Source: Brevundimonas sp. LM2 (lineage in GTDB: Bacteria; Pseudomonadota; Alphaproteobacteria; Caulobacterales; Caulobacteraceae). From it: DNA of 64,000 nt. A program made the position numbers and the translations under genes. The notes under the pieces are model-generated. The model searched no databases, was not told where the DNA came from, and saw nothing but the letters and a program-made list of their open reading frames with translations. The stretch spans positions 248,001-312,000 of the forward strand of contig NZ_CP019508.1 in the NCBI RefSeq assembly GCF_002002865.1, read 5' to 3'. Below, in pieces: positions 1-64,000 of this stretch. Positions within the stretch are counted from its first letter, which is position 1, and every line of letters starts with the position of its first letter.

Positions 1-102
1 CGGCTTCAGGCTCATCGGAGCCCGCGGGCCCGTCGTCGACGGGGTGCCGGTGGGGGCCTGCGGAGTCTGGCCGTCGTTGGTCTTGTCGTTCTCGTCGCTC
101 AT
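1..102 (-). CDS. infB: Translation initiation factor IF-2, N-terminal fragment
   Basis: Only the first 34 codons are in the window; the gene runs off the left edge. The reading begins ATG at 102 and gives MSDENDKTNDGQTPQAPTG, a low-complexity hydrophilic start of the kind found on alphaproteobacterial IF-2, whose long N-terminal region precedes the GTPase domain. Identity rests mainly on position: it follows rimP, nusA and ylxR on the same strand, the classical rimP-nusA-ylxR-infB operon. IF-2 is the GTPase that delivers initiator tRNA to the 30S ribosome. The GTP-binding domain is not visible here, so the call is by context plus the N-terminal character. Confidence 0.85.
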   Translation of the reverse strand, partial: MSDENDKTNDGQTPQAPTGTPSTTGPRAPMSLKP

Positions 103-193
103 CCGGTCGCTTTACTCGTGGGCGGAGAAGTCCGCCGGTCGTTCAAAATCTCGTCGCTCAACGCTTGAAAACGCAAAAAGCCGTGCGGCGTCC

Positions 194-209
194 GCCTCTC
201 GAAAGAGGC
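194..209 (-). promoter_or_regulatory. UUCG-tetraloop hairpin in ylxR-infB spacer
   Basis: A perfect 6-bp stem (GCCTCT/AGAGGC) closes a loop that reads TTCG on the minus strand, the very stable UUCG tetraloop. It lies in the 120-base gap between the ylxR stop and the infB start. T-runs follow about 20 bases downstream (TTTTT, then TTTT). It could be a processing or partial termination site inside the operon, or an mRNA-stability element. Function is inferred; only the structure is seen. Confidence 0.4.
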
Positions 210-222
210 CTGACCCCGCCCG

Positions 223-903
223 TCAATCCGCCCGTTCAGGCTCGTCCCTCGGGTCTGCGTCCGACCCGCTCCCGCGCGCGGAACCCGGATGATCCAGGTC
301 CCAGGCACCGGGCCGAAGCGATCGAAACCCCGCCAGTCGTTCGACCTCCAGGGTCCAGCGATCGGCTCTGCCGCCATGCAGCAGGACGGTGTGTATCGCA
401 TTTTCCAGCCCAAGGGCCAAACTCAAATCATCCACACTGAAAATGCCACAGACCTTGGTCGTCTGATGTCGGGCGAGGGCGAGCAGTTTTCCACGCCCGT
501 CCGATGCGCCGTCGCTCGCCTCGATCAGCCAGGCCGCCTTGCCCGAACGGATCGTCGCGGCCGATTTTTCGAAGCCGGAGATAAGCACGCCTTCGCGCCG
601 GGCAAGCCCCAGCTGGTCCAGACAGCGCCGGATCAGCAGGGATTCCACCATATCGGCCAGGTCGGACGGCGGGCGCAGCTGCGCCTTGGCCGAGCGCGAG
701 AACAGATTCTTCTTCACGGCGGCGTCGATGGAGGCGCGCGAGGCCTCCACCCACATGCCCCGCCCCGGCAGCTTGCGCCCCAGGTCGGGGGCGACGGCCC
801 CGTCCGGCCCGGCGACGAAACGGATCAGTCGAGATTCATCCATGGCCTGGTGGGTCACCAGGTCCCGGCGCTCTCTATCGATCGTCGCGTCGCGCAGGCT
901 CAT
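223..903 (-). CDS. YlxR/DUF448 RNA-binding protein with L7Ae-like C-terminal part
   Basis: A 226-residue protein between nusA (15 bases upstream) and infB. The N-terminal 80 residues match the YlxR (DUF448) pattern: RRDLVTHQAMDESRLIRFV, then PDLGRKLPGRGMWV, a basic RNA-binding surface. The usual Cys in the first motif (RxC) is Asp here. Residues about 90-190 look like the L7Ae-type fold that is fused to YlxR in alphaproteobacteria (LGLARREGVLISGFEK). The last 40 residues are disordered and charged. YlxR proteins of this operon bind RNA and have been linked to translation and RNase P; the exact role in this group is not established. Co-transcription with nusA and infB is expected. Confidence 0.9.
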   Translation of the reverse strand: MSLRDATIDRERRDLVTHQAMDESRLIRFVAGPDGAVAPDLGRKLPGRGMWVEASRASIDAAVKKNLFSRSAKAQLRPPSDLADMVESLLIRRCLDQLGLARREGVLISGFEKSAATIRSGKAAWLIEASDGASDGRGKLLALARHQTTKVCGIFSVDDLSLALGLENAIHTVLLHGGRADRWTLEVERLAGFRSLRPGAWDLDHPGSARGSGSDADPRDEPERAD

Positions 904-918
904 GGACAGGGCACCGCA

Positions 919-2667
919 TCACGCGTCGCGGGTCGGCTCGAGGTCGGAGACCTCGGCGTCGTCGCTGGCTTCAGGAGCGGCTTCCGGCTCGACGCCCTCG
1001 TCGAACGCCGCCTCGGGATCGAACTCGCCGTCGACGGGCTCGCCCTCTTCCTCGTACTCGGGCTCCGGCGGCTGCGGCAGTTCCGAGGCGTCGATCCAGC
1101 CGGCCGCGACCCGGGCCTGCAGGATCAGCATCTCGGCGTCCTCCTGGGCCAGGTTGAAGCTTTCCAGCACGCCCGGCAGCTTGGTCCGCTCGCCGTTCTT
1201 GACCTCGAAACCGCCGCGGATCTCGTCGGTGGCCAGGTCGGCCAGATCCTCGACCGTCTTCACGCCGCCTTCGCCGAGGGCGACCGCGATGGGCAGGGTG
1301 ACGCCGGGCACGGCCAGGACGCCATCCTCGACCCCCAGCTCGACGCGCTTGGCGTCCAGGATGGCCGACTGGCGCTCCAGATAGTCGCGGGCGCGGGCCT
1401 GGAGCTCCTCGGCCGTGTCCTCGTCGAAGCCCTCGATCTCGGCCACTTCATAGTTGTCGACGAAGGCCAGGTCCTCGATCGTGGCGAAGCCTTCGGTGAC
1501 CAGCAGCTGGGCGATGACCTCGTCGACGTCCAGGGCCTCCTGGAACAGGCTGGTGCGTTCGCTGAACTCGCGCTGGCGGCGCTCCGAGTCCTGGCTCTCG
1601 GTGATGATGTCGATCTGCCAGCCGGTCAGCTGGGAGGCCAGGCGCACGTTCTGGCCGCGACGGCCGATGGCCAGCGACAGCTGTTCGTCGGGCACGACCA
1701 CCTCGACCCGGTCGGCCTCTTCGTCCAGCACGACCTTGGAGACCTCGGCGGGCGCCAGGGCGTTGACGATGAAAGTCGGCTCGTCCGGGTTCCACTGGAT
1801 GATGTCGATCTTCTCGCCCTGCAGCTCGGCCACGACGGCCTGGACCCGCGAGCCGCGCATGCCGACGCAGGCGCCGACGGGATCGATGGAGGAATCGTTG
1901 GACAGGACGGCCATCTTGGCGCGCGAGCCGGCGTCGCGGGCGGCGGCGCGGATCTCGATCACGCCGTCATAGACCTCGGGCACTTCCTGGGCGAACAGCT
2001 TGGCCATGAAGCCGGGGTGGGCCCGCGACAGCATGATCTGCGGGCCCTTGGCCTCGGGCCGGACGTCATAGATGTAGGTGCGGATCCGGTCGCCGATGTT
2101 GAACACCTCGCGCGGGATGGACTGGTCGCGGCGCATGATGCCCTCGCCCCGGCCCAGGTCGACGATGGTGTTGCCGTATTCGACCCGCTTGACGGTGCCG
2201 TTGACGATCTCGCCGACGCGGTCCTTGAACTCCTCGTACTGATTGGCGCGCTCGGCCTCGCGGACCTTTCCGGTGATGACCTGACGGGCCATCTGGGTCT
2301 GGACCCGGCCGAACTCGAACGGCGGCAGATCCTCGACGTATTCCTTGCCGACCACGGCCTCGGCGTCGCGCTTGGAGGCGTCGGTCAGCCGGACCATGGC
2401 GGAGTCGTTGAACTCCTCCAGCTCGTCTTCCGGCATCCAGTCGTCCTCGACGATGGTGACGTGGCGGGTCAGGGCCAGTTCGCCGGTCTTGGGATCGATC
2501 TTGGCGCGGATGTCGTGGTGCGCGCCGTAACGCGACTTGGCCCCCTTCTGGATCGCCTCTTCCAGCGCCTCGATCACGATCTCGCGGTCGATGTTCTTCT
2601 CCTGGGCGACCGCATTGGCGATCTGCAGAAGTTCCAGGCGATTGGCGGAAATACCGGTCACGGCCAT
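919..2667 (-). CDS. nusA: Transcription termination/antitermination factor NusA
   Basis: A 582-residue NusA that modulates RNA polymerase pausing, termination and antitermination. The N-terminal domain ([20 protein letters not shown]) binds the polymerase. An S1 domain (about 135-200, [21 protein letters not shown]) and two KH domains (about 230-350, with [17 protein letters not shown] and [15 protein letters not shown]) bind RNA. The C-terminal part carries two helix-hairpin-helix acidic repeats ([14 protein letters not shown] and [23 protein letters not shown]) and ends in an Asp/Glu-rich tail typical of alphaproteobacteria. Its ATG overlaps the rimP stop by one base (TGATG), so the two are translationally coupled. 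Length and domain order are complete. Confidence 0.98.
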
Positions 2668-3260
2668 CAGGCGTCGTCCTCAGAAGTCTTGGCGTTGTTT
2701 TGGTCTTCAGGCGTGCCCTCAGGCAGGCCGTCGTCTTCGGGTTCGCCCCGTGCGGCGCGGATCGCGGCCCCGCGCTTCAACAGGGCGTCGTTCATGACCA
2801 GCTTGGCGTCCACCAGCCAGTCGAACGGGATCAGGGCGGTGTCGTCCTCGCCGTCCAGGTCGATGGCGATGTTGTCGCCCTCGGTGCCGGCCAGGATGCC
2901 CTTGAAGCGCTTGCGCCCCTCGATCATCCGGTCGGACTCCAGCCGCGCCTCCAGCCCCTCGAACAGGTCGAAATCCTTCAGCCGGGTCAGGGGCCGGTCG
3001 ATGCCGGGCGACGACACCTCGAGCAGGTATTCGCCGGCGATCGGGTCGGCGGCGTCCAGCACCTCGGACATGGCCCGGCTCAGCCGCGCGCATTCGCCGA
3101 CGTCGATGTCGTTGTCGGCCGGGCGCTCGGCCATGACCTGCAACCGCCGCCGCAGCGTCCCGCCCATCAGGCGCACGCGCACGATGTCGAGACCGATCGA
3201 CTCCGCGACGGGATCGATCAGTTCGAGAATCTCACGGTCTTCGACGGTCTTGGCGCGCAA
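2667..3260 (-). CDS. rimP: Ribosome maturation factor RimP
   Basis: A 197-residue RimP, needed for 30S subunit maturation. Family landmarks are visible: [11 protein letters not shown] near the N-terminus, the central [16 protein letters not shown], and a C-terminal SH3-like domain ([16 protein letters not shown]) followed by an acidic, disordered tail. The best start is TTG at 3260: no ATG or GTG precedes it in frame before a strong hairpin about 25 bases upstream, and residue 1 fits the family start. No clear Shine-Dalgarno is seen. It is the first gene of the rimP-nusA-ylxR-infB operon. The upstream terminator-like hairpin suggests that operon expression may be controlled by attenuation (inference). 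Confidence 0.95.
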
Positions 3261-3284
3261 CGGGGTTCGGGTTCTGTTTCGGGC

Positions 3285-3321
3285 AAAAAGAAAAGCGGTC
3301 GGCCTCCGCGGCCGCCGCTTT
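3285..3321 (-). terminator. Terminator-like hairpin in the rimP leader
   Basis: On the minus strand a 12-bp GC-rich stem with a single bulged base (arms 3310-3321 and 3292-3304) is followed at once by TTTTCTTTTT, a textbook intrinsic terminator. It ends only about 25 bases before the rimP start codon. The upstream same-strand gene (3426-3794) already has its own hairpin at 3389-3415. It may therefore be a second terminator for that gene, or a leader attenuator for the rimP operon. Confidence 0.7.
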
Positions 3322-3388
3322 GAACGACGCCGTTGGACGCCGGCCTAACGATGTGGATGGCCGTATAGACCCCTCCCGCGCAAAGGGA

Positions 3389-3415
3389 AAGGGGCGAGCC
3401 GTCGACTCGCCCCTT
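3389..3415 (-). terminator. Hairpin after the 122-residue membrane protein gene
   Basis: A perfect 10-bp inverted repeat (AAGGGGCGAG / CTCGCCCCTT) with a 7-base loop lies 10 bases past the stop of the gene at 3426-3794. The downstream side on the minus strand has only a short T run, so it is a moderate intrinsic terminator. Confidence 0.6.
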
Positions 3416-3425
3416 GGCCGTCCGC

Positions 3426-3794
3426 CTAGTGCACGTGCGCCCGACGTCGGCCGAAACCGCCGGTCAGGAGCGTGCGCACGAAGAAGAACACGGCGATGAC
3501 GATGGCATAGCCCAGGAACAGCGCCAGCCGGCTGATCCAGAAACCCAGGTCGGTCAGATCCGGCAGGGCGAAGGCCCCGCCGTTCAGCATCGGCAGCACC
3601 GCCACCACCAGGGTGTGAACCACCATGGCTCCAAAGGCCGCGCTCCAAAGGCCGCGCCAGCCCGCCATCAGGAAAAAGGCGAAGATCGCAGCGATGATCA
3701 GCCCCATGACCTGATTGACGCCGTCGAAACCGCTGTCGGCCAGGGCGAGCAGCCCCTGCAGCAGATTGCCCAGCTGGGCGAGCAAATCATCCAT
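3426..3794 (-). CDS. Small membrane protein of unknown function
   Basis: A 122-residue protein with about three hydrophobic segments: roughly residues 28-45 (VMGLIIAAIFAFFLMAGW), 50-68 (LWSAAFGAMVVHTLVVAVL) and 85-110 (WISRLALFLGYAIVIAVFFF). The short C-terminus is basic and His-rich (FGRRRAHVH). I recognise no named family. It sits between dut and the rimP operon, has its own downstream hairpin, and probably forms a single-gene unit. It is plausibly a conserved inner-membrane protein of Caulobacterales; no function can be assigned from sequence. Confidence 0.75.
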   Translation of the reverse strand: MDDLLAQLGNLLQGLLALADSGFDGVNQVMGLIIAAIFAFFLMAGWRGLWSAAFGAMVVHTLVVAVLPMLNGGAFALPDLTDLGFWISRLALFLGYAIVIAVFFFVRTLLTGGFGRRRAHVH

Positions 3795-3874
3795 CGTCGT
3801 GACTCCGGCATGTTTCCACGGCCCAGCTTGGCCGTCGACAGGGTTAACGCCGGTATGCCGGATTGGATGCGGCT

Positions 3875-4324
3875 CTATCGGCCGGTCGAGCCGAATCCGC
3901 CCGCGCCGCGCGCCGTCTCGTCCAGGGTCTGGACCTCGACGACCGTGGCCTGGGCCACGGCCGCCACGACCATCTGGGCGATGCGCTCGCCGCGCCGGAT
4001 CACGAACGGCGCCTGCCCCAGATTGACCAGGATCACCCCGACCTCGCCGCGATAGTCGCTGTCGATGGTGCCGGGGGTGTTGAGGCAGGTGACGCCGTGC
4101 TTCAGCGCCAGTCCCGAGCGCGGCCGAACCTGCGCCTCCCAGCCCGGGTCGAGCGCGATCTGCAGCCCGGTCGGGACCAGGGCCCGCGCCCCCGGCTCCA
4201 GGGTCAGCGGCGCGTCCTCGGCCACGGCGGCCCGCAGGTCCAGACCGGCCGAGCCGGCCGTCTCATAGGCGGGCAGGGCCAGACCCTCGGCATGGGGCAG
4301 GCGCAGAAGACGCAAGGTGCTCAC
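3875..4324 (-). CDS. dut: Deoxyuridine 5'-triphosphate nucleotidohydrolase
   Basis: A 149-residue trimeric-type dUTPase, which hydrolyses dUTP to dUMP and pyrophosphate, keeps uracil out of DNA and feeds dTMP synthesis. All five family motifs are present in order: [34 protein letters not shown] (with the catalytic Asp), [10 protein letters not shown], and the C-terminal [12 protein letters not shown] that closes over the substrate. The start is GTG at 4324, nine bases after the coaBC stop, so the pair forms an operon coaBC-dut. This pairing is common in proteobacteria. Confidence 0.97.
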
Positions 4325-4333
4325 AGGGATCTC

Positions 4334-5563
4334 TCAGGCTTCGGAGGCGAAATGGTCGGCGATCCGGTCGGCCAGGCGGGTGGCGACCTCGGTCTTGCTC
4401 AGACGCGGCCAGGCCTCCGCCCCGTCGCGGGTCACCAAGAGGACCGTATTGCCGTCGGCCCCGAACACGTCGGCCGAGACGTCGTTGCCGACGATCCAGT
4501 CGCAGCCCTTGCGCGACAGCTTGGCCCGGGCATTGGCCTCCAGCTCCGTCGTCTCGGCGGCGAAGCCGATCACCAGCCGGGGGCGCAGCGGGCCGGGCTT
4601 GGCCAGGCCGGCCAGGATGTCGGGGTTCTCGATCAGGCTGAGCGTCGGCGGTCCCCCGGGGGCCTTCTTGATCTTGCCGCCCGCCACCGTGTCGACGCGC
4701 CAGTCGGCCACGGCGGCGCTCAGCACCGCGATCTCGGCCGGCAGGGCGGCCAGGGTCGCGGCCTGCATCTCCAGGGCGGTCTCGACGTCGATCCGCGTCA
4801 CGCCCTCGGGGGTGGCCAGGCCAGTCGGGCCCGACACCAGGATGACCTCGGCCCCTCGTTCGGCCAGGGCCCGGGCGATGGCATAGCCCTGTTTGCCGCT
4901 CGACCGGTTGGTCAGGCCGCGCACCGGATCGATCGGCTCGAAGGTCGGCCCGGCCGTGACCACCGCCCGCCGTCCGGACAGGGGTCGGTCGCCGGGCTCG
5001 GCCAGCAGGGTCCCGATGGCGTCCACTATGGCCGCCGGTTCGGCCATCCGCCCGGGGCCGAACTCGCCACAGGCCATCTCGCCGTCGTCGGGGCCGACCA
5101 CCGCCATGCCGTGAAAGCCGGAAAACCCCTTCAGCCGCGCCACATTGGCCTGCACCGCCGGATGCAGCCACATGCGCACGTTCATGGCCGGGGCCAGCAG
5201 CACCCGCTTGTCGGTCGCCAGCAGGGTGGTGGAGGCCAGGTCGTCGGCCAGACCGTTGGCCGCCTTGGCGATCAGGCCCGCCGTCGCCGGGGCCACGACC
5301 ACCAGATCGGCCCAGCGCGACAGTTCGATATGGCCCATGGTGGTCTCGTCGTCCGGGAGGAACAGACCCATCCGCACCGAATGGCCGGTCAGGGCCGCCA
5401 GTGACAGGGGCGTGACGAAGGCCGCCCCGCTCTCGGTCAGGACGGCCCGCACCTCGGCCCCCGCTTTCTTGAGCAGGCGAACCAGTTCCAGCGCCTTATA
5501 GGCGGCGATGCCACCGCCCACGATCAACAGGATTTTGCGATGGGTCAGAGCGGCGGGGGACAT
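4334..5563 (-). CDS. coaBC: Bifunctional phosphopantothenoylcysteine decarboxylase / phosphopantothenate-cysteine ligase
   Basis: A 409-residue two-domain enzyme of coenzyme A synthesis. The N-terminal flavoprotein CoaC half (about 1-185) has [15 protein letters not shown] and PAMNVRMW. It decarboxylates 4'-phosphopantothenoylcysteine. The C-terminal CoaB half begins at [19 protein letters not shown] and has [12 protein letters not shown]. It joins 4'-phosphopantothenate to cysteine using CTP. Length is normal for the fused bacterial enzyme. dut follows after nine bases. Upstream the nearest gene is divergent, so its promoter lies in 5564-5674. Confidence 0.97.
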
Positions 5564-5674
5564 GGGCTTCCTCTAGCGACGCGCCCGCGGCACGTCGAGC
5601 CGCGAAAAAAGAACATTGCAAGAACAAACGCCGTATGCATAACATCGGTCGTCGAGATGGACCGGGAGGGTGGG

Positions 5675-6202
5675 ATGAGGCTCTTGATGAGGACGGCGAC
5701 GGGGCTGACCGGACTGGCCGGCGTGGCGCTGATGGGACTGGCCGGATGCGGCGACGGGGCTTCGGCGGTCGAGACGCGCGCGCGCGCGGGCGACGGGGCC
5801 CAGGCGACGTTCACGGCGGCGGAGGGCGCGGGGCCGATCGGGGTCTCGACGATCGAGGCCACCGTTGGCGAAAAGCCGGTCCTGACCGCGAACCGCCGCG
5901 AGACGGTCGATGCCAAGATTCAGCGGCTGTACGCGCGGAACGGCGACGATTTCGGGGCCACGTCGGCCGAGGATTTTCTCGACAAGGTGGTGGCCTTCAC
6001 CCAAACCCCGCCGCCCGGCGTGGAAACCATCAGGCGGCCCAACGGCGACACCCTGCTGTACCAGGCCTCGACCAACACCTTCGCCGTGGTGGCCGACGGC
6101 GGCACGCCGCGCACGATGTTCAAGCCCGACGACGGCCCCGCCTATTGGGCCGAGCAGAAGGCCGCGGCCCCCGCCTTCGGTCAGCGACAGTCGACCAATT
6201 GA
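5675..6202 (+). CDS. Lipoprotein with toxin-like C-terminal sequence pattern
   Basis: A 175-residue predicted lipoprotein. The ATG at 5675 is chosen because GGGAGG lies about six bases upstream and a classical lipoprotein signal follows: hydrophobic core, then LAGC with Cys at residue 25 and Gly at +2, suggesting outer-membrane retention. An in-frame ATG at 5657 is possible. The mature part has a low-complexity linker and a conserved-looking C-terminus (residues about 85-165) with FGATSAEDFLDKV, RRPNGDTLLYQASTNTFAV and TPRTMFKPDDGPAYW. That last pattern resembles the ends of BECR-type toxin domains as I remember them, but I cannot confirm it. No immunity gene is evident beside it. It is divergent from coaBC and convergent with the regulator downstream. 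Confidence 0.8.
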   Translation: MRLLMRTATGLTGLAGVALMGLAGCGDGASAVETRARAGDGAQATFTAAEGAGPIGVSTIEATVGEKPVLTANRRETVDAKIQRLYARNGDDFGATSAEDFLDKVVAFTQTPPPGVETIRRPNGDTLLYQASTNTFAVVADGGTPRTMFKPDDGPAYWAEQKAAAPAFGQRQSTN

Positions 6203-6305
6203 TACGGCTGTGAACATCGCCGTCGTGGGGCAGGTTTTGCTGGCTCGACGCCAGGACGATGGAGATCAGGCGCAGGATTCACCGAGGCGGAGCAAGCATC
6301 GCGAT

Positions 6306-6761
6306 TCAGCCTTCGGGATCGGCCTTGCCGGTCATCTCGCGCATCAGGTCCAGAGCCAGCTTCTGCTGACGGCTGGACAGTTGCGGGGCCAGGCGGGCCA
6401 TCTCGATCGTGTATCGGGTGGAAGGATAGTCATGGTCGAAGACCGGGCCGTTACCCTCCGCCACGCCGGACTGCGCTTCGGCCAGGCCTTGAAAGAAGTA
6501 GGCCACGTCGACCTTGAAGAAGCGGGCGATGTCCCAAAGCTTGGAAGCCGAGATGCGGTTGGCGCCCTTCTCATACTTCTGGACCTGCTGAAAGGTCAGG
6601 CCCAGCGCGCGCCCGAGATCGCTCTGGTTGTATCCAAGGCTGATACGCTTTTCGCATACCCGTCTGCCCACATGGCGGTCCACCGGATGGGGCCCGTCTT
6701 CGCCGACACCTCTGGCCATCTTTCGTCTGTCTTCGCCCTGTTTGTCTGTCGGGCCCCCCAT
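6306..6761 (-). CDS. XRE-family helix-turn-helix transcriptional regulator
   Basis: A 151-residue regulator. The HTH region is typical of the alphaproteobacterial XRE type: DRHVGRRVCEKRISLGYNQ, LGRALGLTFQQVQKYEKG, NRISASKLWDIARFFKV. The C-terminal 60 residues are a short family-specific extension (YTIEMARLAPQLSSRQQKL), with no enzymatic domain. The ATG at 6761 is preferred over the upstream one at 6812 because AGGAGG lies six bases before it; ATG 6719 is a further option. It stands alone between a convergent lipoprotein gene and the lnt run. The close resemblance to the regulator at 12982-13368 suggests paralogues. Targets cannot be told from the sequence. Confidence 0.92.
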   Translation of the reverse strand: MGGPTDKQGEDRRKMARGVGEDGPHPVDRHVGRRVCEKRISLGYNQSDLGRALGLTFQQVQKYEKGANRISASKLWDIARFFKVDVAYFFQGLAEAQSGVAEGNGPVFDHDYPSTRYTIEMARLAPQLSSRQQKLALDLMREMTGKADPEG

Positions 6762-6836
6762 GCGCCCCTCCTGTGAAGCTGTCATGTGAATTCTGGGAAA
6801 TGGGGATTCCACCGTCTCAGACCCCGGCCCGTACGA

Positions 6837-8447
6837 TCAAGGTCTTGGCAGGGTGTCCGGTGCGGCAGGACGAGCCCGGCCCAGCCGGCCGGCCAGCAGC
6901 GGGCTCAACCCCGCCAGGATCATCAGGCCGAGCAGGAGGTCGCCGAACCGCCCATAGGGGGTGGATCCCGTCGCCCGGGGCAGGACCGCGTCGATCACGC
7001 CGCTCTCACCCGTATCCAGCCGCTGGCCCGGGACCACCCGCCCCCAGGGATCGATCACGGCCGACACGCCGGTGGGGGTCGCGCGCACGACCGGAAGACC
7101 CGTCTCGATCGCCCGATAGCTGGCCAGGTTCAGATGCTGGATCGGGCCCGAGGTCGCCCCGAACCAGGCGTCGTTGGAGACGTTGGCGATCCATTCGGGC
7201 CGACCCCGCCCGCCCGGTGTGAACCCCGGATACAGGCTCTCGTAGCAGATCAGCGGCTGGACGCGGTCGCCATTGGGCAGGGCGATCGGCGACGGACGCG
7301 GGCCGGGGCTGAAGTCGGCCGGCATGTGGACCAGGCTGCGCACGCCCAGGGCCCCCAGCAAATCGCCGAGCGGCAGGAATTCGCCGAACGGCACCAGCCG
7401 ATACTTGTCATAGACCGCCGCGATGCGCAGGCCGCCCGCGCCGACGTCCTCCAGAGCGAACAGGCTGTTGTAGTAACGCGCGCGCCCGTCGGCCCCGGCT
7501 TCGCCCCGCGCCAACCCGGCCAGCAGGGTCTGCCCCGGCTGCAGGGCCCGCGCGATGGCCGAGCCGTCCAGAGACTCCGGACCGAAGACGTCGTTGAAAC
7601 TGGCCGGCAGGGCCCCTTCGGGCCAGACGACGATGTCCGGCTGACGCGCCGCCGGCCGACCGGTCAGGTTCACGTAGCGATCGACGATCGACCGATAGGC
7701 CTCGGGCGTCCATTTGGACTCCTGCTGGACGTCGGCCTGGACGATGCGGACCAGGGTCTCGCCCGGCTCCACGACCGCCCCGTTCAGCCTTGCCGCGCCG
7801 AACACCAGCAGGGCCAGCAGGGCGATCGCCCCCGCCGACGCCGCGCCCACCCGCGCCTTGCGCCGCCCGTCGCCGAGCAGCAGGCCGAAGCACGACACCG
7901 CGGCCACGGTCACCAGCCCGAGCCCATAGACCCCCACCACCGAGGCGAACTGCGACCCGGCCGAGCCGGCCGCCCAGCTGGCCCCCGCCGGATTCCACGG
8001 GAACCCGGTCAACACATGGCCCCTCAGCCACTCGAACAGGCCGAACAGGGCGGCGAAGACCAGGACACGGCCGACGCCGGCCGGGGCGAAGCGGCGATAC
8101 AGGGCCGTGGCCCCGCCCCAGAACAGACCGATCCCCGCGGGCAGCAGGCTGGCGGCGAAGGGGGCCATCCAGGCCTGGGCCGGATTGACCAGAAACGCCT
8201 CGGCCACCCACCAGCAGCCGACGCCGAAATAGCCGAACCCGGCCAGCCACCCGACCCAGAAGGCCCCGCGGGTCGAGCGGGACCGTTCGGCCAGCAGCAT
8301 CAGCAGGGGGTAGGCGAGCAGGCCCGGCAGGAAGCCGAACGGCGGATGCGCCAGGGCCGCCGCGATCCCGGCCGCCAACGCCAGGACGATGCGCGTGATC
8401 CGCCCGCTCAGGGCGCGGCTCAACAGGGTCTGCGGATCATACGTCAT
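6837..8447 (-). CDS. lnt: Apolipoprotein N-acyltransferase
   Basis: A 536-residue inner-membrane enzyme that adds the third acyl chain to the N-terminal Cys of lipoproteins. The N-terminal 200 residues hold six or more hydrophobic segments (LAHPPFGFLPGLLAYPLLM, GWLAGFGYFGVGCWWVAEAF). The nitrilase-like periplasmic domain carries the catalytic triad: Glu in VVWPEGALP, Lys in YDKYRLVPFGEFLP and Cys in LICYESLYPG, followed by NVSNDAWFG. A last membrane segment is at the C-terminus. The ATG at 8447 overlaps the ybeY stop by 11 bases, so translation is coupled. Order miaB-phoH-ybeY-lnt is conserved in proteobacteria. Confidence 0.97.
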   Translation of the reverse strand: MTYDPQTLLSRALSGRITRIVLALAAGIAAALAHPPFGFLPGLLAYPLLMLLAERSRSTRGAFWVGWLAGFGYFGVGCWWVAEAFLVNPAQAWMAPFAASLLPAGIGLFWGGATALYRRFAPAGVGRVLVFAALFGLFEWLRGHVLTGFPWNPAGASWAAGSAGSQFASVVGVYGLGLVTVAAVSCFGLLLGDGRRKARVGAASAGAIALLALLVFGAARLNGAVVEPGETLVRIVQADVQQESKWTPEAYRSIVDRYVNLTGRPAARQPDIVVWPEGALPASFNDVFGPESLDGSAIARALQPGQTLLAGLARGEAGADGRARYYNSLFALEDVGAGGLRIAAVYDKYRLVPFGEFLPLGDLLGALGVRSLVHMPADFSPGPRPSPIALPNGDRVQPLICYESLYPGFTPGGRGRPEWIANVSNDAWFGATSGPIQHLNLASYRAIETGLPVVRATPTGVSAVIDPWGRVVPGQRLDTGESGVIDAVLPRATGSTPYGRFGDLLLGLMILAGLSPLLAGRLGRARPAAPDTLPRP

Positions 8448-8895
8448 GCGGCAGCGTGTATGGGTCCGCGACCCCCAGCCTGGCAAGGATGGCCCGCTCC
8501 TCGGCCTCCATGGCCTCGGCCTCCGCCTCGTCCTCGTGGTCGCGACCGGCCAGATGCAGCACGCCGTGCACCACCAGATGGGTCAGGTGATCGGTCAGGG
8601 TCTTGCCCTGCGCTTCCGCTTCCGCCGCGCAGACGCCGTAGGCCAGGACGATGTCGCCCAGCGGCGCAGGGTCGAGCCCCGGCATGGCCGCGGCGGGGAA
8701 GGACAGGACGTTGGTCGCTCGGTCCTTGCCGCGGAACCGCGCATTCAGGTCCTGCACCGTGGCGTCGTCGGTCAGCAGCACGACCACGCCGCCGGTCCGA
8801 TCGCCGCGCGCGGCCACCGCCGCCCGGTCGACCGCCGCCTCGACGTCGTCGATGGCGTCCGTCCAGTCGTCGGCCTCGATCTCGACCTCGATCAA
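8437..8895 (-). CDS. ybeY: Endoribonuclease YbeY (16S rRNA maturation)
   Basis: A 152-residue metal-dependent endoribonuclease involved in 16S rRNA 3'-end maturation and ribosome quality control. The zinc-binding signature HLVVHGVLHLAGRDHE supplies three His ligands, and the preceding NARFRGKDRATNVLSFP is the other family landmark. Its ATG overlaps the phoH stop by four bases and its end overlaps lnt by 11 bases. Length is normal. Confidence 0.97.
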   Translation of the reverse strand: MIEVEIEADDWTDAIDDVEAAVDRAAVAARGDRTGGVVVLLTDDATVQDLNARFRGKDRATNVLSFPAAAMPGLDPAPLGDIVLAYGVCAAEAEAQGKTLTDHLTHLVVHGVLHLAGRDHEDEAEAEAMEAEERAILARLGVADPYTLPHDV

Positions 8896-9893
8896 GCGGC
8901 CGGGTCCTTGCGGCTGCCGTCCTCGAGCTCGGCCTTGGGCCGCCCGCCGGCCGCATCGGCGTCATAGGCGCGGACGATGCGCTCGACCATGGCGTGGCGC
9001 ACCACGTCCTGGGCCTCGAACTCCAGCACTCCGACGCCCTTCACGTCGCGCAGGATGCGCAGGGCATGGGCCAGGCCGGAGTCGCGCGGGTTCAGCAGGT
9101 CGATCTGCGACGGATCGCCGGTCACGACCATGCGGGCCCCCTCCCCCAGCCGGGTCAGGACCATCTTCATCTGCAGCCGGCTGGTGTTCTGGGCCTCGTC
9201 GACGATGACGAAGGCATGGCTCAGGGTGCGACCGCGCATGAAGGCGATCGGGGCCGCCTCGATCTCGCCCTTGTCGCGCCGCCGCTGCACGTCCTCGGCT
9301 CCCAGGATATCGTTCAGGGCTTCCCAGATCGGCGCCAGATACGGATCGACCTTCTCGTTCAGATCGCCCGGCAGGAAGCCCAGCTTTTCGCCCGCCTCGA
9401 CCGCCGGGCGGGTGATGACCAACCGGTCCACCTGTCCACGCCGCAGCAGGGAGGCCCCATAGGCGGCCGCCAGGAAGGTCTTGCCGGTCCCCGCCGGGCC
9501 GACCCCGAAGCTCAGTTCGTGGTTGGCCAGGATGTCCAGATAGCGGGCCTGGGCATTGGTCTTGGGCACGATGGCGCCGCGTTTTCCGACGGGCAGCGCC
9601 ATGGCATCGTTCGACGACCCCTTGCCGCCGATGCCCCGCGCCTGGCCGATGCCGGCGCGCACGTCGGCTTCGTTGACCTCGGCCCCCTTCTCGGCGCGCG
9701 TGATCAGTCCGGCGATGACCGCCTTGGCATTGGCGCGGTCGCGCGCGCCCCCGTTGATGGACACGCCCCCGCCCGGGGCCTCGATCAGCACCTTGAACGC
9801 GTCCTCGATCAGGGCGACGTGGCGGCTGTTGGGCCCGATGACCGCCCGAAGCGACGCATCGTCCAGGGCCAGAAACTCGCTCTCACGCGCCAA
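8892..9893 (-). CDS. phoH: PhoH-family ATPase
   Basis: A 333-residue PhoH-like protein. The P-loop is [11 protein letters not shown], the Walker B/DEAQ region is [10 protein letters not shown], and [20 protein letters not shown] is the conserved central block. The N-terminal part ([22 protein letters not shown]) is the KH-like region of the YbeZ-type subgroup. YbeZ works with YbeY in RNA metabolism, which fits its place directly upstream of ybeY. The start is TTG at 9893, overlapping the miaB stop by 11 bases, with AAAGGG as a plausible ribosome-binding site. Confidence 0.95.
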
Positions 9894-11271
9894 GAAGTCG
9901 CCCTTTCAAACTGTTTTGCTGACCATGTTCGATCCGGACCGGAACGATCTGGCCGATCAGGTGATCCGCATCCTCGACGTGGACCGATTGCAGATATGGG
10001 GAGCGTCCGATCGCCTGGCGACCGTTGCGACCCGGCTTTTCGAACAGGACGTTCAGCGTCTTGCCCGCCTGGGCGACGTTGAAGGCCAGCTGCTGCTTGA
10101 CGATCAGCGCCTGAAGCGCGTGCAGCCGCGCCAGCGCCACCTCGGGCGGCACCTGGGTGCCCATGCTCGCGGCGGGCGTTCCGGGCCGGGGCGAATACAT
10201 GAAGGTGAAGGCCGAGGCGTAGCCAATGTCCCGCACCAGCGACAGGGTGTCCTCGAAGTCCCGCTCCGTCTCTCCCGGAAATCCCACGATGAAATCGCCG
10301 GAGATGGCGATGTCTGGCCGGGCGTCGCGGATACGGCCGATCAGGTCGATGTATTTGCCCCGCCCGTGCTTGCGGTTCATGGCCCGAAGGATGCGGTCCG
10401 AGCCCGACTGCACCGGCAGGTGCAGATAGGGCATCAGGGCGTCCAGCTCGCGATGCGCCTCGATCAGGTCGTCGGACATGTCGTTGGGATGGCTGGTGGT
10501 ATAGCGAATCCGGTCGATGCCGGGGATCTCGGCCAGGGCCCGGGCGAGTCGGGCCAGGGTCCAGACCCCGCCGCCCTCGCCCAGCCCGTCGTAGGCATTC
10601 ACGTTCTGGCCCAGCAGGGTCAGCTCGCGCACCCCCTGTGCGGCCAGGCCGCGCGCCTCGGCCAGGACGTCGCCCACCGGCCGCGACCATTCGGCCCCGC
10701 GCGTATAGGGCACGACGCAGAAGCTGCAGAACTTGTCGCACCCCTCCTGCACCGTCAGGAAGGCCGTCGGCCCGTCGACGCCGCGCATCGCCGGCATGGC
10801 GTCGAACTTCTCGTTCGGGGCGAAGTCCGCGCCGATCCGCTCGCCCCGGGCCCGCGCCGTGCGGGTCAGCAGCTCGGGCAGCTGGTGATAGGCCTGGGGC
10901 CCGACCACGATGTCGACCGCGGGCTGGCGGCGCATGATCTCCTCGCCCTCCGCCTGGGCGACGCAGCCGGCCACGGCGATGGTCATGGCCCCGCCGCCCG
11001 CGGCCGCCTTGTCCAGCTTCATCAGCCGCAGCTTGCCCAGCTCCGAATAGACCTTCTCGGCCGCCTTCTCGCGGATATGGCAGGTGTTCAGGATGACGAA
11101 ATCGGCCCCCTCGGGCGTGTCCGTCGGCGCATAGCCCAGCGGGCGCAGGACATCGGCCATGCGCTCGGAATCATAGACGTTCATCTGACAGCCGTAGGTC
11201 TTGATGAACAGCCGCTTGGCCGGTGGCGCGGCCGGCCCATCGACCTCGGTCGGGGCGAGGATATCGGTCAT
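9883..11271 (-). CDS. miaB: tRNA-2-methylthio-N6-dimethylallyladenosine synthase
   Basis: A 462-residue radical-SAM methylthiotransferase that thiomethylates i6A37 of tRNAs reading codons that begin with U. The N-terminal UPF0004 domain starts [17 protein letters not shown] and holds three cluster Cys (YGCQMN, NTCHIRE, VAGCVAQ). The radical-SAM motif is [17 protein letters not shown], with the C-x3-C-x2-C triad. A TRAM domain closes the protein. It heads the minus-strand run miaB-phoH-ybeY-lnt. Upstream lies a short spacer before fur, which ends at 11330. Confidence 0.98.
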
Positions 11272-11329
11272 GGCGCGCTTATGATCGCCGATCTTGACCC
11301 CCGCAAGACAGCCGCCGGTCTGTCTTGGT

Positions 11330-11809
11330 TCAGGACAGGGCGTCCGGATCGACCCGCGCCGCGTTGCGGGTGAAGATCAGCCCCTCGCGCTTGGACGGCT
11401 CGGCACCCTCGATGGCCTTGCCGTAGAGCTCCAGCTTGTGGCCGACCAGTTCGAAGCCCAGGCGTTCGGCGATCTCGTTCTTCAGCCGTTCGATCTCGGC
11501 GTCGAAGAACTCGATGACCTCGCCCGTGCGGGTGTCGATCAGGTGGTCGTGATGGTCGTCGCCCGCCTCTTCATAGCGCGACCGGCCATCGCCGAAATCA
11601 TGCTTCTCGACCACCCCGGCCTCTTCGAACAGACGCACGGTGCGATACACGGTGGCGATGGAGATATGGGGATCGATGCCGGAGGCGCGGCGGTACAGTT
11701 CCTCGACGTCCGGATGATCCTCCGCACTGCCCAGAACGCGGGCGATGACGCGCCGCTGTTCGGTCATGCGCATGCCGCGCTCGGCGCAGAGTTTTTCGAT
11801 CCGGTCCAT
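11330..11809 (-). CDS. fur: Ferric uptake regulator family protein
   Basis: A 159-residue Fur-family repressor. The winged helix covers about 1-85 ([33 protein letters not shown]), and the metal-binding dimer domain follows with [18 protein letters not shown]. The usual Cys-x2-Cys of the structural zinc site, which follows the HDH motif in enterobacterial Fur, is absent (LIDTRTG). This occurs in some alphaproteobacterial Fur proteins. ATG 11809 fits the family start; the frame extends upstream but overlaps rimI. It most likely senses iron and represses uptake genes; a manganese-sensing (Mur-like) role cannot be excluded by sequence alone. Confidence 0.93.
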
Positions 11810-11832
11810 AGGGGGCGAAGATAGGGCCGCGA

Positions 11833-12285
11833 TCACGCCGTGGGAAGGCGTCCGGACAAGTTGAGAACCAGTAGCAAGGCGTCGACGGGCGGCCCGTCCG
11901 AACGGGCGTAGTAGCACGGTCGCCGACCGGCCGGTTCGAACCCCAGGGCGGCGTAGAGGGCGCGGGCCGGCGCATTGTCCTCGGCCACCTCGAGGAACAG
12001 CCTTCGGGCTCCCAGGTCGAAGGCCCGGTCCGAGACGGCCGCGACCAGGCGCGAGCCCGTGCCGCGTCGTCGCGCCGACGGTCGCACGGCCAGGGTCAGG
12101 ATCTCGGCCTCGTCGGCGGCCAGCTGAACCAGCACGAACCCGTCCGTCTCCGCCCGAAGAAGCACGCCGGGCTGGCCCAGCAGGCCGGCGAAGGCCGAAG
12201 CCGACCAGGGCGAGTCGAAGGCCTCGGCGTGAAGCGCGGCCAGGGCCTCGGCCAACGCAGCGTCCGGCACCGAATCTTCCCTCAC
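11833..12285 (-). CDS. rimI: Ribosomal-protein-alanine N-acetyltransferase-like GNAT protein
   Basis: A 150-residue GNAT acetyltransferase. The acetyl-CoA loop is VRPSARRRGTGSRLV (Q/RxxGxG type), followed by LFLEVAEDNAPARALYAALGF, as in RimI. RimI acetylates the N-terminal Ala of ribosomal protein S18 in enterobacteria; here the substrate is inferred. The start is GTG at 12285, overlapping the tsaB stop by four bases (GTGA). The tsaB-rimI pairing is conserved widely and supports the call. fur follows after 23 bases on the same strand. Confidence 0.9.
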   Translation of the reverse strand: MREDSVPDAALAEALAALHAEAFDSPWSASAFAGLLGQPGVLLRAETDGFVLVQLAADEAEILTLAVRPSARRRGTGSRLVAAVSDRAFDLGARRLFLEVAEDNAPARALYAALGFEPAGRRPCYYARSDGPPVDALLLVLNLSGRLPTA

Positions 12286-12947
12286 CGGAGCGCCGTTCCG
12301 ACCGGCCGGGGCTGACCCGGAAGCCGCGTCGGCGGGACGGCGTCGGGGGCCCGCAGATAGACCGGGCGCGGCGGGTGGCTGACCGGATCCAGCGACGCGG
12401 TCAGGCCGGCGAGCGCCCCGGGGGCCGGATCCAGGACCGCGCTGGCCCGGTCAGGAAACAGGAGCCCCGCGCCGCTGCCGACCAGGGTCCAGTCGGCGTC
12501 GTCTAGCCGCCCCCGGGCCGCATCCACGTCCAGGGCCTCCGGTGGCCCCAACGGCGCGCCGTCCGCGAACCGCTGAAGATAGACCTCGCCCCGCCGCGCA
12601 TCGATGACGGCAGCAATGGGACCCGCTGGGCCGCCGGGCGCGGAGGCGGCCAGGGCCTGTAGCGTCGAGATGCCGACCACCGGCCGATCCAGCGCCGCGC
12701 CCAGCCCCTGGGCGAAGGCCAGGCCGACGCGAAGCCCCGTGAACGACCCCGGCCCCACGGTCACGCCGATCCGGTCCAGGGCCTCGAACCCGCCCCCGGC
12801 CGCGGCCACCGCGTCCCGTGCGAAGCCCGCCAGCCGCTCGGCGTGACCGCGCGTCATCGCCTCGGATCGGATCGCCAGCGCCACGCCGTCGGCGAAGACG
12901 GCCGCCGTGCACACGCCCAGGGCCGTGTCGAGAACCAGCACGCTCAT
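12282..12947 (-). CDS. tsaB: tRNA threonylcarbamoyladenosine biosynthesis protein TsaB
   Basis: A 221-residue ASKHA-fold protein, partner of TsaD and TsaE in forming t6A37 on tRNAs that read ANN codons. Landmarks are the N-terminal VLVLDTALGVCTAAVF, the GVTVGPGSFTGLRVGLAFAQG block, and VIDARRGEVYLQRF. It lacks the metal-binding His pair of TsaD, as expected for the TsaB paralogue. It begins a probable operon tsaB-rimI-fur. Upstream (34 bases) ends a same-strand XRE regulator gene. Confidence 0.96.
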   Translation of the reverse strand: MSVLVLDTALGVCTAAVFADGVALAIRSEAMTRGHAERLAGFARDAVAAAGGGFEALDRIGVTVGPGSFTGLRVGLAFAQGLGAALDRPVVGISTLQALAASAPGGPAGPIAAVIDARRGEVYLQRFADGAPLGPPEALDVDAARGRLDDADWTLVGSGAGLLFPDRASAVLDPAPGALAGLTASLDPVSHPPRPVYLRAPDAVPPTRLPGQPRPVGTALR

Positions 12948-12981
12948 GACGGAGATCCTACCTCGGCGCCCGTCGATACGC

Positions 12982-13368
12982 TCACGTCGGGGCCAGCGTC
13001 TCGACGATCAGCGCCACGGCCTGACGCAGCCGCCGGTCCGCGATCAAGGGAAAGCCCGCGGCCACGGCGCGGCCCTCCGGCGTCGCCGTCATGAACCGCA
13101 GACCGGTCTCGTCGGCCGTCTCCATGCCCGGACCGATCGTGTCCGCGCCGTCCGGAAAGAAGGCTCCGGGGGCCTGACCCAGGGTTCGGGCGATCGCGCT
13201 CAGTCTGGAGGCAGAGATCCGGTTCGTCCCGGCCTCGTATTTCTGAACCTGTTGGGAGCTGATGCCCACCCGCTGAGCCAGCGCGGTCTGGGACAGGCCG
13301 AGCGCGGTCCGCCGGGCGACGATCCGCATCCCGACATACAGGTCCACGGCATGAGGAGCGCGCGCCAT
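12982..13368 (-). CDS. XRE-family transcriptional regulator
   Basis: A 128-residue regulator whose HTH closely resembles that at 6306-6761: VGMRIVARRTALGLSQTAL, LAQRVGISSQQVQKYEAG, NRISASRLSAIARTLG. The C-terminal 55 residues (GPGMETADETGLRFMTATPEG, LRQAVALIVETLA) form a short helical tail without a recognisable ligand domain. ATG 13368 fits. An AT-richer upstream region of 70 bases carries a palindrome (13394-13406) and a duplicated TTGTTTCA, likely its promoter/operator. The gene lies just before tsaB on the same strand; read-through into tsaB is possible. Confidence 0.92.
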   Translation of the reverse strand: MARAPHAVDLYVGMRIVARRTALGLSQTALAQRVGISSQQVQKYEAGTNRISASRLSAIARTLGQAPGAFFPDGADTIGPGMETADETGLRFMTATPEGRAVAAGFPLIADRRLRQAVALIVETLAPT

Positions 13369-13393
13369 TCAAAACAATCCGCTGCAATCGGAG

Positions 13394-13406
13394 ACAACGT
13401 CGTTGT
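13394..13406. promoter_or_regulatory. Candidate operator palindrome upstream of XRE gene
   Basis: ACAACG-T-CGTTGT is a perfect inverted repeat with a one-base centre, 26 bases before the start of the regulator at 12982-13368. TTGTTTCA occurs at 13403-13410 and again at 13437-13444. XRE proteins commonly bind such dyads to control their own genes; binding here is inferred. Confidence 0.45.
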
Positions 13407-13440
13407 TTCATAATCTGGCGCGCGTTGCAATTATTTTGTT

Positions 13441-14037
13441 TCATTCGTCAAGCCTTGCCCGCACCGTCGCGACGCGGGCCACGGTGGATCGGTCGAGGGA
13501 CGTCGCGCTGTCCAGCCCGCCGGGACCGCCCCGAAGGTGGAGGTGGTCCGCGTCCGCCCCGACATAGATGCGCACGATCCGGCTGCCGTCCTTGAGGTCG
13601 ATGACGCAGCCCTGGTCCCGGCGCGGCCAGCGACCGGCGTCGAACTCCAGCACCACGCCGGAGACCGCCCAAGGCGCGAGTTCGTCGGTCGACAGCGACA
13701 TGCGTTCCAAGGCCGGCGCACGGGAGGCCGCTGTCCCCTTGAATCCCCGCCCAGGGCTCCTGACGCTTGAAGCCGGACTGTCCGGGACCGAGCTCGACCG
13801 GGCCGCGAGCGTCAGGGCCAGATCCTCGGGAGTGACGCCCAGGGCTTCGGTCAGACGGCGCTGCACATCCGGCCGAAACAGTCCGGGGCGCCGGCCCCCT
13901 TCATAGAGACCCCATCCCTGGCTGGTCATGCCCGCGCGCGCGCCGGCCTCCGCCTGGCTGAGGCCCGATTCGCGCCGCAGGGCGGCCAGGGCCTCGCCCA
14001 GGGCGGTCACCTGCGGATCGGGATGAAAGCGAGCCAT
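13441..14037 (-). CDS. HTH regulator with repressor-like C-terminal domain
   Basis: A 198-residue protein. The N-terminal 65 residues form an XRE-type HTH (ALGEALAALRRESGLSQAEA, GARAGMTSQGWGLYEGG). A Ser/Pro-rich linker follows (about 80-110). The C-terminal 80 residues (SLSTDELAPWAVSGVVLEFD, CVIDLKDGSRIVRIYVG) look like the beta-barrel of S24/LexA-type repressors, but I see no clear Ser-Lys catalytic dyad, so it is probably not self-cleaving. Phage-repressor ancestry is possible, yet no phage genes are near. Its stop lies 73 bases before the next XRE start. A GCTGAAAC/GTTTCAGC dyad lies just upstream. Confidence 0.85.
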   Translation of the reverse strand: MARFHPDPQVTALGEALAALRRESGLSQAEAGARAGMTSQGWGLYEGGRRPGLFRPDVQRRLTEALGVTPEDLALTLAARSSSVPDSPASSVRSPGRGFKGTAASRAPALERMSLSTDELAPWAVSGVVLEFDAGRWPRRDQGCVIDLKDGSRIVRIYVGADADHLHLRGGPGGLDSATSLDRSTVARVATVRARLDE

Positions 14038-14048
14038 ATCGCATCATG

Positions 14049-14088
14049 GCTGAAACCGAACACGCGAGCCATACGATTCCGTTTCAGC
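14049..14088. promoter_or_regulatory. GCTGAAAC / GTTTCAGC inverted repeat
   Basis: Perfect 8-bp arms at 14049-14056 and 14081-14088, 24 bases apart, fill the 62-base gap between nfuA (stop 14100) and the HTH gene starting at 14037. It may be an operator for that regulator, or a weak hairpin after nfuA; no T-run follows on either strand. Confidence 0.4.
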
Positions 14089-14099
14089 GTGGTGAGCGC

Positions 14100-14657
14100 C
14101 TAGATGACCTGCTCGACGCTGGTCACCTCGGGCACGTAGTGGCGCATCATCTGCTCGACCCCGGCCTTCAGCGTCATGGCCGAGGACGGACAGCCGGCGC
14201 AGGCCCCGCGCATCCGCAGGCTCAGCACCCCGGTCGCCTCGTCGAAGGCGTCGAACAGGATGTCGCCGCCGTCCTGGGCCACGGCGGGACGGATGCGGCT
14301 GTCCAGCAGCGCCTTGATCTCGGCCACGATCTCGGAATCGTCGGCGGCGTGGTCGGCGGTCTCGGCCGCGTCCCGCATCAGCGGCGCGCCCGAAACGAAA
14401 TGGTCCATGATGACCGACAGGATCTCGGGCTTCAGGGCGCTCCAGTCGCGGCCGTGTTCGGCGCGGGTGACGGAGATGTGGTCGCCGCCGAAGAAGACGC
14501 CGGTCACGTCTTCGAGTTCGAACAGGGCCTCCGCCAGGGGCGAGGCCGTCGCCTGGTCGATGCTCAGGAACTCGCGCGAGCCGCCGACAGCCACATCGCG
14601 GCCCGGCAGGAACTTCAGCGCATTGGGGTTCGGGGTCGGTTCGGTCTGGATGAACAT
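14100..14657 (-). CDS. NfuA/NifU-type iron-sulfur cluster carrier protein
   Basis: A 185-residue Fe-S scaffold/carrier. The N-terminal Nfu domain begins MFIQTEPTPNPNALKFLPG, the hallmark of alphaproteobacterial and mitochondrial NFU1-type proteins. The C-terminal NifU domain carries the cluster-binding Cys-x2-Cys in RMRGACAGCPSSAMTLK. The RPAVAQDGGDILFDAFDE block is also diagnostic. It passes [4Fe-4S] clusters to client enzymes such as MiaB or lipoyl synthase (family knowledge). It stands as a single gene with a 153-base upstream spacer containing a dispersed palindromic repeat. Confidence 0.95.
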   Translation of the reverse strand: MFIQTEPTPNPNALKFLPGRDVAVGGSREFLSIDQATASPLAEALFELEDVTGVFFGGDHISVTRAEHGRDWSALKPEILSVIMDHFVSGAPLMRDAAETADHAADDSEIVAEIKALLDSRIRPAVAQDGGDILFDAFDEATGVLSLRMRGACAGCPSSAMTLKAGVEQMMRHYVPEVTSVEQVI

Positions 14658-14763
14658 GAGCGAGAGATGCGCCCCGCGGCGGCGGCGTTCAAGGCCTGCG
14701 CCTGTGCAAGGCCCTGCGTAGGAACATCAAGCCCGCTTGAACAGCGCTCGCGCCCGACCGGTC

Positions 14764-14803
14764 GCGCTCAAGCAGCGAGGCTCCGCGAGCCGAGCGTTAG
14801 CGC
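14764..14803 (-). repeat. 40-bp REP-like element, copy 1
   Basis: Reads GCGCTCAAGCAGCGAGG, CTCCGCGAGC, CGAGCGTTAGCGC on the plus strand. This is the reverse complement of the two units at 55694-55733 and 55747-55786. The unit is an imperfect palindrome with GCGCT/AGCGC ends, placed between nfuA and the universal stress gene. Confidence 0.7.
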
Positions 14804-14810
14804 TCTTCGC

Positions 14811-15278
14811 TTATGCCAGGTCCTCGATCTCGGCGTCGGTCAGTTCGCCCGGCACGATCGTCACCGGCAGTTTGCGCCCGCCGAAGGCCGCGCCCTGCTT
14901 CAGCACGGCCGACACCAGCGGGCCCGGGCCCCGCGACCCGCTCGCCGAGGCCAGGACGAGGATCTTGATCTCCGCATCCTCGCCGCAGACCTTGCGGATC
15001 GCCGCCTGGGGCTCGCCCTCCTCGATCAGGAAGATGGGCGCCGAACCCGAGCGCTGCTGGGCTTCCTCGCCCAGACGCGCCAGCAGAATCTCGGCCTCGG
15101 CGCGCTGCTGGCGCTGGATCTCGTCGCGCACGCCGGCCCACTGCTCGTCCGACCCATCGGGCAGGATCCGCAGCAGGGCGACGCGGCCCCCGGTCGACCG
15201 GGCCCGCCGCGCGGCATAGCGCAGGGCCGCCTCGAACTCGGGGCTGTCATCGACGACGACCAGGAATTTCCGGGGCAT
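14811..15278 (-). CDS. Universal stress protein (UspA family)
   Basis: A 155-residue single Usp domain: MPRKFLVVVDDSPEFEAALR at the N-terminus, with the strand-loop that binds nucleotide in ATP-binding members. The C-terminal part has DAEIKILVLASASGSRGPGPL, where a G-x2-G-x9-G-S/T motif would be expected. The match is only partial, so ATP binding is uncertain. Its ATG overlaps the stop of the glutamate dehydrogenase gene by one base (TGATG), so it is translationally coupled to that gene. Linkage suggests a role tied to nitrogen/carbon status, which is inference. Confidence 0.9.
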   Translation of the reverse strand: MPRKFLVVVDDSPEFEAALRYAARRARSTGGRVALLRILPDGSDEQWAGVRDEIQRQQRAEAEILLARLGEEAQQRSGSAPIFLIEEGEPQAAIRKVCGEDAEIKILVLASASGSRGPGPLVSAVLKQGAAFGGRKLPVTIVPGELTDAEIEDLA

Positions 15279-18200
15279 CAGGCGGATCCCGCCACGCTGC
15301 GGATCTGGCCGTTGGCGATGGTCAGTTTGGCGAAGGTCCAGCCGGTGCCGGAGGCCTCGATCTCGTCCACGGCCGACCGGACGCCCTCGACCATGGCCTG
15401 ACGCGGCCCGATCCAGGCATCGACGGCGGCTTCGGCCGTCGCCTCGCTGTCTCCGACGGACGGGTCCGAGGCCTGGGCGACCGACCGCGTCAGGGTGACC
15501 TGCTCGCCCATCAGGTCTTCGATCAACCGCCGCACGGCCAGCCGATCGAAATGATCGCCCGAGGGCACGGCCCCGGCGGCGGCCCGCAACCGGTCGAAAT
15601 CGAAGGCCGCCCCGACCTGGTGATAGAGCCGCGCCATCCGGGGTTCGGTCCAGCCGCCCTCCCCGCCCCCGGCGTCGCGCGAGAGGTCGCCGATGTCGGC
15701 CGTGGCCACCAGGGGCCGCAGCATCGAGACGGTCTGGGCCAGGTCCTCGCCCACCCCCATGTCGGCGAACCGTTTGAGACGCGCCTGAAGCCGGGTCTGT
15801 TCGAACCGTGACAGGACGTCGCCCCCGGCGGCCCGCAGGGCATCGGCGGCGGGCCGGTAGGCCGCGATCAGGCTCTGGACCGTGCCGGACTCGCGCGACG
15901 CCCGACGCGCCAGCCAGAAGGTCTGACGCCGCAGGACCAGGGTGATCTCCTGATACAGGGCGGTCTGGGTCTCGGCCGGCACCTTGAGGTCCAGGGCGCT
16001 GACCGCGTCCCAGGCCTCGTCCAGACGGAACACACGCCGCGCCGCCTCGAAGGCGATGACCAGGGCGGTCGTGTCGCAGCCCGCCGCCCCCCTCAGCCGG
16101 TCGGGGAAGGTCGGACCGGCCATGTTGACGATCTCGTTGCACAGCACGGTGGCGACGATCTCGCGCCGCAGCCGGTGACCCTTCATCTGGTCCTCGAACC
16201 GGGCCAGGGGCGCGGGGAAGTAGCGCACCAGCGTCTCTTCGAAGAAGGGATCCTCCGGCGCCCTGGAGGCGACGATCTCCTCGGCCAGCTCCAGCTTCGA
16301 ATAGGCCATCAGCACGGCCAGCTCCGGCCGGGTCAGGGCGACGCCGGCCGTCTTCATCTCGGTGATGCGGGCGTCGGTGGGCAGGCCCTCGACCTTGCGG
16401 TCCAGTTTGCCCTTCGCCGTCAGCGCCTGCATGAACCGCTGCTGGCTGTCCAGGGCCCCCGCGCCCTCGGCCTGTTGCAGGGTCAGGGCCAGGGTCTGGT
16501 CGTAGTTGTGCGTCAGGACCTTGAGCCCGACCTCCTCGGTCATCGAGGCCAGCAGGGGCACCCGCTCCTCGAGCGGCAATGCGCCGTTGGTGACGGCCGA
16601 GCCGATCAGGATCTTGATGTTGACCTCGTGGTCGGAGGTATCGACCCCGGCCGAATTGTCGATGGCGTCGGTGTTGATCCGGCCGCCGGCCGCCGCGAAG
16701 GCGATCCGCCCGGCCTGGGTCAGGCCCAGGTTGGCCCCCTCCCCCACCACCTTGACCCGCAATTCGTCGGCATTGACGCGCAGGGCGTCCGTGCCCTTGT
16801 CGCCGACCTGGGCGTCGGTTTCGGCCACCGACTTCACATAGGTGCCGATGCCGCCGAGATAGAGCAGCTCGGCCGGCGCCTTCAGGATGGCGCGGATCAG
16901 GCTGACCGGATCCAGGACGTCGTCGGTGATGGCGAGCGCGGCCTTGATCTCGGGCGTCAGGGAAATCGACTTGGCCGCGCGGGAGAACACCCCGCCCCCG
17001 TTCGAGATCAGCGCCTTATCGTAGTCCTGCCACGACGAGCGCGGCAGCTGGAACAGGCGGTTGCGCTCCTCCCACGACCGGGCCGGGTCGGGGGTGGGGT
17101 CGATGAAGATGTCGCGGTGATCGAAGGCGGCGACCAGTTTCGAGGCCTTGGACAGCAGCAGGCCGTTGCCGAACACGTCGCCCGACATGTCGCCGACGCC
17201 GACGACGGTGAAGGGCTCCGTCTGGATGTCCTTGCCGATCTCGCGGAAGTGGCGCTTGACCGCCTCCCACGCGCCCCGGGCCGTGATGCCCATGGCCTTG
17301 TGATCGTAACCGACCGACCCCCCGGACGCGAAGGCGTCGTCCAGCCAGAAGCCGTAGTCGGCCGAGACCCCGTTGGCGATGTCGCTGAAGGTGGCGGTGC
17401 CCTTGTCGGCGGCCACGACCAGATAGGGGTCGTCCCCTTCATAGGCGACGACATGGGCCGGATGGATCACCGATCCATCGGCGGCGATGTTGTCAGTGAT
17501 GTCCAGCAGCCCCGACAGGAAGGTCTTGTAGGCGCGGATGGCCTCCGCCTGCTGGGCGTCGCGGTCGCCCCCGGCCCGGACGATGCGCGACAGGTTCTTC
17601 GGGAAGAAGCCGCCCTTGGAGCCGACGGGCACGATGACCGCGTTCTTGACCTGCTGCGCCTTGACCAGCCCCAGGACCTCGGTGCGGAAGTCGTCACGGC
17701 GATCGGACCAACGCAGGCCCCCGCGCGCCACCGGGCCGAAGCGCAGGTGCACGCCCTCGATATGCGGGGCCCAGACGAAGATCTCGCGATAAGGCTTGGG
17801 CAGGGGCAGGTCTTCGATCTCGCGCGAGGCGATCTTGATCGAGATATGGGGTTTGAAGCGCCCATCCGGGGCGGTCTGATAGTAGTTGGTGCGCTTGATC
17901 GCCCCGACCAGGGCCGTCATCCGGCGCAGGGCCCGGTCGTGGTCCAGAGACGCCACCTGCATCAGCAGACCGGTGATCTTGTCGTTCAGCTCGGCCGCCA
18001 TCGACTGTCGGTCCTCGGCGGAGCCGCCGTGCGCCGGGTCGAACTTGCAGGCGAACAGCGACAACAGGGCGCGCGCCACGTCCGGATGGTCGCGCAGGGC
18101 CTCTTCCTGGACGGCCTGGGACGGATCCAGACCGGTCTGCTGGCGATAGCGGGCCAGGGTGCGGATCAGGGCCGCCTCGCGCCAGCCGACGCCGAGCTCG

Positions 18201-20212
18201 AGCACCAACCGGTTGAAGCCGTCGCTTTCGGTCAGGCCGGTCCAGACGGCCGTGAAGGCCGCCTCGAACGGTCCGCGCACGTCCGAGAAGGCCAGGTCGG
18301 CCCCGCGCGGATCCTCCAGCAGGAATTCGTGAACGTGGATCTCGTCCTGTTCGACCGGGCGGATCGCATGGCCGAACTCCTCCAGGGTCTTCAGACCCAT
18401 GTCGGCCAGGATGGGCAGGATGTCCGACAGCGGGACCGCGCCGCCGCGGTGGTAGAGCTTGAAGCGGAACTGCAGCGGCGTGTCGCCGGCCGACCGGAAG
18501 GCGCGTACGGCCACGGGCTCGCCCGCGCCGATCTCGCCCGAGGCGTTCAGCCGGTCGATCGCCTGCAGGTCGGTCACGGCCTCGGTCGCGTCATAGCGGT
18601 CGCGATAGCCGGCCCCGAAGGCGTCGGACCATTTGAGGCTCAGGGCCCCGATCTGGCTCTCGTCGATGTCGGCGGTGCGCAGGGCACCCTCGAACCGGTC
18701 GACCCAGCTGCGCCCGGCCTCCGCGACCTCGGCCTCGAGCGCCTTCGGGTCCGGGGTCGGGTGATCGCCGGGGGTCACGCCGATGATGTAGTGGATGCGC
18801 ACCAGGGGGGCGTCGGACAGCTGCGGGTACCAGGCCGACAGGCGTCCGCCCCAGGCCCGCGCCAGGATCCGGCCGATCCGCTCACGTACCGCCGACTCGA
18901 ACCGCTCGCGCGGCACGAAGGCCAGGACCGAGACGAAGCGGTCGAAGGGGTCCTGGCGCGTGAAGATCCGGATTCGTGGCCGGTCGTACAGGTGAAGAAT
19001 ACCCAGGGCCGAGGACAGAAGCTCGTCCTCGGAAATCTGGAACAGCTCGTCCCGGGGATAATTCTCCAGGATGTTCTTCAGCCGCTTCTCGTTGTGGCTG
19101 CCGGGGGTCTTGGCCGCCCGGGTCAGGGCGTTGGCCACCTTCCGGCGGATCAGGGGGACCTGGGAGGCAGCGCGGTCGTAGGCCTCGGCCGTGAACAGCC
19201 CGACGAACCGGGTCTCGCCCGCCGGGCGACCGTCCGCGCCGTAACGCTTGACGCCCACGTAGTCCATATAGGCGCGGCGATGGACCCGGCTGCGCAGGTT
19301 GGCCTTGGCCACGGTGACGGGGTCCGACAGGTCGATCTGCCGCTTCATCTGGGCGGTGAGCACGGCCGGTTCCGAGCTGCGACGCAGCACCGTCCGCTGC
19401 GGATCGCGCAGCACGCCCACGCCGGCCTGGGCCTGATCCAGCGGAGCCTCGGCGGCATAGCCGCCGTCGGCGGTCCGCGGGTAGGCATAGTCGCGCGCGC
19501 CCAGGAAGACGAAATGGTCGTCGTTCAGCCAGCGCAGGAAGGCCAGGTTCTCGGCCACGATCTCGGGATCGATCTCGCCGGGGCAGGCTTCCAGATGGGC
19601 GACGGAGCTGGCCATCAAATCGCTCATGGCCCGGAAATCGCCGACCGCGGCATGCACATCCGCGAGCGCCTGCTCGACCTCGCGCTTGAGGGATTCGCGC
19701 CGTTCGGGCGGCAGGGGGTCCATGACGATGGCGATCAGGGACTCGCGCGTATCGCCGCCATTGGCCTTTCGGCTGCCGTCGGCCTGTCGCGCCAGGGACA
19801 GGACCGGGTGGAACAGGGCTCGCACCGACACGCCCGCGTCGGCCAGCTCCCCCATCACGCTGTCGACCAGGAAGGGACGGTCGTCCTGCACGATCCACAG
19901 GCCGTCATAAGGAGTGAGGCGGCCCTCGGTCCCCGCCAGGGGCTGGATCAGGACCCGGGGGGCCTCGCCCGGCGCGCGATGAGCGGCCCAGCGCCAGGCG
20001 TCCGCCAGCACGGTCGCCAGATCCGTCCGGTCCAGCTCCGGCGTCTCGTCCTCGGCATAGTCGTCGGCGGCCTGGGCGACGAAGGATTGCTCCAGCGCAT
20101 CCAGGGCGGTCCCGGCCTTCAGGGCCTTGGCGAACGCCGCCGCCAGCGCCTCCGTGTGAGGGGAAGGGACGGACGCGCGCGGATCGCCGGACATGGGCAG
20201 GGTCTCGTTCAA
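15278..20212 (-). CDS. gdhZ: NAD-specific glutamate dehydrogenase, large (about 180 kDa) type
   Basis: A 1644-residue enzyme of the large NAD-GDH class, oxidising glutamate to 2-oxoglutarate and ammonium. The N-terminal 700 residues hold ACT-like regulatory repeats (DRPFLVDSVMGELADAGV is one landmark). The catalytic core lies around residues 825-870 with GGLRWSDRRDDFRTEVLG, VKNAVIVPVGSKGGFFPK and later FTVVGVGDMSGDVFGNG of the nucleotide-binding domain. The length matches the Caulobacter GdhZ class, where the enzyme also affects FtsZ assembly; whether that applies here is unknown. The stop overlaps the universal stress gene. Upstream, 128 bases separate it from the barrel-protein gene, whose terminator lies in that gap. 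Confidence 0.96.
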   Translation of the reverse strand: MNETLPMSGDPRASVPSPHTEALAAAFAKALKAGTALDALEQSFVAQAADDYAEDETPELDRTDLATVLADAWRWAAHRAPGEAPRVLIQPLAGTEGRLTPYDGLWIVQDDRPFLVDSVMGELADAGVSVRALFHPVLSLARQADGSRKANGGDTRESLIAIVMDPLPPERRESLKREVEQALADVHAAVGDFRAMSDLMASSVAHLEACPGEIDPEIVAENLAFLRWLNDDHFVFLGARDYAYPRTADGGYAAEAPLDQAQAGVGVLRDPQRTVLRRSSEPAVLTAQMKRQIDLSDPVTVAKANLRSRVHRRAYMDYVGVKRYGADGRPAGETRFVGLFTAEAYDRAASQVPLIRRKVANALTRAAKTPGSHNEKRLKNILENYPRDELFQISEDELLSSALGILHLYDRPRIRIFTRQDPFDRFVSVLAFVPRERFESAVRERIGRILARAWGGRLSAWYPQLSDAPLVRIHYIIGVTPGDHPTPDPKALEAEVAEAGRSWVDRFEGALRTADIDESQIGALSLKWSDAFGAGYRDRYDATEAVTDLQAIDRLNASGEIGAGEPVAVRAFRSAGDTPLQFRFKLYHRGGAVPLSDILPILADMGLKTLEEFGHAIRPVEQDEIHVHEFLLEDPRGADLAFSDVRGPFEAAFTAVWTGLTESDGFNRLVLELGVGWREAALIRTLARYRQQTGLDPSQAVQEEALRDHPDVARALLSLFACKFDPAHGGSAEDRQSMAAELNDKITGLLMQVASLDHDRALRRMTALVGAIKRTNYYQTAPDGRFKPHISIKIASREIEDLPLPKPYREIFVWAPHIEGVHLRFGPVARGGLRWSDRRDDFRTEVLGLVKAQQVKNAVIVPVGSKGGFFPKNLSRIVRAGGDRDAQQAEAIRAYKTFLSGLLDITDNIAADGSVIHPAHVVAYEGDDPYLVVAADKGTATFSDIANGVSADYGFWLDDAFASGGSVGYDHKAMGITARGAWEAVKRHFREIGKDIQTEPFTVVGVGDMSGDVFGNGLLLSKASKLVAAFDHRDIFIDPTPDPARSWEERNRLFQLPRSSWQDYDKALISNGGGVFSRAAKSISLTPEIKAALAITDDVLDPVSLIRAILKAPAELLYLGGIGTYVKSVAETDAQVGDKGTDALRVNADELRVKVVGEGANLGLTQAGRIAFAAAGGRINTDAIDNSAGVDTSDHEVNIKILIGSAVTNGALPLEERVPLLASMTEEVGLKVLTHNYDQTLALTLQQAEGAGALDSQQRFMQALTAKGKLDRKVEGLPTDARITEMKTAGVALTRPELAVLMAYSKLELAEEIVASRAPEDPFFEETLVRYFPAPLARFEDQMKGHRLRREIVATVLCNEIVNMAGPTFPDRLRGAAGCDTTALVIAFEAARRVFRLDEAWDAVSALDLKVPAETQTALYQEITLVLRRQTFWLARRASRESGTVQSLIAAYRPAADALRAAGGDVLSRFEQTRLQARLKRFADMGVGEDLAQTVSMLRPLVATADIGDLSRDAGGGEGGWTEPRMARLYHQVGAAFDFDRLRAAAGAVPSGDHFDRLAVRRLIEDLMGEQVTLTRSVAQASDPSVGDSEATAEAAVDAWIGPRQAMVEGVRSAVDEIEASGTGWTFAKLTIANGQIRSVAGSA

Positions 20213-20277
20213 CGCGGCGCTCGGCCGCCAGTCTCGGATGCCGGAATAGGCCCGTCGACGCGCGCCGGGAAGCCCAG

Positions 20278-20315
20278 AAAAACCGAACGCCGGGCTCCCT
20301 TGCGGGAACCCGGCG
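20278..20315 (-). terminator. Intrinsic terminator of the outer-membrane protein gene
   Basis: CGCCGGG/CCCGGCG stem extended by CCC/GGG with a TTGC loop (20288-20315), followed on the minus strand by GGTTTTT. It lies 25 bases after the stop at 20341 and separates the barrel gene from gdhZ. Confidence 0.75.
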
Positions 20316-20340
20316 CGGGATCGGTGTCGGCGGACGACGA

Positions 20341-21180
20341 CTAGAAGCGGTAGTTCATCCCGATCCGGACAGCGTGCAGGCCGAACCGGCCGTTCGACCT
20401 GCGGATGTCGGTGCCCGTCGTGTTGGGGGCCAGGACGAAGGGGTTCGTGACGATCGCGATGCCGCGACCGACCCGGACGTCGAAGTCCGGCGCTTCCAGC
20501 GAGGTGTAGATGTATTCGCCGGTCACGCTCAGGTTAGAGGCCAGGGCATATTCAATGCCGCCGCCGGCCTGATAGCCGTCCGCCTGGTCGTCGTTGGTCG
20601 TGGCGGTGAAGGTGTTCTGACCGTTCGACGAATAGAAGCGGTTGGACATCTCGCCGGTCGCCCCGCCGCCGGTGGCGTAGAACAGAGCCGGCCCATAGGC
20701 ATAGCCGACGCGCGCGCGCAGAGCCGCCAGGTTCTCCAGGTTGCGCTCGAACGTATAGAAGGCCGGGGTGGTCGAGTAGGACGTCACGCTGTCTTCCGCG
20801 TTCACGCCCGAATACTCGGCGACGGCACCCACGACGAAGCTGCCGAACTGGAAATCGTAGCCGATCCGTCCGCCGCCCTCGACCCCATTGGCATCGTCAT
20901 CGCAACCGCCGGCCGGCACCGAGGAGGCGGGTGCCCCATCGCAGGAGCCCGGGCTGAAGGCGTCCGCCCCGGCCGGGTTCGCCAAGGTGACCGTGTCGCC
21001 GAAATTGCCGTCCAGGTTGCGGTCGAACCGCAGACGTTCGTCGTCCTGGTCGTTGGTCTGGGTCGCGCTGCCGTAGACGCCGGCGTAGAGGCCACTCCAA
21101 TCCTGCGATTGGGCCATGGCGGGGGCGGCTCCGGCTGCGAGCAGCAGTGCGGCCGCGGAGGCGGTCATCATTCTGGTCAT
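20341..21180 (-). CDS. Outer-membrane beta-barrel protein
   Basis: A 279-residue protein with a Sec signal peptide (AAALLLAAGAAPAMA, cleavage near residue 23) and alternating-hydrophobicity strands ending in RIGMNYRF, with the C-terminal Phe of Bam-inserted barrels. WSGLYAGVYGSA and VGAVAEYSGVN resemble OmpA/Opa-like alphaproteobacterial barrels of eight strands. A loop near residues 50-62 (FDRNLDGNFGD) has the spacing of a calcium-binding D-x-N-x-D-G loop. A second acidic loop (CDDDANGVEGG) includes one of two Cys that could pair. The role is probably structural or as a surface protein; no specific substrate can be named. Confidence 0.88.
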   Translation of the reverse strand: MTRMMTASAAALLLAAGAAPAMAQSQDWSGLYAGVYGSATQTNDQDDERLRFDRNLDGNFGDTVTLANPAGADAFSPGSCDGAPASSVPAGGCDDDANGVEGGGRIGYDFQFGSFVVGAVAEYSGVNAEDSVTSYSTTPAFYTFERNLENLAALRARVGYAYGPALFYATGGGATGEMSNRFYSSNGQNTFTATTNDDQADGYQAGGGIEYALASNLSVTGEYIYTSLEAPDFDVRVGRGIAIVTNPFVLAPNTTGTDIRRSNGRFGLHAVRIGMNYRF

Positions 21181-21336
21181 GAGTCGATATTCCTTCGGTC
21201 GAATTCACCCGCAAGCTGCGAGACCTCGCCCTTCCGGCGGGCTAACGGCAGGGACGAACAGCCGTTCCGCGCGGATGCAGGATCAACCCGGCCCACGCCA
21301 GGGTGTCACATTCCTGCATCAGCCGAGCGGGCAGAG

Positions 21337-21367
21337 AAAAGGCCGCCGGACGGGCGTCCGGCGGCCT
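21337..21367 (-). terminator. Intrinsic terminator of the PerM-type gene
   Basis: A perfect 12-bp stem (AGGCCGCCGGAC / GTCCGGCGGCCT) with a 4-base loop, followed by TTTTCTC on the minus strand. It lies 131 bases after the stop at 21498. Confidence 0.8.
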
Positions 21368-21384
21368 CATCTGGAACCCGCGCC

Positions 21385-21397
21385 GGGGGGGGGGGGG
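21385..21397. repeat. Run of 13 G
   Basis: A homopolymer of thirteen G in the 317-base gene-free stretch 21181-21497, between the barrel-protein gene and the PerM-type gene. The stretch otherwise holds the terminator above and the start region of the barrel gene; I see no gene in it. The tract lies about 205 bases upstream of the barrel start, on the far side of the terminator. Confidence 0.9.
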
Positions 21398-21497
21398 AGT
21401 GGGCGCAGGTCCGATGCCGCCGCGACCAGGAGGGGGGAGGGGCCGCGACGTCTGAAGGCAAGATGGGAAGCGGGTCGCGCCCTTCAAGGGCGGCGGG

Positions 21498-22646
21498 TCA
21501 GGGTTCGCTTGCGCCGGGGCGCGGCGGTTTGACGCGGTCCGGTCGTCTGGCAGGGGGTTTGTGGGCTTTCGGACCCTGGTCCTCGTCGGCATAGGGTTTT
21601 CCATCGCCGGACAGCAGTACCGCGATCCATCGCGAGCCCTTGAACTCCGCCAAGATCGCCATGGCCATGACCGCCAGCGGCGTCGACAGGAACATGCCGA
21701 CCACGCCCCACATCTTGCCCCACAGGGCCAGGGCCAGCAGGACCGCGACCGGGTCGATGTTCTGGTTCTCGCCCTGCATGCGCGGCTGAATCAGGTTGCC
21801 GACCACGAACAGGATCAGTTGCAGACCGATCAGCAGGATCAAGGCCGGCCAGTAGGTCGGGAACTGCACCAGGGCGAACAAGGGCGGGGCCAGGCCCGCG
21901 ATCGCGCCCCCCAGCACCGGAATGAAGCCCACGACGAAGATGACGAACGTCCAGAACTCCGCATGCTCCAGACCCACGACCCGCATCAGGATCCAGGCCG
22001 CGATACAGATGATGACGCCGGTGACCGCCTGGACCCACAGATAGCCCTCGACCCCACCGCGAACCCGCTGGAACACCTCCAGCGCCTCGTTGCGCTGATC
22101 GCGCTGCGGAAACATGGCGATGATCTTGCGGCGGAACCCGGCCTGGGAGGCCAGAAGGAAGCCGAGATAGACCAGGACGAAGAAGGATCCGGACACCACG
22201 CCCTGCATCTGGGTCGCCAGGCCGATCAGATAGCCGCGCAGATCGATGCTGCCGATCAGGTCCTGCGCCGTCGGCGGCGCGGCGACCCCGAACAGCTTGG
22301 CCCCATCGGCGATGATGGCGTCGATCCGGGGACCGATGCCGCTCGAGACCCCCGAGGCGTCCGTGAAGAACCCCGCCGCGCCGTTGACGATGAAGGCGAT
22401 GGCCGCGAGGAAGACGACGATGACCAGGGTCAGGGCGGCGATCCCGGCCCAGTGGCTGGGCAGGGCCGTCCGTTCCTCGATGAACCGCTTCACCCCATCG
22501 ATCATGATCATCAGGAAGATGGCCATGGCCAGCGGCGTCAGGATGTCCCGCAACCAGAACAGCGCCGCGCCGACCGCCACCACCGACAGGGTCACCAGGG
22601 CGTTGCGGGCAACGGCGTCGGACGGAAGAGCGACAGGCAATTTCAT
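21498..22646 (-). CDS. AI-2E family (PerM/YdgG-type) membrane protein
   Basis: A 382-residue integral membrane protein of the AI-2E transporter superfamily. It has hydrophobic segments at about 15-60 (GAALFWLRDILTPLAMAIFL), 70-95, 150-175, and a run of helices at 210-330 (VTGVIICIAAWILMRVVG, FVIFVVGFIPVLGGAIAG). The family landmark NLIQPRMQGENQNIDPVAVL is present, followed by a final helix pair. The C-terminal 40 residues are basic and Pro-rich. ATG 22646 begins MKLPVALPSDAVARNAL, the usual length. Members have been described as transporters or Na+/H+ antiporters; the substrate here is unknown. It is divergent from the HerA-like gene. Confidence 0.92.
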   Translation of the reverse strand: MKLPVALPSDAVARNALVTLSVVAVGAALFWLRDILTPLAMAIFLMIMIDGVKRFIEERTALPSHWAGIAALTLVIVVFLAAIAFIVNGAAGFFTDASGVSSGIGPRIDAIIADGAKLFGVAAPPTAQDLIGSIDLRGYLIGLATQMQGVVSGSFFVLVYLGFLLASQAGFRRKIIAMFPQRDQRNEALEVFQRVRGGVEGYLWVQAVTGVIICIAAWILMRVVGLEHAEFWTFVIFVVGFIPVLGGAIAGLAPPLFALVQFPTYWPALILLIGLQLILFVVGNLIQPRMQGENQNIDPVAVLLALALWGKMWGVVGMFLSTPLAVMAMAILAEFKGSRWIAVLLSGDGKPYADEDQGPKAHKPPARRPDRVKPPRPGASEP

Positions 22647-22755
22647 CGGCCGACTGTTGGAGGTGACCGAACCGGTGGTCAAGCTGCACCGCGCGCCATC
22701 GTCCCTCCCGCGCTGCGAAGGAATCTGTATGGTGGCCGGACCCCCGGAGATCAGA

Positions 22756-24288
22756 ATGACAGACGCCGCCCGCCCCGTCCCGAATGCCGCCGAGGGACTG
22801 TTCCTCGGGCAGTCCTCCGACCCTGGCATCGGCCGGGCGGAACACCTTCTCTGGCATCGGGCCAACCGCCACGGGGTCATTGCGGGGGCTACCGGGACCG
22901 GCAAGACCGTGACCCTGCAGATCATGGCCCAGGGGTTTTCCGACCGCGGCGTGCCGGTCTTCTGCGCCGATGTGAAGGGCGACCTCAGCGGCATCAGCCA
23001 GGTCGGGACCCCCAGTGACAAGCTGCTGGCTCGCGCGGCCGGCATGGGTCTGACCCTGGAACCCCGCGCGGCTCCGACGGTGTTCTGGGATCTGTACGGA
23101 CAGAAAGGCCACCCCGTGCGCGCCACGGTTTCCGAGATCGGGCCGCTGCTGCTGGCGCGCATGCTGGATCTGAACGACGTGCAGGAGGGCGTCCTGAGCG
23201 TCGTTTTCCACGTGGCCGACCAGGAGGGGCTGCTGCTGCTCGATCTTCAGGACCTGCGGGCCATGCTCGTCCACGTCGCCGAGAATGCCGCCCGCATCGG
23301 TCGGGAGGTCGGCCATGTCGCTCCCGCTTCGATCGCCGCGATCCAGCGCGCCCTGCTGCAGCTGGAACAGGACGGCGGCGACGCCTTCTTCGGCGAACCG
23401 GCCCTGAGGCTGACCGACATGATCCGCACCGGCCTGGACGGCCGGGGTCAGGTCAATGTGCTGGACTCGACCCGGCTGATGAACAGTCCCCGTCTGTACG
23501 GGGCCTTTCTGCTGTGGCTGATCTCCGAACTGTTCGAACAGCTGCCAGAGATCGGCGATCCGGAGCAGCCGCGGCTCGTCTTCTTCTTCGACGAGGCGCA
23601 TCTGCTGTTCCGGGACGCCCCCAAGCCCCTGCTGGAAAAGGTCGAACAGGTGGTGCGCCTGATCCGGTCCAAGGGCGTGGGCATCTATTTCGTCACCCAG
23701 AACCCGGCCGACATTCCCGACAGCGTCCTGGCCCAGCTGGGCAACCGGATCCAGCACGCCCTGCGCGCCTATACGCCGGCGGATCAGCGGGGGCTGCGGG
23801 CGGCGTCCGACAGTTTTCGCGTCAACCCCGCCTTCGACACGGCCGAAGCGATCCAGGCCCTGGGCACCGGAGAGGCCCTGGTCTCGGTCCTCGACGAAAA
23901 GGGCGCGCCCACCATCGTCCAGCGCACCCTGATCCGCCCGCCGGACAGCCGGCTGGGACCGGCCACCGACCCGGAGCGCGCGGCCGTCATGGCCGCCAGT
24001 CCGGTGCGGGGGGTCTATGACGCCGTGATCGACCGCGAGTCGGCCGAGGAGATGCTGGCCGCCCGACAGGCCGAGGTTCAGGCCCAGGCGACCGACGCGC
24101 CCACGCCGCCGGCACCGAAGGGTCGGGCCGCGCCGTCCCGCCGCGAGGCACCGCCCCCCAGGGCGCCGCGCCGATCCACGCGCCAGTCCCCGCTCGAGGC
24201 CCTGACCAAGTCCGTCCTGCGGACGGCGGGCTCCACCCTGACGCGTGAGCTGCTGCGCGGCGTGCTGGGCGGATTGAAACGGCGCTAG
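22756..24288 (+). CDS. HerA-like ATPase of the DUF853 (YjgR) family
   Basis: A 510-residue DUF853 protein, about the usual length. The Walker A is GVIAGATGTGKTVTLQIM and Walker B is RLVFFFDEAHLLF. A sensor-like YFVTQNPADIPDSVLAQLG follows, as in HerA/FtsK-class hexameric ATPases. The C-terminal 80 residues are a Pro/Ala/Arg-rich linker plus a terminal amphipathic segment (LTRELLRGVLGGLKRR). ATG 22756 is preceded by GGAG at proper spacing. Biological function of DUF853 is poorly defined; DNA translocation is inferred from the fold. It is convergent with the BLUF gene, whose stop is 3 bases away. Confidence 0.92.
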   Translation: MTDAARPVPNAAEGLFLGQSSDPGIGRAEHLLWHRANRHGVIAGATGTGKTVTLQIMAQGFSDRGVPVFCADVKGDLSGISQVGTPSDKLLARAAGMGLTLEPRAAPTVFWDLYGQKGHPVRATVSEIGPLLLARMLDLNDVQEGVLSVVFHVADQEGLLLLDLQDLRAMLVHVAENAARIGREVGHVAPASIAAIQRALLQLEQDGGDAFFGEPALRLTDMIRTGLDGRGQVNVLDSTRLMNSPRLYGAFLLWLISELFEQLPEIGDPEQPRLVFFFDEAHLLFRDAPKPLLEKVEQVVRLIRSKGVGIYFVTQNPADIPDSVLAQLGNRIQHALRAYTPADQRGLRAASDSFRVNPAFDTAEAIQALGTGEALVSVLDEKGAPTIVQRTLIRPPDSRLGPATDPERAAVMAASPVRGVYDAVIDRESAEEMLAARQAEVQAQATDAPTPPAPKGRAAPSRREAPPPRAPRRSTRQSPLEALTKSVLRTAGSTLTRELLRGVLGGLKRR

Positions 24289-24291
24289 ACC

Positions 24292-24705
24292 TTAAATCAT
24301 CGACCCCAGTCGAGCGCTGGCGAGATCGATCATGACCCCGGTGACCTGGGCCCCCGATCCGGTCTGGGTCAGGAGTTTCGAGTGATGGGCCGACAGGCCG
24401 CGCGTATCCACCAGGGCCATGGCCCATCCCATGAACAGCTGGGCCTGAACCGGCCAGCGGGCCAGGACGCGCACATTGCGGTGCCGATCGTCCCCTTCGA
24501 GGGTTTCCAGCAGGGCCGTCAGGACCTCGGGGTCGCCCTCCAGCACCTGGACGAAGGTCCCGTCGCGCAGGGCCAGCGCCCCCGTCACCCGGCGTTTCGC
24601 ATTGTTGCGGACCGAGGTGGAGACGATCCCCGACACATCGATGGGCCCTTCGGACAGGGCCACGGCATCGCTGCGGTAGACGATGCGTTCGATCGGGGAT
24701 GTCAT
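24292..24705 (-). CDS. Single-domain BLUF blue-light photoreceptor
   Basis: A 137-residue protein made of one BLUF domain plus a 35-residue C-terminal cap. The flavin-site residues align with AppA numbering: Tyr10 (Y21 in AppA) in IVYRS, Asn35 (N45) in RNNAKRRVTGAL, Gln53 (Q63) in TFVQVLEG, Trp94 (W104) and Met96 (M106) in FMGWAM. All photocycle residues are therefore present, and it should bind FAD and respond to blue light. No output domain is attached, so it must act through a partner, as other short BLUF proteins do. It abuts the HerA-like gene tail to tail and is followed upstream by mltA on the same strand; neither is an obvious partner. Confidence 0.93.
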   Translation of the reverse strand: MTSPIERIVYRSDAVALSEGPIDVSGIVSTSVRNNAKRRVTGALALRDGTFVQVLEGDPEVLTALLETLEGDDRHRNVRVLARWPVQAQLFMGWAMALVDTRGLSAHHSKLLTQTGSGAQVTGVMIDLASARLGSMI

Positions 24706-24767
24706 GCTACGGGGGGAACCTGGCGGCGAATCCGCCCCATGTCCCTAGGCGCATCCGGCCCAAAAGC

Positions 24768-25862
24768 CTAACGCGGCACCAGACGCCACATCCGCAGGGG
24801 ATGGCGCACCGGGCCCGCCTCGGACCCCGCCTCCGGCCCGCGCCCGAGATAGAGGTCGGCCCGAACCGGTCCGCGGATGGCCGAGCCCGTGTCCAGGGCC
24901 ATGACCAGACCTTGGTAGCCGTGCCGGGCCCCGACCAGATTGCCGGCGTCCGCCGCGATCCACACCAGGTCACCATAGGTCCAGCTCGCCGGATCGACCG
25001 CGATCGCGCGCCGCGCCGTCAGCGGCACACCGGCCGCGCCCGACGGATCGCCGCCGTCGTCCGCATCCAGCGCGAAATAGATATAGCGGGGGTTCAGCGC
25101 CGTGACCGCCCTGGCTTCCGGTCCGCGATGCGTCGCCAGCCAGGCCCGGATGGCCTCGCCCGAGGTGCCGTTCGGCGGCAACAGGCCCCGCTCGGCCATC
25201 GGCCGGGCGATCCCGACGAAAGGGCGGCCGTTGTCGGCGGCATAAGCGGCGCGCGCCTTGGACCCGTCCTCGAAGGTCAAATAGCCCGAGCCCTGGATCT
25301 GCAGGAAAAACAGATCCTCGGCCCGCATCCAGGCCAGGGGCGGGGAGGGCGGGGCGGCGGCCTCGATCTCGGCCCGCTCGGGCAGGACCTGTCCCCGCAT
25401 CCAGCCCGGCGGCCGCGCCAGGACGGGGGTATCGAACACGGCGTCAGCCTGCCGGCGCGCCGGGTATTCGGGCGCGAAATAGGCGGTCATCAGCCCCGGG
25501 CGGCCGTTGGGCGTCTCGGCCGCCACCACCACGAACCCGTCCTGAAAGAAGGCGCGCGCGGCCGACGGCGTGACCGGCTTCGAAGTCCGGCGGATCTGTT
25601 GGGCCTGCTCGCATCGCGCAGAAGCAACCGCCTCGCGGGCGACGCGGCAGGCATCAGCGTAGGCCTGAAAGGCGGCGAGATGATCCTCGTCAGCCCACCC
25701 GGGCAGGCTCTGGGGTCCCGGCAGGCCGGACGGTGCCGGTTGCGACGGGACGGGGTGGGAAATCGGGGTGGGCAGCGGAGGGCGCGGGGCGGGCCCGGTT
25801 GAGCACGCGGACGCCCCCAGAAGGGCGCAGACCCAGGCGAGTCTCGCGGCCCCGGTAGCCAT
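24768..25862 (-). CDS. mltA: Membrane-bound lytic murein transglycosylase A
   Basis: A 364-residue MltA-type peptidoglycan lytic transglycosylase. The N-terminus has an export signal ending in a lipobox-like GASAC (Cys20), so it is probably a lipoprotein, though the -3 residue is unusual. The MltA domain covers about 120-270 with DLFFLQIQGSGYLTFEDGSK. The 3D domain follows at 285-360, with the catalytic Asp expected in the ALDTGSAIRGPVRADLYLG segment. The ATG at 25862 leaves a normal signal peptide; TTG 25880 overlapping the Tim44-like stop is an alternative. It forms an operon with the Tim44-like gene upstream. Confidence 0.93.
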   Translation of the reverse strand: MATGAARLAWVCALLGASACSTGPAPRPPLPTPISHPVPSQPAPSGLPGPQSLPGWADEDHLAAFQAYADACRVAREAVASARCEQAQQIRRTSKPVTPSAARAFFQDGFVVVAAETPNGRPGLMTAYFAPEYPARRQADAVFDTPVLARPPGWMRGQVLPERAEIEAAAPPSPPLAWMRAEDLFFLQIQGSGYLTFEDGSKARAAYAADNGRPFVGIARPMAERGLLPPNGTSGEAIRAWLATHRGPEARAVTALNPRYIYFALDADDGGDPSGAAGVPLTARRAIAVDPASWTYGDLVWIAADAGNLVGARHGYQGLVMALDTGSAIRGPVRADLYLGRGPEAGSEAGPVRHPLRMWRLVPR

Positions 25863-25876
25863 CCTCGGCTTTACCC

Positions 25877-26524
25877 TCAAGCGCTGGCGGGTTCGACCCG
25901 GGCCAGGACCCAGTTGGGATCCGACGCGCCCAGCGAACGCTCGAAGGTCCAGTGCTCGGCCGTGCGGCGCTCCTCGATGCGCGGCTCGGCGGTCGCGCCC
26001 GGCGTGGCCTCGTCGGCGGGCGGCAGGATCTTGGACCGCAGCTCGGCCAGGAAACGGACCTTGGCGACGGCGCGATCGCCCTCCGCCGAGGCCAGTTCCA
26101 GATCGGCGCGGGGGGGATGCAGGAACTCGACCTGTTCGGTCTCGCCCCGCGTCTCGCGCGCCGCGATGCCCGTCTCGAACGAGTCGAGCACGGCGGGGGT
26201 GAGCAGGGGCTTCAACGCCGCCCGATCGCCGGCGGCATAGCCCCGGACGATCGTTTCATAGGCCTGGCGCGCGCCTTCGATGAATTTGGCCGGGTCGAAG
26301 GCCGGGTCGCGGGCCCGCAGCGAGGCCGCTGCGGCCAGCAGGGTGGCGTCCACCCCCGGCGTCCGCGCGGGCGCATCGGCACCGGTCGTCGGAAGGGCGG
26401 GCGTCAGGGGCTTGGCGTCTTCCTGCGGCTGGCGGCCGACCTTCTTGCCCAGCACATTGTAGAGCTGGAACAGGACGACGGCGGCGATCACGGCGAAGAT
26501 GACGATCAGGAATTGAGAGGGCAC
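25877..26524 (-). CDS. Tim44-domain inner-membrane protein
   Basis: A 215-residue protein with one N-terminal membrane anchor ([22 protein letters not shown]) and a Tim44/TimA-like domain (about 75-210: [21 protein letters not shown], then [19 protein letters not shown]). Mitochondrial Tim44 tethers Hsp70 to the import pore; alphaproteobacterial homologues (TimA) are membrane proteins of less certain function. The order secB | tim44-mltA near the origin is typical of Caulobacterales. It is divergent from secB, with a 200-base shared promoter region. Confidence 0.92.
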
Positions 26525-26726
26525 GGTCTATCCCGGGTTTGCGGGTCCGCTCCGGCGAGGAACGAACGGCGTCGGCTGGACGATTACGGACCTATATAGG
26601 CCGGCGCAAGGCGACACGCACGGCACTGCGTCATCGAGGCGAGTGTTACGGCATCATTGCGGCCTTCGGGCCCGGATGCTAGTCGCCCGGCCTCTGCTTT
26701 CCTTGCTCCGATCACGGCTCCCGAAC

Positions 26727-27221
26727 ATGACCGATGTCGCCCCGACCGACCCCAATGGCTCCGCGCCGACGGGCCAGCCGCCCGTCCCGGGCTTCCGCAT
26801 CCTGGCGCAGTACGTCCGCGACCTGTCGTTCGAAAACCCCAAAGCGCCGGACTCCCTGCGGATCGACGGCCGCCCCACGATCGACATGGGCGTGGAGCTG
26901 AACGCCCAGGGTCGCCCGGATGGTCTGTTCGAAGTGGATCTCAAGCTCTCGATCAAGGCCTCGACGGAAGCCCTGTCGGTGTTCCAGGTCGAGCTTCTAT
27001 ACGGCGGCCTGTTCCAGATCTCGGGCGTAGCCGAGCAGGACATCGAGCCGATGCTGCTGATCGAATGCCCGCGCTATCTGTTCCCCTATGCCCGCGAGAT
27101 CATCGCGCGGGCCACGGCGGACGGGGGCTTCTACCCGCCCTTCATGCTGGATCCGCTCGACTTCGCCGGCATCTACGCCGCGCGCCTGCAGCAGCAGAAC
27201 CAGCCGGGCGGCCTGGCCTAG
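26727..27221 (+). CDS. secB: Protein-export chaperone SecB
   Basis: A 164-residue SecB, the tetrameric chaperone that keeps preproteins unfolded and hands them to SecA. Landmarks: [19 protein letters not shown] near the N-terminus, [17 protein letters not shown], and [19 protein letters not shown] followed by [21 protein letters not shown] 26727 begins [11 protein letters not shown]; the frame extends upstream but that part is not SecB-like. It converges on dnaQ with a six-base gap. Confidence 0.97.
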
Positions 27222-27227
27222 GTTCGA

Positions 27228-27947
27228 TCAGGCGGTCGCTTCGACGACGAGACCGTAACCCTCCCAGAGGGAGCGGTCCTTCAGCGTCGCGGCCAGGAAG
27301 GCCGCATGGGCGGCGATCGCCTCGGGATCCAGGCGGGGGGCCAGGGGCCGGGGCCGAATCCCATAGCCACCGGCGGCCGCATCGGCGGCCGCGGTCTGGG
27401 GTTCGCGTCGGCTGGACAGGTCCAGAACCCGCTCCTTGCCGCCCTTCAGCTCCAGATACACCTCGGCCAGCAGCCGGGCATCGATCAGGGCGCCGTGCAG
27501 GGTCCGGTCGACCAGGCTGATCTTGTAGCGTTTGCACAGGGCGTCCAGCGAGTTGGCCATGCCCGGAAAGCGTTTCTGGGCCAGCTGCAGGGTGTCGATC
27601 CACCGTGTTTCGTGCAGCAGCGGATGGCCGCAACGCCCGCATTCGTGATCGATGAAATTGCGGTCGAACTGGGCGTTGTGGGCGATGACCGGGGCGTCGC
27701 CGATGAATTCCATCAGATCCGCCACGATCGCCGCGAATTTCGGCGCGTCCTTGACCTTGTCGTCGGTGATGCCGTGGACCCGGATGGCATCGGCGGGGAT
27801 CAGCCGTTCGGGATTGACGAAGCGGTGAAAGGTCCGGCCCGTCGGCAGCAGATCCAGGATCTCGATACAGCCGACCTCGATCAGGCGGTCGCCCGTCCGG
27901 GGGTCGAAGCCGGTGGTTTCCGTATCGAGGACGATTTCGCGAGCCAT
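27228..27947 (-). CDS. dnaQ: DNA polymerase III epsilon subunit (proofreading exonuclease)
   Basis: A 239-residue DEDDh 3'-5' exonuclease. Exo I is IVLDTETTGFD, Exo II is IAHNAQFDRNFIDHE, and Exo III is HGALIDARLLAEVYLEL with the catalytic His. The C-terminal tail (about 185-239) would hold the clamp- and alpha-binding segments. It follows coaE by five bases on the minus strand. The origin-proximal block dnaQ-coaE-aroE-maf-ppsR is typical of Caulobacterales. Confidence 0.96.
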   Translation of the reverse strand: MAREIVLDTETTGFDPRTGDRLIEVGCIEILDLLPTGRTFHRFVNPERLIPADAIRVHGITDDKVKDAPKFAAIVADLMEFIGDAPVIAHNAQFDRNFIDHECGRCGHPLLHETRWIDTLQLAQKRFPGMANSLDALCKRYKISLVDRTLHGALIDARLLAEVYLELKGGKERVLDLSSRREPQTAAADAAAGGYGIRPRPLAPRLDPEAIAAHAAFLAATLKDRSLWEGYGLVVEATA

Positions 27948-27952
27948 GCCCC

Positions 27953-28594
27953 CTAATGGGGCGGTTCGCCGGGGTGGGAAAGGGTGCGCTGCGGTCGTTT
28001 CCAGTCTGGAGCCAGAACCATCCCCACGATTTCCGCCACCCGGGCGCGCGCGGCGTCCAGCCCCTCGCCGGTATCGACGACGAAATCGGCCCGGCGGCGC
28101 TTTTCGGCGTCCGGCAGCTGGCGCGCCAGGATCGTTTCGAAGCGTTCGACGGTCATGCCCGGCCGGGCCAGGACGCGGGCCCGCTGCACCGCGGCCGAGG
28201 CCGTCACCACGACGACCGCGTCCACCGCCCGGTCGCCGCCCGTCTCGAACAGCAGGGGAATGTCCAGGACCGCAAGGCGAACGCCCGAGGCGCGCGCCGC
28301 CTCCAGATCGGCCAGCCGCCCGGTCGCCACCAGGGGATGGACGAGGGTTTCCAGCCGTCTGAACGCCGTGTCGTCCCGGCCCAGGGCCTCGGCCAGACGC
28401 TCCCGGTCGATCGCACCGTCGACGACCACGCCGGGAAAGGCTTCGCCCACCGGACCGACCGCCGCACCGCCCCGGGCATAGAGGGCGTGGACCGCGTCGT
28501 CGGCGTTCCAGATCACCGCGCCGTGCGCGGCGAACATGGCCGTCGTCGTGGACTTGCCCATGCCGATCGAGCCGGTCAGGCCCAGCACGATCAC
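27953..28594 (-). CDS. coaE: Dephospho-CoA kinase
   Basis: A 213-residue P-loop kinase for the last step of CoA synthesis. It has [17 protein letters not shown] (Walker A), [14 protein letters not shown], and [20 protein letters not shown] of the CoA-binding lid region. The start is GTG at 28594, overlapping the aroE stop by four bases (GTGA); much longer in-frame extensions overlap aroE and are not coding. With coaBC at 4.3 kb, the window holds two CoA-pathway genes. Confidence 0.96.
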
Positions 28595-29421
28595 GCCGGC
28601 TCTTCCAGATGGGCCAGCAGCAGCGGACGGGGATCGAGATCGGGAGCCGGCTGGCCGAAGATGGCCCGGAACGACGGCCCGGCCTGGCCGATCAGCATGG
28701 CCAGCCCGTCCACCGTCAGCAGGCCCGCCGCCGCCGCCGCCTTCAGGAACGGCGTCCGGACCGGTCGATAGGTCATGTCCATGACCACCGTCCCGGGGGC
28801 GAGGGTGGCCGGATCCAGATCGGGCGGCACGCTGAGCGCATTGACGACCAAAGCCGCGCCGTCGAAGGCGGTCGCCGGATCCCCGACCTCGACACTTCCA
28901 CCCAGGTCCCGGGCCAGGGCCTCGGCCCGGGCCGGGGTCCGATTGACGATGCGGACGGTCGCGCCCGCCCCGGCCAGGGCCGCCACCGCTGCTCGCGCGG
29001 CACCCCCGGCCCCCAGCATGACGACCATGGCGCCGGTCAGCGACAGGCCGGGGGCCTGACGGGCCAGGGCCCACAGCAGACCCTCGCCGTCGGTGCTGTC
29101 GGCCAGGACCCGACTCTCGCGGAAGGACAGGATGTTGGCAGACCCGCTGGCCCGCGCCGTCGCCGAAACACTGTCGGCTAGGGCATAAGCCTGTTCCTTG
29201 AACGGGGCGGTGACGTTCAGCCCGGACAGGAGCCCGGCCCGGCCGACCGCGACCAGCGCCTCGAAGGCCGCGGCGTCGGGCGGGGCGAAGGGGAGATAGG
29301 CGGCGTCCAGCCCCGCCGCCTCGAGCCAGGCGTTGTGGATGACCGGGCTCAGCGAATGGGTCACCGGCAGACCGACGATGCCGCCGATCCGGGCGGCCCC
29401 GGTGATCCGCGCCGGGTTCAC
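28591..29421 (-). CDS. aroE: Shikimate dehydrogenase
   Basis: A 276-residue enzyme reducing 3-dehydroshikimate with NADPH in the aromatic amino-acid pathway. The shikimate site is [12 protein letters not shown] and [14 protein letters not shown] with the catalytic Lys; the NADP fold is [16 protein letters not shown] followed by [13 protein letters not shown] at 29421 overlaps the maf stop by four bases and gives the family N-terminus ([17 protein letters not shown]). Confidence 0.96.
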
Positions 29422-30023
29422 GTCGCGATCACCCCAGCCCGGCGCAGTTCGGCCAGGACCGGCCACAGGGGCATGCCCAGGACCGTGAAATAGTCGCCCT
29501 CGACCCGGTCGAACAGCTGTGACCCCAACCCCTCCAGCCGGTAGCAGCCGACCGATCCGAGCAGATCCTCGCCTTCGGCCTCCAGATAGGCGTCGAGAAA
29601 GGCGTCGGAGAAGCGTCGCAAGGTCATCCGCGCCGTGTCCACGCCCGACCAGACCACCGCACCGTCCCGGGCGAGGGCGGCCGCCGCGTTCAGATGGTGG
29701 GTGCGGCCCCGCATCGATATCAGCCGCTCGCGCGCCTCCGGCAGGTTGCGCGCCTTGGAAACCATGGTCCCTTCCAGATCCAGGGTCTGGTCCGAGCCGA
29801 GCACCCAGGCTTCGGGGTCGTGACGCGATACCGCCAGGGCCTTGGCCCGCGCCAGTTCCAGCGCCAGTTCGGCCGGGTCGATGCCGGGCAGGGTGGCCTT
29901 GATCGCCGCCTCATCCACCCCGGCGTCCTGGGCGGTGAAAGGCACGCCCGCCCCGGTCAGCATGGCGCGTCGGGCCGCGCTGCGCGACGCCAGGATCAGG
30001 CGCTCGCCGGTCTGGGCGATCAC
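29418..30023 (-). CDS. maf: Maf-family nucleotide pyrophosphatase
   Basis: A 201-residue Maf/HAM1-type protein: [19 protein letters not shown] at the N-terminus, [12 protein letters not shown] with catalytic acidic residues, and [20 protein letters not shown] near the C-terminus. Maf proteins hydrolyse dTTP, UTP or modified nucleotides and are linked to division arrest. Here GCYRLEGLG replaces the AGAYRIQG seen in the dTTPase subgroup, so the substrate is open. Its ATG overlaps the ppsR stop by four bases. Confidence 0.93.
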
Positions 30024-30889
30024 CAGGACACCCCGACGGTCTTGGTGCGGCGTTCGTTCAGCAGGTTCAGGATGGCCGCGGCGGTCTCCTCCACCGAGCG
30101 GCGCGTGACGTCGATGGTCGGCCAGCCCCGACGTTCGAAGGCGCGACGGGCCTTGATCGTCTCCTCGCGCACGGCGTCCGGCTCGACATAGGCGGAGGCA
30201 TGGGTGGCGTTCAGCCCGTCCAGCCGGTTGCGGCGGATCTGGATCAGACGGTCGGGCGAGACGGTCAGGCCGACGACCAGGGGGTTCTTCAGCCCGACCA
30301 GGCGTTCTCCGTCTTCCTGACCCGGGACCAGGGGCACATTGGCGGCGCGCACCCCCCGATGCGCCAGATAGATACAGGTCGGGGTCTTGGACGTGCGACT
30401 GACGCCCACCAGCACGACGTCGGCGCCCTCCAGCTGTTCGCTGGTGCCCTGCCCGTCATCGTGGGCCATGGCATAGTCCAGCGCCGCCATGCGGTTGAAA
30501 TAGTCGTGGTCGAGGGCGTGCTGAGCCCCGACCCGCGTCGACAGCGCCGCGCCGAGATAGCGCGACAGCGCCCCCACCAGCGGGTCCAGCGCCCCGATGT
30601 GGGGAATGTCCAGGGCTCGGCAGCCCTCTTCCAGCTGGGCGCGCAGCTCGCGGTCGACGATGGTGTGCAGGACGACGCCCGGAGCGGTCGCCACCTCGTC
30701 CAGGACCCGCTCCATCTGCCGGTCGGAGCGGACCAGGGCGTAGATGTGCTCGATCGGGATGACGCCGTCGAACCGGGCGGTCACCGCCTTGGCCATGGCG
30801 TTCAGGGTCTCGCCGGTGGAGTCGGACACCAGGTGGACGTGGAAATAGGTCGCCAGGCGCGAGGCGCCGGCGGGGCGGACCGGGCTCAC
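30020..30889 (-). CDS. ppsR: Pyruvate, phosphate dikinase/PEP synthase regulatory protein (DUF299)
   Basis: A 289-residue bifunctional kinase/pyrophosphorylase of the DUF299 family, which controls PEP synthase or PPDK by ADP-dependent phosphorylation and Pi-dependent dephosphorylation. It begins with TYFHVHLVSDSTGETLNAMA and carries the P-loop-like GVSRTSKTPTCIYLAHRG. The start is uncertain: GTG 30889 gives a family-like length; ATG 30985 adds 32 unconserved-looking residues. In Caulobacter this family (RP001) flanks the chromosomal origin opposite hemE, exactly as here, so the upstream region is the predicted oriC. Confidence 0.92.
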   Translation of the reverse strand: MSPVRPAGASRLATYFHVHLVSDSTGETLNAMAKAVTARFDGVIPIEHIYALVRSDRQMERVLDEVATAPGVVLHTIVDRELRAQLEEGCRALDIPHIGALDPLVGALSRYLGAALSTRVGAQHALDHDYFNRMAALDYAMAHDDGQGTSEQLEGADVVLVGVSRTSKTPTCIYLAHRGVRAANVPLVPGQEDGERLVGLKNPLVVGLTVSPDRLIQIRRNRLDGLNATHASAYVEPDAVREETIKARRAFERRGWPTIDVTRRSVEETAAAILNLLNERRTKTVGVSW

Positions 30890-31105
30890 CGGGCACCGCG
30901 TCGGGGGATAGGCGGGGTCGTGGACGGGGTGATGAGACGGATTCCTGTGGATCGGATGGGCACAGCGCGTGCCGGCCCGGGGCATGGTTTCATATAGCGC
31001 GGCGCATCCCAGGGGGCGAGCCGGGAGAATGGGGGATGGCCGGCCGACTTCGGCTGCGGGTGTCCCCCAACGCGAGACCGGATCCGGGTTGGGTTGGGGA
31101 GATCC

Positions 31106-31120
31106 TTAACAAAGGGTAAA
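31106..31120. promoter_or_regulatory. CtrA-type box, near consensus
   Basis: TTAA-CAAAGGG-TAAA, one mismatch from TTAA-N7-TTAA, in the predicted origin. CtrA binding at such boxes blocks replication initiation in Caulobacter swarmer cells. Confidence 0.65.
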
Positions 31121-31166
31121 CGACTCACACGGGGTCTCGGCCGCCGATCCGTTACGAGGCCCAATT

Positions 31167-31181
31167 TTAAGGTCTTGTTAA
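31167..31181. promoter_or_regulatory. CtrA-type box, perfect consensus
   Basis: TTAA-GGTCTTG-TTAA, a perfect TTAA-N7-TTAA, in the predicted origin and 213 bases before hemE. In a genome this GC-rich a perfect match by chance in a short gap is unlikely. Confidence 0.8.
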
Positions 31182-31193
31182 GATCTGTCCCCG

Positions 31194-31202
31194 TTATCCA
31201 CC
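31194..31202 (+). promoter_or_regulatory. DnaA box
   Basis: TTATCCACC matches the TTATCCACA consensus at eight of nine positions and sits 12 bases from the perfect CtrA box, a spacing compatible with mutually exclusive binding. Confidence 0.7.
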
Positions 31203-31393
31203 GGCCGTTTACGATGATGCTCCCTGGGGTCGAAACGAAGGGGAGAACCCGGCCGGACGGGGCTACGGACCCCGAACTGTCCCCGTCCTCCCCCGCCCCA
31301 CTGCCTACCTCCATTTCTTCTTATGATTCTAATCAGGATAAGGAGGAGCAAGCGGACTTGAGGCCCGGCCTGTCCCCCCGTAAAGCCAAGGTC

Positions 31394-32431
31394 ATGACCC
31401 TCACGCCTTCGCTGATCCGTGTCCTTCAGGGCGAGACCCTGGATCGTCCGCCCGTCTGGTTCATGCGCCAGGCCGGACGGTATCTGCCGGAATACCGGGC
31501 GCTCCGGGCCCAGGCTCCGGACTTCATCGCCTTCTGCCTGAACCCGGAAATGGCGGCCGAGGCGACGTTGCAGCCGATGCGGCGGTTCGGCTTCGATGCG
31601 GCCATCGTCTTCGCCGACATCCTGCTGATCCCCCAGGCCCTGGGTCAGGACGTCTGGTTCGAGACCGGCGAGGGGCCGAAGCTGGGCCTGCTGCCGTCGG
31701 TGGACCGGATGCGCGAACTCGCCGACGGCGCCGGCCAGCATCTGCATCAGATCGGCCAGACCCTGAGCCTGGTGCGCGGCCAGCTGGAGCCGGAACGCGC
31801 CCTGATCGGGTTCGCCGGCGCGCCCTGGACCGTGGCCACCTACATGCTGGACGGTCACCACAACACGATCGGCAAGGGCGAACGCGCCACCGCACGGTCC
31901 TACGCCTATGCCGAGCCCGAGAAGGTCGATGCCCTGCTGGAGGTGCTGGTCGAGGCCACCGCCCGCTATCTGAAGATGCAGGCCGACGCCGGGGCCGATG
32001 CGCTGAAGATCTTCGAGAGCTGGGCCGAGGGCCTCCCCGACGACCTGTTCGAACGGCTGGTCCTAAAACCGCACCAGGCGCTGGTCCGCCGGGTCCGCGA
32101 GCTGGGGGTGACCGTGCCCCTGATCGGCTTTCCGCGCGGCTCGGCGCTGCATGCCGACCGCTATGCGCGCGAGGTCGACGTCCAGGGCGTCGCGCTGGAC
32201 ACGGCCTGTTCGCTCGAGCGCGGCAGGCTGGTCCAGACGATCAAGCCGATCCAGGGCGCGCTGGATCCCCTGCTGCTGCGGGTCGGCGGTGCGGCGCTGG
32301 ACCGCAGGGTCGATCAGCTTGTCGAGGCCTGGGGTTCCGGCCCATGGATCTTCAACCTGGGCCACGGCATCCTGCCGGACGTGCCGATCGCTCACGTCGA
32401 GCAGGTTCTGAAGCGGATCGGCGCGCAGTGA
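31394..32431 (+). CDS. hemE: Uroporphyrinogen decarboxylase
   Basis: A 345-residue enzyme that decarboxylates uroporphyrinogen III to coproporphyrinogen III in heme synthesis. Signatures: RPPVWFMRQAGRYLPEYR, with the substrate-binding Arg residues; IVFADILLIPQALG; and GFAGAPWTVATYM. ATG 31394 fits the family start; the frame is open upstream into the origin region but that part is not conserved-looking. It begins the hemE-hemH-hemJ operon. In Caulobacter, hemE transcription starts inside the origin, so expression here may depend on the CtrA boxes (inference). Confidence 0.98.
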   Translation: MTLTPSLIRVLQGETLDRPPVWFMRQAGRYLPEYRALRAQAPDFIAFCLNPEMAAEATLQPMRRFGFDAAIVFADILLIPQALGQDVWFETGEGPKLGLLPSVDRMRELADGAGQHLHQIGQTLSLVRGQLEPERALIGFAGAPWTVATYMLDGHHNTIGKGERATARSYAYAEPEKVDALLEVLVEATARYLKMQADAGADALKIFESWAEGLPDDLFERLVLKPHQALVRRVRELGVTVPLIGFPRGSALHADRYAREVDVQGVALDTACSLERGRLVQTIKPIQGALDPLLLRVGGAALDRRVDQLVEAWGSGPWIFNLGHGILPDVPIAHVEQVLKRIGAQ

Positions 32432-32436
32432 ACTCC

Positions 32437-33504
32437 ATGCCCGGAAGGTCCGCCGGTCGCCGGATCGCCATCGTCCTCTTCAACCTCGGGGGGCCGGACG
32501 ATGCGGCCTCCGTGAAACCGTTTCTGTTCAACCTGTTCAACGACCCGGCCATCATCGGCCTGCCGGGCCTGTTCCGTACGCCTCTGGCCAAATTGATCTC
32601 GTCGCGCCGTGAGGCCAGCGCCCAGGCCAATTATGCGATGATGGATTCCAATGGCGGATCGCCCCTGAAGGGCGAGACCCAGGCCCAGATGGACGCTCTG
32701 GACGCCGCCCTGTCGGCACGCCTGCCGAGCGACGAGGTCAAGAGCTTCATGGCCATGCGCTACTGGCATCCCCTGACGGAGGAGGCCGCCGTGGACGTGG
32801 CGGCCTGGGGGCCGGACGAGATCGTGCTGCTGCCCCTCTATCCCCAGTTCTCGACCACCACGACCCAATCCTCGCTGAAGGCCTGGAATGCCGCCTATTC
32901 CGGCTCGGGCCGCACCCGCACGATCTGCTGCTATCCCCGCGCCGAGGGCTGGATCGCCGCCCAGGCCGAAGGCATTAGGCAACAACTGGCCGAGGCGGAG
33001 CGCGAGCATCCCGGGCGCAAGGTCCGGGTCCTGTTCTCGGCTCACGGCATTCCCGAGAAACTGGTCCACAAGGACGGCGATCCCTATCAGGAACAGGTCG
33101 AGGCGACCGTGGCCGGCGTGGCCGCGGCGGCCGGTCTGACCGACTGGCTGCTGTGTTATCAGAGCCGGGTCGGGCCGCTGAAATGGCTGGGGCCGTCGAC
33201 GCCCGACGCCATCCGCGCCGCCGGTGAAGAGGGCATCGGCCTGGTCGTCACCCCGATCGCCTTCGTCTCCGAACATATCGAGACCCTGGTCGAGCTGGAC
33301 ATCGAATACGGCGAGCTGGCGCATGAGGCGGGGGTCCATCCCTATATCCGCGTGCCGGCCGTGGGCATCAGCCCCCTGTTCATCGGCGGCCTCGCAGAGG
33401 CGGTAGCCGACAGCCTGGAGCGAACGGGGATCGCCCCCGCCGGGCCGGGATGCCAGGGCCGCTGGAAGGCCTGCCCCTGTCAGAACGCGAAGCAGGCCGC
33501 ATGA
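32437..33504 (+). CDS. hemH: Ferrochelatase with C-terminal cysteine cluster
   Basis: A 355-residue ferrochelatase that inserts Fe2+ into a porphyrin. Family blocks: AIVLFNLGGPDDAASVKPF, the catalytic His in LFSAHGIPEKLV, and the Glu-rich FVSEHIETLVELDIEYG. The C-terminus, PGCQGRWKACPCQN, has three Cys, with further Cys in TICCYPRA and LLCYQSR. Caulobacter ferrochelatase is known to carry a [2Fe-2S] cluster, and these residues suggest the same. ATG 32437 is taken; GTG 32428, overlapping the hemE stop, is also possible. Confidence 0.96.
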   Translation: MPGRSAGRRIAIVLFNLGGPDDAASVKPFLFNLFNDPAIIGLPGLFRTPLAKLISSRREASAQANYAMMDSNGGSPLKGETQAQMDALDAALSARLPSDEVKSFMAMRYWHPLTEEAAVDVAAWGPDEIVLLPLYPQFSTTTTQSSLKAWNAAYSGSGRTRTICCYPRAEGWIAAQAEGIRQQLAEAEREHPGRKVRVLFSAHGIPEKLVHKDGDPYQEQVEATVAGVAAAAGLTDWLLCYQSRVGPLKWLGPSTPDAIRAAGEEGIGLVVTPIAFVSEHIETLVELDIEYGELAHEAGVHPYIRVPAVGISPLFIGGLAEAVADSLERTGIAPAGPGCQGRWKACPCQNAKQAA

Positions 33505-33965
33505 ACCTCTATGATCTGGCGCGCGGGCTGCACATCCTGGCGGTGATCGCCTGGATGGCGGGGCTGCTGTTCCTGCCGCGGCTCTATGCCTATGACGCCG
33601 AACAGGCGGACAAGCCGGAACCGCTGAAGACCGAGATGCGGACTCTGCTGCGCCTGTGGCAGGCCCGGCTGATGCGGATCATCCTGCAGCCGGCCATGGG
33701 GCTGTCGCTGATCTTCGGCCTGTGGCTGATCCATCTGGACGTCCAGATGCGTGGGGCCGCCTTTCTGGCCGAGCCCTGGATGGTCGCCAAGCTGATCGGC
33801 GTCGTCCTGCTGCTGGCCTGGCACGTCTATCTGACGATCGAACGCAAGAAGGTCCTGGCCGGAGCGTCGGTGCGGACCTCGAAATTCTGGCGCATGACCA
33901 ATGAGGTGCCGTTCGTCCTCGCGATCGTCATGGTGCTGTCGGTCACGACGGAATGGACGTTCTGA
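33501..33965 (+). CDS. hemJ: Protoporphyrinogen oxidase HemJ
   Basis: A 154-residue membrane protein of the HemJ (UPF0093) family, which oxidises protoporphyrinogen IX and is the usual enzyme in alphaproteobacteria. Hydrophobic segments lie at about 8-28 (LHILAVIAWMAGLLFLPR), 65-85, 95-115 and 135-152. The conserved His in ARGLHILAVIAWM and the RLYAYDAE motif are present. Its ATG overlaps the hemH stop by four bases. Together hemE, hemH and hemJ cover three of the last steps to heme, although coproporphyrinogen oxidase is not in the window. Confidence 0.95.
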   Translation: MNLYDLARGLHILAVIAWMAGLLFLPRLYAYDAEQADKPEPLKTEMRTLLRLWQARLMRIILQPAMGLSLIFGLWLIHLDVQMRGAAFLAEPWMVAKLIGVVLLLAWHVYLTIERKKVLAGASVRTSKFWRMTNEVPFVLAIVMVLSVTTEWTF

Positions 33966-34191
33966 TCGGCCAAGCTTGACCCGGACCCTCGGTTCGTGGT
34001 TCCGCTGGCGGTGAGGTGTCGTTCGCGGCGCTGCCCTTCTCTTCGCGCCGACCGATCGCTGGCGGATCCTCCGGGACCTGTGCCGCCCTCGGACCCGACG
34101 CCCTCCCAACGGCCGAGAGGCCAAACTTCCTGACCGATCGTGGCGGCGTCCCTGGATGCCTGCTCGCGATGGCGTGAGCCTGAGATCCGAC

Positions 34192-35628
<1,437 letters not shown>

Positions 35629-35649
35629 CGCGGGGGCCGGGCCGGCCTC

Positions 35650-35665
35650 TGTTTCACGTGAAACA
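35650..35665. other. parS site 1 (perfect)
   Basis: TGTTTCACGTGAAACA, an exact match to the 16-bp ParB-binding palindrome. It lies 22 bases after the rho stop and 14 bases before the DUF6489 start, 4.3 kb from the origin. Confidence 0.95.
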
Positions 35666-35679
35666 CGGAGCAATGCGTC

Positions 35680-35913
35680 ATGAAGGTCAACGTCGAGATC
35701 GACTGCACGCCCGCCGAGGCCCGGCATTTCCTCGGCCTGCCGGACGTCCAGCCGCTGAACGATCATCTGGTGGCCGAGATGCAGAAGCGGATGGATGCCA
35801 ATATGGCCGCCATGCAGCCGGAAGAACTCATGCGATCCTGGGCCAGTTTCGGCGTCCAGGCCCAAGAGCAGTTTCGCCAGCTCATGCAGGCGGCCGTGAC
35901 CACGCCCAAGTGA
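35680..35913 (+). CDS. DUF6489 family small protein
   Basis: A 77-residue protein, MKVNVEIDCTPAEARHFLGL at the start, then PDVQPLNDHLVAEMQKRMD and a C-terminal amphipathic helix (MRSWASFGVQAQEQFRQLM). It matches the short alphaproteobacterial family DUF6489, often found between rho and mnmE. No function is known. The mainly helical content with regular hydrophobic spacing suggests oligomerisation. A perfect parS lies in its 5' region, and mnmE starts 11 bases downstream, so it is probably co-transcribed with mnmE. Confidence 0.85.
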   Translation: MKVNVEIDCTPAEARHFLGLPDVQPLNDHLVAEMQKRMDANMAAMQPEELMRSWASFGVQAQEQFRQLMQAAVTTPK

Positions 35914-35923
35914 ACCCACGCGC

Positions 35924-37225
35924 ATGACGCAGACCATCTTTGCCCTGGCCACGCCGCCGGGGCGCGGGGCGATCGCCATCCTGCGGCTGTCCGGGCCGGG
36001 GACGGACGGGGCGCTGGACGCCTTGGGCGCACACGGACTGAAGCCGCGATTGGCTGCGCTGCGGACCCTGGCGCTCGACGGCGTCGCGATCGACCAGGCG
36101 CTGGTCCTGCGGTTTCCGAAGCCGCACAGCTACACCGGCGAGGACTGTGCCGAACTCCATCTGCATGGTGGGCGCGCGGTGGTCGAGCGGGCCAGCGCGG
36201 CTCTGATTGCCCTCGGGCTCCGCCCGGCCGACCCCGGCGAGTTCACCCGACGCGCGTTCGAGAACCAGCGAATGGATCTGGCCCAGGCGGAAGCGGTCGC
36301 CGATCTGATCGATGCGGAGACCACGGCTCAGGCCACCCAGGCGCTCGGCCAACTCGGCGGGGCCTTGTCCGAGACCTATGCCGGCTTCCGCCGCGATCTT
36401 CTGCGGGCCCTGGCCCTGGTGGAGGCGGAGATCGACTTTCCCGACGAGGAGATTCCGGATCAGCTGGCACTTTCGGCGGGTCCGGTCCTGGATCGGCTGA
36501 TCGAGACGCTGAGCGCCGCCATGGCCGACGCAGACCGGGGGCGGCGGGTTCGGGAAGGCTATCGGATCGTTCTGATCGGCGAAACCAATGCGGGCAAGTC
36601 GGCGCTGTTCAATGCGCTTCTTGCACGGGAGGCGGCCATCGTGACGCCGATCGCGGGCACCACGCGCGATGTGCTTGACGCCGAACTGATCATCGGCGGC
36701 TATGCCGTGACCCTGTCCGACACCGCCGGCTTGCGCGAGAGCGACGATCCGATCGAGGCCGAAGGCGTTCGGCGGGCACGCCGCCGCGCCGAGGGTGCCG
36801 ATCTGCGTCTATGGGTTCGGGCCCCCGGCGATGGCGCGGGCGATGCGGCAGCCTTTGTCCGCCCGGACGATCTGACCGTCTGGACCAAGGCGGACCTGGG
36901 CGCCGATGTCGCGAGCCGCCCTGGCCTCTCGATCAGCGCCGTCACGGGGCAAGGGCTGGCGGAGCTGGAAGCCTGGCTGGCCGTCCGGCTTCAACGCGAT
37001 CTGTCTGGGGGAGACTTTCCAGCAGTGACGCGAGAGCGGCATCGACGACGGCTGTCAGAGGCGCTTGAGGCGGTCCGGATGGGTCGTGCCCGGCTGGCCG
37101 ATGGCCCCGAGTTGGCCGGGGAGGATCTGCGTCGCGCGTCCGACGCCTTGGCCCGAGTGACCGGCGCGGTCGCCGTCGAGGATGTACTGGGTGAGGTGTT
37201 CGCGACCTTCTGCATCGGCAAATAA
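35924..37225 (+). CDS. mnmE: tRNA uridine-5-carboxymethylaminomethyl modification GTPase
   Basis: A 433-residue GTPase that, with MnmG, modifies U34 of certain tRNAs. The N-terminal folate-binding domain begins MTQTIFALATPPGRGAIAIL and has SYTGEDCAELHLHGG. The G domain has GETNAGKSALFN (G1), GTTRD (G2) and DTAGLRE (G3), and the protein ends in FATFCIGK, the conserved catalytic Cys motif. The gene is followed by a parS site and mnmG, the classical mnmE-mnmG pairing. Confidence 0.98.
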   Translation: MTQTIFALATPPGRGAIAILRLSGPGTDGALDALGAHGLKPRLAALRTLALDGVAIDQALVLRFPKPHSYTGEDCAELHLHGGRAVVERASAALIALGLRPADPGEFTRRAFENQRMDLAQAEAVADLIDAETTAQATQALGQLGGALSETYAGFRRDLLRALALVEAEIDFPDEEIPDQLALSAGPVLDRLIETLSAAMADADRGRRVREGYRIVLIGETNAGKSALFNALLAREAAIVTPIAGTTRDVLDAELIIGGYAVTLSDTAGLRESDDPIEAEGVRRARRRAEGADLRLWVRAPGDGAGDAAAFVRPDDLTVWTKADLGADVASRPGLSISAVTGQGLAELEAWLAVRLQRDLSGGDFPAVTRERHRRRLSEALEAVRMGRARLADGPELAGEDLRRASDALARVTGAVAVEDVLGEVFATFCIGK

Positions 37226-37232
37226 GCGCCGC

Positions 37233-37248
37233 TGTTTCACGTGAAACG
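37233..37248. other. parS site 2
   Basis: TGTTTCACGTGAAACG, one mismatch from the ParB-binding palindrome, in the 68-base gap between mnmE and mnmG. Confidence 0.9.
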
Positions 37249-37293
37249 GCCTCGGGAATGGCAATTGGGCCGCATTCGGATTAGGTGAGCGCC

Positions 37294-39159
37294 ATGCAGT
37301 CTTCGTCCTCGTTTGATGTAATCGTGATCGGTGGTGGCCATGCCGGGTGCGAAGCGGCCGCAGCGTCCGCGCGCGTGGGCGCCCGAACCCTGCTGCTGAC
37401 GCAGAAGCTCGAGACGATCGGCGAGATGTCCTGCAATCCCGCGATCGGGGGCCTCGGCAAGGGTCACCTGGTTCGGGAGATCGACGCGCTGGACGGGCTG
37501 ATGGGCCGGCTGGCCGACGTGTCGGGCATCCAGTTCCGCCTCTTGAACCGGTCCAAGGGCGCGGCGGTCCGGGGGCCGCGCAGCCAGATCGATCGCCGTC
37601 TGTACCGCGAGGCGATGCAGGCCGAACTGGCCCAGACGCCCAACCTCACGCTCCTTGCCGGCACGGCGGAGTCGCTGATCCTCGCCGGCGATCGGGTCGT
37701 GGGCGTCGTCACGGGGGAGAGGACGGCGCTGCGGTCAGGCGCTGTCGTCCTGACGACCGGGACATTCCTGAATGGCGTGATCCATCAGGGCGATGTGCGC
37801 ACGCCGGCGGGGCGGCACGGCGAGGCCCCCTCGACCGGTCTGGCGGCGGACCTTTATGGGGCCGGTCTGCAGATGGGGCGGCTCAAGACCGGGACGCCCG
37901 CGCGGCTGGACGGACGCACCATCGGCTGGGATCGGCTGGACATGCAGGCGGCCGACGATGAGCCGGTCCCCTTCAGCTTCCTGACCGACCGGATCGACGT
38001 GCCGCAGATCGCCTGCGGGATCACCCACACGACCGAGGCGACCCACGCCATCATCGCCGCGAACCTCGGGGAGAGCGCCGTCTATGGCGGCCATCTGACC
38101 GGCCGGGGGCCGCGTTACTGTCCCTCGATCGAGGACAAGGTTGTGCGCTTCGCCGACAAGAGTTCGCATCAGGTCTTCCTCGAGCCCGAAGGATTGGACG
38201 ATCCGACGGTCTACCCCAACGGCATCTCGACCTCGGTCGCGCCCGAGACCCAACTCGCCTTCCTCCGCACCATGCCGGGTCTGGAGAGCGTGGAGGTCTT
38301 TCGGTACGGGTATGCGATCGAGTATGACTACGTCGACCCGCGCGAATTGACCCCGGCGCTAAAGGTCAAGCGCCGGCCGGGGCTGTATCTGGCCGGACAG
38401 ATCAACGGCACGACGGGCTATGAGGAGGCGGGCGCTCAAGGGTTGATCGCCGGCCTCAACGCGGCGCGAGCGGCGGCGGGTGACGCCGAGATCGTGCTGG
38501 GCCGGGATCAGGCCTATATCGGCGTGATGATCGACGACCTGGTCACGCGCGGTGTGACCGAGCCCTACCGGATGTTCACCAGCCGGGCCGAATACAGATT
38601 GACGCTGCGGGCCGACAATGCCGATCAACGATTGACCCCCGTCGGCCTCGCGGCCGGAATCGTTGCGCCCGCCCGACGTAAGGCGTTCGAGACCAAGGTT
38701 GCGGCTCTTCAGGCGGCCACCGCCCTCGTGCGGAACACGCGGTTCACCCCGAATGAGGCCCAGGCGATCGGGATCGCCGTCAATGCCGACGGACAACGAC
38801 GGACCCTGAGGGACCTGCTGGCCTACCCCGGGGTCGACCTGACGGCCTTCGAGACCCTCCACCCCGAGATCCAAACGTGGTCACCGGCAGTCCGTGAGCA
38901 GATCCAGATCGACGCGGGCTATGCCGGCTACCTGGATCGTCAAACGGCCGACGCCGAGGCGCTGCGCCGCGAAGAGGCGCTGCGTCTGCCGGGTGACCTG
39001 GACTATGCCGCGATCGGGGGGCTGTCCAACGAGGTGCGCGAGAAGCTGTCCTTGGTCCAGCCTCGGACCCTTGGTCAGGCGGGACGCATAGAGGGCGTAA
39101 CGCCCGGCGCGCTGACGGCGCTGCTGTCGCATGTCAAACGGACGGCGGTCGCCGCCTGA
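37294..39159 (+). CDS. mnmG: tRNA uridine-5-carboxymethylaminomethyl modification enzyme MnmG (GidA)
   Basis: A 621-residue FAD-dependent partner of MnmE. The FAD fold is [20 protein letters not shown], followed by [20 protein letters not shown] and [17 protein letters not shown]. The C-terminal helical domain ([17 protein letters not shown]) binds MnmE. ATG 37294 has AGGTGA at good spacing; GTG 37285 is the alternative. Its stop overlaps the rsmG start by one base. Confidence 0.98.
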
Positions 39160-39773
39160 TGACGGCCGACGAATTTCAACGGTTGACCGGGGCCTGGCCG
39201 GAGCGGATGGCCGACCTCGAGCGGTTCCGCCTCCTGTTGACCGAGGCCAATGCGGTGATGAACCTGGTCGGACCAGACAGCCTGCCCGACTTCTGGAACC
39301 GGCATGCCTGGGACTCAGCCCAACTGATTGATCTCGCAGGCTTCGGTCGGACCTGGGCCGACCTCGGGGCCGGGGCGGGTTTTCCTGGATTGGTTCTGGC
39401 CGTGCTGGCTAAGGGGCGGCCGGGGTCGCATGTCTGGCTGATCGACTCGCTGCAGAAACGCTGCCGCTTTCTGCAGAGCGTGGTCGATACGCTCGAACTT
39501 CCGGCGACCGTCGTCTGGGGACGGGCCGAGGAGCAGGCGCTGAAGGTCGACGTCGTGACCGCCCGCGCCGTGGCGCCGATGGAGAAACTGCTGGGTTATG
39601 CACAGCCCTATCTCTCGCGCGGTGCACAAGGTCTGTTTCTCAAGGGAGAGAAGGCAGAGCTTGAGTTGCAGGAGGCCGCCAAGGTCTGGCAAGTGGAGGC
39701 TGATCTGACCGTCTCGCGCAGCGACCCGCGCGGACGTATCGTGACCGTCCGGAGCGTGAAACGCCGTGGCTAA
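39159..39773 (+). CDS. rsmG: 16S rRNA (guanine-N7) methyltransferase RsmG (GidB)
   Basis: A 204-residue SAM-dependent enzyme that methylates G527 of 16S rRNA; its loss gives low-level streptomycin resistance. It has NAVMNLVGPDSLPDFWNRH, the SAM motif WADLGAGAGFPGLVLAVLA, and DSLQKRCRFLQSVVDTLEL. The end overlaps parA by eight bases. Order mnmE-mnmG-rsmG-parA-parB is the canonical alphaproteobacterial arrangement. Confidence 0.97.
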   Translation: MTADEFQRLTGAWPERMADLERFRLLLTEANAVMNLVGPDSLPDFWNRHAWDSAQLIDLAGFGRTWADLGAGAGFPGLVLAVLAKGRPGSHVWLIDSLQKRCRFLQSVVDTLELPATVVWGRAEEQALKVDVVTARAVAPMEKLLGYAQPYLSRGAQGLFLKGEKAELELQEAAKVWQVEADLTVSRSDPRGRIVTVRSVKRRG

Positions 39774-40584
39774 TCCAAACAAGAAGGCCCGCGTGTTCGC
39801 CGTATCCAACCAGAAGGGTGGGGTCGGCAAGACAACGACGGCGATCAATCTCGGGACGGCCCTCGCGGCGATCGGGGAGAAGGTGCTGATTGTCGACATG
39901 GACCCGCAAGGCAATGCCTCGACCGGATTGGGTGTTCCACGTGAAACACGACGGATCACCATCTACGACGTGATCGTCGACGGTCGTTCGGTCCATGACG
40001 CCGCCGTCCCTACCGCGGTGCCCGGACTGGACATCATCCCAGCCGATGCGGACATGTCCGGCGTGGAAATCGAGTTGAGCCAGCAGGACCGCCGCTCCTA
40101 TCGCCTGCGCGACGCCCTCGCGCGACAGGGTGAGGATGGTAGCGCCGGGTATGACTATGTCCTGATCGACTGCCCGCCGTCGCTAAACCTGTTGACCCTG
40201 AACGCCATGGCGGCGGCGGACGGGGTCCTGGTGCCGTTGCAGTGTGAGTTCTTCGCGCTGGAGGGTCTGACCCAGCTGATGAAGACCATCGAGATGGTGC
40301 GCCAATCCCTGAACCCGTCGCTTGAGATCCAGGGCCTGGTCCTGACCATGTACGACCGTCGCAATGCCCTGTCGGGACAGGTTGCGGCCGACGTGCGGGG
40401 CCATTTCGGCGACAAGGTCTATGAGGCCGTGATCCCGCGGAACGTCCGGGTGTCGGAGGCCCCGTCCTTCGGCAAACCCGTTCTGATCTATGATCTGAAA
40501 TGCACCGGCAGCCAGGCCTATCTGCGTCTGGCCAAGGAAGTCGTCGGCCGCGAGCGCCGTCGCCGTACCCAGTTGGCCGCCTGA
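39766..40584 (+). CDS. parA: Chromosome-partitioning ATPase ParA
   Basis: A 272-residue deviant Walker A ATPase: FAVSNQKGGVGKTTTAINLG near the N-terminus, VDMDPQGNAST (A' motif), and YVLIDCPPSLNLLTLNAMAA (Walker B). ParA forms a DNA-bound gradient that pulls ParB-parS complexes toward the new pole. The start is GTG at 39766 inside the end of rsmG. A parS-like sequence lies within the coding region at 39933-39948, where it encodes VPRET. A dimerisation/DNA-binding basic C-terminus (RERRRRTQ) is visible. Confidence 0.98.
   Translation: MANPNKKARVFAVSNQKGGVGKTTTAINLGTALAAIGEKVLIVDMDPQGNASTGLGVPRETRRITIYDVIVDGRSVHDAAVPTAVPGLDIIPADADMSGVEIELSQQDRRSYRLRDALARQGEDGSAGYDYVLIDCPPSLNLLTLNAMAAADGVLVPLQCEFFALEGLTQLMKTIEMVRQSLNPSLEIQGLVLTMYDRRNALSGQVAADVRGHFGDKVYEAVIPRNVRVSEAPSFGKPVLIYDLKCTGSQAYLRLAKEVVGRERRRRTQLAA
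39933..39948. other. parS site 3, inside parA
   Basis: TGTTCCACGTGAAACA, one mismatch from the ParB palindrome, within codons for Gly-Val-Pro-Arg-Glu-Thr of ParA. Confidence 0.85.
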
Positions 40585-40618
40585 TGGTCCTATCTGCCCC
40601 CTGAACGAAAGCAAGCGT

Positions 40619-41503
40619 GTGTCTGAACGTCAAAGAGGATTGGGCCGTGGCTTGTCGGCCCTGCTGGGCGAGCCGGTCGCGGAGGCCCCGGTCGCCGGCG
40701 GCCCCATGCCGACCGGCGTGCAGATGGCGCCGATCGAAAGCCTGAAACCCAATCCCGATCAGCCCCGCAAGATCTTCACCCAGGCGGATCTCGACGAGCT
40801 GACGGCCTCGATCCGCGACAAGGGCGTGCTGCAGCCGATCCTGGTGCGGACCCAGCCGGGCCAGGACGGGATGTGGCAGATCATCGCCGGGGAACGTCGT
40901 TGGCGGGCCTCCCAGGCCGCGCGCCTGACCGAGGTGCCCATCGTCGTGCGCGAGATGGACGACGTCGAGGTGTTCGAGGTCGCCATTATCGAGAACGTCC
41001 AGCGCGCCGATCTCAACCCCCTGGAAGAGGCCGATGCCTATCGGCTGCTGATGGAGCGGTTCGGCCGTACGCAGGACGCCGTGGCCGGCATCGTCGGCAA
41101 GAGCCGCAGCCATGTGGCCAATACGCTCCGGCTGCTGCAACTGCCGGAGGAGGTGCTGGACTACGTGCGGCGCGGCAAGCTGAGCGCCGGCCACGCTCGG
41201 GCCCTGATCACCGCGCCCAATCCCGGGGCCCTGGCCGCCCAGGTCGAGCGCGAGGGGCTGAACGTCCGCCAGGCCGAGGCCCTGGCGCGGCGGGCGGGCG
41301 AAGGCCCACGGCCCGGCAAGGCCAGGGCGGGCGGATCCGGTGTCAGCGGGTCGGCGGACACGGCGGCTCTGGAACAGGATCTGGCCGACGCGCTTGGGCT
41401 GAAGGTCGCCCTGGCGGACCGGGGCGGGAAGGGCGAGCTGACCCTGACCTATGCCAGCCTGGAGCAACTCGACGACCTGTGCCGCCGGTTGATGAAGGCC
41501 TGA
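40619..41503 (+). CDS. parB: Chromosome-partitioning protein ParB
   Basis: A 294-residue ParB CTPase-clamp. The N-terminal LGRGLSALLGEP is the ParA-interacting peptide. The CTP-binding domain has PNPDQPRKIF, IIAGERRWRASQAA (GERR motif) and ENVQRADLNPLEEADAY. The HTH that reads parS is VAGIVGKSRSHVANTLRLL. A linker and dimerisation domain (LEQDLADALGLKVAL) close the protein. The start is GTG 40619, 35 bases after parA. It should nucleate on the parS sites listed here. Confidence 0.98.
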   Translation: MSERQRGLGRGLSALLGEPVAEAPVAGGPMPTGVQMAPIESLKPNPDQPRKIFTQADLDELTASIRDKGVLQPILVRTQPGQDGMWQIIAGERRWRASQAARLTEVPIVVREMDDVEVFEVAIIENVQRADLNPLEEADAYRLLMERFGRTQDAVAGIVGKSRSHVANTLRLLQLPEEVLDYVRRGKLSAGHARALITAPNPGALAAQVEREGLNVRQAEALARRAGEGPRPGKARAGGSGVSGSADTAALEQDLADALGLKVALADRGGKGELTLTYASLEQLDDLCRRLMKA

Positions 41504-41529
41504 GCCGTCTTTTGTGCTAGGCTGTCGGC

Positions 41530-41712
41530 ATGACCGATACGCCCGAAACCGCCTCCGAAGCTCTGAAACGCGTTCTCGCCGCCAAGAAGGCGGGGGCGGG
41601 GACCTCCGCCCATGCCGGCATGGCCAATGGCAAGGCGGACGAGCGCGCCGTCGCCGCCAAGAGCGCGGCCCTGGCCAAACCGGCCTTCCGCAAGGCTTCC
41701 AAGCGCGGCTAG
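41530..41712 (+). CDS. Small basic hypothetical protein
   Basis: A 60-residue protein rich in Ala and Lys: MTDTPETASEALKRVLAAKK, then a Gly/Ala linker and a C-terminal AKPAFRKASKRG. The net charge is positive, with no membrane segment. I recognise no domain with confidence. The 26-base gap after parB and codon use like its neighbours make it a likely real gene, but short alanine-rich frames also arise by chance in GC-rich DNA. It is convergent with holA. Confidence 0.6.
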   Translation: MTDTPETASEALKRVLAAKKAGAGTSAHAGMANGKADERAVAAKSAALAKPAFRKASKRG

Positions 41713-41721
41713 GCCGGCGGC

Positions 41722-42774
41722 CTAGAGCCCCAGGCGGCGAGCCCGGGCCGCGATCTCCAGCAGCAGCCGCTCGGCGATCAGATGCTCGGGCATGCCGGTG
41801 GTCTTGGTCGCGATATCGGCCGTGTTGACGCTGTCCTGGACGACGTCCAGATCCTCCAGCCGCCAAGCGCGCGCCTGGCGCAGCATCTCGGTCTCCTGTT
41901 TCCAGAACACGCCGGCGGCCTTGGCGGCCTCCTTGGCCCCCGCACCCGAGCCCTGCAGGACATTGATCCGGCGCAGCTTGCCCAGGTGGATGGAGGCCGA
42001 TCGCACCGCCATGACCGCGCTCTCGCCCTCGGCCAAGGCGCGCCGCAGACCGGACTGGGCGGGGGCGGGACGTCCGCCGAAGGCCTGGAGCGCCGCATCG
42101 GCCAAGGAGGCGTCCGCCTCGACGCCCAGATGCGCCTCCAGCTCCTCGACATCTATGGTACGACCCGATCCGGGCCCAACGTACAGCGCCAGCCGCTCGA
42201 TCTCCTGGCGCATCAGCCCGCGTTCGCGGGGCAGACGGGCGACGAAGGCGGCCAGGGCGTCGCTGGTCAGGCCGACCTTGTCCACCGCCAGGGCCTCGCG
42301 CGTCATCCGGGCGATGTCGCCGGCCTCGTCCTCGTAGACCGCGATGCCGACCGAGCCCTTGCCGGCCTCGGCCGCCTTGCGCAGGGCCGAGTCGCGGCCC
42401 AGGGCCCCCGCCTCGATCACCAGCATGGCGTCGGGATTGAAGCCGCCGTCGCCGTGAGTCTTGAGCGCCGCGGCCAGCATCTTGTCGACCGAGGCCTTGT
42501 CGCCGCCGAGGCGGACGCGGACCAGGCGTCGTCCGCCGATCATCGACAGGGCGGTGAGGGCCTCTTCCAGCCGGGCTTCGTTGCCGTCGATGTCGCTGTC
42601 GGTCAGGACCGTGACGTTGAACGGATCGTTCAGGTCGGGCGTGACGGCCCGGCACAGGGTCTCGGCCCGCTCGGCCACGCCGGACCGGTCCTTGCCGTGG
42701 ATGACGGCGGCGCGGATGCCGGCGTCGGGACGCGACAGGAAACGGTCGACCTCCGGGCGTTTGGCCAGGATCAT
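41722..42774 (-). CDS. holA: DNA polymerase III delta subunit
   Basis: A 350-residue clamp-loader subunit that opens the beta clamp. It has ILAKRPEVDRFLSRPD at the N-terminus, IHGKDRSGVAERAE, the AAA-like core, and AFVARLPRERGLMRQEIERL of the family. The C-terminal domain includes QARAWRLEDLDVVQDSVNT. It follows lptE by seven bases. The order leuS-lptE-holA is widely conserved. Confidence 0.95.
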   Translation of the reverse strand: MILAKRPEVDRFLSRPDAGIRAAVIHGKDRSGVAERAETLCRAVTPDLNDPFNVTVLTDSDIDGNEARLEEALTALSMIGGRRLVRVRLGGDKASVDKMLAAALKTHGDGGFNPDAMLVIEAGALGRDSALRKAAEAGKGSVGIAVYEDEAGDIARMTREALAVDKVGLTSDALAAFVARLPRERGLMRQEIERLALYVGPGSGRTIDVEELEAHLGVEADASLADAALQAFGGRPAPAQSGLRRALAEGESAVMAVRSASIHLGKLRRINVLQGSGAGAKEAAKAAGVFWKQETEMLRQARAWRLEDLDVVQDSVNTADIATKTTGMPEHLIAERLLLEIAARARRLGL

Positions 42775-42781
42775 CGGCGGA

Positions 42782-43282
42782 TCACCGGACGGACAGGGCC
42801 CGCATCAGGTCCAGGCGGATCATGCGGGCCAGCTCGGTGGCCGCGCGGTCCTCGCCGTCCTGCTGGGCCGCGATGGCGGCATACGGCTGGTCGGCGGCGG
42901 CATAGGTCGTGGTTACGGCCTGGGTGCCGGTCAGGGGGGTGCCTGCTGCTGTGGGCGTCAGGGTCCAGGCGGCGCGGACCGTCAGCTCATAACGGGCGGC
43001 GGTGTCGTCGATGCGGCGACCGAGGGGCCGGCGGCTCTGCTCGACCACGGTCTCGAGCCGGTACAGCGGCGCGGCACCCCGATCCCAGCCGAGGGCGTCC
43101 TCCAGCTGTTCACGCAGGCGGTAGCCCAGCCGATCATCCTGCGCCCTGACCGCGATCCGCGAGAGCGCGCCGGACGCGCCCGTATCGCCATACAGCGGCG
43201 TGAACCCGCACCCCGCCAGGAGCAGGGAAACAAGAGCCAGGACAGCCGAGGCCGTCAGCGAGGTCGAGCGTTCCCGGCTCAT
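42782..43282 (-). CDS. lptE: LPS-assembly lipoprotein LptE
   Basis: A 166-residue lipoprotein of the outer-membrane LPS translocon, which plugs the LptD barrel. The signal peptide ends at the lipobox LAGC (Cys25), followed by [19 protein letters not shown], the family start. [19 protein letters not shown] is the conserved core. Its ATG overlaps the leuS stop by four bases. Confidence 0.93.
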
Positions 43283-45882
43283 GCGGCGACCAGGTTGACG
43301 ATGCGGTCGGGCACGACGATCACCTTGCGGATGGATTGACCCTGGGCCTCCAGATAGGCCTGAACGGCAGGGTTGGCGAGCGCCTCGGCCTCGACCGCCG
43401 CGGCATCGGTCCCCCGTGGCAGGGTGATCTCGCCCCGGCGCTTGCCGTTGATCTGGATCGGCAGGACCACGTCGTCGTCGGCCGCCAGGGCCGGGTCGAA
43501 GACCGGCCAGGGCGCGTCCAGCACCATGCCGGCCTCGCCCAGCCGCGCCCAGCCTTCCTCGGCCAGGTGCGGCGTGAAGGGCGCGATCAAACGGGCCAGG
43601 GCCGACAGGGCCTCGCGCCGGGCCGGGCCGGACGCCGTGTCGTGTTCGCGCAGGCTGGCGACGAAGGCGTACAGTTTGGCGATGGCCGAGTTGAAGCGGA
43701 AGCTTTCGACGCCGTCGGACACCGCCTTGATGGTCTTGTGGGCCTCCTTGAGCAGGGCGGTGTCGGCCGCCGCGTCACCGACGGCGTCTGCATCGAACCC
43801 GTCGAACAGGGTCCAGACGCGCTGGACGAAGCGGCTGGCCCCCTCCACCCCGCCGGGGGTCCACTGCACATCCCGCTCGGGCGGGCTGTCGGACAGGACG
43901 AACAGCCGGCCCGCGTCGACGCCGTGGCTGTCGAGGATTTCCTGAGGCGCGACGACGTTCTTTTTGGACTTGGACATCTTCTCGATGTCGCCGACGATCA
44001 CGGGCTGGCCGAGCTCGCGGTCGACCCATTGTCCGTCGCGCTTCTCGACCTCATCGGGTGCCAGCCAGTGGCCGTTCTGGGACTTGTAGGTCTCGTGGAC
44101 CACCATGCCCTGGGTGAACAGGCCGGCGAACGGCTCCTTGACCGACAGCATGCCGGCGTCCGACAGCGCCCGGGTGATGAACCGGGCGTAGAGCAGGTGC
44201 AGGACCGCGTGCTCGACCCCGCCGATATACTGGTCGACGGCCAGCCAGTGGTCGGCCGCCTGGGGATTGATCGGCTGGGCGGCCGTCGGGTCGGTGAAGC
44301 GGGCGAAATACCAGCTGGAGTCGACGAAGGTGTCGAGCGTGTCGGTCTCGCGCGTCGCATCGGCCCCGCAGGACGGGCATTGGACGTGCTTCCAGGTCGG
44401 ATGGCGATCCAGTGGGTTGCCGGGCACGTCGAACGTCACGTCGTCGGGCAGGACCACCGGCAGCTGATCGGCGGGGACCTCGACCACGCCGCAGGCGGCG
44501 CAGTGGACGATGGGGATGGGGCAGCCCCAGTAGCGCTGGCGGCTGACGCCCCAGTCGCGCAGGCGATAGATGGTCGCGCCCTGGCCATGGCCGGACGCCT
44601 CCAGCCGGGCGATGGCGGCCGCCTTGGCAGGCTCGATGGCCAGGCCGTCGAGGAAGCCGGAGTTGAAGATCGTGCCCGTGCCGGTGAACGCCTCGGTGCC
44701 GATCTCGACCGTGTCCTGGCCCTCGGGGCGGACCACCGGCGTGACCGGCAGGTCGTATTTGCGGGCGAAGTCGAGGTCGCGCTGGTCATGCGCAGGGCAG
44801 CCGAAGATGGCCCCGGAGCCATAGGTCGAGAGCACGAAATTGGCCACCCAGACCGGCAGGGTCCGGTCGGGGTCGAACGGGTGGCGGACCCGCAGGCCCA
44901 GGTCGACGCCCAGCTTCTCGGCCTTCTCGATCTCGGCCTCGCTGGTCCCGGTGCGGGCGCAGGCCTCGACGAAGGCGGCGACATCCGGCCGGTGTTCGGC
45001 GATGGCCTTGGTCAGGGGATGGTCGGGGGCCAGGGCCAGGAAGCTGGCCCCGAACAGGGTGTCGGGCCGGGTGGTATAGACCTCGATCGGATCGCGCGCA
45101 TGGCTGGGCTCGCCTTCCGCGGCGGTCGGCAGGAAGGCCGGAACCTCGGCGATGTCCCACCACAGGGTCGCGCCCTTGGACCGCCCGATCCAGTTCTCCT
45201 GCATCAATCGGACCTTCTCGGGCCAGCGGTCCAGGGTCTTGAGCCCTTCGATCAGATCGTCGGCATAGTCGGTGATCCGCAGGAACCACTGGTTCAGCTT
45301 GCGCTTCTCGACCGGGGCGCCGGAACGCCAGCCCTTGCCGTCGATGACCTGTTCATTGGCCAAGACGGTGTTGTCGACCGGATCCCAGTTGACGACCCCG
45401 TCCTTGCGATAGACCAGGCCGCGCCGATACAGCGCCAGGAACCAGGCCTGCTGCTGGCCATAGTATTCCGGGTCGCAGGTGGCGAACTCACGCGACCAAT
45501 CCAGCGACAGGCCCAGCAGCTTCAGTTGGGCGCGCATGGCGGCGATGTTGTCGTAGGTCCAGCCCTTGGGGTGGATGCCGCGCTCCATGGCGGCGTTCTC
45601 GGCCGGCATGCCGAAGGCGTCCCAGCCCATCGGATGCAGGACGTCGAACCCCTGGGCCCGCTTGTGCCGCGCCACGACGTCGCCCATCACATAGTTTCGG
45701 GCGTGGCCCATATGGATGTTTCCGGACGGATAGGGAAACATTTCAAGGACATAGTATTTGGGTCGACCCGTGTCGCGGGTGACGAAGGCGTTCGCGTCCG
45801 CCCAGCGGGCCTGCTGGCGGGGTTCGGCGGTCTTGGGGTCGTATCGGGTCGGAGAGGCGGACACGGGATTCCTGAACATCAT
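43279..45882 (-). CDS. leuS: Leucyl-tRNA synthetase
   Basis: An 867-residue class I synthetase. The HIGH signature is [14 protein letters not shown], the editing domain covers about 225-420 ([20 protein letters not shown]), and the KMSKS loop is [12 protein letters not shown]. The zinc-like Cys pairs (CAACGVV and CPSCGAD) are near residues 468-510. The anticodon-binding and C-terminal domains are complete. It begins the leuS-lptE-holA operon. An inverted-repeat element separates it from the DUF3576 gene upstream. Confidence 0.98.
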
Positions 45883-45883
45883 G

Positions 45884-45987
45884 CGTCATCCTCGGCCTTG
45901 TGCCGAGGATCCATCAATAGGGACCTCTATGCTTGCCGGTGTGCCCCGGTGTCCATGGGCCCTCGGCACAAGGCCGAAGGTGACGCG
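45884..45987. repeat. Palindromic intergenic element
   Basis: Two near-identical 25-base arms in inverted order: left arm from 45884 (CGTCATCCTCGGCC, TTGTGCCGAGG), right arm 45962-45987 as its reverse complement with one or two mismatches. The left arm itself folds (ATCCTCGGC / GCCGAGGAT, 45888-45910). It fills the gap between leuS and the DUF3576 gene. It resembles the small palindromic repeats common in alphaproteobacterial intergenic DNA. Confidence 0.75.
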
Positions 45988-45992
45988 CGAGG

Positions 45993-46445
45993 TCAGCCGG
46001 CGTTGGACAGGTTCAGCTGGCGCGCCTTGGTCAGGATCGCGTTTTCCAGATCGGCCTCGGTCTGTGCGGCGACTGGAGTAGAGGTCCAGCCGCCGGCGGC
46101 GTCGCGGACCTCTTTCGTCACGGTCACGTTCAGGGCGTCGGCGCGCAGGCGAGTGTCGAGGATGAAGACCGTGGCCTTGAACCGCTCGTTCGGGGTCTGG
46201 GGATTGACGTACCAGTCGTAGTTGACGACGCCGCCCCAGGGATCGGCGGTCAGCAGCGGCATGAAGCTGAGCGTATCGAGGGTCGCGCGCCACAGGTAGG
46301 CGTTGACGCCGATGCCGAGCTGGGCGTTGGCCCGGGGGGCGGGCCGATCGCCCACGAAGGGCAGGCCGCCGCAGCCCGCGAGAACCAGACCACCCAGCGC
46401 CAGGGCCGTGGCCGCAACGACCGTCTTGCCGCGAACAAACGCCAT
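45993..46445 (-). CDS. DUF3576-domain lipoprotein
   Basis: A 150-residue predicted lipoprotein: signal MAFVRGKTVVAATALALGG, lipobox LAGC (Cys25), then a DUF3576 domain (GIGVNAYLWRATLDTLSFMP, DPWGGVVNYDWYVNP, FKATVFILDTRLRADALNV). In alphaproteobacteria this family often precedes leuS-lptE, which matches the order here. It may belong to envelope assembly with LptE; the function is not established. Confidence 0.9.
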   Translation of the reverse strand: MAFVRGKTVVAATALALGGLVLAGCGGLPFVGDRPAPRANAQLGIGVNAYLWRATLDTLSFMPLLTADPWGGVVNYDWYVNPQTPNERFKATVFILDTRLRADALNVTVTKEVRDAAGGWTSTPVAAQTEADLENAILTKARQLNLSNAG

Positions 46446-46810
46446 TCGTTTCCGTCTCCATCCCAGGATCGAACCGCACGGCCTTCGGGCCTGCGGGCGC
46501 TTCGACGGGCCCTTCAGGACACGCGGCGAAGCGAAGTCCTATAACACGCTGAAAAGGGGCGATGACAAGGCAATGGCGTTCGCGCACCGGCGTGCGGCGG
46601 AGCGGGCCTGCGAATCCCCCCGGGCACGAATGCCGGCGGCGTCTTTCGCGTGACGCTCGTGCCACAGCCGGCGGCAGAGTCGCCGGAACCGGGTGGGGTC
46701 GACCGGGTTTCGTTGACCGGGGCCGGCGAAGGTGCCTAATCGCGGGTTCGCGGCGGAAACGCCGGTCGAGTAACACGGTCCGCGGACAACGCCGGATCAA
46801 AGGGTTGGAA
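46446..46810. other. Gene-free stretch of 365 bases
   Basis: The shared upstream region of the DUF3576 gene (minus) and ntrZ (plus). It is as GC-rich as coding DNA, and the open frame upstream of ntrZ is Arg-rich without conserved-looking features. I see no RNA gene, palindromic repeat or clear promoter in it. Confidence 0.6.
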
Positions 46811-47206
46811 ATGCGGCTGGGTGTCGTCATCGCCGGAACGGCTGGTCTGCTCGCTTTCGCCGGCGTGTCGGGCGACGCGTCGGCGCAGACTCGGTCGCGG
46901 GTCCCGGCCGTCAGCCTGTCGGAAGCCAGCGCAGCCCAGGCGGGCACGCCGGCCTCCGCGCCCCGTCGCGGCCTGCGCTGGAATTCGAACGGTCGCTGGG
47001 GTCTGGACTTCAATCTGAACCAGCCGGTCGGCCGCGAGGCCCAGTGGGGCGACGTGGAGGCCGGGGCCTATTACCGCCTGTCGCCCAGCCTGCGCGTCGG
47101 GGCCGCCGCCGGCCTGGCGACGCGCGAACAGGACCCGGCGCGGGCGCCGGAGACCGATCGCCGGTCCCAGCCGCGCGTCCGCCTCGAGACCCTGTTCCGG
47201 TTCTAG
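46811..47206 (+). CDS. ntrZ: NtrZ-type periplasmic regulatory protein
   Basis: A 131-residue exported protein: signal peptide (LGVVIAGTAGLLAFAGVSGD) cleaved near ASAQ, then WNSNGRWGLDFNLNQPVGRE and VEAGAYYRLSPSLRVGAAAG, ending in RVRLETLFRF. This matches the NtrZ family first described in Caulobacter, a periplasmic inhibitor of the sensor kinase NtrY. ntrY is not in the window. ATG 46811 has GGTTGGA before it. The stop overlaps the convergent ThiE-like gene by four bases. Confidence 0.75.
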   Translation: MRLGVVIAGTAGLLAFAGVSGDASAQTRSRVPAVSLSEASAAQAGTPASAPRRGLRWNSNGRWGLDFNLNQPVGREAQWGDVEAGAYYRLSPSLRVGAAAGLATREQDPARAPETDRRSQPRVRLETLFRF

Positions 47207-47853
47207 GCCGCGAAGGCGTCCTGGATCGCGGCGACGCCGGCAAGGCCGGACGCGCCGTTCCCAACGAGATCGGCTGCATTGTCAGGCGTGATCCCGCCCA
47301 GGGCGATCACGCGGCATTGACGGCTGGCCTGGTCGACGGCGTCGACTCCCAGGGCGGCCTTGCCGGCGGACGCTCCACCGGCCGGAAAGATCGGAGACAG
47401 CACGACGGCGTCCAGGCCGATCGTCCCCCGGGCCGCCGCGACGGAATGGACCGCCCCGGTCAGGATCCAGTCGGGGTGGCGACCGGACAGGGCATAGGCG
47501 GCGGACAGGGCCCGCTCAGGCAGGTGCAGGCCGTCCGCACCGACCGCCTCGGCCAGCGCCGGATCCCGGCCGATCAGCAGGGTTATTCCGCGCGCGATTG
47601 TGACGAGGCGGAGGCGGCGGGCGGTTTCCAGCGCGTCGGCCGCCGCGAAGGCGCGATAGACCACGCCCGAACCGGCCGGCATGCGCGCGGCGGTCTCCCA
47701 CGGTCGCGGCGTACGGTCCGGGTCGGTGAAGAACAACAGGGGAGGGACCCGCGACGGCGCGCCCCCCCTGACAGAGTCCGCGCGGCGGGCTAAGGCCTGG
47801 GCCGTGGCCCACAGCCGGGCCGCCGCTTCCCTCTGGATCTCCGGTTCGTCCAT
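47203..47853 (-). CDS. ThiE/TenI-like thiamine phosphate synthase family protein
   Basis: A 216-residue TIM-barrel protein of the ThiE/TenI superfamily. GADGLHLPE, DAVVLSPIFPAGGASAGKAAL and VIALGGITPDNAADLVGNG are recognisable ThiE blocks. Several catalytic positions differ: the NDR of ThiE reads GRDP (LLIGRDPALAEAV), and HLGQ reads HLPE. So it may be a divergent ThiE or a TenI-like paralogue rather than the main thiamine phosphate synthase. Its ATG overlaps the start codon of the divergent YggS-type gene (CATG). Confidence 0.8.
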   Translation of the reverse strand: MDEPEIQREAAARLWATAQALARRADSVRGGAPSRVPPLLFFTDPDRTPRPWETAARMPAGSGVVYRAFAAADALETARRLRLVTIARGITLLIGRDPALAEAVGADGLHLPERALSAAYALSGRHPDWILTGAVHSVAAARGTIGLDAVVLSPIFPAGGASAGKAALGVDAVDQASRQCRVIALGGITPDNAADLVGNGASGLAGVAAIQDAFAA

Positions 47854-48577
47854 GACCGCCTCATTGCCCGCTTCCCGTCCGACGTCCAGCGATCCGGCCT
47901 TCATCGCGCGGCTGACGGACATTCGCGCCCGGATGGCGGCGGCGAGCCAGGCCGCCGGCCGCGACCCCGCCGCCGCGATCCTGACCGCCGTGTCCAAGAC
48001 CCAGCCGCCCGAGGCGATCGATGCGGCATTGGTGGCGGGGCTGCGGGTGTTCGGCGAGAACCGGGTGCAGGAGGCGCAGGGCCGATGGGGCGGGCGACGC
48101 GCCGGCCTGCCCGATCTGGAACTGCGGCTGATCGGACCGCTGCAGTCCAACAAGGCCGAGGACGCGGTCGCCCTATTCGACGTCATCGAGACCCTGGATC
48201 GCGACAAGCTGGTCGGAGCCCTGACCGCGGCCGCCGCCAAGGTCGGGCGCTCGCCGCGCCTGCTGGTCCAGGTCAATACCGGGGAGGAGCCGCAGAAGGC
48301 GGGCGTGGCGCCGCGCGACGCCGACGCCCTGATCGCCCGGGCTCGGGCCGAAGGGCTGACGGTCGAGGGGCTGATGGCCATTCCCCCGGCCGACGAGGAG
48401 CCCATCCTGCATTTCGCCCTGCTGGCCCGGATCGCCGAACGGAACGGCCTGTCGGTGCTGTCGATGGGGATGAGCGGGGATTTCGAGGCCGCGATCCGGC
48501 TGGGCGCCACCCACGTGCGCATCGGATCGGCCCTGTTCGGGGAACGAAACCCGCTCCCGGCGCCCTCTAGTCTCTGA
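47852..48577 (+). CDS. YggS/PROSC-type pyridoxal-phosphate homeostasis protein
   Basis: A 241-residue PLP-binding protein. The Lys in TAVSKTQPPEAIDAAL forms the internal aldimine, then GLRVFGENRVQEAQGRW, RLIGPLQSNKAEDAV, LVQVNTGEEPQKAGV, and SMGMSGDFEAAIRLGATHVR, which binds the phosphate. It balances free PLP and affects amino-acid metabolism; no catalytic reaction is known. ATG 47852 overlaps the ThiE-like start on the other strand; an internal Met (residue 28) is an alternative. cenR follows after 60 bases. Confidence 0.94.
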   Translation: MTASLPASRPTSSDPAFIARLTDIRARMAAASQAAGRDPAAAILTAVSKTQPPEAIDAALVAGLRVFGENRVQEAQGRWGGRRAGLPDLELRLIGPLQSNKAEDAVALFDVIETLDRDKLVGALTAAAAKVGRSPRLLVQVNTGEEPQKAGVAPRDADALIARARAEGLTVEGLMAIPPADEEPILHFALLARIAERNGLSVLSMGMSGDFEAAIRLGATHVRIGSALFGERNPLPAPSSL

Positions 48578-48637
48578 TTCCGGACCAATTTCCGTCGCCG
48601 CCTTGGCGTTTGCCCCAAGCCTCGCCATTCTAGACCC

Positions 48638-49324
48638 ATGCCCACACCCAAGACCCTGCTGATCATCGACGACGACGACGACCTGCGCGAGGCCCTGGCC
48701 GAACAGCTGGCGCTGCACGAGGAGTTCAGGACCGTCCAGGCGGCGACCGCCACCGAAGGGGTCCGGCTGGGTCGCGAGATCCGCGCCGACCTGATCCTGC
48801 TGGACGTCGACCTGCCCGACATGGACGGCCGCGAGGCCTGCCGCCTGCTGCGCAAGGACGGGGTCTCCACCCCGGTGATCATGCTGACGGCGCAGGACTC
48901 CGACGCCGACACCGTGCTGGGTCTCGACAGCGGGGCCAACGACTACGTCACCAAGCCCTTCCGCTTCGCCGTGCTGCTGGCCCGGATCCGCGCCCATCTG
49001 CGCAGCCACGAACAGTCCGAGGACGCGGTCTTCCAGATCGGCCCCTACGAGTTCCGCCCGGCGGGCAAGATGCTGCTGGACGGCAAGGGGCGGAAGGTCC
49101 GGCTGACGGAGAAGGAGACCAACATCCTCAAATATCTCTATCGCTCGGGGGCCAAGGCCGTGTCGCGCGAGGAGCTGCTGACCGAGGTCTGGGGCTACAA
49201 CGCCGGGGTCACGACCCACACGCTGGAGACCCACATCTATCGGCTGCGCCAGAAGATCGAGCCCGAGCCCGGCCAGGCGCGGCTGCTGCTGACCGACGCG
49301 GGCGGGTACCGGTTGCAGCCTTAA
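48638..49324 (+). CDS. cenR: OmpR-family response regulator, CenR type
   Basis: A 228-residue two-component regulator. The receiver has the acidic cluster DDDDD (11-15), the phospho-acceptor Asp56 in LILLDVDLP and Lys106 in DYVTKPF. The winged helix (about 130-228) has VRLTEKETNILKYLYRSG and TTHTLETHIYRLRQKI. The EKETNILKYLYR and HEQSEDAVFQIGPYEF patterns match the CenR group, which in Caulobacter is essential for envelope integrity and lies near the origin. A partner kinase (CenK) is not adjacent. The stop overlaps the convergent ParE-type toxin gene by four bases. Confidence 0.85.
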   Translation: MPTPKTLLIIDDDDDLREALAEQLALHEEFRTVQAATATEGVRLGREIRADLILLDVDLPDMDGREACRLLRKDGVSTPVIMLTAQDSDADTVLGLDSGANDYVTKPFRFAVLLARIRAHLRSHEQSEDAVFQIGPYEFRPAGKMLLDGKGRKVRLTEKETNILKYLYRSGAKAVSREELLTEVWGYNAGVTTHTLETHIYRLRQKIEPEPGQARLLLTDAGGYRLQP

Positions 49325-49596
49325 GGGTAGTGTTGTCTCGCGTGCAGGACGCGCAAAATTCGGATCACGTTCGTCTCCACACGATAGATAACGATGTAGT
49401 TCGGATGGACGACCATCTCCCGGGTGCCCGGCGTCCGTCCGACCCTGTGCAGATACGGAAAGGCGGACAGGCGTTCGGTTGCGGTCTCGATCATGGACTT
49501 CAGAGATTGGGCCGCGTCGGGATTGCGGGCTGCGATATAGGTGATCGCGGTAGAAAGGTCTGATCGCGCCCGCTTATCCCAGGCGACGTGTGACAT
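49321..49596 (-). CDS. ParE/RelE-superfamily toxin
   Basis: A 91-residue toxin-like protein: WDKRARSDLSTAITYIAARN, LSAFPYLHRVGRTPGTREM, and YIVIYRVETNVIRILRVLHAR, the usual ParE/RelE fold with its basic C-terminal strand. Whether it poisons gyrase (ParE) or cuts mRNA (RelE) cannot be told from sequence. Its ATG overlaps the antitoxin stop by one base (TGATG), so antitoxin is made first. Its 3' end overlaps cenR. Confidence 0.9.
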   Translation of the reverse strand: MSHVAWDKRARSDLSTAITYIAARNPDAAQSLKSMIETATERLSAFPYLHRVGRTPGTREMVVHPNYIVIYRVETNVIRILRVLHARQHYP

Positions 49597-49775
49597 CAGG
49601 CCTTCGGTTTGTGGGCGTCGATGATGGACTGCAGCTCCGCCATCACCTGGTCGTGCGGAATGGGTTCGCTGGGATCATCAAGCGCCTCCTGTACCTTGGC
49701 GCGGAACCAGGCGTCATGGGCTGCAGCCTCTTCAGTCGAGGCAAACTCGGATTCGATGGGCGACAGGGCAGGCAT
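49596..49775 (-). CDS. RelB-type antitoxin
   Basis: A 59-residue acidic protein with SEFASTEEAAAHDAWFRAKV and ALDDPSEPIPHDQVMAELQ, the pattern of short antitoxins paired with ParE/RelE toxins. The C-terminal part should wrap the toxin. ATG 49775 is chosen by family fit; TTG 49811 is possible. The upstream gene xth ends 46 bases away on the same strand. Confidence 0.85.
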   Translation of the reverse strand: MPALSPIESEFASTEEAAAHDAWFRAKVQEALDDPSEPIPHDQVMAELQSIIDAHKPKA

Positions 49776-49820
49776 GCCGGGAAAGATGCGCCTCGCGTCT
49801 GTGGCACGCAAGTCGGCGGG

Positions 49821-50615
49821 CTAGACGTCCAGGTCGACCGTGATCGGGCAGTGGTCGCTGGGCTGGGTCCAGGCACGGACCGGTTCGTGGATGGTGGCGC
49901 TGCCGAGCACGACGGCGGGCGTCAGCCCGGGCGAGGTCCAGATGTGGTCGAGGCGCAGGCCGCGGTTGGACTTGCGGAAGTCCTGGGCGCGGTAGCTCCA
50001 CCAGCTGGCCAGTTTCTGCGGCTCGGGGAAGGCGTCGCGGACGACGTCGGCGAAGGCCCCGGCGGCCTTCAGCCGGGTCAGGGTCTCGACCTCGATCGGT
50101 GTGTGGCTGACGATCTTCGACATGTGGCGGTGGTTCCAGACATCGAATTCGGAGGGCGCGATGTTGAAGTCCCCGCACATCAGCAGGGGTCGCGACCGGT
50201 CCTGGGCGGCGACGGCGGCGGTCAGCTGTTCGTAGAAGTCCATCTTGTGGTCGAACTTCGGATTGAGGTCGCGGTCGGGCACGTCGCCGCCGGCGGGGAT
50301 GTAGAAATTCTGGATGTCGATCCCGGCGATCCGCGCCGAGACGCAGCGGGCATGGCCAAGCTTGCAGGCCTGGAAGGTGTCGCTGGGCTCCAGGGGCAGG
50401 CGGCTGGCGATGGCGACGCCGTGCCAGCCCTTCTGGCCCGCGATCTTCAGGTGCGGCAGGCCCATCTCGGCGAAGGCGTTCCTGGGGAACTGATCCGCCA
50501 GGCATTTGATCTCCTGCAGGCACAGGACGTCGGTCCCGCTCTCGGCGACGAAACGCGCGACCTGATCGATGCGCAGGCGGACGGAGTTGATGTTCCAGGT
50601 GGCGAGACGAATCAT
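49821..50615 (-). CDS. xth: Exodeoxyribonuclease III
   Basis: A 264-residue EEP-family nuclease and AP endonuclease in base-excision repair. Motifs: LATWNINSVRLRID, VLCLQEIKCLADQFP, GDFNIAPSEFD, LRLDHIWTSPGL and PSDHCPITVDL, the last with the catalytic Asp-His. The start is ATG 50615. Downstream is the toxin-antitoxin pair on the same strand; they may be co-transcribed. Confidence 0.96.
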   Translation of the reverse strand: MIRLATWNINSVRLRIDQVARFVAESGTDVLCLQEIKCLADQFPRNAFAEMGLPHLKIAGQKGWHGVAIASRLPLEPSDTFQACKLGHARCVSARIAGIDIQNFYIPAGGDVPDRDLNPKFDHKMDFYEQLTAAVAAQDRSRPLLMCGDFNIAPSEFDVWNHRHMSKIVSHTPIEVETLTRLKAAGAFADVVRDAFPEPQKLASWWSYRAQDFRKSNRGLRLDHIWTSPGLTPAVVLGSATIHEPVRAWTQPSDHCPITVDLDV

Positions 50616-50674
50616 GGCCGGGTCTTACGGACCGCCGTCGCCCGGCTCAAGCCGAAGGGCCCAGAATGAAAATC

Positions 50675-50700
50675 GACCCCCGGCGGGGGCACCGGGGGTC
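50675..50700 (-). terminator. Hairpin between lolA and xth
   Basis: GACCCCCGG / CCGGGGGTC with an 8-base loop, followed on the minus strand by GATTTTCATT. A second perfect hairpin (AGGACGG / CCGTCCT) lies at 50751-50769, nearer lolA. Together they probably end lolA transcription. The 249-base gap 50616-50864 shows no gene. Confidence 0.6.
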
Positions 50701-50864
50701 AGGTTTCGTCTATTTCGCAGCCGTCGGGAGGGGATGAGATCCGAGGCTAAAGGACGGATTGACCGTCCTGTGCTTAATCTGCCACAGGCGGAATAAACCG
50801 TCAAACACAGATTGAGACGTCTTGTGTGTGTTTATCAGAACACGGTGAACGAGTCGTAAAAGCG

Positions 50865-51500
50865 TCAGTTTCGGCCCGGGCGACGCGTCGGATCGGTCAG
50901 GCGGAACAGGCTGGCGGCCAAGCTGGGCGCGGGCGTCAAGGTGGTCAGCTGGGTGCGGGTGCGCGCCCCCTGCGCATCGGTGATGGTCCACTCCTGCAGC
51001 CGCATCGGGTTGCCGGCGAAGGCCAGGATGACCGAGCCCTCGTTGGGACGGCGCTGGTCGCGGGCCGTGATGGCGAACGCTCCGGACTGCATGCGGGTGA
51101 CGCGGTCGATGCGCACGCCCTGGTCCAGCCGGACGTTGCGGGCCAGGAAGGTCGACAGGGGTGTGGCTCCCAGCGGCACCTGACGGAAGACGTTCAACCG
51201 CGGGTCGTAGCGTTTGACGTTGTCGCCGTCGGACACGACCAGCAGGCCGGCGGGGTCGGTGTATTCGAACCGCATCTTGCCGGGGCGCTGCAGATAGAAG
51301 CGGCCCTGACGACGCTGACCGCCCGCCCCGGTCTCGACGAAACTGCCCTGGGCGGAGGTGAGGGCCTGCAGATAGGTCTGGGCCTGGGCCAGGGTGGCGC
51401 GGTCCTCGGCCGACAGGGTCGACTGGGCGGCGGCGGGCAGGGCGGTGAGGCCGGCGATGGCGGCGAGGCCGAAGCCGAGGTCTCTGCGGGACAGGGTCAT
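50865..51500 (-). CDS. lolA: Outer-membrane lipoprotein carrier LolA family protein
   Basis: A 211-residue periplasmic protein of the LolA family, which shuttles lipoproteins from LolCDE to the outer membrane. A twin-arginine-like signal (SRRDLGFGLAAIAGLTALPA) precedes the mature domain. SAQGSFVETGAGGQRRQGRF and YLQRPGKMRFEYTDP are the family core; later NPMRLQEWTITDAQG. ATG 51500 begins the signal. Upstream is the repeat-bearing gap before ftsK. Confidence 0.92.
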   Translation of the reverse strand: MTLSRRDLGFGLAAIAGLTALPAAAQSTLSAEDRATLAQAQTYLQALTSAQGSFVETGAGGQRRQGRFYLQRPGKMRFEYTDPAGLLVVSDGDNVKRYDPRLNVFRQVPLGATPLSTFLARNVRLDQGVRIDRVTRMQSGAFAITARDQRRPNEGSVILAFAGNPMRLQEWTITDAQGARTRTQLTTLTPAPSLAASLFRLTDPTRRPGRN

Positions 51501-51693
51501 GAGGGTCTTTCTCCCATTCGGGACGATTTCGATGTCGCGGTTGTGCCGGGCCAGCACGGCGTCGTCGTGACGGCAGCTAGACCTTATTCCGGCGGCTAGA
51601 TGAAGCCCCGTTCAGGTGGGATGGTTCCCGAAAGGGGTGGCTGGTGGTGGTGGCTGGTGTCGGGTGTCGAAGACAGAAGGGACGGCGATGCTC

Positions 51694-51837
51694 CTCCCTC
51701 CCCCGCGGGGGAGGGCAGGTGGCGAAGCGACCGGGTGGGGGCGGCAAGGCGACAAGGCGCCGTCGGTGTCTGGCTTGCCGGCCGTTCCCACCCGGTCTCC
51801 GCTGCGCTTCGACCACCCTCCCCCGAGGGGGAGGGAG
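51694..51837. repeat. 144-bp MITE-like element with long terminal inverted repeats
   Basis: The ends are mirror images for about 45-50 bases. CTCCCTCCCCCGCGGGGGAG on the left answers its reverse complement on the right, continuing through GGTGGCGAAGCGACCGGGTG against the matching CACCCGGTCTCCGCTGCGCT. No transposase is encoded. It fills most of the 351-base lolA-ftsK gap (51501-51851). The same sort of element is frequent between genes in Caulobacterales, and it may serve as a terminator for flanking genes. Confidence 0.8.
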
Positions 51838-51851
51838 ACGTTGTGCAGATC

Positions 51852-54263
51852 TCACGCCATCGGCGGCGGGCCGGCCAGGATGTCGCGTTTGCCGGCGTGG
51901 TTGGCGGGCGAGACGACGCCTTCCTGTTCCATCCGCTCGATCAGGGAGGCGGCGCGGTTGTAGCCGATCTGGAGGCGGCGCTGGACGTACGAGGTCGAGG
52001 CCTTGCGGTCGCGGGTGACCACGGCCACGGCGCGGTCGTAAAGGTCGTCGCCCGAGGAGGCCCCGCCGCCCTCGTCGATGGCCCCGTCGCCGTCGCCGTC
52101 GGGGTCGTCGGTGATCAGGTCCAGATAGTCCGGCTCGGCCTGGGCGCGCAGGTGTTTGCAGACCTCCTCGACTTCCTGGTCCGTCACGAACGGGCCGTGC
52201 AGACGAGTGATGCGGCCGCCGCCGGCCATGTAGAGCATGTCGCCCTGGCCCAGCAGCTGTTCGCCCCCCTGCTCGCCCAGGATGGTGCGGCTGTCGATCT
52301 TGGAGGTCACCTGGAAGCTGATCCGGGTCGGGAAGTTCGCCTTGATGGTGCCGGTGATGACGTCGACCGAGGGGCGCTGGGTGGCCATGATCAGGTGGAT
52401 GCCGGCGGCGCGGGCCATCTGGGCCAGGCGCTGGACCGCGCCCTCCACGTCCTTGCCGGCGACCAGCATCAGGTCCGCCATCTCGTCCATGACCACGACC
52501 AGATAGGGCATGGGCTCGGGGCGGATCTTCTCGCTCTCATAGACCGGACGGCCCTGGTCGTCGAAGCCGGTCTGGACCGTGCGTTCGAAATGCTCGCCCT
52601 TCTTCTGGGCCTCGATGGCGCGCTCGTTGTAGCTGGCGACGTTGCGCACGCCGAGCTTGGACATGCGGCGATAGCGGTCCTCCATCTCGCGGACCGTCCA
52701 TTTCAGGGCGACGACGGCCTTCTTGGGATCGGTGACGACCGGGGCCAGCAGGTGCGGGATGCCGTCATAGACCGACAGTTCCAGCATCTTGGGGTCGATC
52801 ATGATGAAGCGGCACTCGGCGGGGCTGAGCCGGTACAGGATCGACAGGATCATGGCGTTGACCCCGACCGACTTGCCCGAGCCGGTGGTGCCCGCGATCA
52901 GCAGGTGGGGCATGCGCGCCAGGTCGGCGACATAGGGCTCGCCGCCGATGGTCTCGCCGAGCGCCAGCGGCAGCAGATGGGAAGGCTTGCCGTATTCGGC
53001 GCTGGCCAGCAGGTCGCGCAGATAGACGGTCTCGCGCTTCAGATTGGGCAGTTCGATCCCGATGGCGTTGCGGTTGGGGACCACCGAGATGCGGCAGGCG
53101 CGGGCCGACATGGAGCGGGCGATGTCGTCGGACAGGGCCACGACGCGGCCGTGCTTCACGCCCGGAGCCGGCACCAGCTCGTACAGGGTGACGACGGGGC
53201 CCGGGCGGATCTGGTCGATCACCCCCTTGACCCCGAACTCGGCCAGGACGCCCTCCAGCATCTTGGCGTTCTGTTTCAGGGCGGTCTCGTCGACCATGCC
53301 GACGCGGGCCTGGGGCTTGGCCAGCATGGCCAGGGGCGGCAGGGAGAAGTCGCCCTCGGGCCGGACGAAATCGAAGGCGACCTGGCCGTCGTCGACGGTC
53401 TTCTTCGACGGCTTGGCCGGTTTGGGCGCGGCGACGCTGGGTTCGGGGCTCTGGCTGACCGGGACGAGCGGCTCCGGCGCGGGCGCGTCGTCCCACGGCA
53501 GGGGGACGTCGGCGTCCGCGTCCTCGACCGCCTCGGGACGGGCCCGGGGGCGTCGGGCGGCCGGGGCCGGGACCGGCTCGGCCACCGGTTCGGGGCGGGG
53601 GCGGGCCGGGCGGGGGACCGCCGGGCCGGAGGACGCCGGGGCACGGCGCAGGCCGGACAGCCAGGCGGTGGCCTCGCCGAAGTCCGAGATTCTCAGACCG
53701 ACGGCATAGCCGCAGGCCCACAGGCCGGCGGCGAGGAACAGCAGGCCCCCGATGATCTCCCCGCCGGGGAGGCCCAGGGCGCGGAAGGCGGCGGCGAACA
53801 GGCCGATGACGGCGTCGCCCCAAAGCCCGCCCAGGCCGGCGGCCAGGGGCCAGGCCGAGGGCGCGGCCAGGGCCGACAGGGCGGCGGACAAGGCCAGGAC
53901 GCCGCCCGTGGCCGACAGGGCCTTCAGCGGGGTCGGCTTGAGCCGTTGCTGGATCGCGTCGCCGATGGCGGCGGCCAGGCCGAAGGCAATGGTCAGGGCC
54001 GCGGCGGGCCAGGCGGCCAGGCCCAGACTCTGCATGAACAGGTCGGCGAAGATCGCGCCGTTGAGGCCGAGCCAGTTGGTGGCCGGGTTCGAGGAGGCGG
54101 CGTTCAGGCTCGGATCGGCCGGGTTCCACGACACGAAGGCCACGACCAGCAGCGTGGCCAGCAGGGCCTGCAGCACGCCGCGAAACCGCACCACGAACGG
54201 CGCGTCCCACAGGATGAGGGCGCTCATGAAGGCGCGCTGGCTGAGGACGAGGGAGGCGGACAT
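51852..54263 (-). CDS. ftsK: DNA translocase FtsK
   Basis: An 803-residue septal DNA motor that helps chromosome dimer resolution and terminus segregation. The N-terminal 190 residues hold four membrane segments ([18 protein letters not shown] is the first). A Pro/Ala/Glu-rich linker covers about 195-310. The alpha-beta motor has [19 protein letters not shown], Walker [16 protein letters not shown] and Walker [15 protein letters not shown]. The C-terminal gamma winged helix, which reads polarity sequences, is [20 protein letters not shown]. Its start lies 170 bases from the divergent UbiH-type gene. Confidence 0.97.
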
Positions 54264-54341
54264 AGGGCGGCGGACTCCGGAGGCAGAACTCCGCCCCTTG
54301 TCGCCCTGACAGGGTTAAGGGGGCATTTACCTCGCGAGCGA

Positions 54342-54421
54342 GGCAGTAGGCAGTAGGGATTTCGTCGCAGGCCGGACCGTCGCAGGAATCTGCTATTGCC
54401 TACTGCCTATTGCCTACTGCC
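54342..54421. repeat. Inverted clusters of a heptamer repeat
   Basis: GGCAGTA occurs twice in tandem at 54342-54355. Its reverse complement TAYTGCC occurs four times in tandem at 54394-54421 (TATTGCC, TACTGCC, TATTGCC, TACTGCC). The two clusters can pair into a stem of 14 bp with one mismatch across a 38-base loop. They occupy the ftsK-ubiH divergent gap and end 13 bases before the UbiH-type start. Confidence 0.85.
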
Positions 54422-54433
54422 TGGTTGAAAGAC

Positions 54434-55687
54434 ATGTCCGCCCCCCACACCCACGACGTCATCATCGCCGGCGCCGGCCTGGCCGGGGCGACCTTCGCCC
54501 TGGCGGCGGCGCAGGGGGGGCTGCGGGTCGCGCTGATCGACCCGCAGCCGTTCTCCGCCCAGCTGGAACCGACCTTCGACGGGCGGTCGACGGCCATCGC
54601 CTGGTCGACCTTTCGGATGCTGGACGTGCTGGGCCTGGGTGCGCGGCTGAGGCCCCACGCCTGCCGGATGGACCGGATCCTGGTGACCGACGGGCGCCGG
54701 CCCGGGGCGGCGTCGAAGCCCGCCTCGCCCGCCTATCTGCGGTTCGACGCCGAGGAGGTCGGGGACGCCACGGGGGGCGAGCCGCTGGGCTATATGGTCG
54801 AGAACCGGCGCATCCGGGTCGCCCTGTCCGAGGCCATCGCCGAATCCGACGTCGAACTGCGGGCCCCGGCCTCGGTGGTGGCGGTCGAGACCGCGGGGGC
54901 CCGGGCCGCGGTGACCCTGGCGGACGGGTCGGTCCTGACCGCGCCCCTGGTGATCGGGGCCGAGGGGCGGGGGTCGCGGGTGCGCGCCGCCGCCGGGATC
55001 GAGACGGTCGGCTGGGCCTATGGCCAGTCCGGGGTCGTGGCGACGGTGCGGCTGGATCGCGACCACGGCAACGTCGCCCACGAATATTTCCTGCCGCACG
55101 GCCCGTTCGCCATCCTGCCGCTGACGGACCGGCGTGCGAGCCTGGTCTGGACCGAGACGACGCGGGCGGCCGAGGCGCTGAGGGATGCGTCCGACGAGGC
55201 CTTCCAGTCGCACCTGATGCGGCGGTTCGGCGATTTCCTGGGCACGGCGACGCCGGAGGGGCCACGCTTCGTCTATCCGCTGGCGCTGGAACTGGCGACG
55301 CGGCTGACCGCGCCGCGCACCGCCCTGATCGGCGACGCGGCTCACGGGGTGCATCCGGTGGCGGGCCAGGGGCTGAACATGGGGCTGAAGGACGCCGCCG
55401 TCCTGGCCGAGGTGCTGGTCGAGGCGATGCGGCGGGGCGAGGACATCGGGTCCGACACCGTGCTGGACCGCTATGCCCGCTGGCGGCGGTTCGACATCAT
55501 GGCCCTGGCGGCGGGGTTCGACGCCTTCGTGCGGCTGTTCTCCAACGACCTGGCCCCGGTGCGCCTGGTCCGCGACCTGGGCATGGCGGCGGTCAACCGG
55601 ATCGGGCCGCTGCGCCGGGCCTTCATGGGCGAGGCGGGCGGGGCCACCGGCGACCTGCCGCGGTTGCTGAAGGGCGAAGCCCTCTAG
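54434..55687 (+). CDS. UbiH/UbiF-type FAD-dependent monooxygenase
   Basis: A 417-residue flavoprotein hydroxylase, likely of ubiquinone synthesis. The FAD fold is DVIIAGAGLAGATFALAAAQ, the second nucleotide motif GDAAHGVHPVAGQGLNMGLK, and ENRRIRVALSEAI in between. Alphaproteobacterial UbiH-class enzymes can hydroxylate more than one ring position, so the exact site is not assigned. ATG 54434 follows GAAAGAC; the heptamer repeats lie directly upstream. Confidence 0.9.
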   Translation: MSAPHTHDVIIAGAGLAGATFALAAAQGGLRVALIDPQPFSAQLEPTFDGRSTAIAWSTFRMLDVLGLGARLRPHACRMDRILVTDGRRPGAASKPASPAYLRFDAEEVGDATGGEPLGYMVENRRIRVALSEAIAESDVELRAPASVVAVETAGARAAVTLADGSVLTAPLVIGAEGRGSRVRAAAGIETVGWAYGQSGVVATVRLDRDHGNVAHEYFLPHGPFAILPLTDRRASLVWTETTRAAEALRDASDEAFQSHLMRRFGDFLGTATPEGPRFVYPLALELATRLTAPRTALIGDAAHGVHPVAGQGLNMGLKDAAVLAEVLVEAMRRGEDIGSDTVLDRYARWRRFDIMALAAGFDAFVRLFSNDLAPVRLVRDLGMAAVNRIGPLRRAFMGEAGGATGDLPRLLKGEAL

Positions 55688-55693
55688 AAGGGG

Positions 55694-55733
55694 GCGCTAC
55701 CGCTCGCGACGCGGTCGCTCGCTGCTTGAGCGC
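55694..55733 (+). repeat. 40-bp REP-like element, copy 2
   Basis: GCGCTACCGCTCGCGACGCG continuing to CGCTGCTTGAGCGC; 53 bases before copy 3 and in the same direction. The gap 55688-56032 (345 bases) holds copies 2 and 3, the dnaK promoter and leader, and no gene. Confidence 0.8.
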
Positions 55734-55746
55734 GTCCTTGCAGGGG

Positions 55747-55786
55747 GCGCTATCGCTCGGAACGCGGTTCCTCGCTGCTTGAGCGC
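55747..55786 (+). repeat. 40-bp REP-like element, copy 3
   Basis: GCGCTATCGCTCGGAACGCG continuing to CGCTGCTTGAGCGC. The CGGAAC/GTTCC arms form a small hairpin around GCG. Copy 1 (14764-14803) is the same unit reversed. Confidence 0.8.
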
Positions 55787-55840
55787 GGTCTGTGACGCGC
55801 GACCGGAGCGTGTCGCCGCCCGGCTGAATCGCAGTCAGGC

Positions 55841-55868
55841 CTTGCGGGGCAGGGTGACTTTCCCATAT
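55841..55868 (+). promoter_or_regulatory. Heat-shock (sigma-32 type) promoter of dnaK
   Basis: CTTG, 17 bases, CCCATAT. This agrees with the alphaproteobacterial RpoH consensus (CTTG, spacer 17-18, CYTATNT-like -10). It lies 165 bases before the dnaK start. The element before dnaJ has the same spacing. Confidence 0.65.
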
Positions 55869-56032
55869 CCCGACCAGCCCGAGAGACCTTGCTGTTTGTG
55901 AGGTTTCGCGGTCAGCACATCCCACCTGCCGTCCCGCGCCCCCGCGGGCGGTGCCAACAAACGGGGGCGGTCACGCGCGGCGCTTTTGACAAGGCCGCCG
56001 CATCGCCCGCCAGACGGAGAAAAAGAAGGCTC

Positions 56033-57934
<1,902 letters not shown>

Positions 57935-57942
57935 GACCGAAG

Positions 57943-57971
57943 GATCCTCCCCCGCGATGCGGGGGAGGATC
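57943..57971 (+). terminator. Strong hairpin after dnaK
   Basis: A perfect 13-bp stem (GATCCTCCCCCGC / GCGGGGGAGGATC) with a GAT loop, nine bases past the dnaK stop. Only GTGGCTTTC follows, so it may attenuate read-through into dnaJ or stabilise the dnaK mRNA rather than terminate fully. Confidence 0.65.
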
Positions 57972-57986
57972 GTGGCTTTCATGAAA

Positions 57987-58014
57987 CTTGCATCCTCCCG
58001 CCCGGCACCCATGT
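57987..58014 (+). promoter_or_regulatory. Second heat-shock type promoter, before dnaJ
   Basis: CTTG, 17 bases, CCCATGT: the same architecture as the dnaK promoter at 55841-55868 and just past the dnaK hairpin. It would give dnaJ (and dapB) independent heat-shock transcription. Confidence 0.55.
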
Positions 58015-58097
58015 CCTCATCGGGTCGCCATTCCGCTTGCGTGTCCGACAAAGAGGCGTGAACGGAAGGTACGGGGTTGGCTTAAGGACATCTGCGC

Positions 58098-59282
58098 ATG
58101 GCGCGTGATTATTACGAGGTGCTGTCGGTCGAGCGGACCATAGACGCCGCCGGCCTGAAGTCCGCCTATCGCAAGCTGGCGATGGAGCACCATCCGGACC
58201 GCAACGGCGGGTCCGAGGAGTCGATGGCCCGGTTCAAGGAGATTTCCGAGGCCTATACGATCCTGTCCGACGACCAGAAGCGCGCGGCCTACGACCGGTT
58301 CGGTCATGCGGGCGTCAACGGCGGCGGGGGCGGGGGCCAGCAGGGCTTCCACGACGTCAACGACATCTTCTCGCAAGTGTTTGGCGACGCCTTCGGCGAC
58401 GTGTTCGGCGGCCGGCGGCAGCCGAATGGACCGCGTCGCGGTTCGGACCTGCGCTACGATCTCGAGATCACTCTGGAGCAGGCCTACAAGGGGGCCGACG
58501 TGGAGATCGCGGTCCCGACCACGGCCACCTGCGAGACCTGCGAGGGCTCCGGGGCCAAGCCCGGCACTCAGCCCAAGACTTGCGGCACCTGCGGCGGGGC
58601 CGGCCGGGTGCGTCAGGCCAATGGCTTCTTCCAGGTCGAGCGGACCTGCCCCGCTTGCGGCGGCTCGGGCCAGAACGTCGACCCCTGCGTCACCTGTCAC
58701 GGCCACGGCCAGGTGCGGAAGACCCGCAAACTGGCGCTGAAGGTGCCGGCCGGCGTCGACGACGGCTCGCGCATCCGCCTGACCGGCGAGGGCGACGCCG
58801 GCACGCGCGGCGGCCCGCGCGGGGACCTGTACGTCTTCCTGTCGGTGACGCCGCATGACCTGTTCGAGCGCGACAACCTGGACCTGCTGGTGACCGTGCC
58901 GGTGCCGATGACCGTCGCGGCGCTCGGCGGTGACATCGAGGCCCCCTGCCTGGTGTCCGAGGCCTGCGACGGCCAGTGCCGGGCCCCGGTCTCGGTCCCG
59001 GCCGGGGCCCAGACGGGCAAGACCGTGCGCATCCGCGGCAAGGGCATGCCGCATCTGAACGGCCGCCAGCGCGGCGACCTGGTGGTCGAGCTGTTCGTCG
59101 AGACCCCGACCGACCTGACGCCGCGCCAGAAGGAGCTGATGCAGGAACTGGCCGCCTCGTTCGGCGACAGCCAGAGCCCACGCAACTCCAGCTTCGCCGG
59201 CAAGGCCAAACGGTTCTGGGCCGACATCCTGGGCGCGGACGATGAAGGGGCCTCCAAGGCCTCGCGCGAGACCGCCCAGTGA
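58098..59282 (+). CDS. dnaJ: Co-chaperone DnaJ (Hsp40)
   Basis: A 394-residue type I DnaJ. The J-domain carries HPD in LAMEHHPDRNGG. A Gly-rich segment follows (VNGGGGGGQQGF). The zinc domain has four Cys-x2-Cys repeats (ATCETCEGSG, KTCGTCGGAG, RTCPACGGSG, DPCVTCHGHG). The C-terminal client-binding domain has an extra pair of Cys (LVSEACDGQCRAPV). Its end overlaps the dapB start by four bases (GTGA). Confidence 0.98.
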   Translation: MARDYYEVLSVERTIDAAGLKSAYRKLAMEHHPDRNGGSEESMARFKEISEAYTILSDDQKRAAYDRFGHAGVNGGGGGGQQGFHDVNDIFSQVFGDAFGDVFGGRRQPNGPRRGSDLRYDLEITLEQAYKGADVEIAVPTTATCETCEGSGAKPGTQPKTCGTCGGAGRVRQANGFFQVERTCPACGGSGQNVDPCVTCHGHGQVRKTRKLALKVPAGVDDGSRIRLTGEGDAGTRGGPRGDLYVFLSVTPHDLFERDNLDLLVTVPVPMTVAALGGDIEAPCLVSEACDGQCRAPVSVPAGAQTGKTVRIRGKGMPHLNGRQRGDLVVELFVETPTDLTPRQKELMQELAASFGDSQSPRNSSFAGKAKRFWADILGADDEGASKASRETAQ

Positions 59283-60028
59283 GCGAGCTCTTCCACGTCG
59301 GCATCTCCGGCGCGCGCGGCAAGATGGGGCGGGCGGTCGACCAGACCCTGGACGCGCGCAACGACGTCGTGGTCGCCGCCCGGTTCGACTGGGGCGAGAC
59401 GCCCGACCTGTCGCGCTGCGACGTGGTGATCGATTTCTCGACGGCCGAGGCCTCGGTGGCCCTGGTCCAGGCCTGTGTGGCCAAGGGCGGCCCGGCCCTG
59501 GTGATCGGTTCGACCGGCTTCACCCCCGAACAGGACGCCGTCCTGGCCGCGGCGGGCGAGACGCTCGCCATCGTGCGCAGCGGCAATTTCTCGCTGGGCG
59601 TCAACATCCTGATCGGCCTGGTCGAGCATGCGGCGCTGCGGCTGGACGCGCGCGACTGGGACATCGAGATCACCGAGGCGCATCATCGCCGCAAGGTCGA
59701 TGCTCCCTCAGGCACGGCCCTGATGCTGGGCGAGGCGGCCGCTAACGGGCGCGGCCACGATCTCGCCGCCCTGAGGACCGCCCCATACGACGGCATCGCC
59801 GAGGCCCGCGAGACCGGCAAGATCGGCTTCGCCTCGATCCGGGCCGGCGGGATCGTGGGGGAGCATACCGTGCTGTTCGCCTCGGAGGACGAGGTCCTGA
59901 CCCTCAGCCACTCGGCCATCGACCGGTCCCTGTTCGCCAAGGGGGCCGTGGCCGCCGCCGCCTGGGTCCGGTCGCGCCGGCCGGGGCTTTACGACATGCA
60001 GGACGTGCTGGGCTTCCGGCAGGCCTGA
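59279..60028 (+). CDS. dapB: 4-hydroxy-tetrahydrodipicolinate reductase
   Basis: A 249-residue NAD(P)H-dependent reductase of the lysine/meso-diaminopimelate pathway. The nucleotide motif is GISGARGKMGRAVDQ, and the catalytic block is EITEAHHRRKVDAPSGTA. The tetramer-forming C-terminal half has FASIRAGGIVGEHTVLFA. The start is GTG 59279, inside the end of dnaJ, so lysine/cell-wall precursor synthesis is coupled to the heat-shock operon, an arrangement seen in several Alphaproteobacteria. Confidence 0.97.
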   Translation: MSELFHVGISGARGKMGRAVDQTLDARNDVVVAARFDWGETPDLSRCDVVIDFSTAEASVALVQACVAKGGPALVIGSTGFTPEQDAVLAAAGETLAIVRSGNFSLGVNILIGLVEHAALRLDARDWDIEITEAHHRRKVDAPSGTALMLGEAAANGRGHDLAALRTAPYDGIAEARETGKIGFASIRAGGIVGEHTVLFASEDEVLTLSHSAIDRSLFAKGAVAAAAWVRSRRPGLYDMQDVLGFRQA

Positions 60029-60094
60029 ATGCCTGAAACGCCGGGCCGCCGTCGCTGTGCCGACGGTCGAAGGCTCCGTCTCCGCCAGGGCGCC

Positions 60095-61768
60095 CTAGCC
60101 AAGGGCCAGGGACAGTTTTTCGGCCAGGGCGTTCTCATCAAACGGCTTGTGTATGATCCGATCCTCTGCTGTGGCCGCCAATGCGTCGTTGTCGGCGTAT
60201 CCCGTCACGAACAGGATCGGCAGGCCTGGACGTCTCACGGCCATCTCTCGCGCGACCTCGCCGCCGTTCATGCCCGGCATGGCGAAGTCCAGCACGACGG
60301 CCTGGATATCCGGGCGCTGATCAAACAGATCCAGGGCCGCGCCTCCGCTGCCGGCCTCCAGGACGCGATAGCCAAGGTCGACGAGGATCCCCCGGGTCAC
60401 GGCCCGGACGGCGTCGTCGTCATCGACCACCAGAACCGTCGTGTCCGGGAGCGGTGCCGCGCTGACGGGCGCGATCGGAACGGTCTCGTTCAACGGCCTG
60501 GCGTCCGCGCGAGGCAGGAATATCCGTATCGTGGTGCCCTTCCCGACGGCGGTGTCGATCTCGACGCCGCCCCCGGATTGCTTGGCCAGGCCGTACACCT
60601 GGCTCAGCCCCAGGCCGGAGCCCTTGCCGACCGCCTTCGTCGTGAAGAACGGCTCGAAGACCTTGGCCCGCACGTCGTCGGACATGCCTGAACCATCATC
60701 AGACACGGCCACCATGACATGCTGTCCGGCGGGCGGCTGCTCGGGCGTCAGAGGGGCCGGCGCGACGACGTTGGCGGTCTGAATTCTCAGGGTGCCGCCG
60801 ACGTCCATCGCATCGCGGGCATTGATGGCCAGGTTCAGGATCACCAGCTCGATCTGGGTGGGGTCGATCATGGCGGGCCACAGGTCCTCCGCCAGGTCCG
60901 GCTCCAGAATACGCACGCTCCCGCCGATCGTGCTCTGGAGCAGATCCTTCATGCTCCGAACGGTGTCGTTCAGATCGACGGGCCGCGGCTCGAGTTTCTG
61001 ACGACGCGAGAAGGCCAGCATCTGAGCCGTCAGCTGCGCCCCCCGCCGGGAGGCCTCGGCCATCATGGAAAGGCGTTTCTGCAGCGACGGATCCTCTGTC
61101 CGTTTCCGGATCTGCTCGACGTTGCCGATGATGACCGTCAGCAGATTGTTGAAGTCATGGGCGATGCCGGAGGTCAGTTGCCCCACGGCTTCGAGACGCT
61201 GCGCCTGACGCAGAGCGTCTTCGGCCTTTCCGCGTTCGGCGATCTGGTCGGCGAGCTGTCGGTTGGCGGCTTCGAGCTCGGCGGTTCGGTCGAGGACCCG
61301 GCGTTCCAGCAGCGCCTCGCCGCGTCTGATCTCCTCGATCCGCTCCCGGGCCTCATACTGGCGACTTCGGCCGCGCAGGGCGGTGCGTACGGCGCTGACG
61401 AGCGTGGTCGGATGAAAAGGTCGCTCCAGAAAACCGACATTGCCGAGCGTTTGCGAGAGGCGCTGGGCCAACGGGTTGCGCTCGACGCTGCCGCCGCGCT
61501 GGGTCAGGATCAGGAAGGGAAAGTCCGACCATGACGGCTGGCTCTGGATCCAGGTCGAGAGCCCGCTGAGGTCGGCCGAACGCAGGACGTCCTCCACGAC
61601 GATCGCCAGGCCGGCACCTTCGTTCATGCGGACGAGGAGGTCCTCGATATCCCGGCAGAGAAGCGCCGGACACCCCGCCTCCGCGAGGATGGCGGTGGCG
61701 ATCGCACCGTCTCGTCCGGATGGGGTCAGGACCAACGAGCGGCGGGAAAGGCTGCCGCCGTCGCTCAC
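60095..61768 (-). CDS. Hybrid histidine kinase with N-terminal pseudo-receiver
   Basis: A 557-residue soluble hybrid kinase. Residues 8-132 look like a receiver fold, but the acidic pair is missing (SLVLTPSG), the acceptor region reads IVVED, and the Lys site reads ERPF, so it is a pseudo-receiver. A coiled coil (about 140-190) leads to the DHp helix with His204 in GIAHDFNNLLTV. The ATPase has NLAINARDAM, DDGSGM and GSGLGL. The C-terminal true receiver has Asp450/451, Asp494 and Lys541. No membrane or PAS sensor is present. The GTG start at 61768 overlaps the KaiC-like stop by four bases, so the two proteins probably work together. Confidence 0.93.
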   Translation of the reverse strand: MSDGGSLSRRSLVLTPSGRDGAIATAILAEAGCPALLCRDIEDLLVRMNEGAGLAIVVEDVLRSADLSGLSTWIQSQPSWSDFPFLILTQRGGSVERNPLAQRLSQTLGNVGFLERPFHPTTLVSAVRTALRGRSRQYEARERIEEIRRGEALLERRVLDRTAELEAANRQLADQIAERGKAEDALRQAQRLEAVGQLTSGIAHDFNNLLTVIIGNVEQIRKRTEDPSLQKRLSMMAEASRRGAQLTAQMLAFSRRQKLEPRPVDLNDTVRSMKDLLQSTIGGSVRILEPDLAEDLWPAMIDPTQIELVILNLAINARDAMDVGGTLRIQTANVVAPAPLTPEQPPAGQHVMVAVSDDGSGMSDDVRAKVFEPFFTTKAVGKGSGLGLSQVYGLAKQSGGGVEIDTAVGKGTTIRIFLPRADARPLNETVPIAPVSAAPLPDTTVLVVDDDDAVRAVTRGILVDLGYRVLEAGSGGAALDLFDQRPDIQAVVLDFAMPGMNGGEVAREMAVRRPGLPILFVTGYADNDALAATAEDRIIHKPFDENALAEKLSLALG

Positions 61769-63261
61769 GCGCCTGGGTCGCCCATCAGACCGGCGCCTGG
61801 CCCGACGAAGTTCGGAACGCCCCGCAAAACACCCTGGAACTCGTTCAGCGGCGCGCCGAGCCTGAGCCCTTCGAAGCCGATGCTGAACTCGCGAATGGTG
61901 GTCTCATGCTGACCCGCCCGCTTCTTGATGACAGAAACGGCCCGCCGAACCTCGCCCCGGGCTTCGAAATAGCGAAGCAGGATGACCGTGTCCGCCAGAT
62001 AGGTGACGTCGATGGGAGCCTTCATCTCCCCGACGAGGCCGTGCTGGGCGACGGTCAGATAGGTCGAAGCCCCCTGGCGGTTCAGATACTGGAGCAGTTC
62101 GTGGATGTGCAGCACAAGGAACTGTTCCTGCGGCATGGCGGCCTGGTAGCCGTTCAGGCTGTCGATCACCACGGTCTGGATGTCCTGGGCCGATACGCAT
62201 TCGCGCACGCGCGACGCGAACTCGCCCGGTGACAGTTCCGCGGCGTCGACCTGTTCGATGATGAGGTCGCCGTCCGCTTCCATCGACCTCAGGTCGATGC
62301 CCATCTTGGCCATGCGGTCGTAGAGGAGCCCAAGTTCCTCATCGAAGACGAACAGCGCGGCCTTCTCGCCGCGTTTCACCGCCGCCACGGCGAAGTTGAT
62401 GGTGAACAGCGACTTGCCCGTCCCCGCCGGCCCCAGGACGAGGGCGCTGGACCCGCGCTCGACGCCTCCGCCCAACAGGGCGTCCAGCTCGGCCACGCCG
62501 CTGGACATGGGACTGCGCGCGAAGGCGGAATGGTGCTCGGACGCGACGATCCGGGGGTAGACCTCCAGTCCGCCGGTCTTGATGGTGAAGTCGTGATAGC
62601 CGCCCCGGAAGCGACGGCCCCGGTACTTGATCACGCGGACGCGACGGCGTTCCGCTCCGTATTCGGGCGCCAGTTCCTGGAGCTGGATCACCCCGTGGGC
62701 GACGCTGTGAACGGTCTTGTCGTTGATGTCCGTGGTCAAGTCGTCGAGCAGGATGACGGTCGCGCGCTGCCTGGCGAAATAGTGCTTCAACGCCAGCACC
62801 TGGCGTCGGTACCGCAGCGAGCTCTGGGCCAGGAGACGGATCTCCGACAGGCTGTCGATCACCACGCGGCGCGGCGTGTTGCGCTCGACGGACTCGAAGA
62901 TCATCCGGGTCGTCTCGCCCAGCTCCAGATCGGAGGAGTAGAGCAGGCTCTGCTGCTGCTGTTCGTCCAGCAGGCTTTCGGGCGGCACCAGTTCGAAGAT
63001 GTCGACGCCGTCCAGCGACCAGCCGTGGTTTCGCGCGGTGCCGCGCAGCTCTTCTTCGGTTTCGGACAGGGTGATGTAGAGCCCACGCTCGCCGAGGCGC
63101 GCGCCCTCGAGGAGGAAGCGCATCGCGGAGGTGGTCTTGCCGGTTCCGGGCGCGCCTTCGAGCAGATAGACGCGCTCGCGCTCCAGACCTCCCGCCAGGA
63201 TGTCGTCCAGCCCTGGAATGCCGAAGGCGGCGTCAGGTCGATCGGTGTCTGTTGTCGCCAC
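61765..63261 (-). CDS. Double-domain KaiC-like ATPase
   Basis: A 498-residue KaiC-family (RecA-fold) protein with two ATPase domains, near cyanobacterial KaiC length (about 519). CI Walker A is GAPGTGKTT (36-44) with ETEEE near 67. CII Walker A is GPAGTGKS (277-284) with FDEEL near 306. The CII phosphorylation loop aligns as DVTYLADT, so Thr420 and Tyr421 stand where KaiC has Ser431 and Thr432. VILLRYFEARGEVRRAVSVI matches the CII end of KaiC. No kaiA or kaiB is near. It is coupled to the hybrid kinase downstream, suggesting a KaiC-kinase signalling pair rather than a full clock. Confidence 0.93.
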   Translation of the reverse strand: MATTDTDRPDAAFGIPGLDDILAGGLERERVYLLEGAPGTGKTTSAMRFLLEGARLGERGLYITLSETEEELRGTARNHGWSLDGVDIFELVPPESLLDEQQQQSLLYSSDLELGETTRMIFESVERNTPRRVVIDSLSEIRLLAQSSLRYRRQVLALKHYFARQRATVILLDDLTTDINDKTVHSVAHGVIQLQELAPEYGAERRRVRVIKYRGRRFRGGYHDFTIKTGGLEVYPRIVASEHHSAFARSPMSSGVAELDALLGGGVERGSSALVLGPAGTGKSLFTINFAVAAVKRGEKAALFVFDEELGLLYDRMAKMGIDLRSMEADGDLIIEQVDAAELSPGEFASRVRECVSAQDIQTVVIDSLNGYQAAMPQEQFLVLHIHELLQYLNRQGASTYLTVAQHGLVGEMKAPIDVTYLADTVILLRYFEARGEVRRAVSVIKKRAGQHETTIREFSIGFEGLRLGAPLNEFQGVLRGVPNFVGPGAGLMGDPGA

Positions 63262-63422
63262 GTTACGTCCTAAGGATCACAGCCAAGCTGCAACGCCCTT
63301 CCGCGCAAGTGGTTACATGGCCCCGCTGCAGCGCGACACGTTTTGCGTCCGAGACTGGACGTCCTCACACACGGGCGGAGCCTCCGAACGCAGCGTCGGT
63401 CCCGAAAGGATAGGGTGAGCGT

Positions 63423-64000
63423 TCAGACCTTCTCGAACTCCAGAAACAGCGGGTCGGTGTCGCCGAGGCGTTTTTCCTCGTAGCGGGTGACGACGTGGTC
63501 CGCCGGGGCGATGCGCCAGTCGGCGGCCTCGTCGGCCGTCCACACCAGGCCCGGCGTGGCCAGGAACCGCTCCAGGGCCCAGCCGGCATAGTCCTTCCAG
63601 TCGGTGACGAAGCGCAGCCGGCCGCCGGTCTTCAGCACACGGGCGAGGTCGGCGGCGAAGGCGGGCTGGATCAGGCGGCGCTTGTTGTGCCGCGCCTTGT
63701 GCCAGGGGTCGGGGAACAGGATCATGATCCGGTCCAGCGCGGCGTCGGGCAGGGCCTCAACCACCGCGCGGGCGTCGTCGGCGTGCAGGCGGACGTTCTT
63801 GAGGTCGCCCTCGTCGATGTGGCGCAGGGCCGAGGCCACCCCGTTCAGGAAGGGCTCGCAGCCGATCATCAGGGCGTCCGGATGGGCCGCCGCCTGGGCC
63901 GCCAGATGTTCGCCCCCACCGAAGCCGATTTCCAGCCAGGCCTCCGCCGCCCCGGGCATCAGGGAGGCGACGTCGATCGGGCCGGCCGAGGGATCGGGCA
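63423..64000 (-). CDS. trmB: tRNA (guanine-N7) methyltransferase, N-terminus cut by the window edge
   Basis: At least 192 residues are visible and the gene runs past position 64000. TrmB makes m7G46 in tRNA. It has the SAM motif WLEIGFGGGEHLAAQA, the FPDPWHKARHNKRRLIQP signature and DWKDYAGWALERFLA. The reading continues upstream through the Met at 63959 (GPIDVASLMPGAAEAWLEIG), so that Met is internal and the true start lies outside the window. The 161-base gap to the KaiC-like gene shows no other feature. Confidence 0.95.
   Translation of the reverse strand, partial: PDPSAGPIDVASLMPGAAEAWLEIGFGGGEHLAAQAAAHPDALMIGCEPFLNGVASALRHIDEGDLKNVRLHADDARAVVEALPDAALDRIMILFPDPWHKARHNKRRLIQPAFAADLARVLKTGGRLRFVTDWKDYAGWALERFLATPGLVWTADEAADWRIAPADHVVTRYEEKRLGDTDPLFLEFEKV

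Follow-up and report, generated by a model that had tools for sequence, protein, structure and literature searches.

In Brevundimonas sp. LM2 the chromosome very probably starts replicating in the gap between ppsR and hemE, which would work like the Cori of Caulobacter. The window analysed here, a stretch of 64,000 nucleotides, covers positions 248,001–312,000 of a genome that consists of one contig of 3,564,519 bases. A first-pass annotation made from the letters of this DNA had proposed an origin in the gap, and our analysis upholds that reading: the cumulative GC skew is lowest at 240–280 kb, with the gap at 279 kb, the locus is conserved in 80 of 80 relatives, and all 3 parS sites of the genome adjoin it. 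CtrA at the origin is the textbook example of how bacterial development is tied to DNA replication, and the comparison with relatives bears on how readily this tie can be rewired. For the window itself the outcome is a firm origin assignment, of the Cori kind already known; what is unexpected is a clade without the usual CtrA sites at its origin and with a conserved GGCGCC array instead.

The C. crescentus Cori is flanked by a ppsR homologue and hemE. The same neighbours were recognized in the window by Pfam (PF03618 and PF01208), as the annotation had proposed, and the start codon of ppsR in relatives aligns at 30887–30889, where the window reads GTG by eye, in keeping with the limits given for the gap in Table 1. 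Our comparison with relatives used the best 80 of 293 loci from a hemE search, and ppsR lies on the opposite strand, 437–623 bp from hemE, in 80 of 80; these loci and the window make up a gap alignment of 81 rows. Twenty further gaps of the family were collected (19 from other genera and one from the same genus; L178 is probably the record of L080 again). CtrA-like and TCCCC[AG] sites are present in 20 of these 20 and ppsR stands beside hemE in 18, one of the other two being cut by a contig end.

Table 1. Features of the predicted origin region (window positions) and loci of the clade lacking CtrA boxes (locus handles).
Feature	Position or locus	Strand	Basis
ppsR-hemE gap, predicted origin (Cori type)	30890..31393	.	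skew minimum, parS linkage, conservation
ppsR (kinase/pyrophosphorylase)	30020..30889	-	PF03618, scanned as 30020-30895; start from alignment with relatives
hemE (uroporphyrinogen decarboxylase)	31394..32431	+	PF01208
GANTC (CcrM site)	30940..30944	.	
G-box-like DnaA site, CGATCCACA within conserved CCTGTGGA	30944..30954	-	alignment; TCCACA there in 45/81 rows
W-box-like TCCCCA	31095..31100	-	alignment, pattern count
CtrA box, one mismatch	31106..31121	+	pattern match
GANTC (CcrM site)	31122..31126	.	
CtrA box, perfect TTAA-N7-TTAA	31167..31181	.	pattern match
W-box-like TCCCCG	31188..31193	+	TCCCC[AG] there in 55/81 rows
DnaA-box-like TTATCCACC	31194..31202	+	8/9 of E. coli DnaA box; rarely full box in relatives
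W-box-like TCCCCG	31280..31285	+	TCCCC[AG] there in 77/81 rows
AT-richest 50 bp of gap, candidate unwinding zone	31302..31351	.	composition; function inferred
GANTC (CcrM site)	31325..31329	.	
parS, perfect	35650..35665	.	
parS, one mismatch	37233..37248	.	
parS variant (TGTTCCACGTGAAACA)	39933..39948	.	
Clade gaps	L031, L033, L035, L045, L047, L049, L050		
Clade gaps, continued	L051, L054, L066, L074, L075, L077, L078		

Cumulative GC skew was followed in two passes, which in all cover 1.56 of 3.56 Mb (44% of the genome) and give a weak signal. Forty evenly spaced 20-kb samples place the maximum near 1.9–2.0 Mb but hardly tell a low near ~3.2 Mb from one near ~0.2 Mb. Closer sampling between 3.12 Mb and 0.57 Mb, through the contig start, puts the minimum at 240 kb for the raw skew and at 260 kb for the third-position, strand-averaged skew, with both curves nearly flat to 280 kb; the predicted origin lies at 279.2 kb. 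The left arm (~3.2 to ~0.2 Mb) is mixed both in GC skew and in the bias of GGGNAGG (KOPS-like), which suggests inversions near the origin. Skew samples from the close relative G125 were noisy, and in G155, of which 400 kb were sampled, the cumulative skew is lowest at 300–340 kb and the gap lies at 330 kb.

A search of the whole genome for parS at no more than one mismatch returned three sites, all 4.3–8.5 kb downstream of the gap. This linkage is conserved: of the 73 related loci that have at least 4.5 kb of sequence after hemE, all 73 carry a parS 4.2–6.1 kb from where hemE starts.

The CtrA boxes of the gap are beyond chance. The perfect TTAA-N7-TTAA seen at first pass is the sole perfect copy in the window, with none in 100 shuffles, and one of only 6 in the 3.56-Mb genome; the second box, described as having one mismatch, is also present. 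Allowing one mismatch to TTAA-N7-TTAAC, the gap yields 3 matches that represent two sites, one of which matches on both strands; 3 matches are reached by 0 of 2000 shuffles of the gap and 1 match by 24 of 2000. Across the related gaps, 114 CtrA-like sites (≤1 mismatch) were counted in 41,570 bp, compared to 2.3 in shuffles and 0 in 473,336 bp of flanking DNA, and the spacing of the pair is conserved. Two sites per row is the commonest state, found in 45 of the 81 rows, window included; the other rows have one (18), three (2) or none (16). In the window the boxes stand 5–6 bp from the W-box-like sites at 31095 and 31188, and because of this spacing occlusion of DnaA by CtrA, as in Caulobacter, is geometrically plausible.

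Fourteen of the 16 rows without a CtrA site at ≤1 mismatch form one clade (SH-aLRT 99 on a quick tree; Table 1), which includes B. diminuta, B. naejangsanensis, B. guildfordensis, B. bullata, B. terrae, B. pishanensis and relatives. On the ppsR-hemE tree B. diminuta is joined by L033, which is labelled Bordetella sp. and is probably a mislabelled metagenome bin. We built a CtrA profile from the 114 sites of the non-clade rows and scored each gap against 40 shuffles. None of the 14 clade gaps beat all 40 (mean best score −0.8; shuffles −0.2), compared to 66 of the 67 other gaps (mean 25.7); as the profile was made from those other rows, only the clade result is an independent test. The two remaining rows are L001, which passes the profile test, and L060, which has 2 copies of GGCGCC.

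The ctrA gene was found in 7 of the 8 clade genomes searched, at 87–89% identity to the query; the eighth, in which it was not found, is the 2.2-Mb metagenome assembly L050. Perfect CtrA boxes elsewhere in the genome number 4–10 in six clade genomes and 2–6 in five others (both strands), counts that in L045 (4 vs 3) and L035 (4 vs 4) are hardly above those for a backward-pattern control. One box, TTAAGGTCGTATTAAC, recurs in 5 of the 6 clade genomes and in 2 of the five others. Because ctrA and this box recur, the clade, judged from its genomes, keeps CtrA and at least one likely target; the boxes at the origin are gone. Brevundimonas thus has origins with and without CtrA boxes at one place, with ctrA kept, and this makes rewiring testable among close relatives.

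The clade gaps are instead rich in GGCGCC, their most enriched 6-mer, with 117 copies where base composition predicts 5.8. Each holds 6–11 copies (mean 8.4), compared to a mean of 2.2 in the other 67 rows and 0.1–3.9 per kb in flanking DNA. In the alignment all 14 clade gaps carry GGCGCC at the same six places, and the 40 neighbouring bases around these places average 0.49–0.74 identity (L014 included). The other invariant 6-mers of the clade overlap GGCGCC copies, except for those at the ppsR start, CCCACA and ATTGAG. In four low-background genomes, 20 of the 21 overlapping matches to a triple-GGCGCC pattern genome-wide fall in the gap, whose limits were derived for this count by arithmetic from locus coordinates. 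Such clusters are not origin-specific in high-GC members, with at least 28–48 matches per genome in 6 of the 12 genomes searched. The 400 kb sampled from G155 contain 86 copies, 9 of them within the 539-bp gap, for which the rate outside predicts ~0.1; of the 12 copies outside long ORFs, the gap holds 9.

Three of the places occupied in the clade also hold GGCGCC outside it, in 33, 35 and 26 of the 67 rows, which suggests that the array expanded from an element already present. The gap of the window and that of L001 contain no copy. GGCGCC and CtrA boxes are not strictly exclusive: L014, near the clade base, has 7 GGCGCC and one weak CtrA box, L181, from the wider family, has 6 GGCGCC and two CtrA boxes, and L060 is described above. 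A statistical link between loss of CtrA sites and gain of GGCGCC was abandoned, since the tree offers only 3 independent pairs, which amounts to one event. In the literature searched we found no report of GGCGCC arrays at a Caulobacterales origin, nor of CtrA-box loss at the Brevundimonas origin; a comparative origin paper from 2009 may overlap with some of this.

GGCGCC is the reported target of a cytosine methylase in this family, CCNA_03741 of C. crescentus, whose orthologue in B. subvibrioides is Bresu_0174; the method of that B. subvibrioides study was itself blind to m5C (PMC7987155). CCNA_03741 is one of two solitary cytosine methylases, enzymes whose role is described as often elusive, and the other of the two makes YGCCGGCR; this source does not mention GGCGCC (PMC12907096). 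A Rhizobium methylase ~52% similar to M.CcrNAIV (CCNA_03741) is associated with ~98% GGCGCC methylation, lies beside putative restriction genes and has its modified base called 4mC (PMC8709438). Searches with PF00145 found CCNA_03741-like methylases in 14 of the 14 Brevundimonas genomes searched, including six clade members. These proteins form two groups, A and B, with that of L076 the most distant, and share ~47–58% identity with a methylase of a Caulobacter-like genome that, from its place only, would be the CCNA_03741 orthologue. No restriction domain was found in the three neighbour proteins of the methylase genes that were scanned. In three clade genomes the group B methylase gene is closely followed, at its 3' end, by a perfect TTAA-N7-TTAA (L186:1351, L188:1353, L189:1349).

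We considered whether base changes or scarcity of GGCGCC reveal methylation. Deamination was uninformative, as 4 of 12 single-step variants at the three shared places are of the expected kind. In the 400 kb of G155, GGCGCC occurs 86 times versus 351 expected by base composition and GGTGCC plus GGCACC occur 660 times; we do not count this rarity for methylation, because GGGCCC (88) and CCCGGG (57) are as rare. A different reading, confined to the clade, is that a sequence-specific protein binds the array and that methylation plays no part. The flanks of the sites have a preference (G before the core, G or A and then A/T after it) that a bare 6-bp methylase site would not need and that fits a binding protein as well as or better than a methylase, and the core is invariant at six places; against this, 3 of the 6 places are invariant no further than the 6-bp palindrome, and that palindrome is the reported methylase target in this family (PMC7987155). 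We regard a protein site of this kind as quite possible, if somewhat doubtful.

The methylation reading of the array leads to a proposal that we put forward as speculative and improbable as it stands: within one genus and at the same origin, a mark of the CCNA_03741 type would have replaced occlusion by CtrA in the clade, and the window lineage would have kept CtrA. The ancestral Brevundimonas Cori would have carried two CtrA boxes together with about three copies of GGCGCC. The B. diminuta/bullata/terrae clade would then have lost the CtrA boxes as GGCGCC grew to the conserved 6–11-copy array, and the putative cytosine mark, sensed on newly copied hemimethylated DNA, could act as a Dam/SeqA-like gate built on m5C. 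The window lineage would have taken the opposite course, keeping CtrA and losing every GGCGCC in the gap. Should GGCGCC at the origin prove to be methylated and read, a solitary cytosine methylase would gain a function and an origin mark based on 5-methylcytosine would be at hand.

Returning to the origin of LM2, the first-pass annotation had described its box set as sparse and its control as simplified. The CtrA half of that description stands, with two boxes compared to five CtrA sites at the C. crescentus origin (PMC4468827). The DnaA half does not, since G- and W-box-like sites, both overlooked at first pass, have to be counted. On the reverse strand, CGATCCACA at 30946–30954 is an 8/9 match to the Caulobacter G-box TGATCCACA; it overlaps CCTGTGGA at 30944–30951, a reverse DnaA-like box conserved in the alignment of the 81 gaps. 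G-box-like matches are common by chance, with 20 in the window versus 9.3 expected. W-box-like sites stand out more clearly: the gap of the window holds 3 TCCCC[AG] and 9 TCCCC versus 0.47 and 0.86 expected, and the 81 rows average 4.5 TCCCC[AG] per gap versus 0.86 in shuffles. A further reverse-strand TCCCC conserved near 31022 is degenerate in the window. The C. crescentus Cori itself is reported to have two G-boxes and five W-boxes, the latter with the consensus TCCCCA (PMC4285127), and on this comparison we reject a sparse set of DnaA sites. We therefore consider it unlikely that the gap is a simplified Cori under weaker control and poor in DnaA sites, despite the small number of CtrA boxes and the lack of a perfect 9/9 DnaA box anywhere in the gap.

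The 8/9 DnaA box TTATCCACC lies 12 bases after the perfect CtrA box, as the annotation had it. The window contains 4 such matches, a number reached by 15 of 100 shuffles, and we reject TTATCCACC as a stand-alone DnaA site on that ground. Exact TTATCCACM occurs at 11 places genome-wide versus 22 for a control pattern and forms no cluster at the gap. The AT-richer zone and the GANTC sites claimed for the gap were borne out, the 50 bp starting at 31302 having 40% GC (7 of 63,951 windows are lower) and GANTC occurring three times versus 0.64 expected.

The dnaA gene lies at the contig start (G000:C1:486–1862), 279 kb away from the predicted origin. All 8 single-contig Brevundimonas genomes examined, that of the window included, have parS near hemE and dnaA ~195–750 kb from hemE; one of these distances spans the contig start and was computed with a rounded genome size. 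Of 8 other single-contig genomes in the family, 7 have hemE close to parS, with dnaA ~6–100 kb off. The linkage of hemE and parS is not universal: the eighth, G011, from another genus, has hemE 1.6 Mb away from its parS, and there the origin may have shifted or hemE may have left it. Some genomes carry further parS elsewhere. The alternative that replication starts at dnaA, as in many bacteria, and that the gap does no more than provide ppsR and hemE with promoters regulated by CtrA, which also acts on promoters, is highly improbable, and we reject it on skew, parS and box placement: the cumulative skew keeps falling from dnaA at 0 kb to 240–260 kb, the whole-genome search found no parS at ≤1 mismatch near dnaA, parS lies at hemE and not dnaA in 7 of 7 other single-contig Brevundimonas, and the gap holds W- and G-box-like sites in addition to CtrA boxes.

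For the gap as origin, binding, unwinding and timing can all be pictured by analogy with Caulobacter. At Cori, DnaA extends from a site of moderate strength across weak W-boxes and is kept off by CtrA bound between them (PMC4468827). In LM2, DnaA would assemble from the G-box-like site at 30946, possibly also from TTATCCACC at 31194, extend onto the weak W-boxes at 31095, 31188 and 31280 and open the AT-rich DNA near hemE. Phosphorylated CtrA on the boxes at 31106 and 31167 would block DnaA until CtrA is removed, and ParB at the three nearby parS would move the copied origin.

Compared with the C. crescentus Cori, the gap of LM2 is alike in lying between ppsR and hemE, in having CtrA boxes among W-box-type sites, with a candidate G-box-like site in addition, in its position at the chromosome GC-skew minimum (240–280 kb versus 279 kb), and in having parS a few kb off and within ~10 kb, as C. 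crescentus has it ~8 kb away (PMC6399470). It differs in having two CtrA boxes, one perfect and one with one mismatch, rather than five, DnaA boxes of only 8/9, W-boxes that are TCCCCG as often as TCCCCA (TCCCCA is 1 of 3 in the window), three parS, and dnaA 279 kb from the gap.

The E. coli oriC, with Dam and SeqA, is an origin packed with one short palindrome that is a methylase target. The origin of the B. diminuta clade resembles it in being packed with one short palindrome, here a reported methylase target, and in that GGCGCC clusters are nearly confined to the origin in the four low-background genomes. It differs in that the putative mark in the clade is expected on cytosine, not adenine. 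LM2 itself has no such cluster of methylase sites, the gap of the window having 0 GGCGCC compared to 6–11 per gap in the clade.
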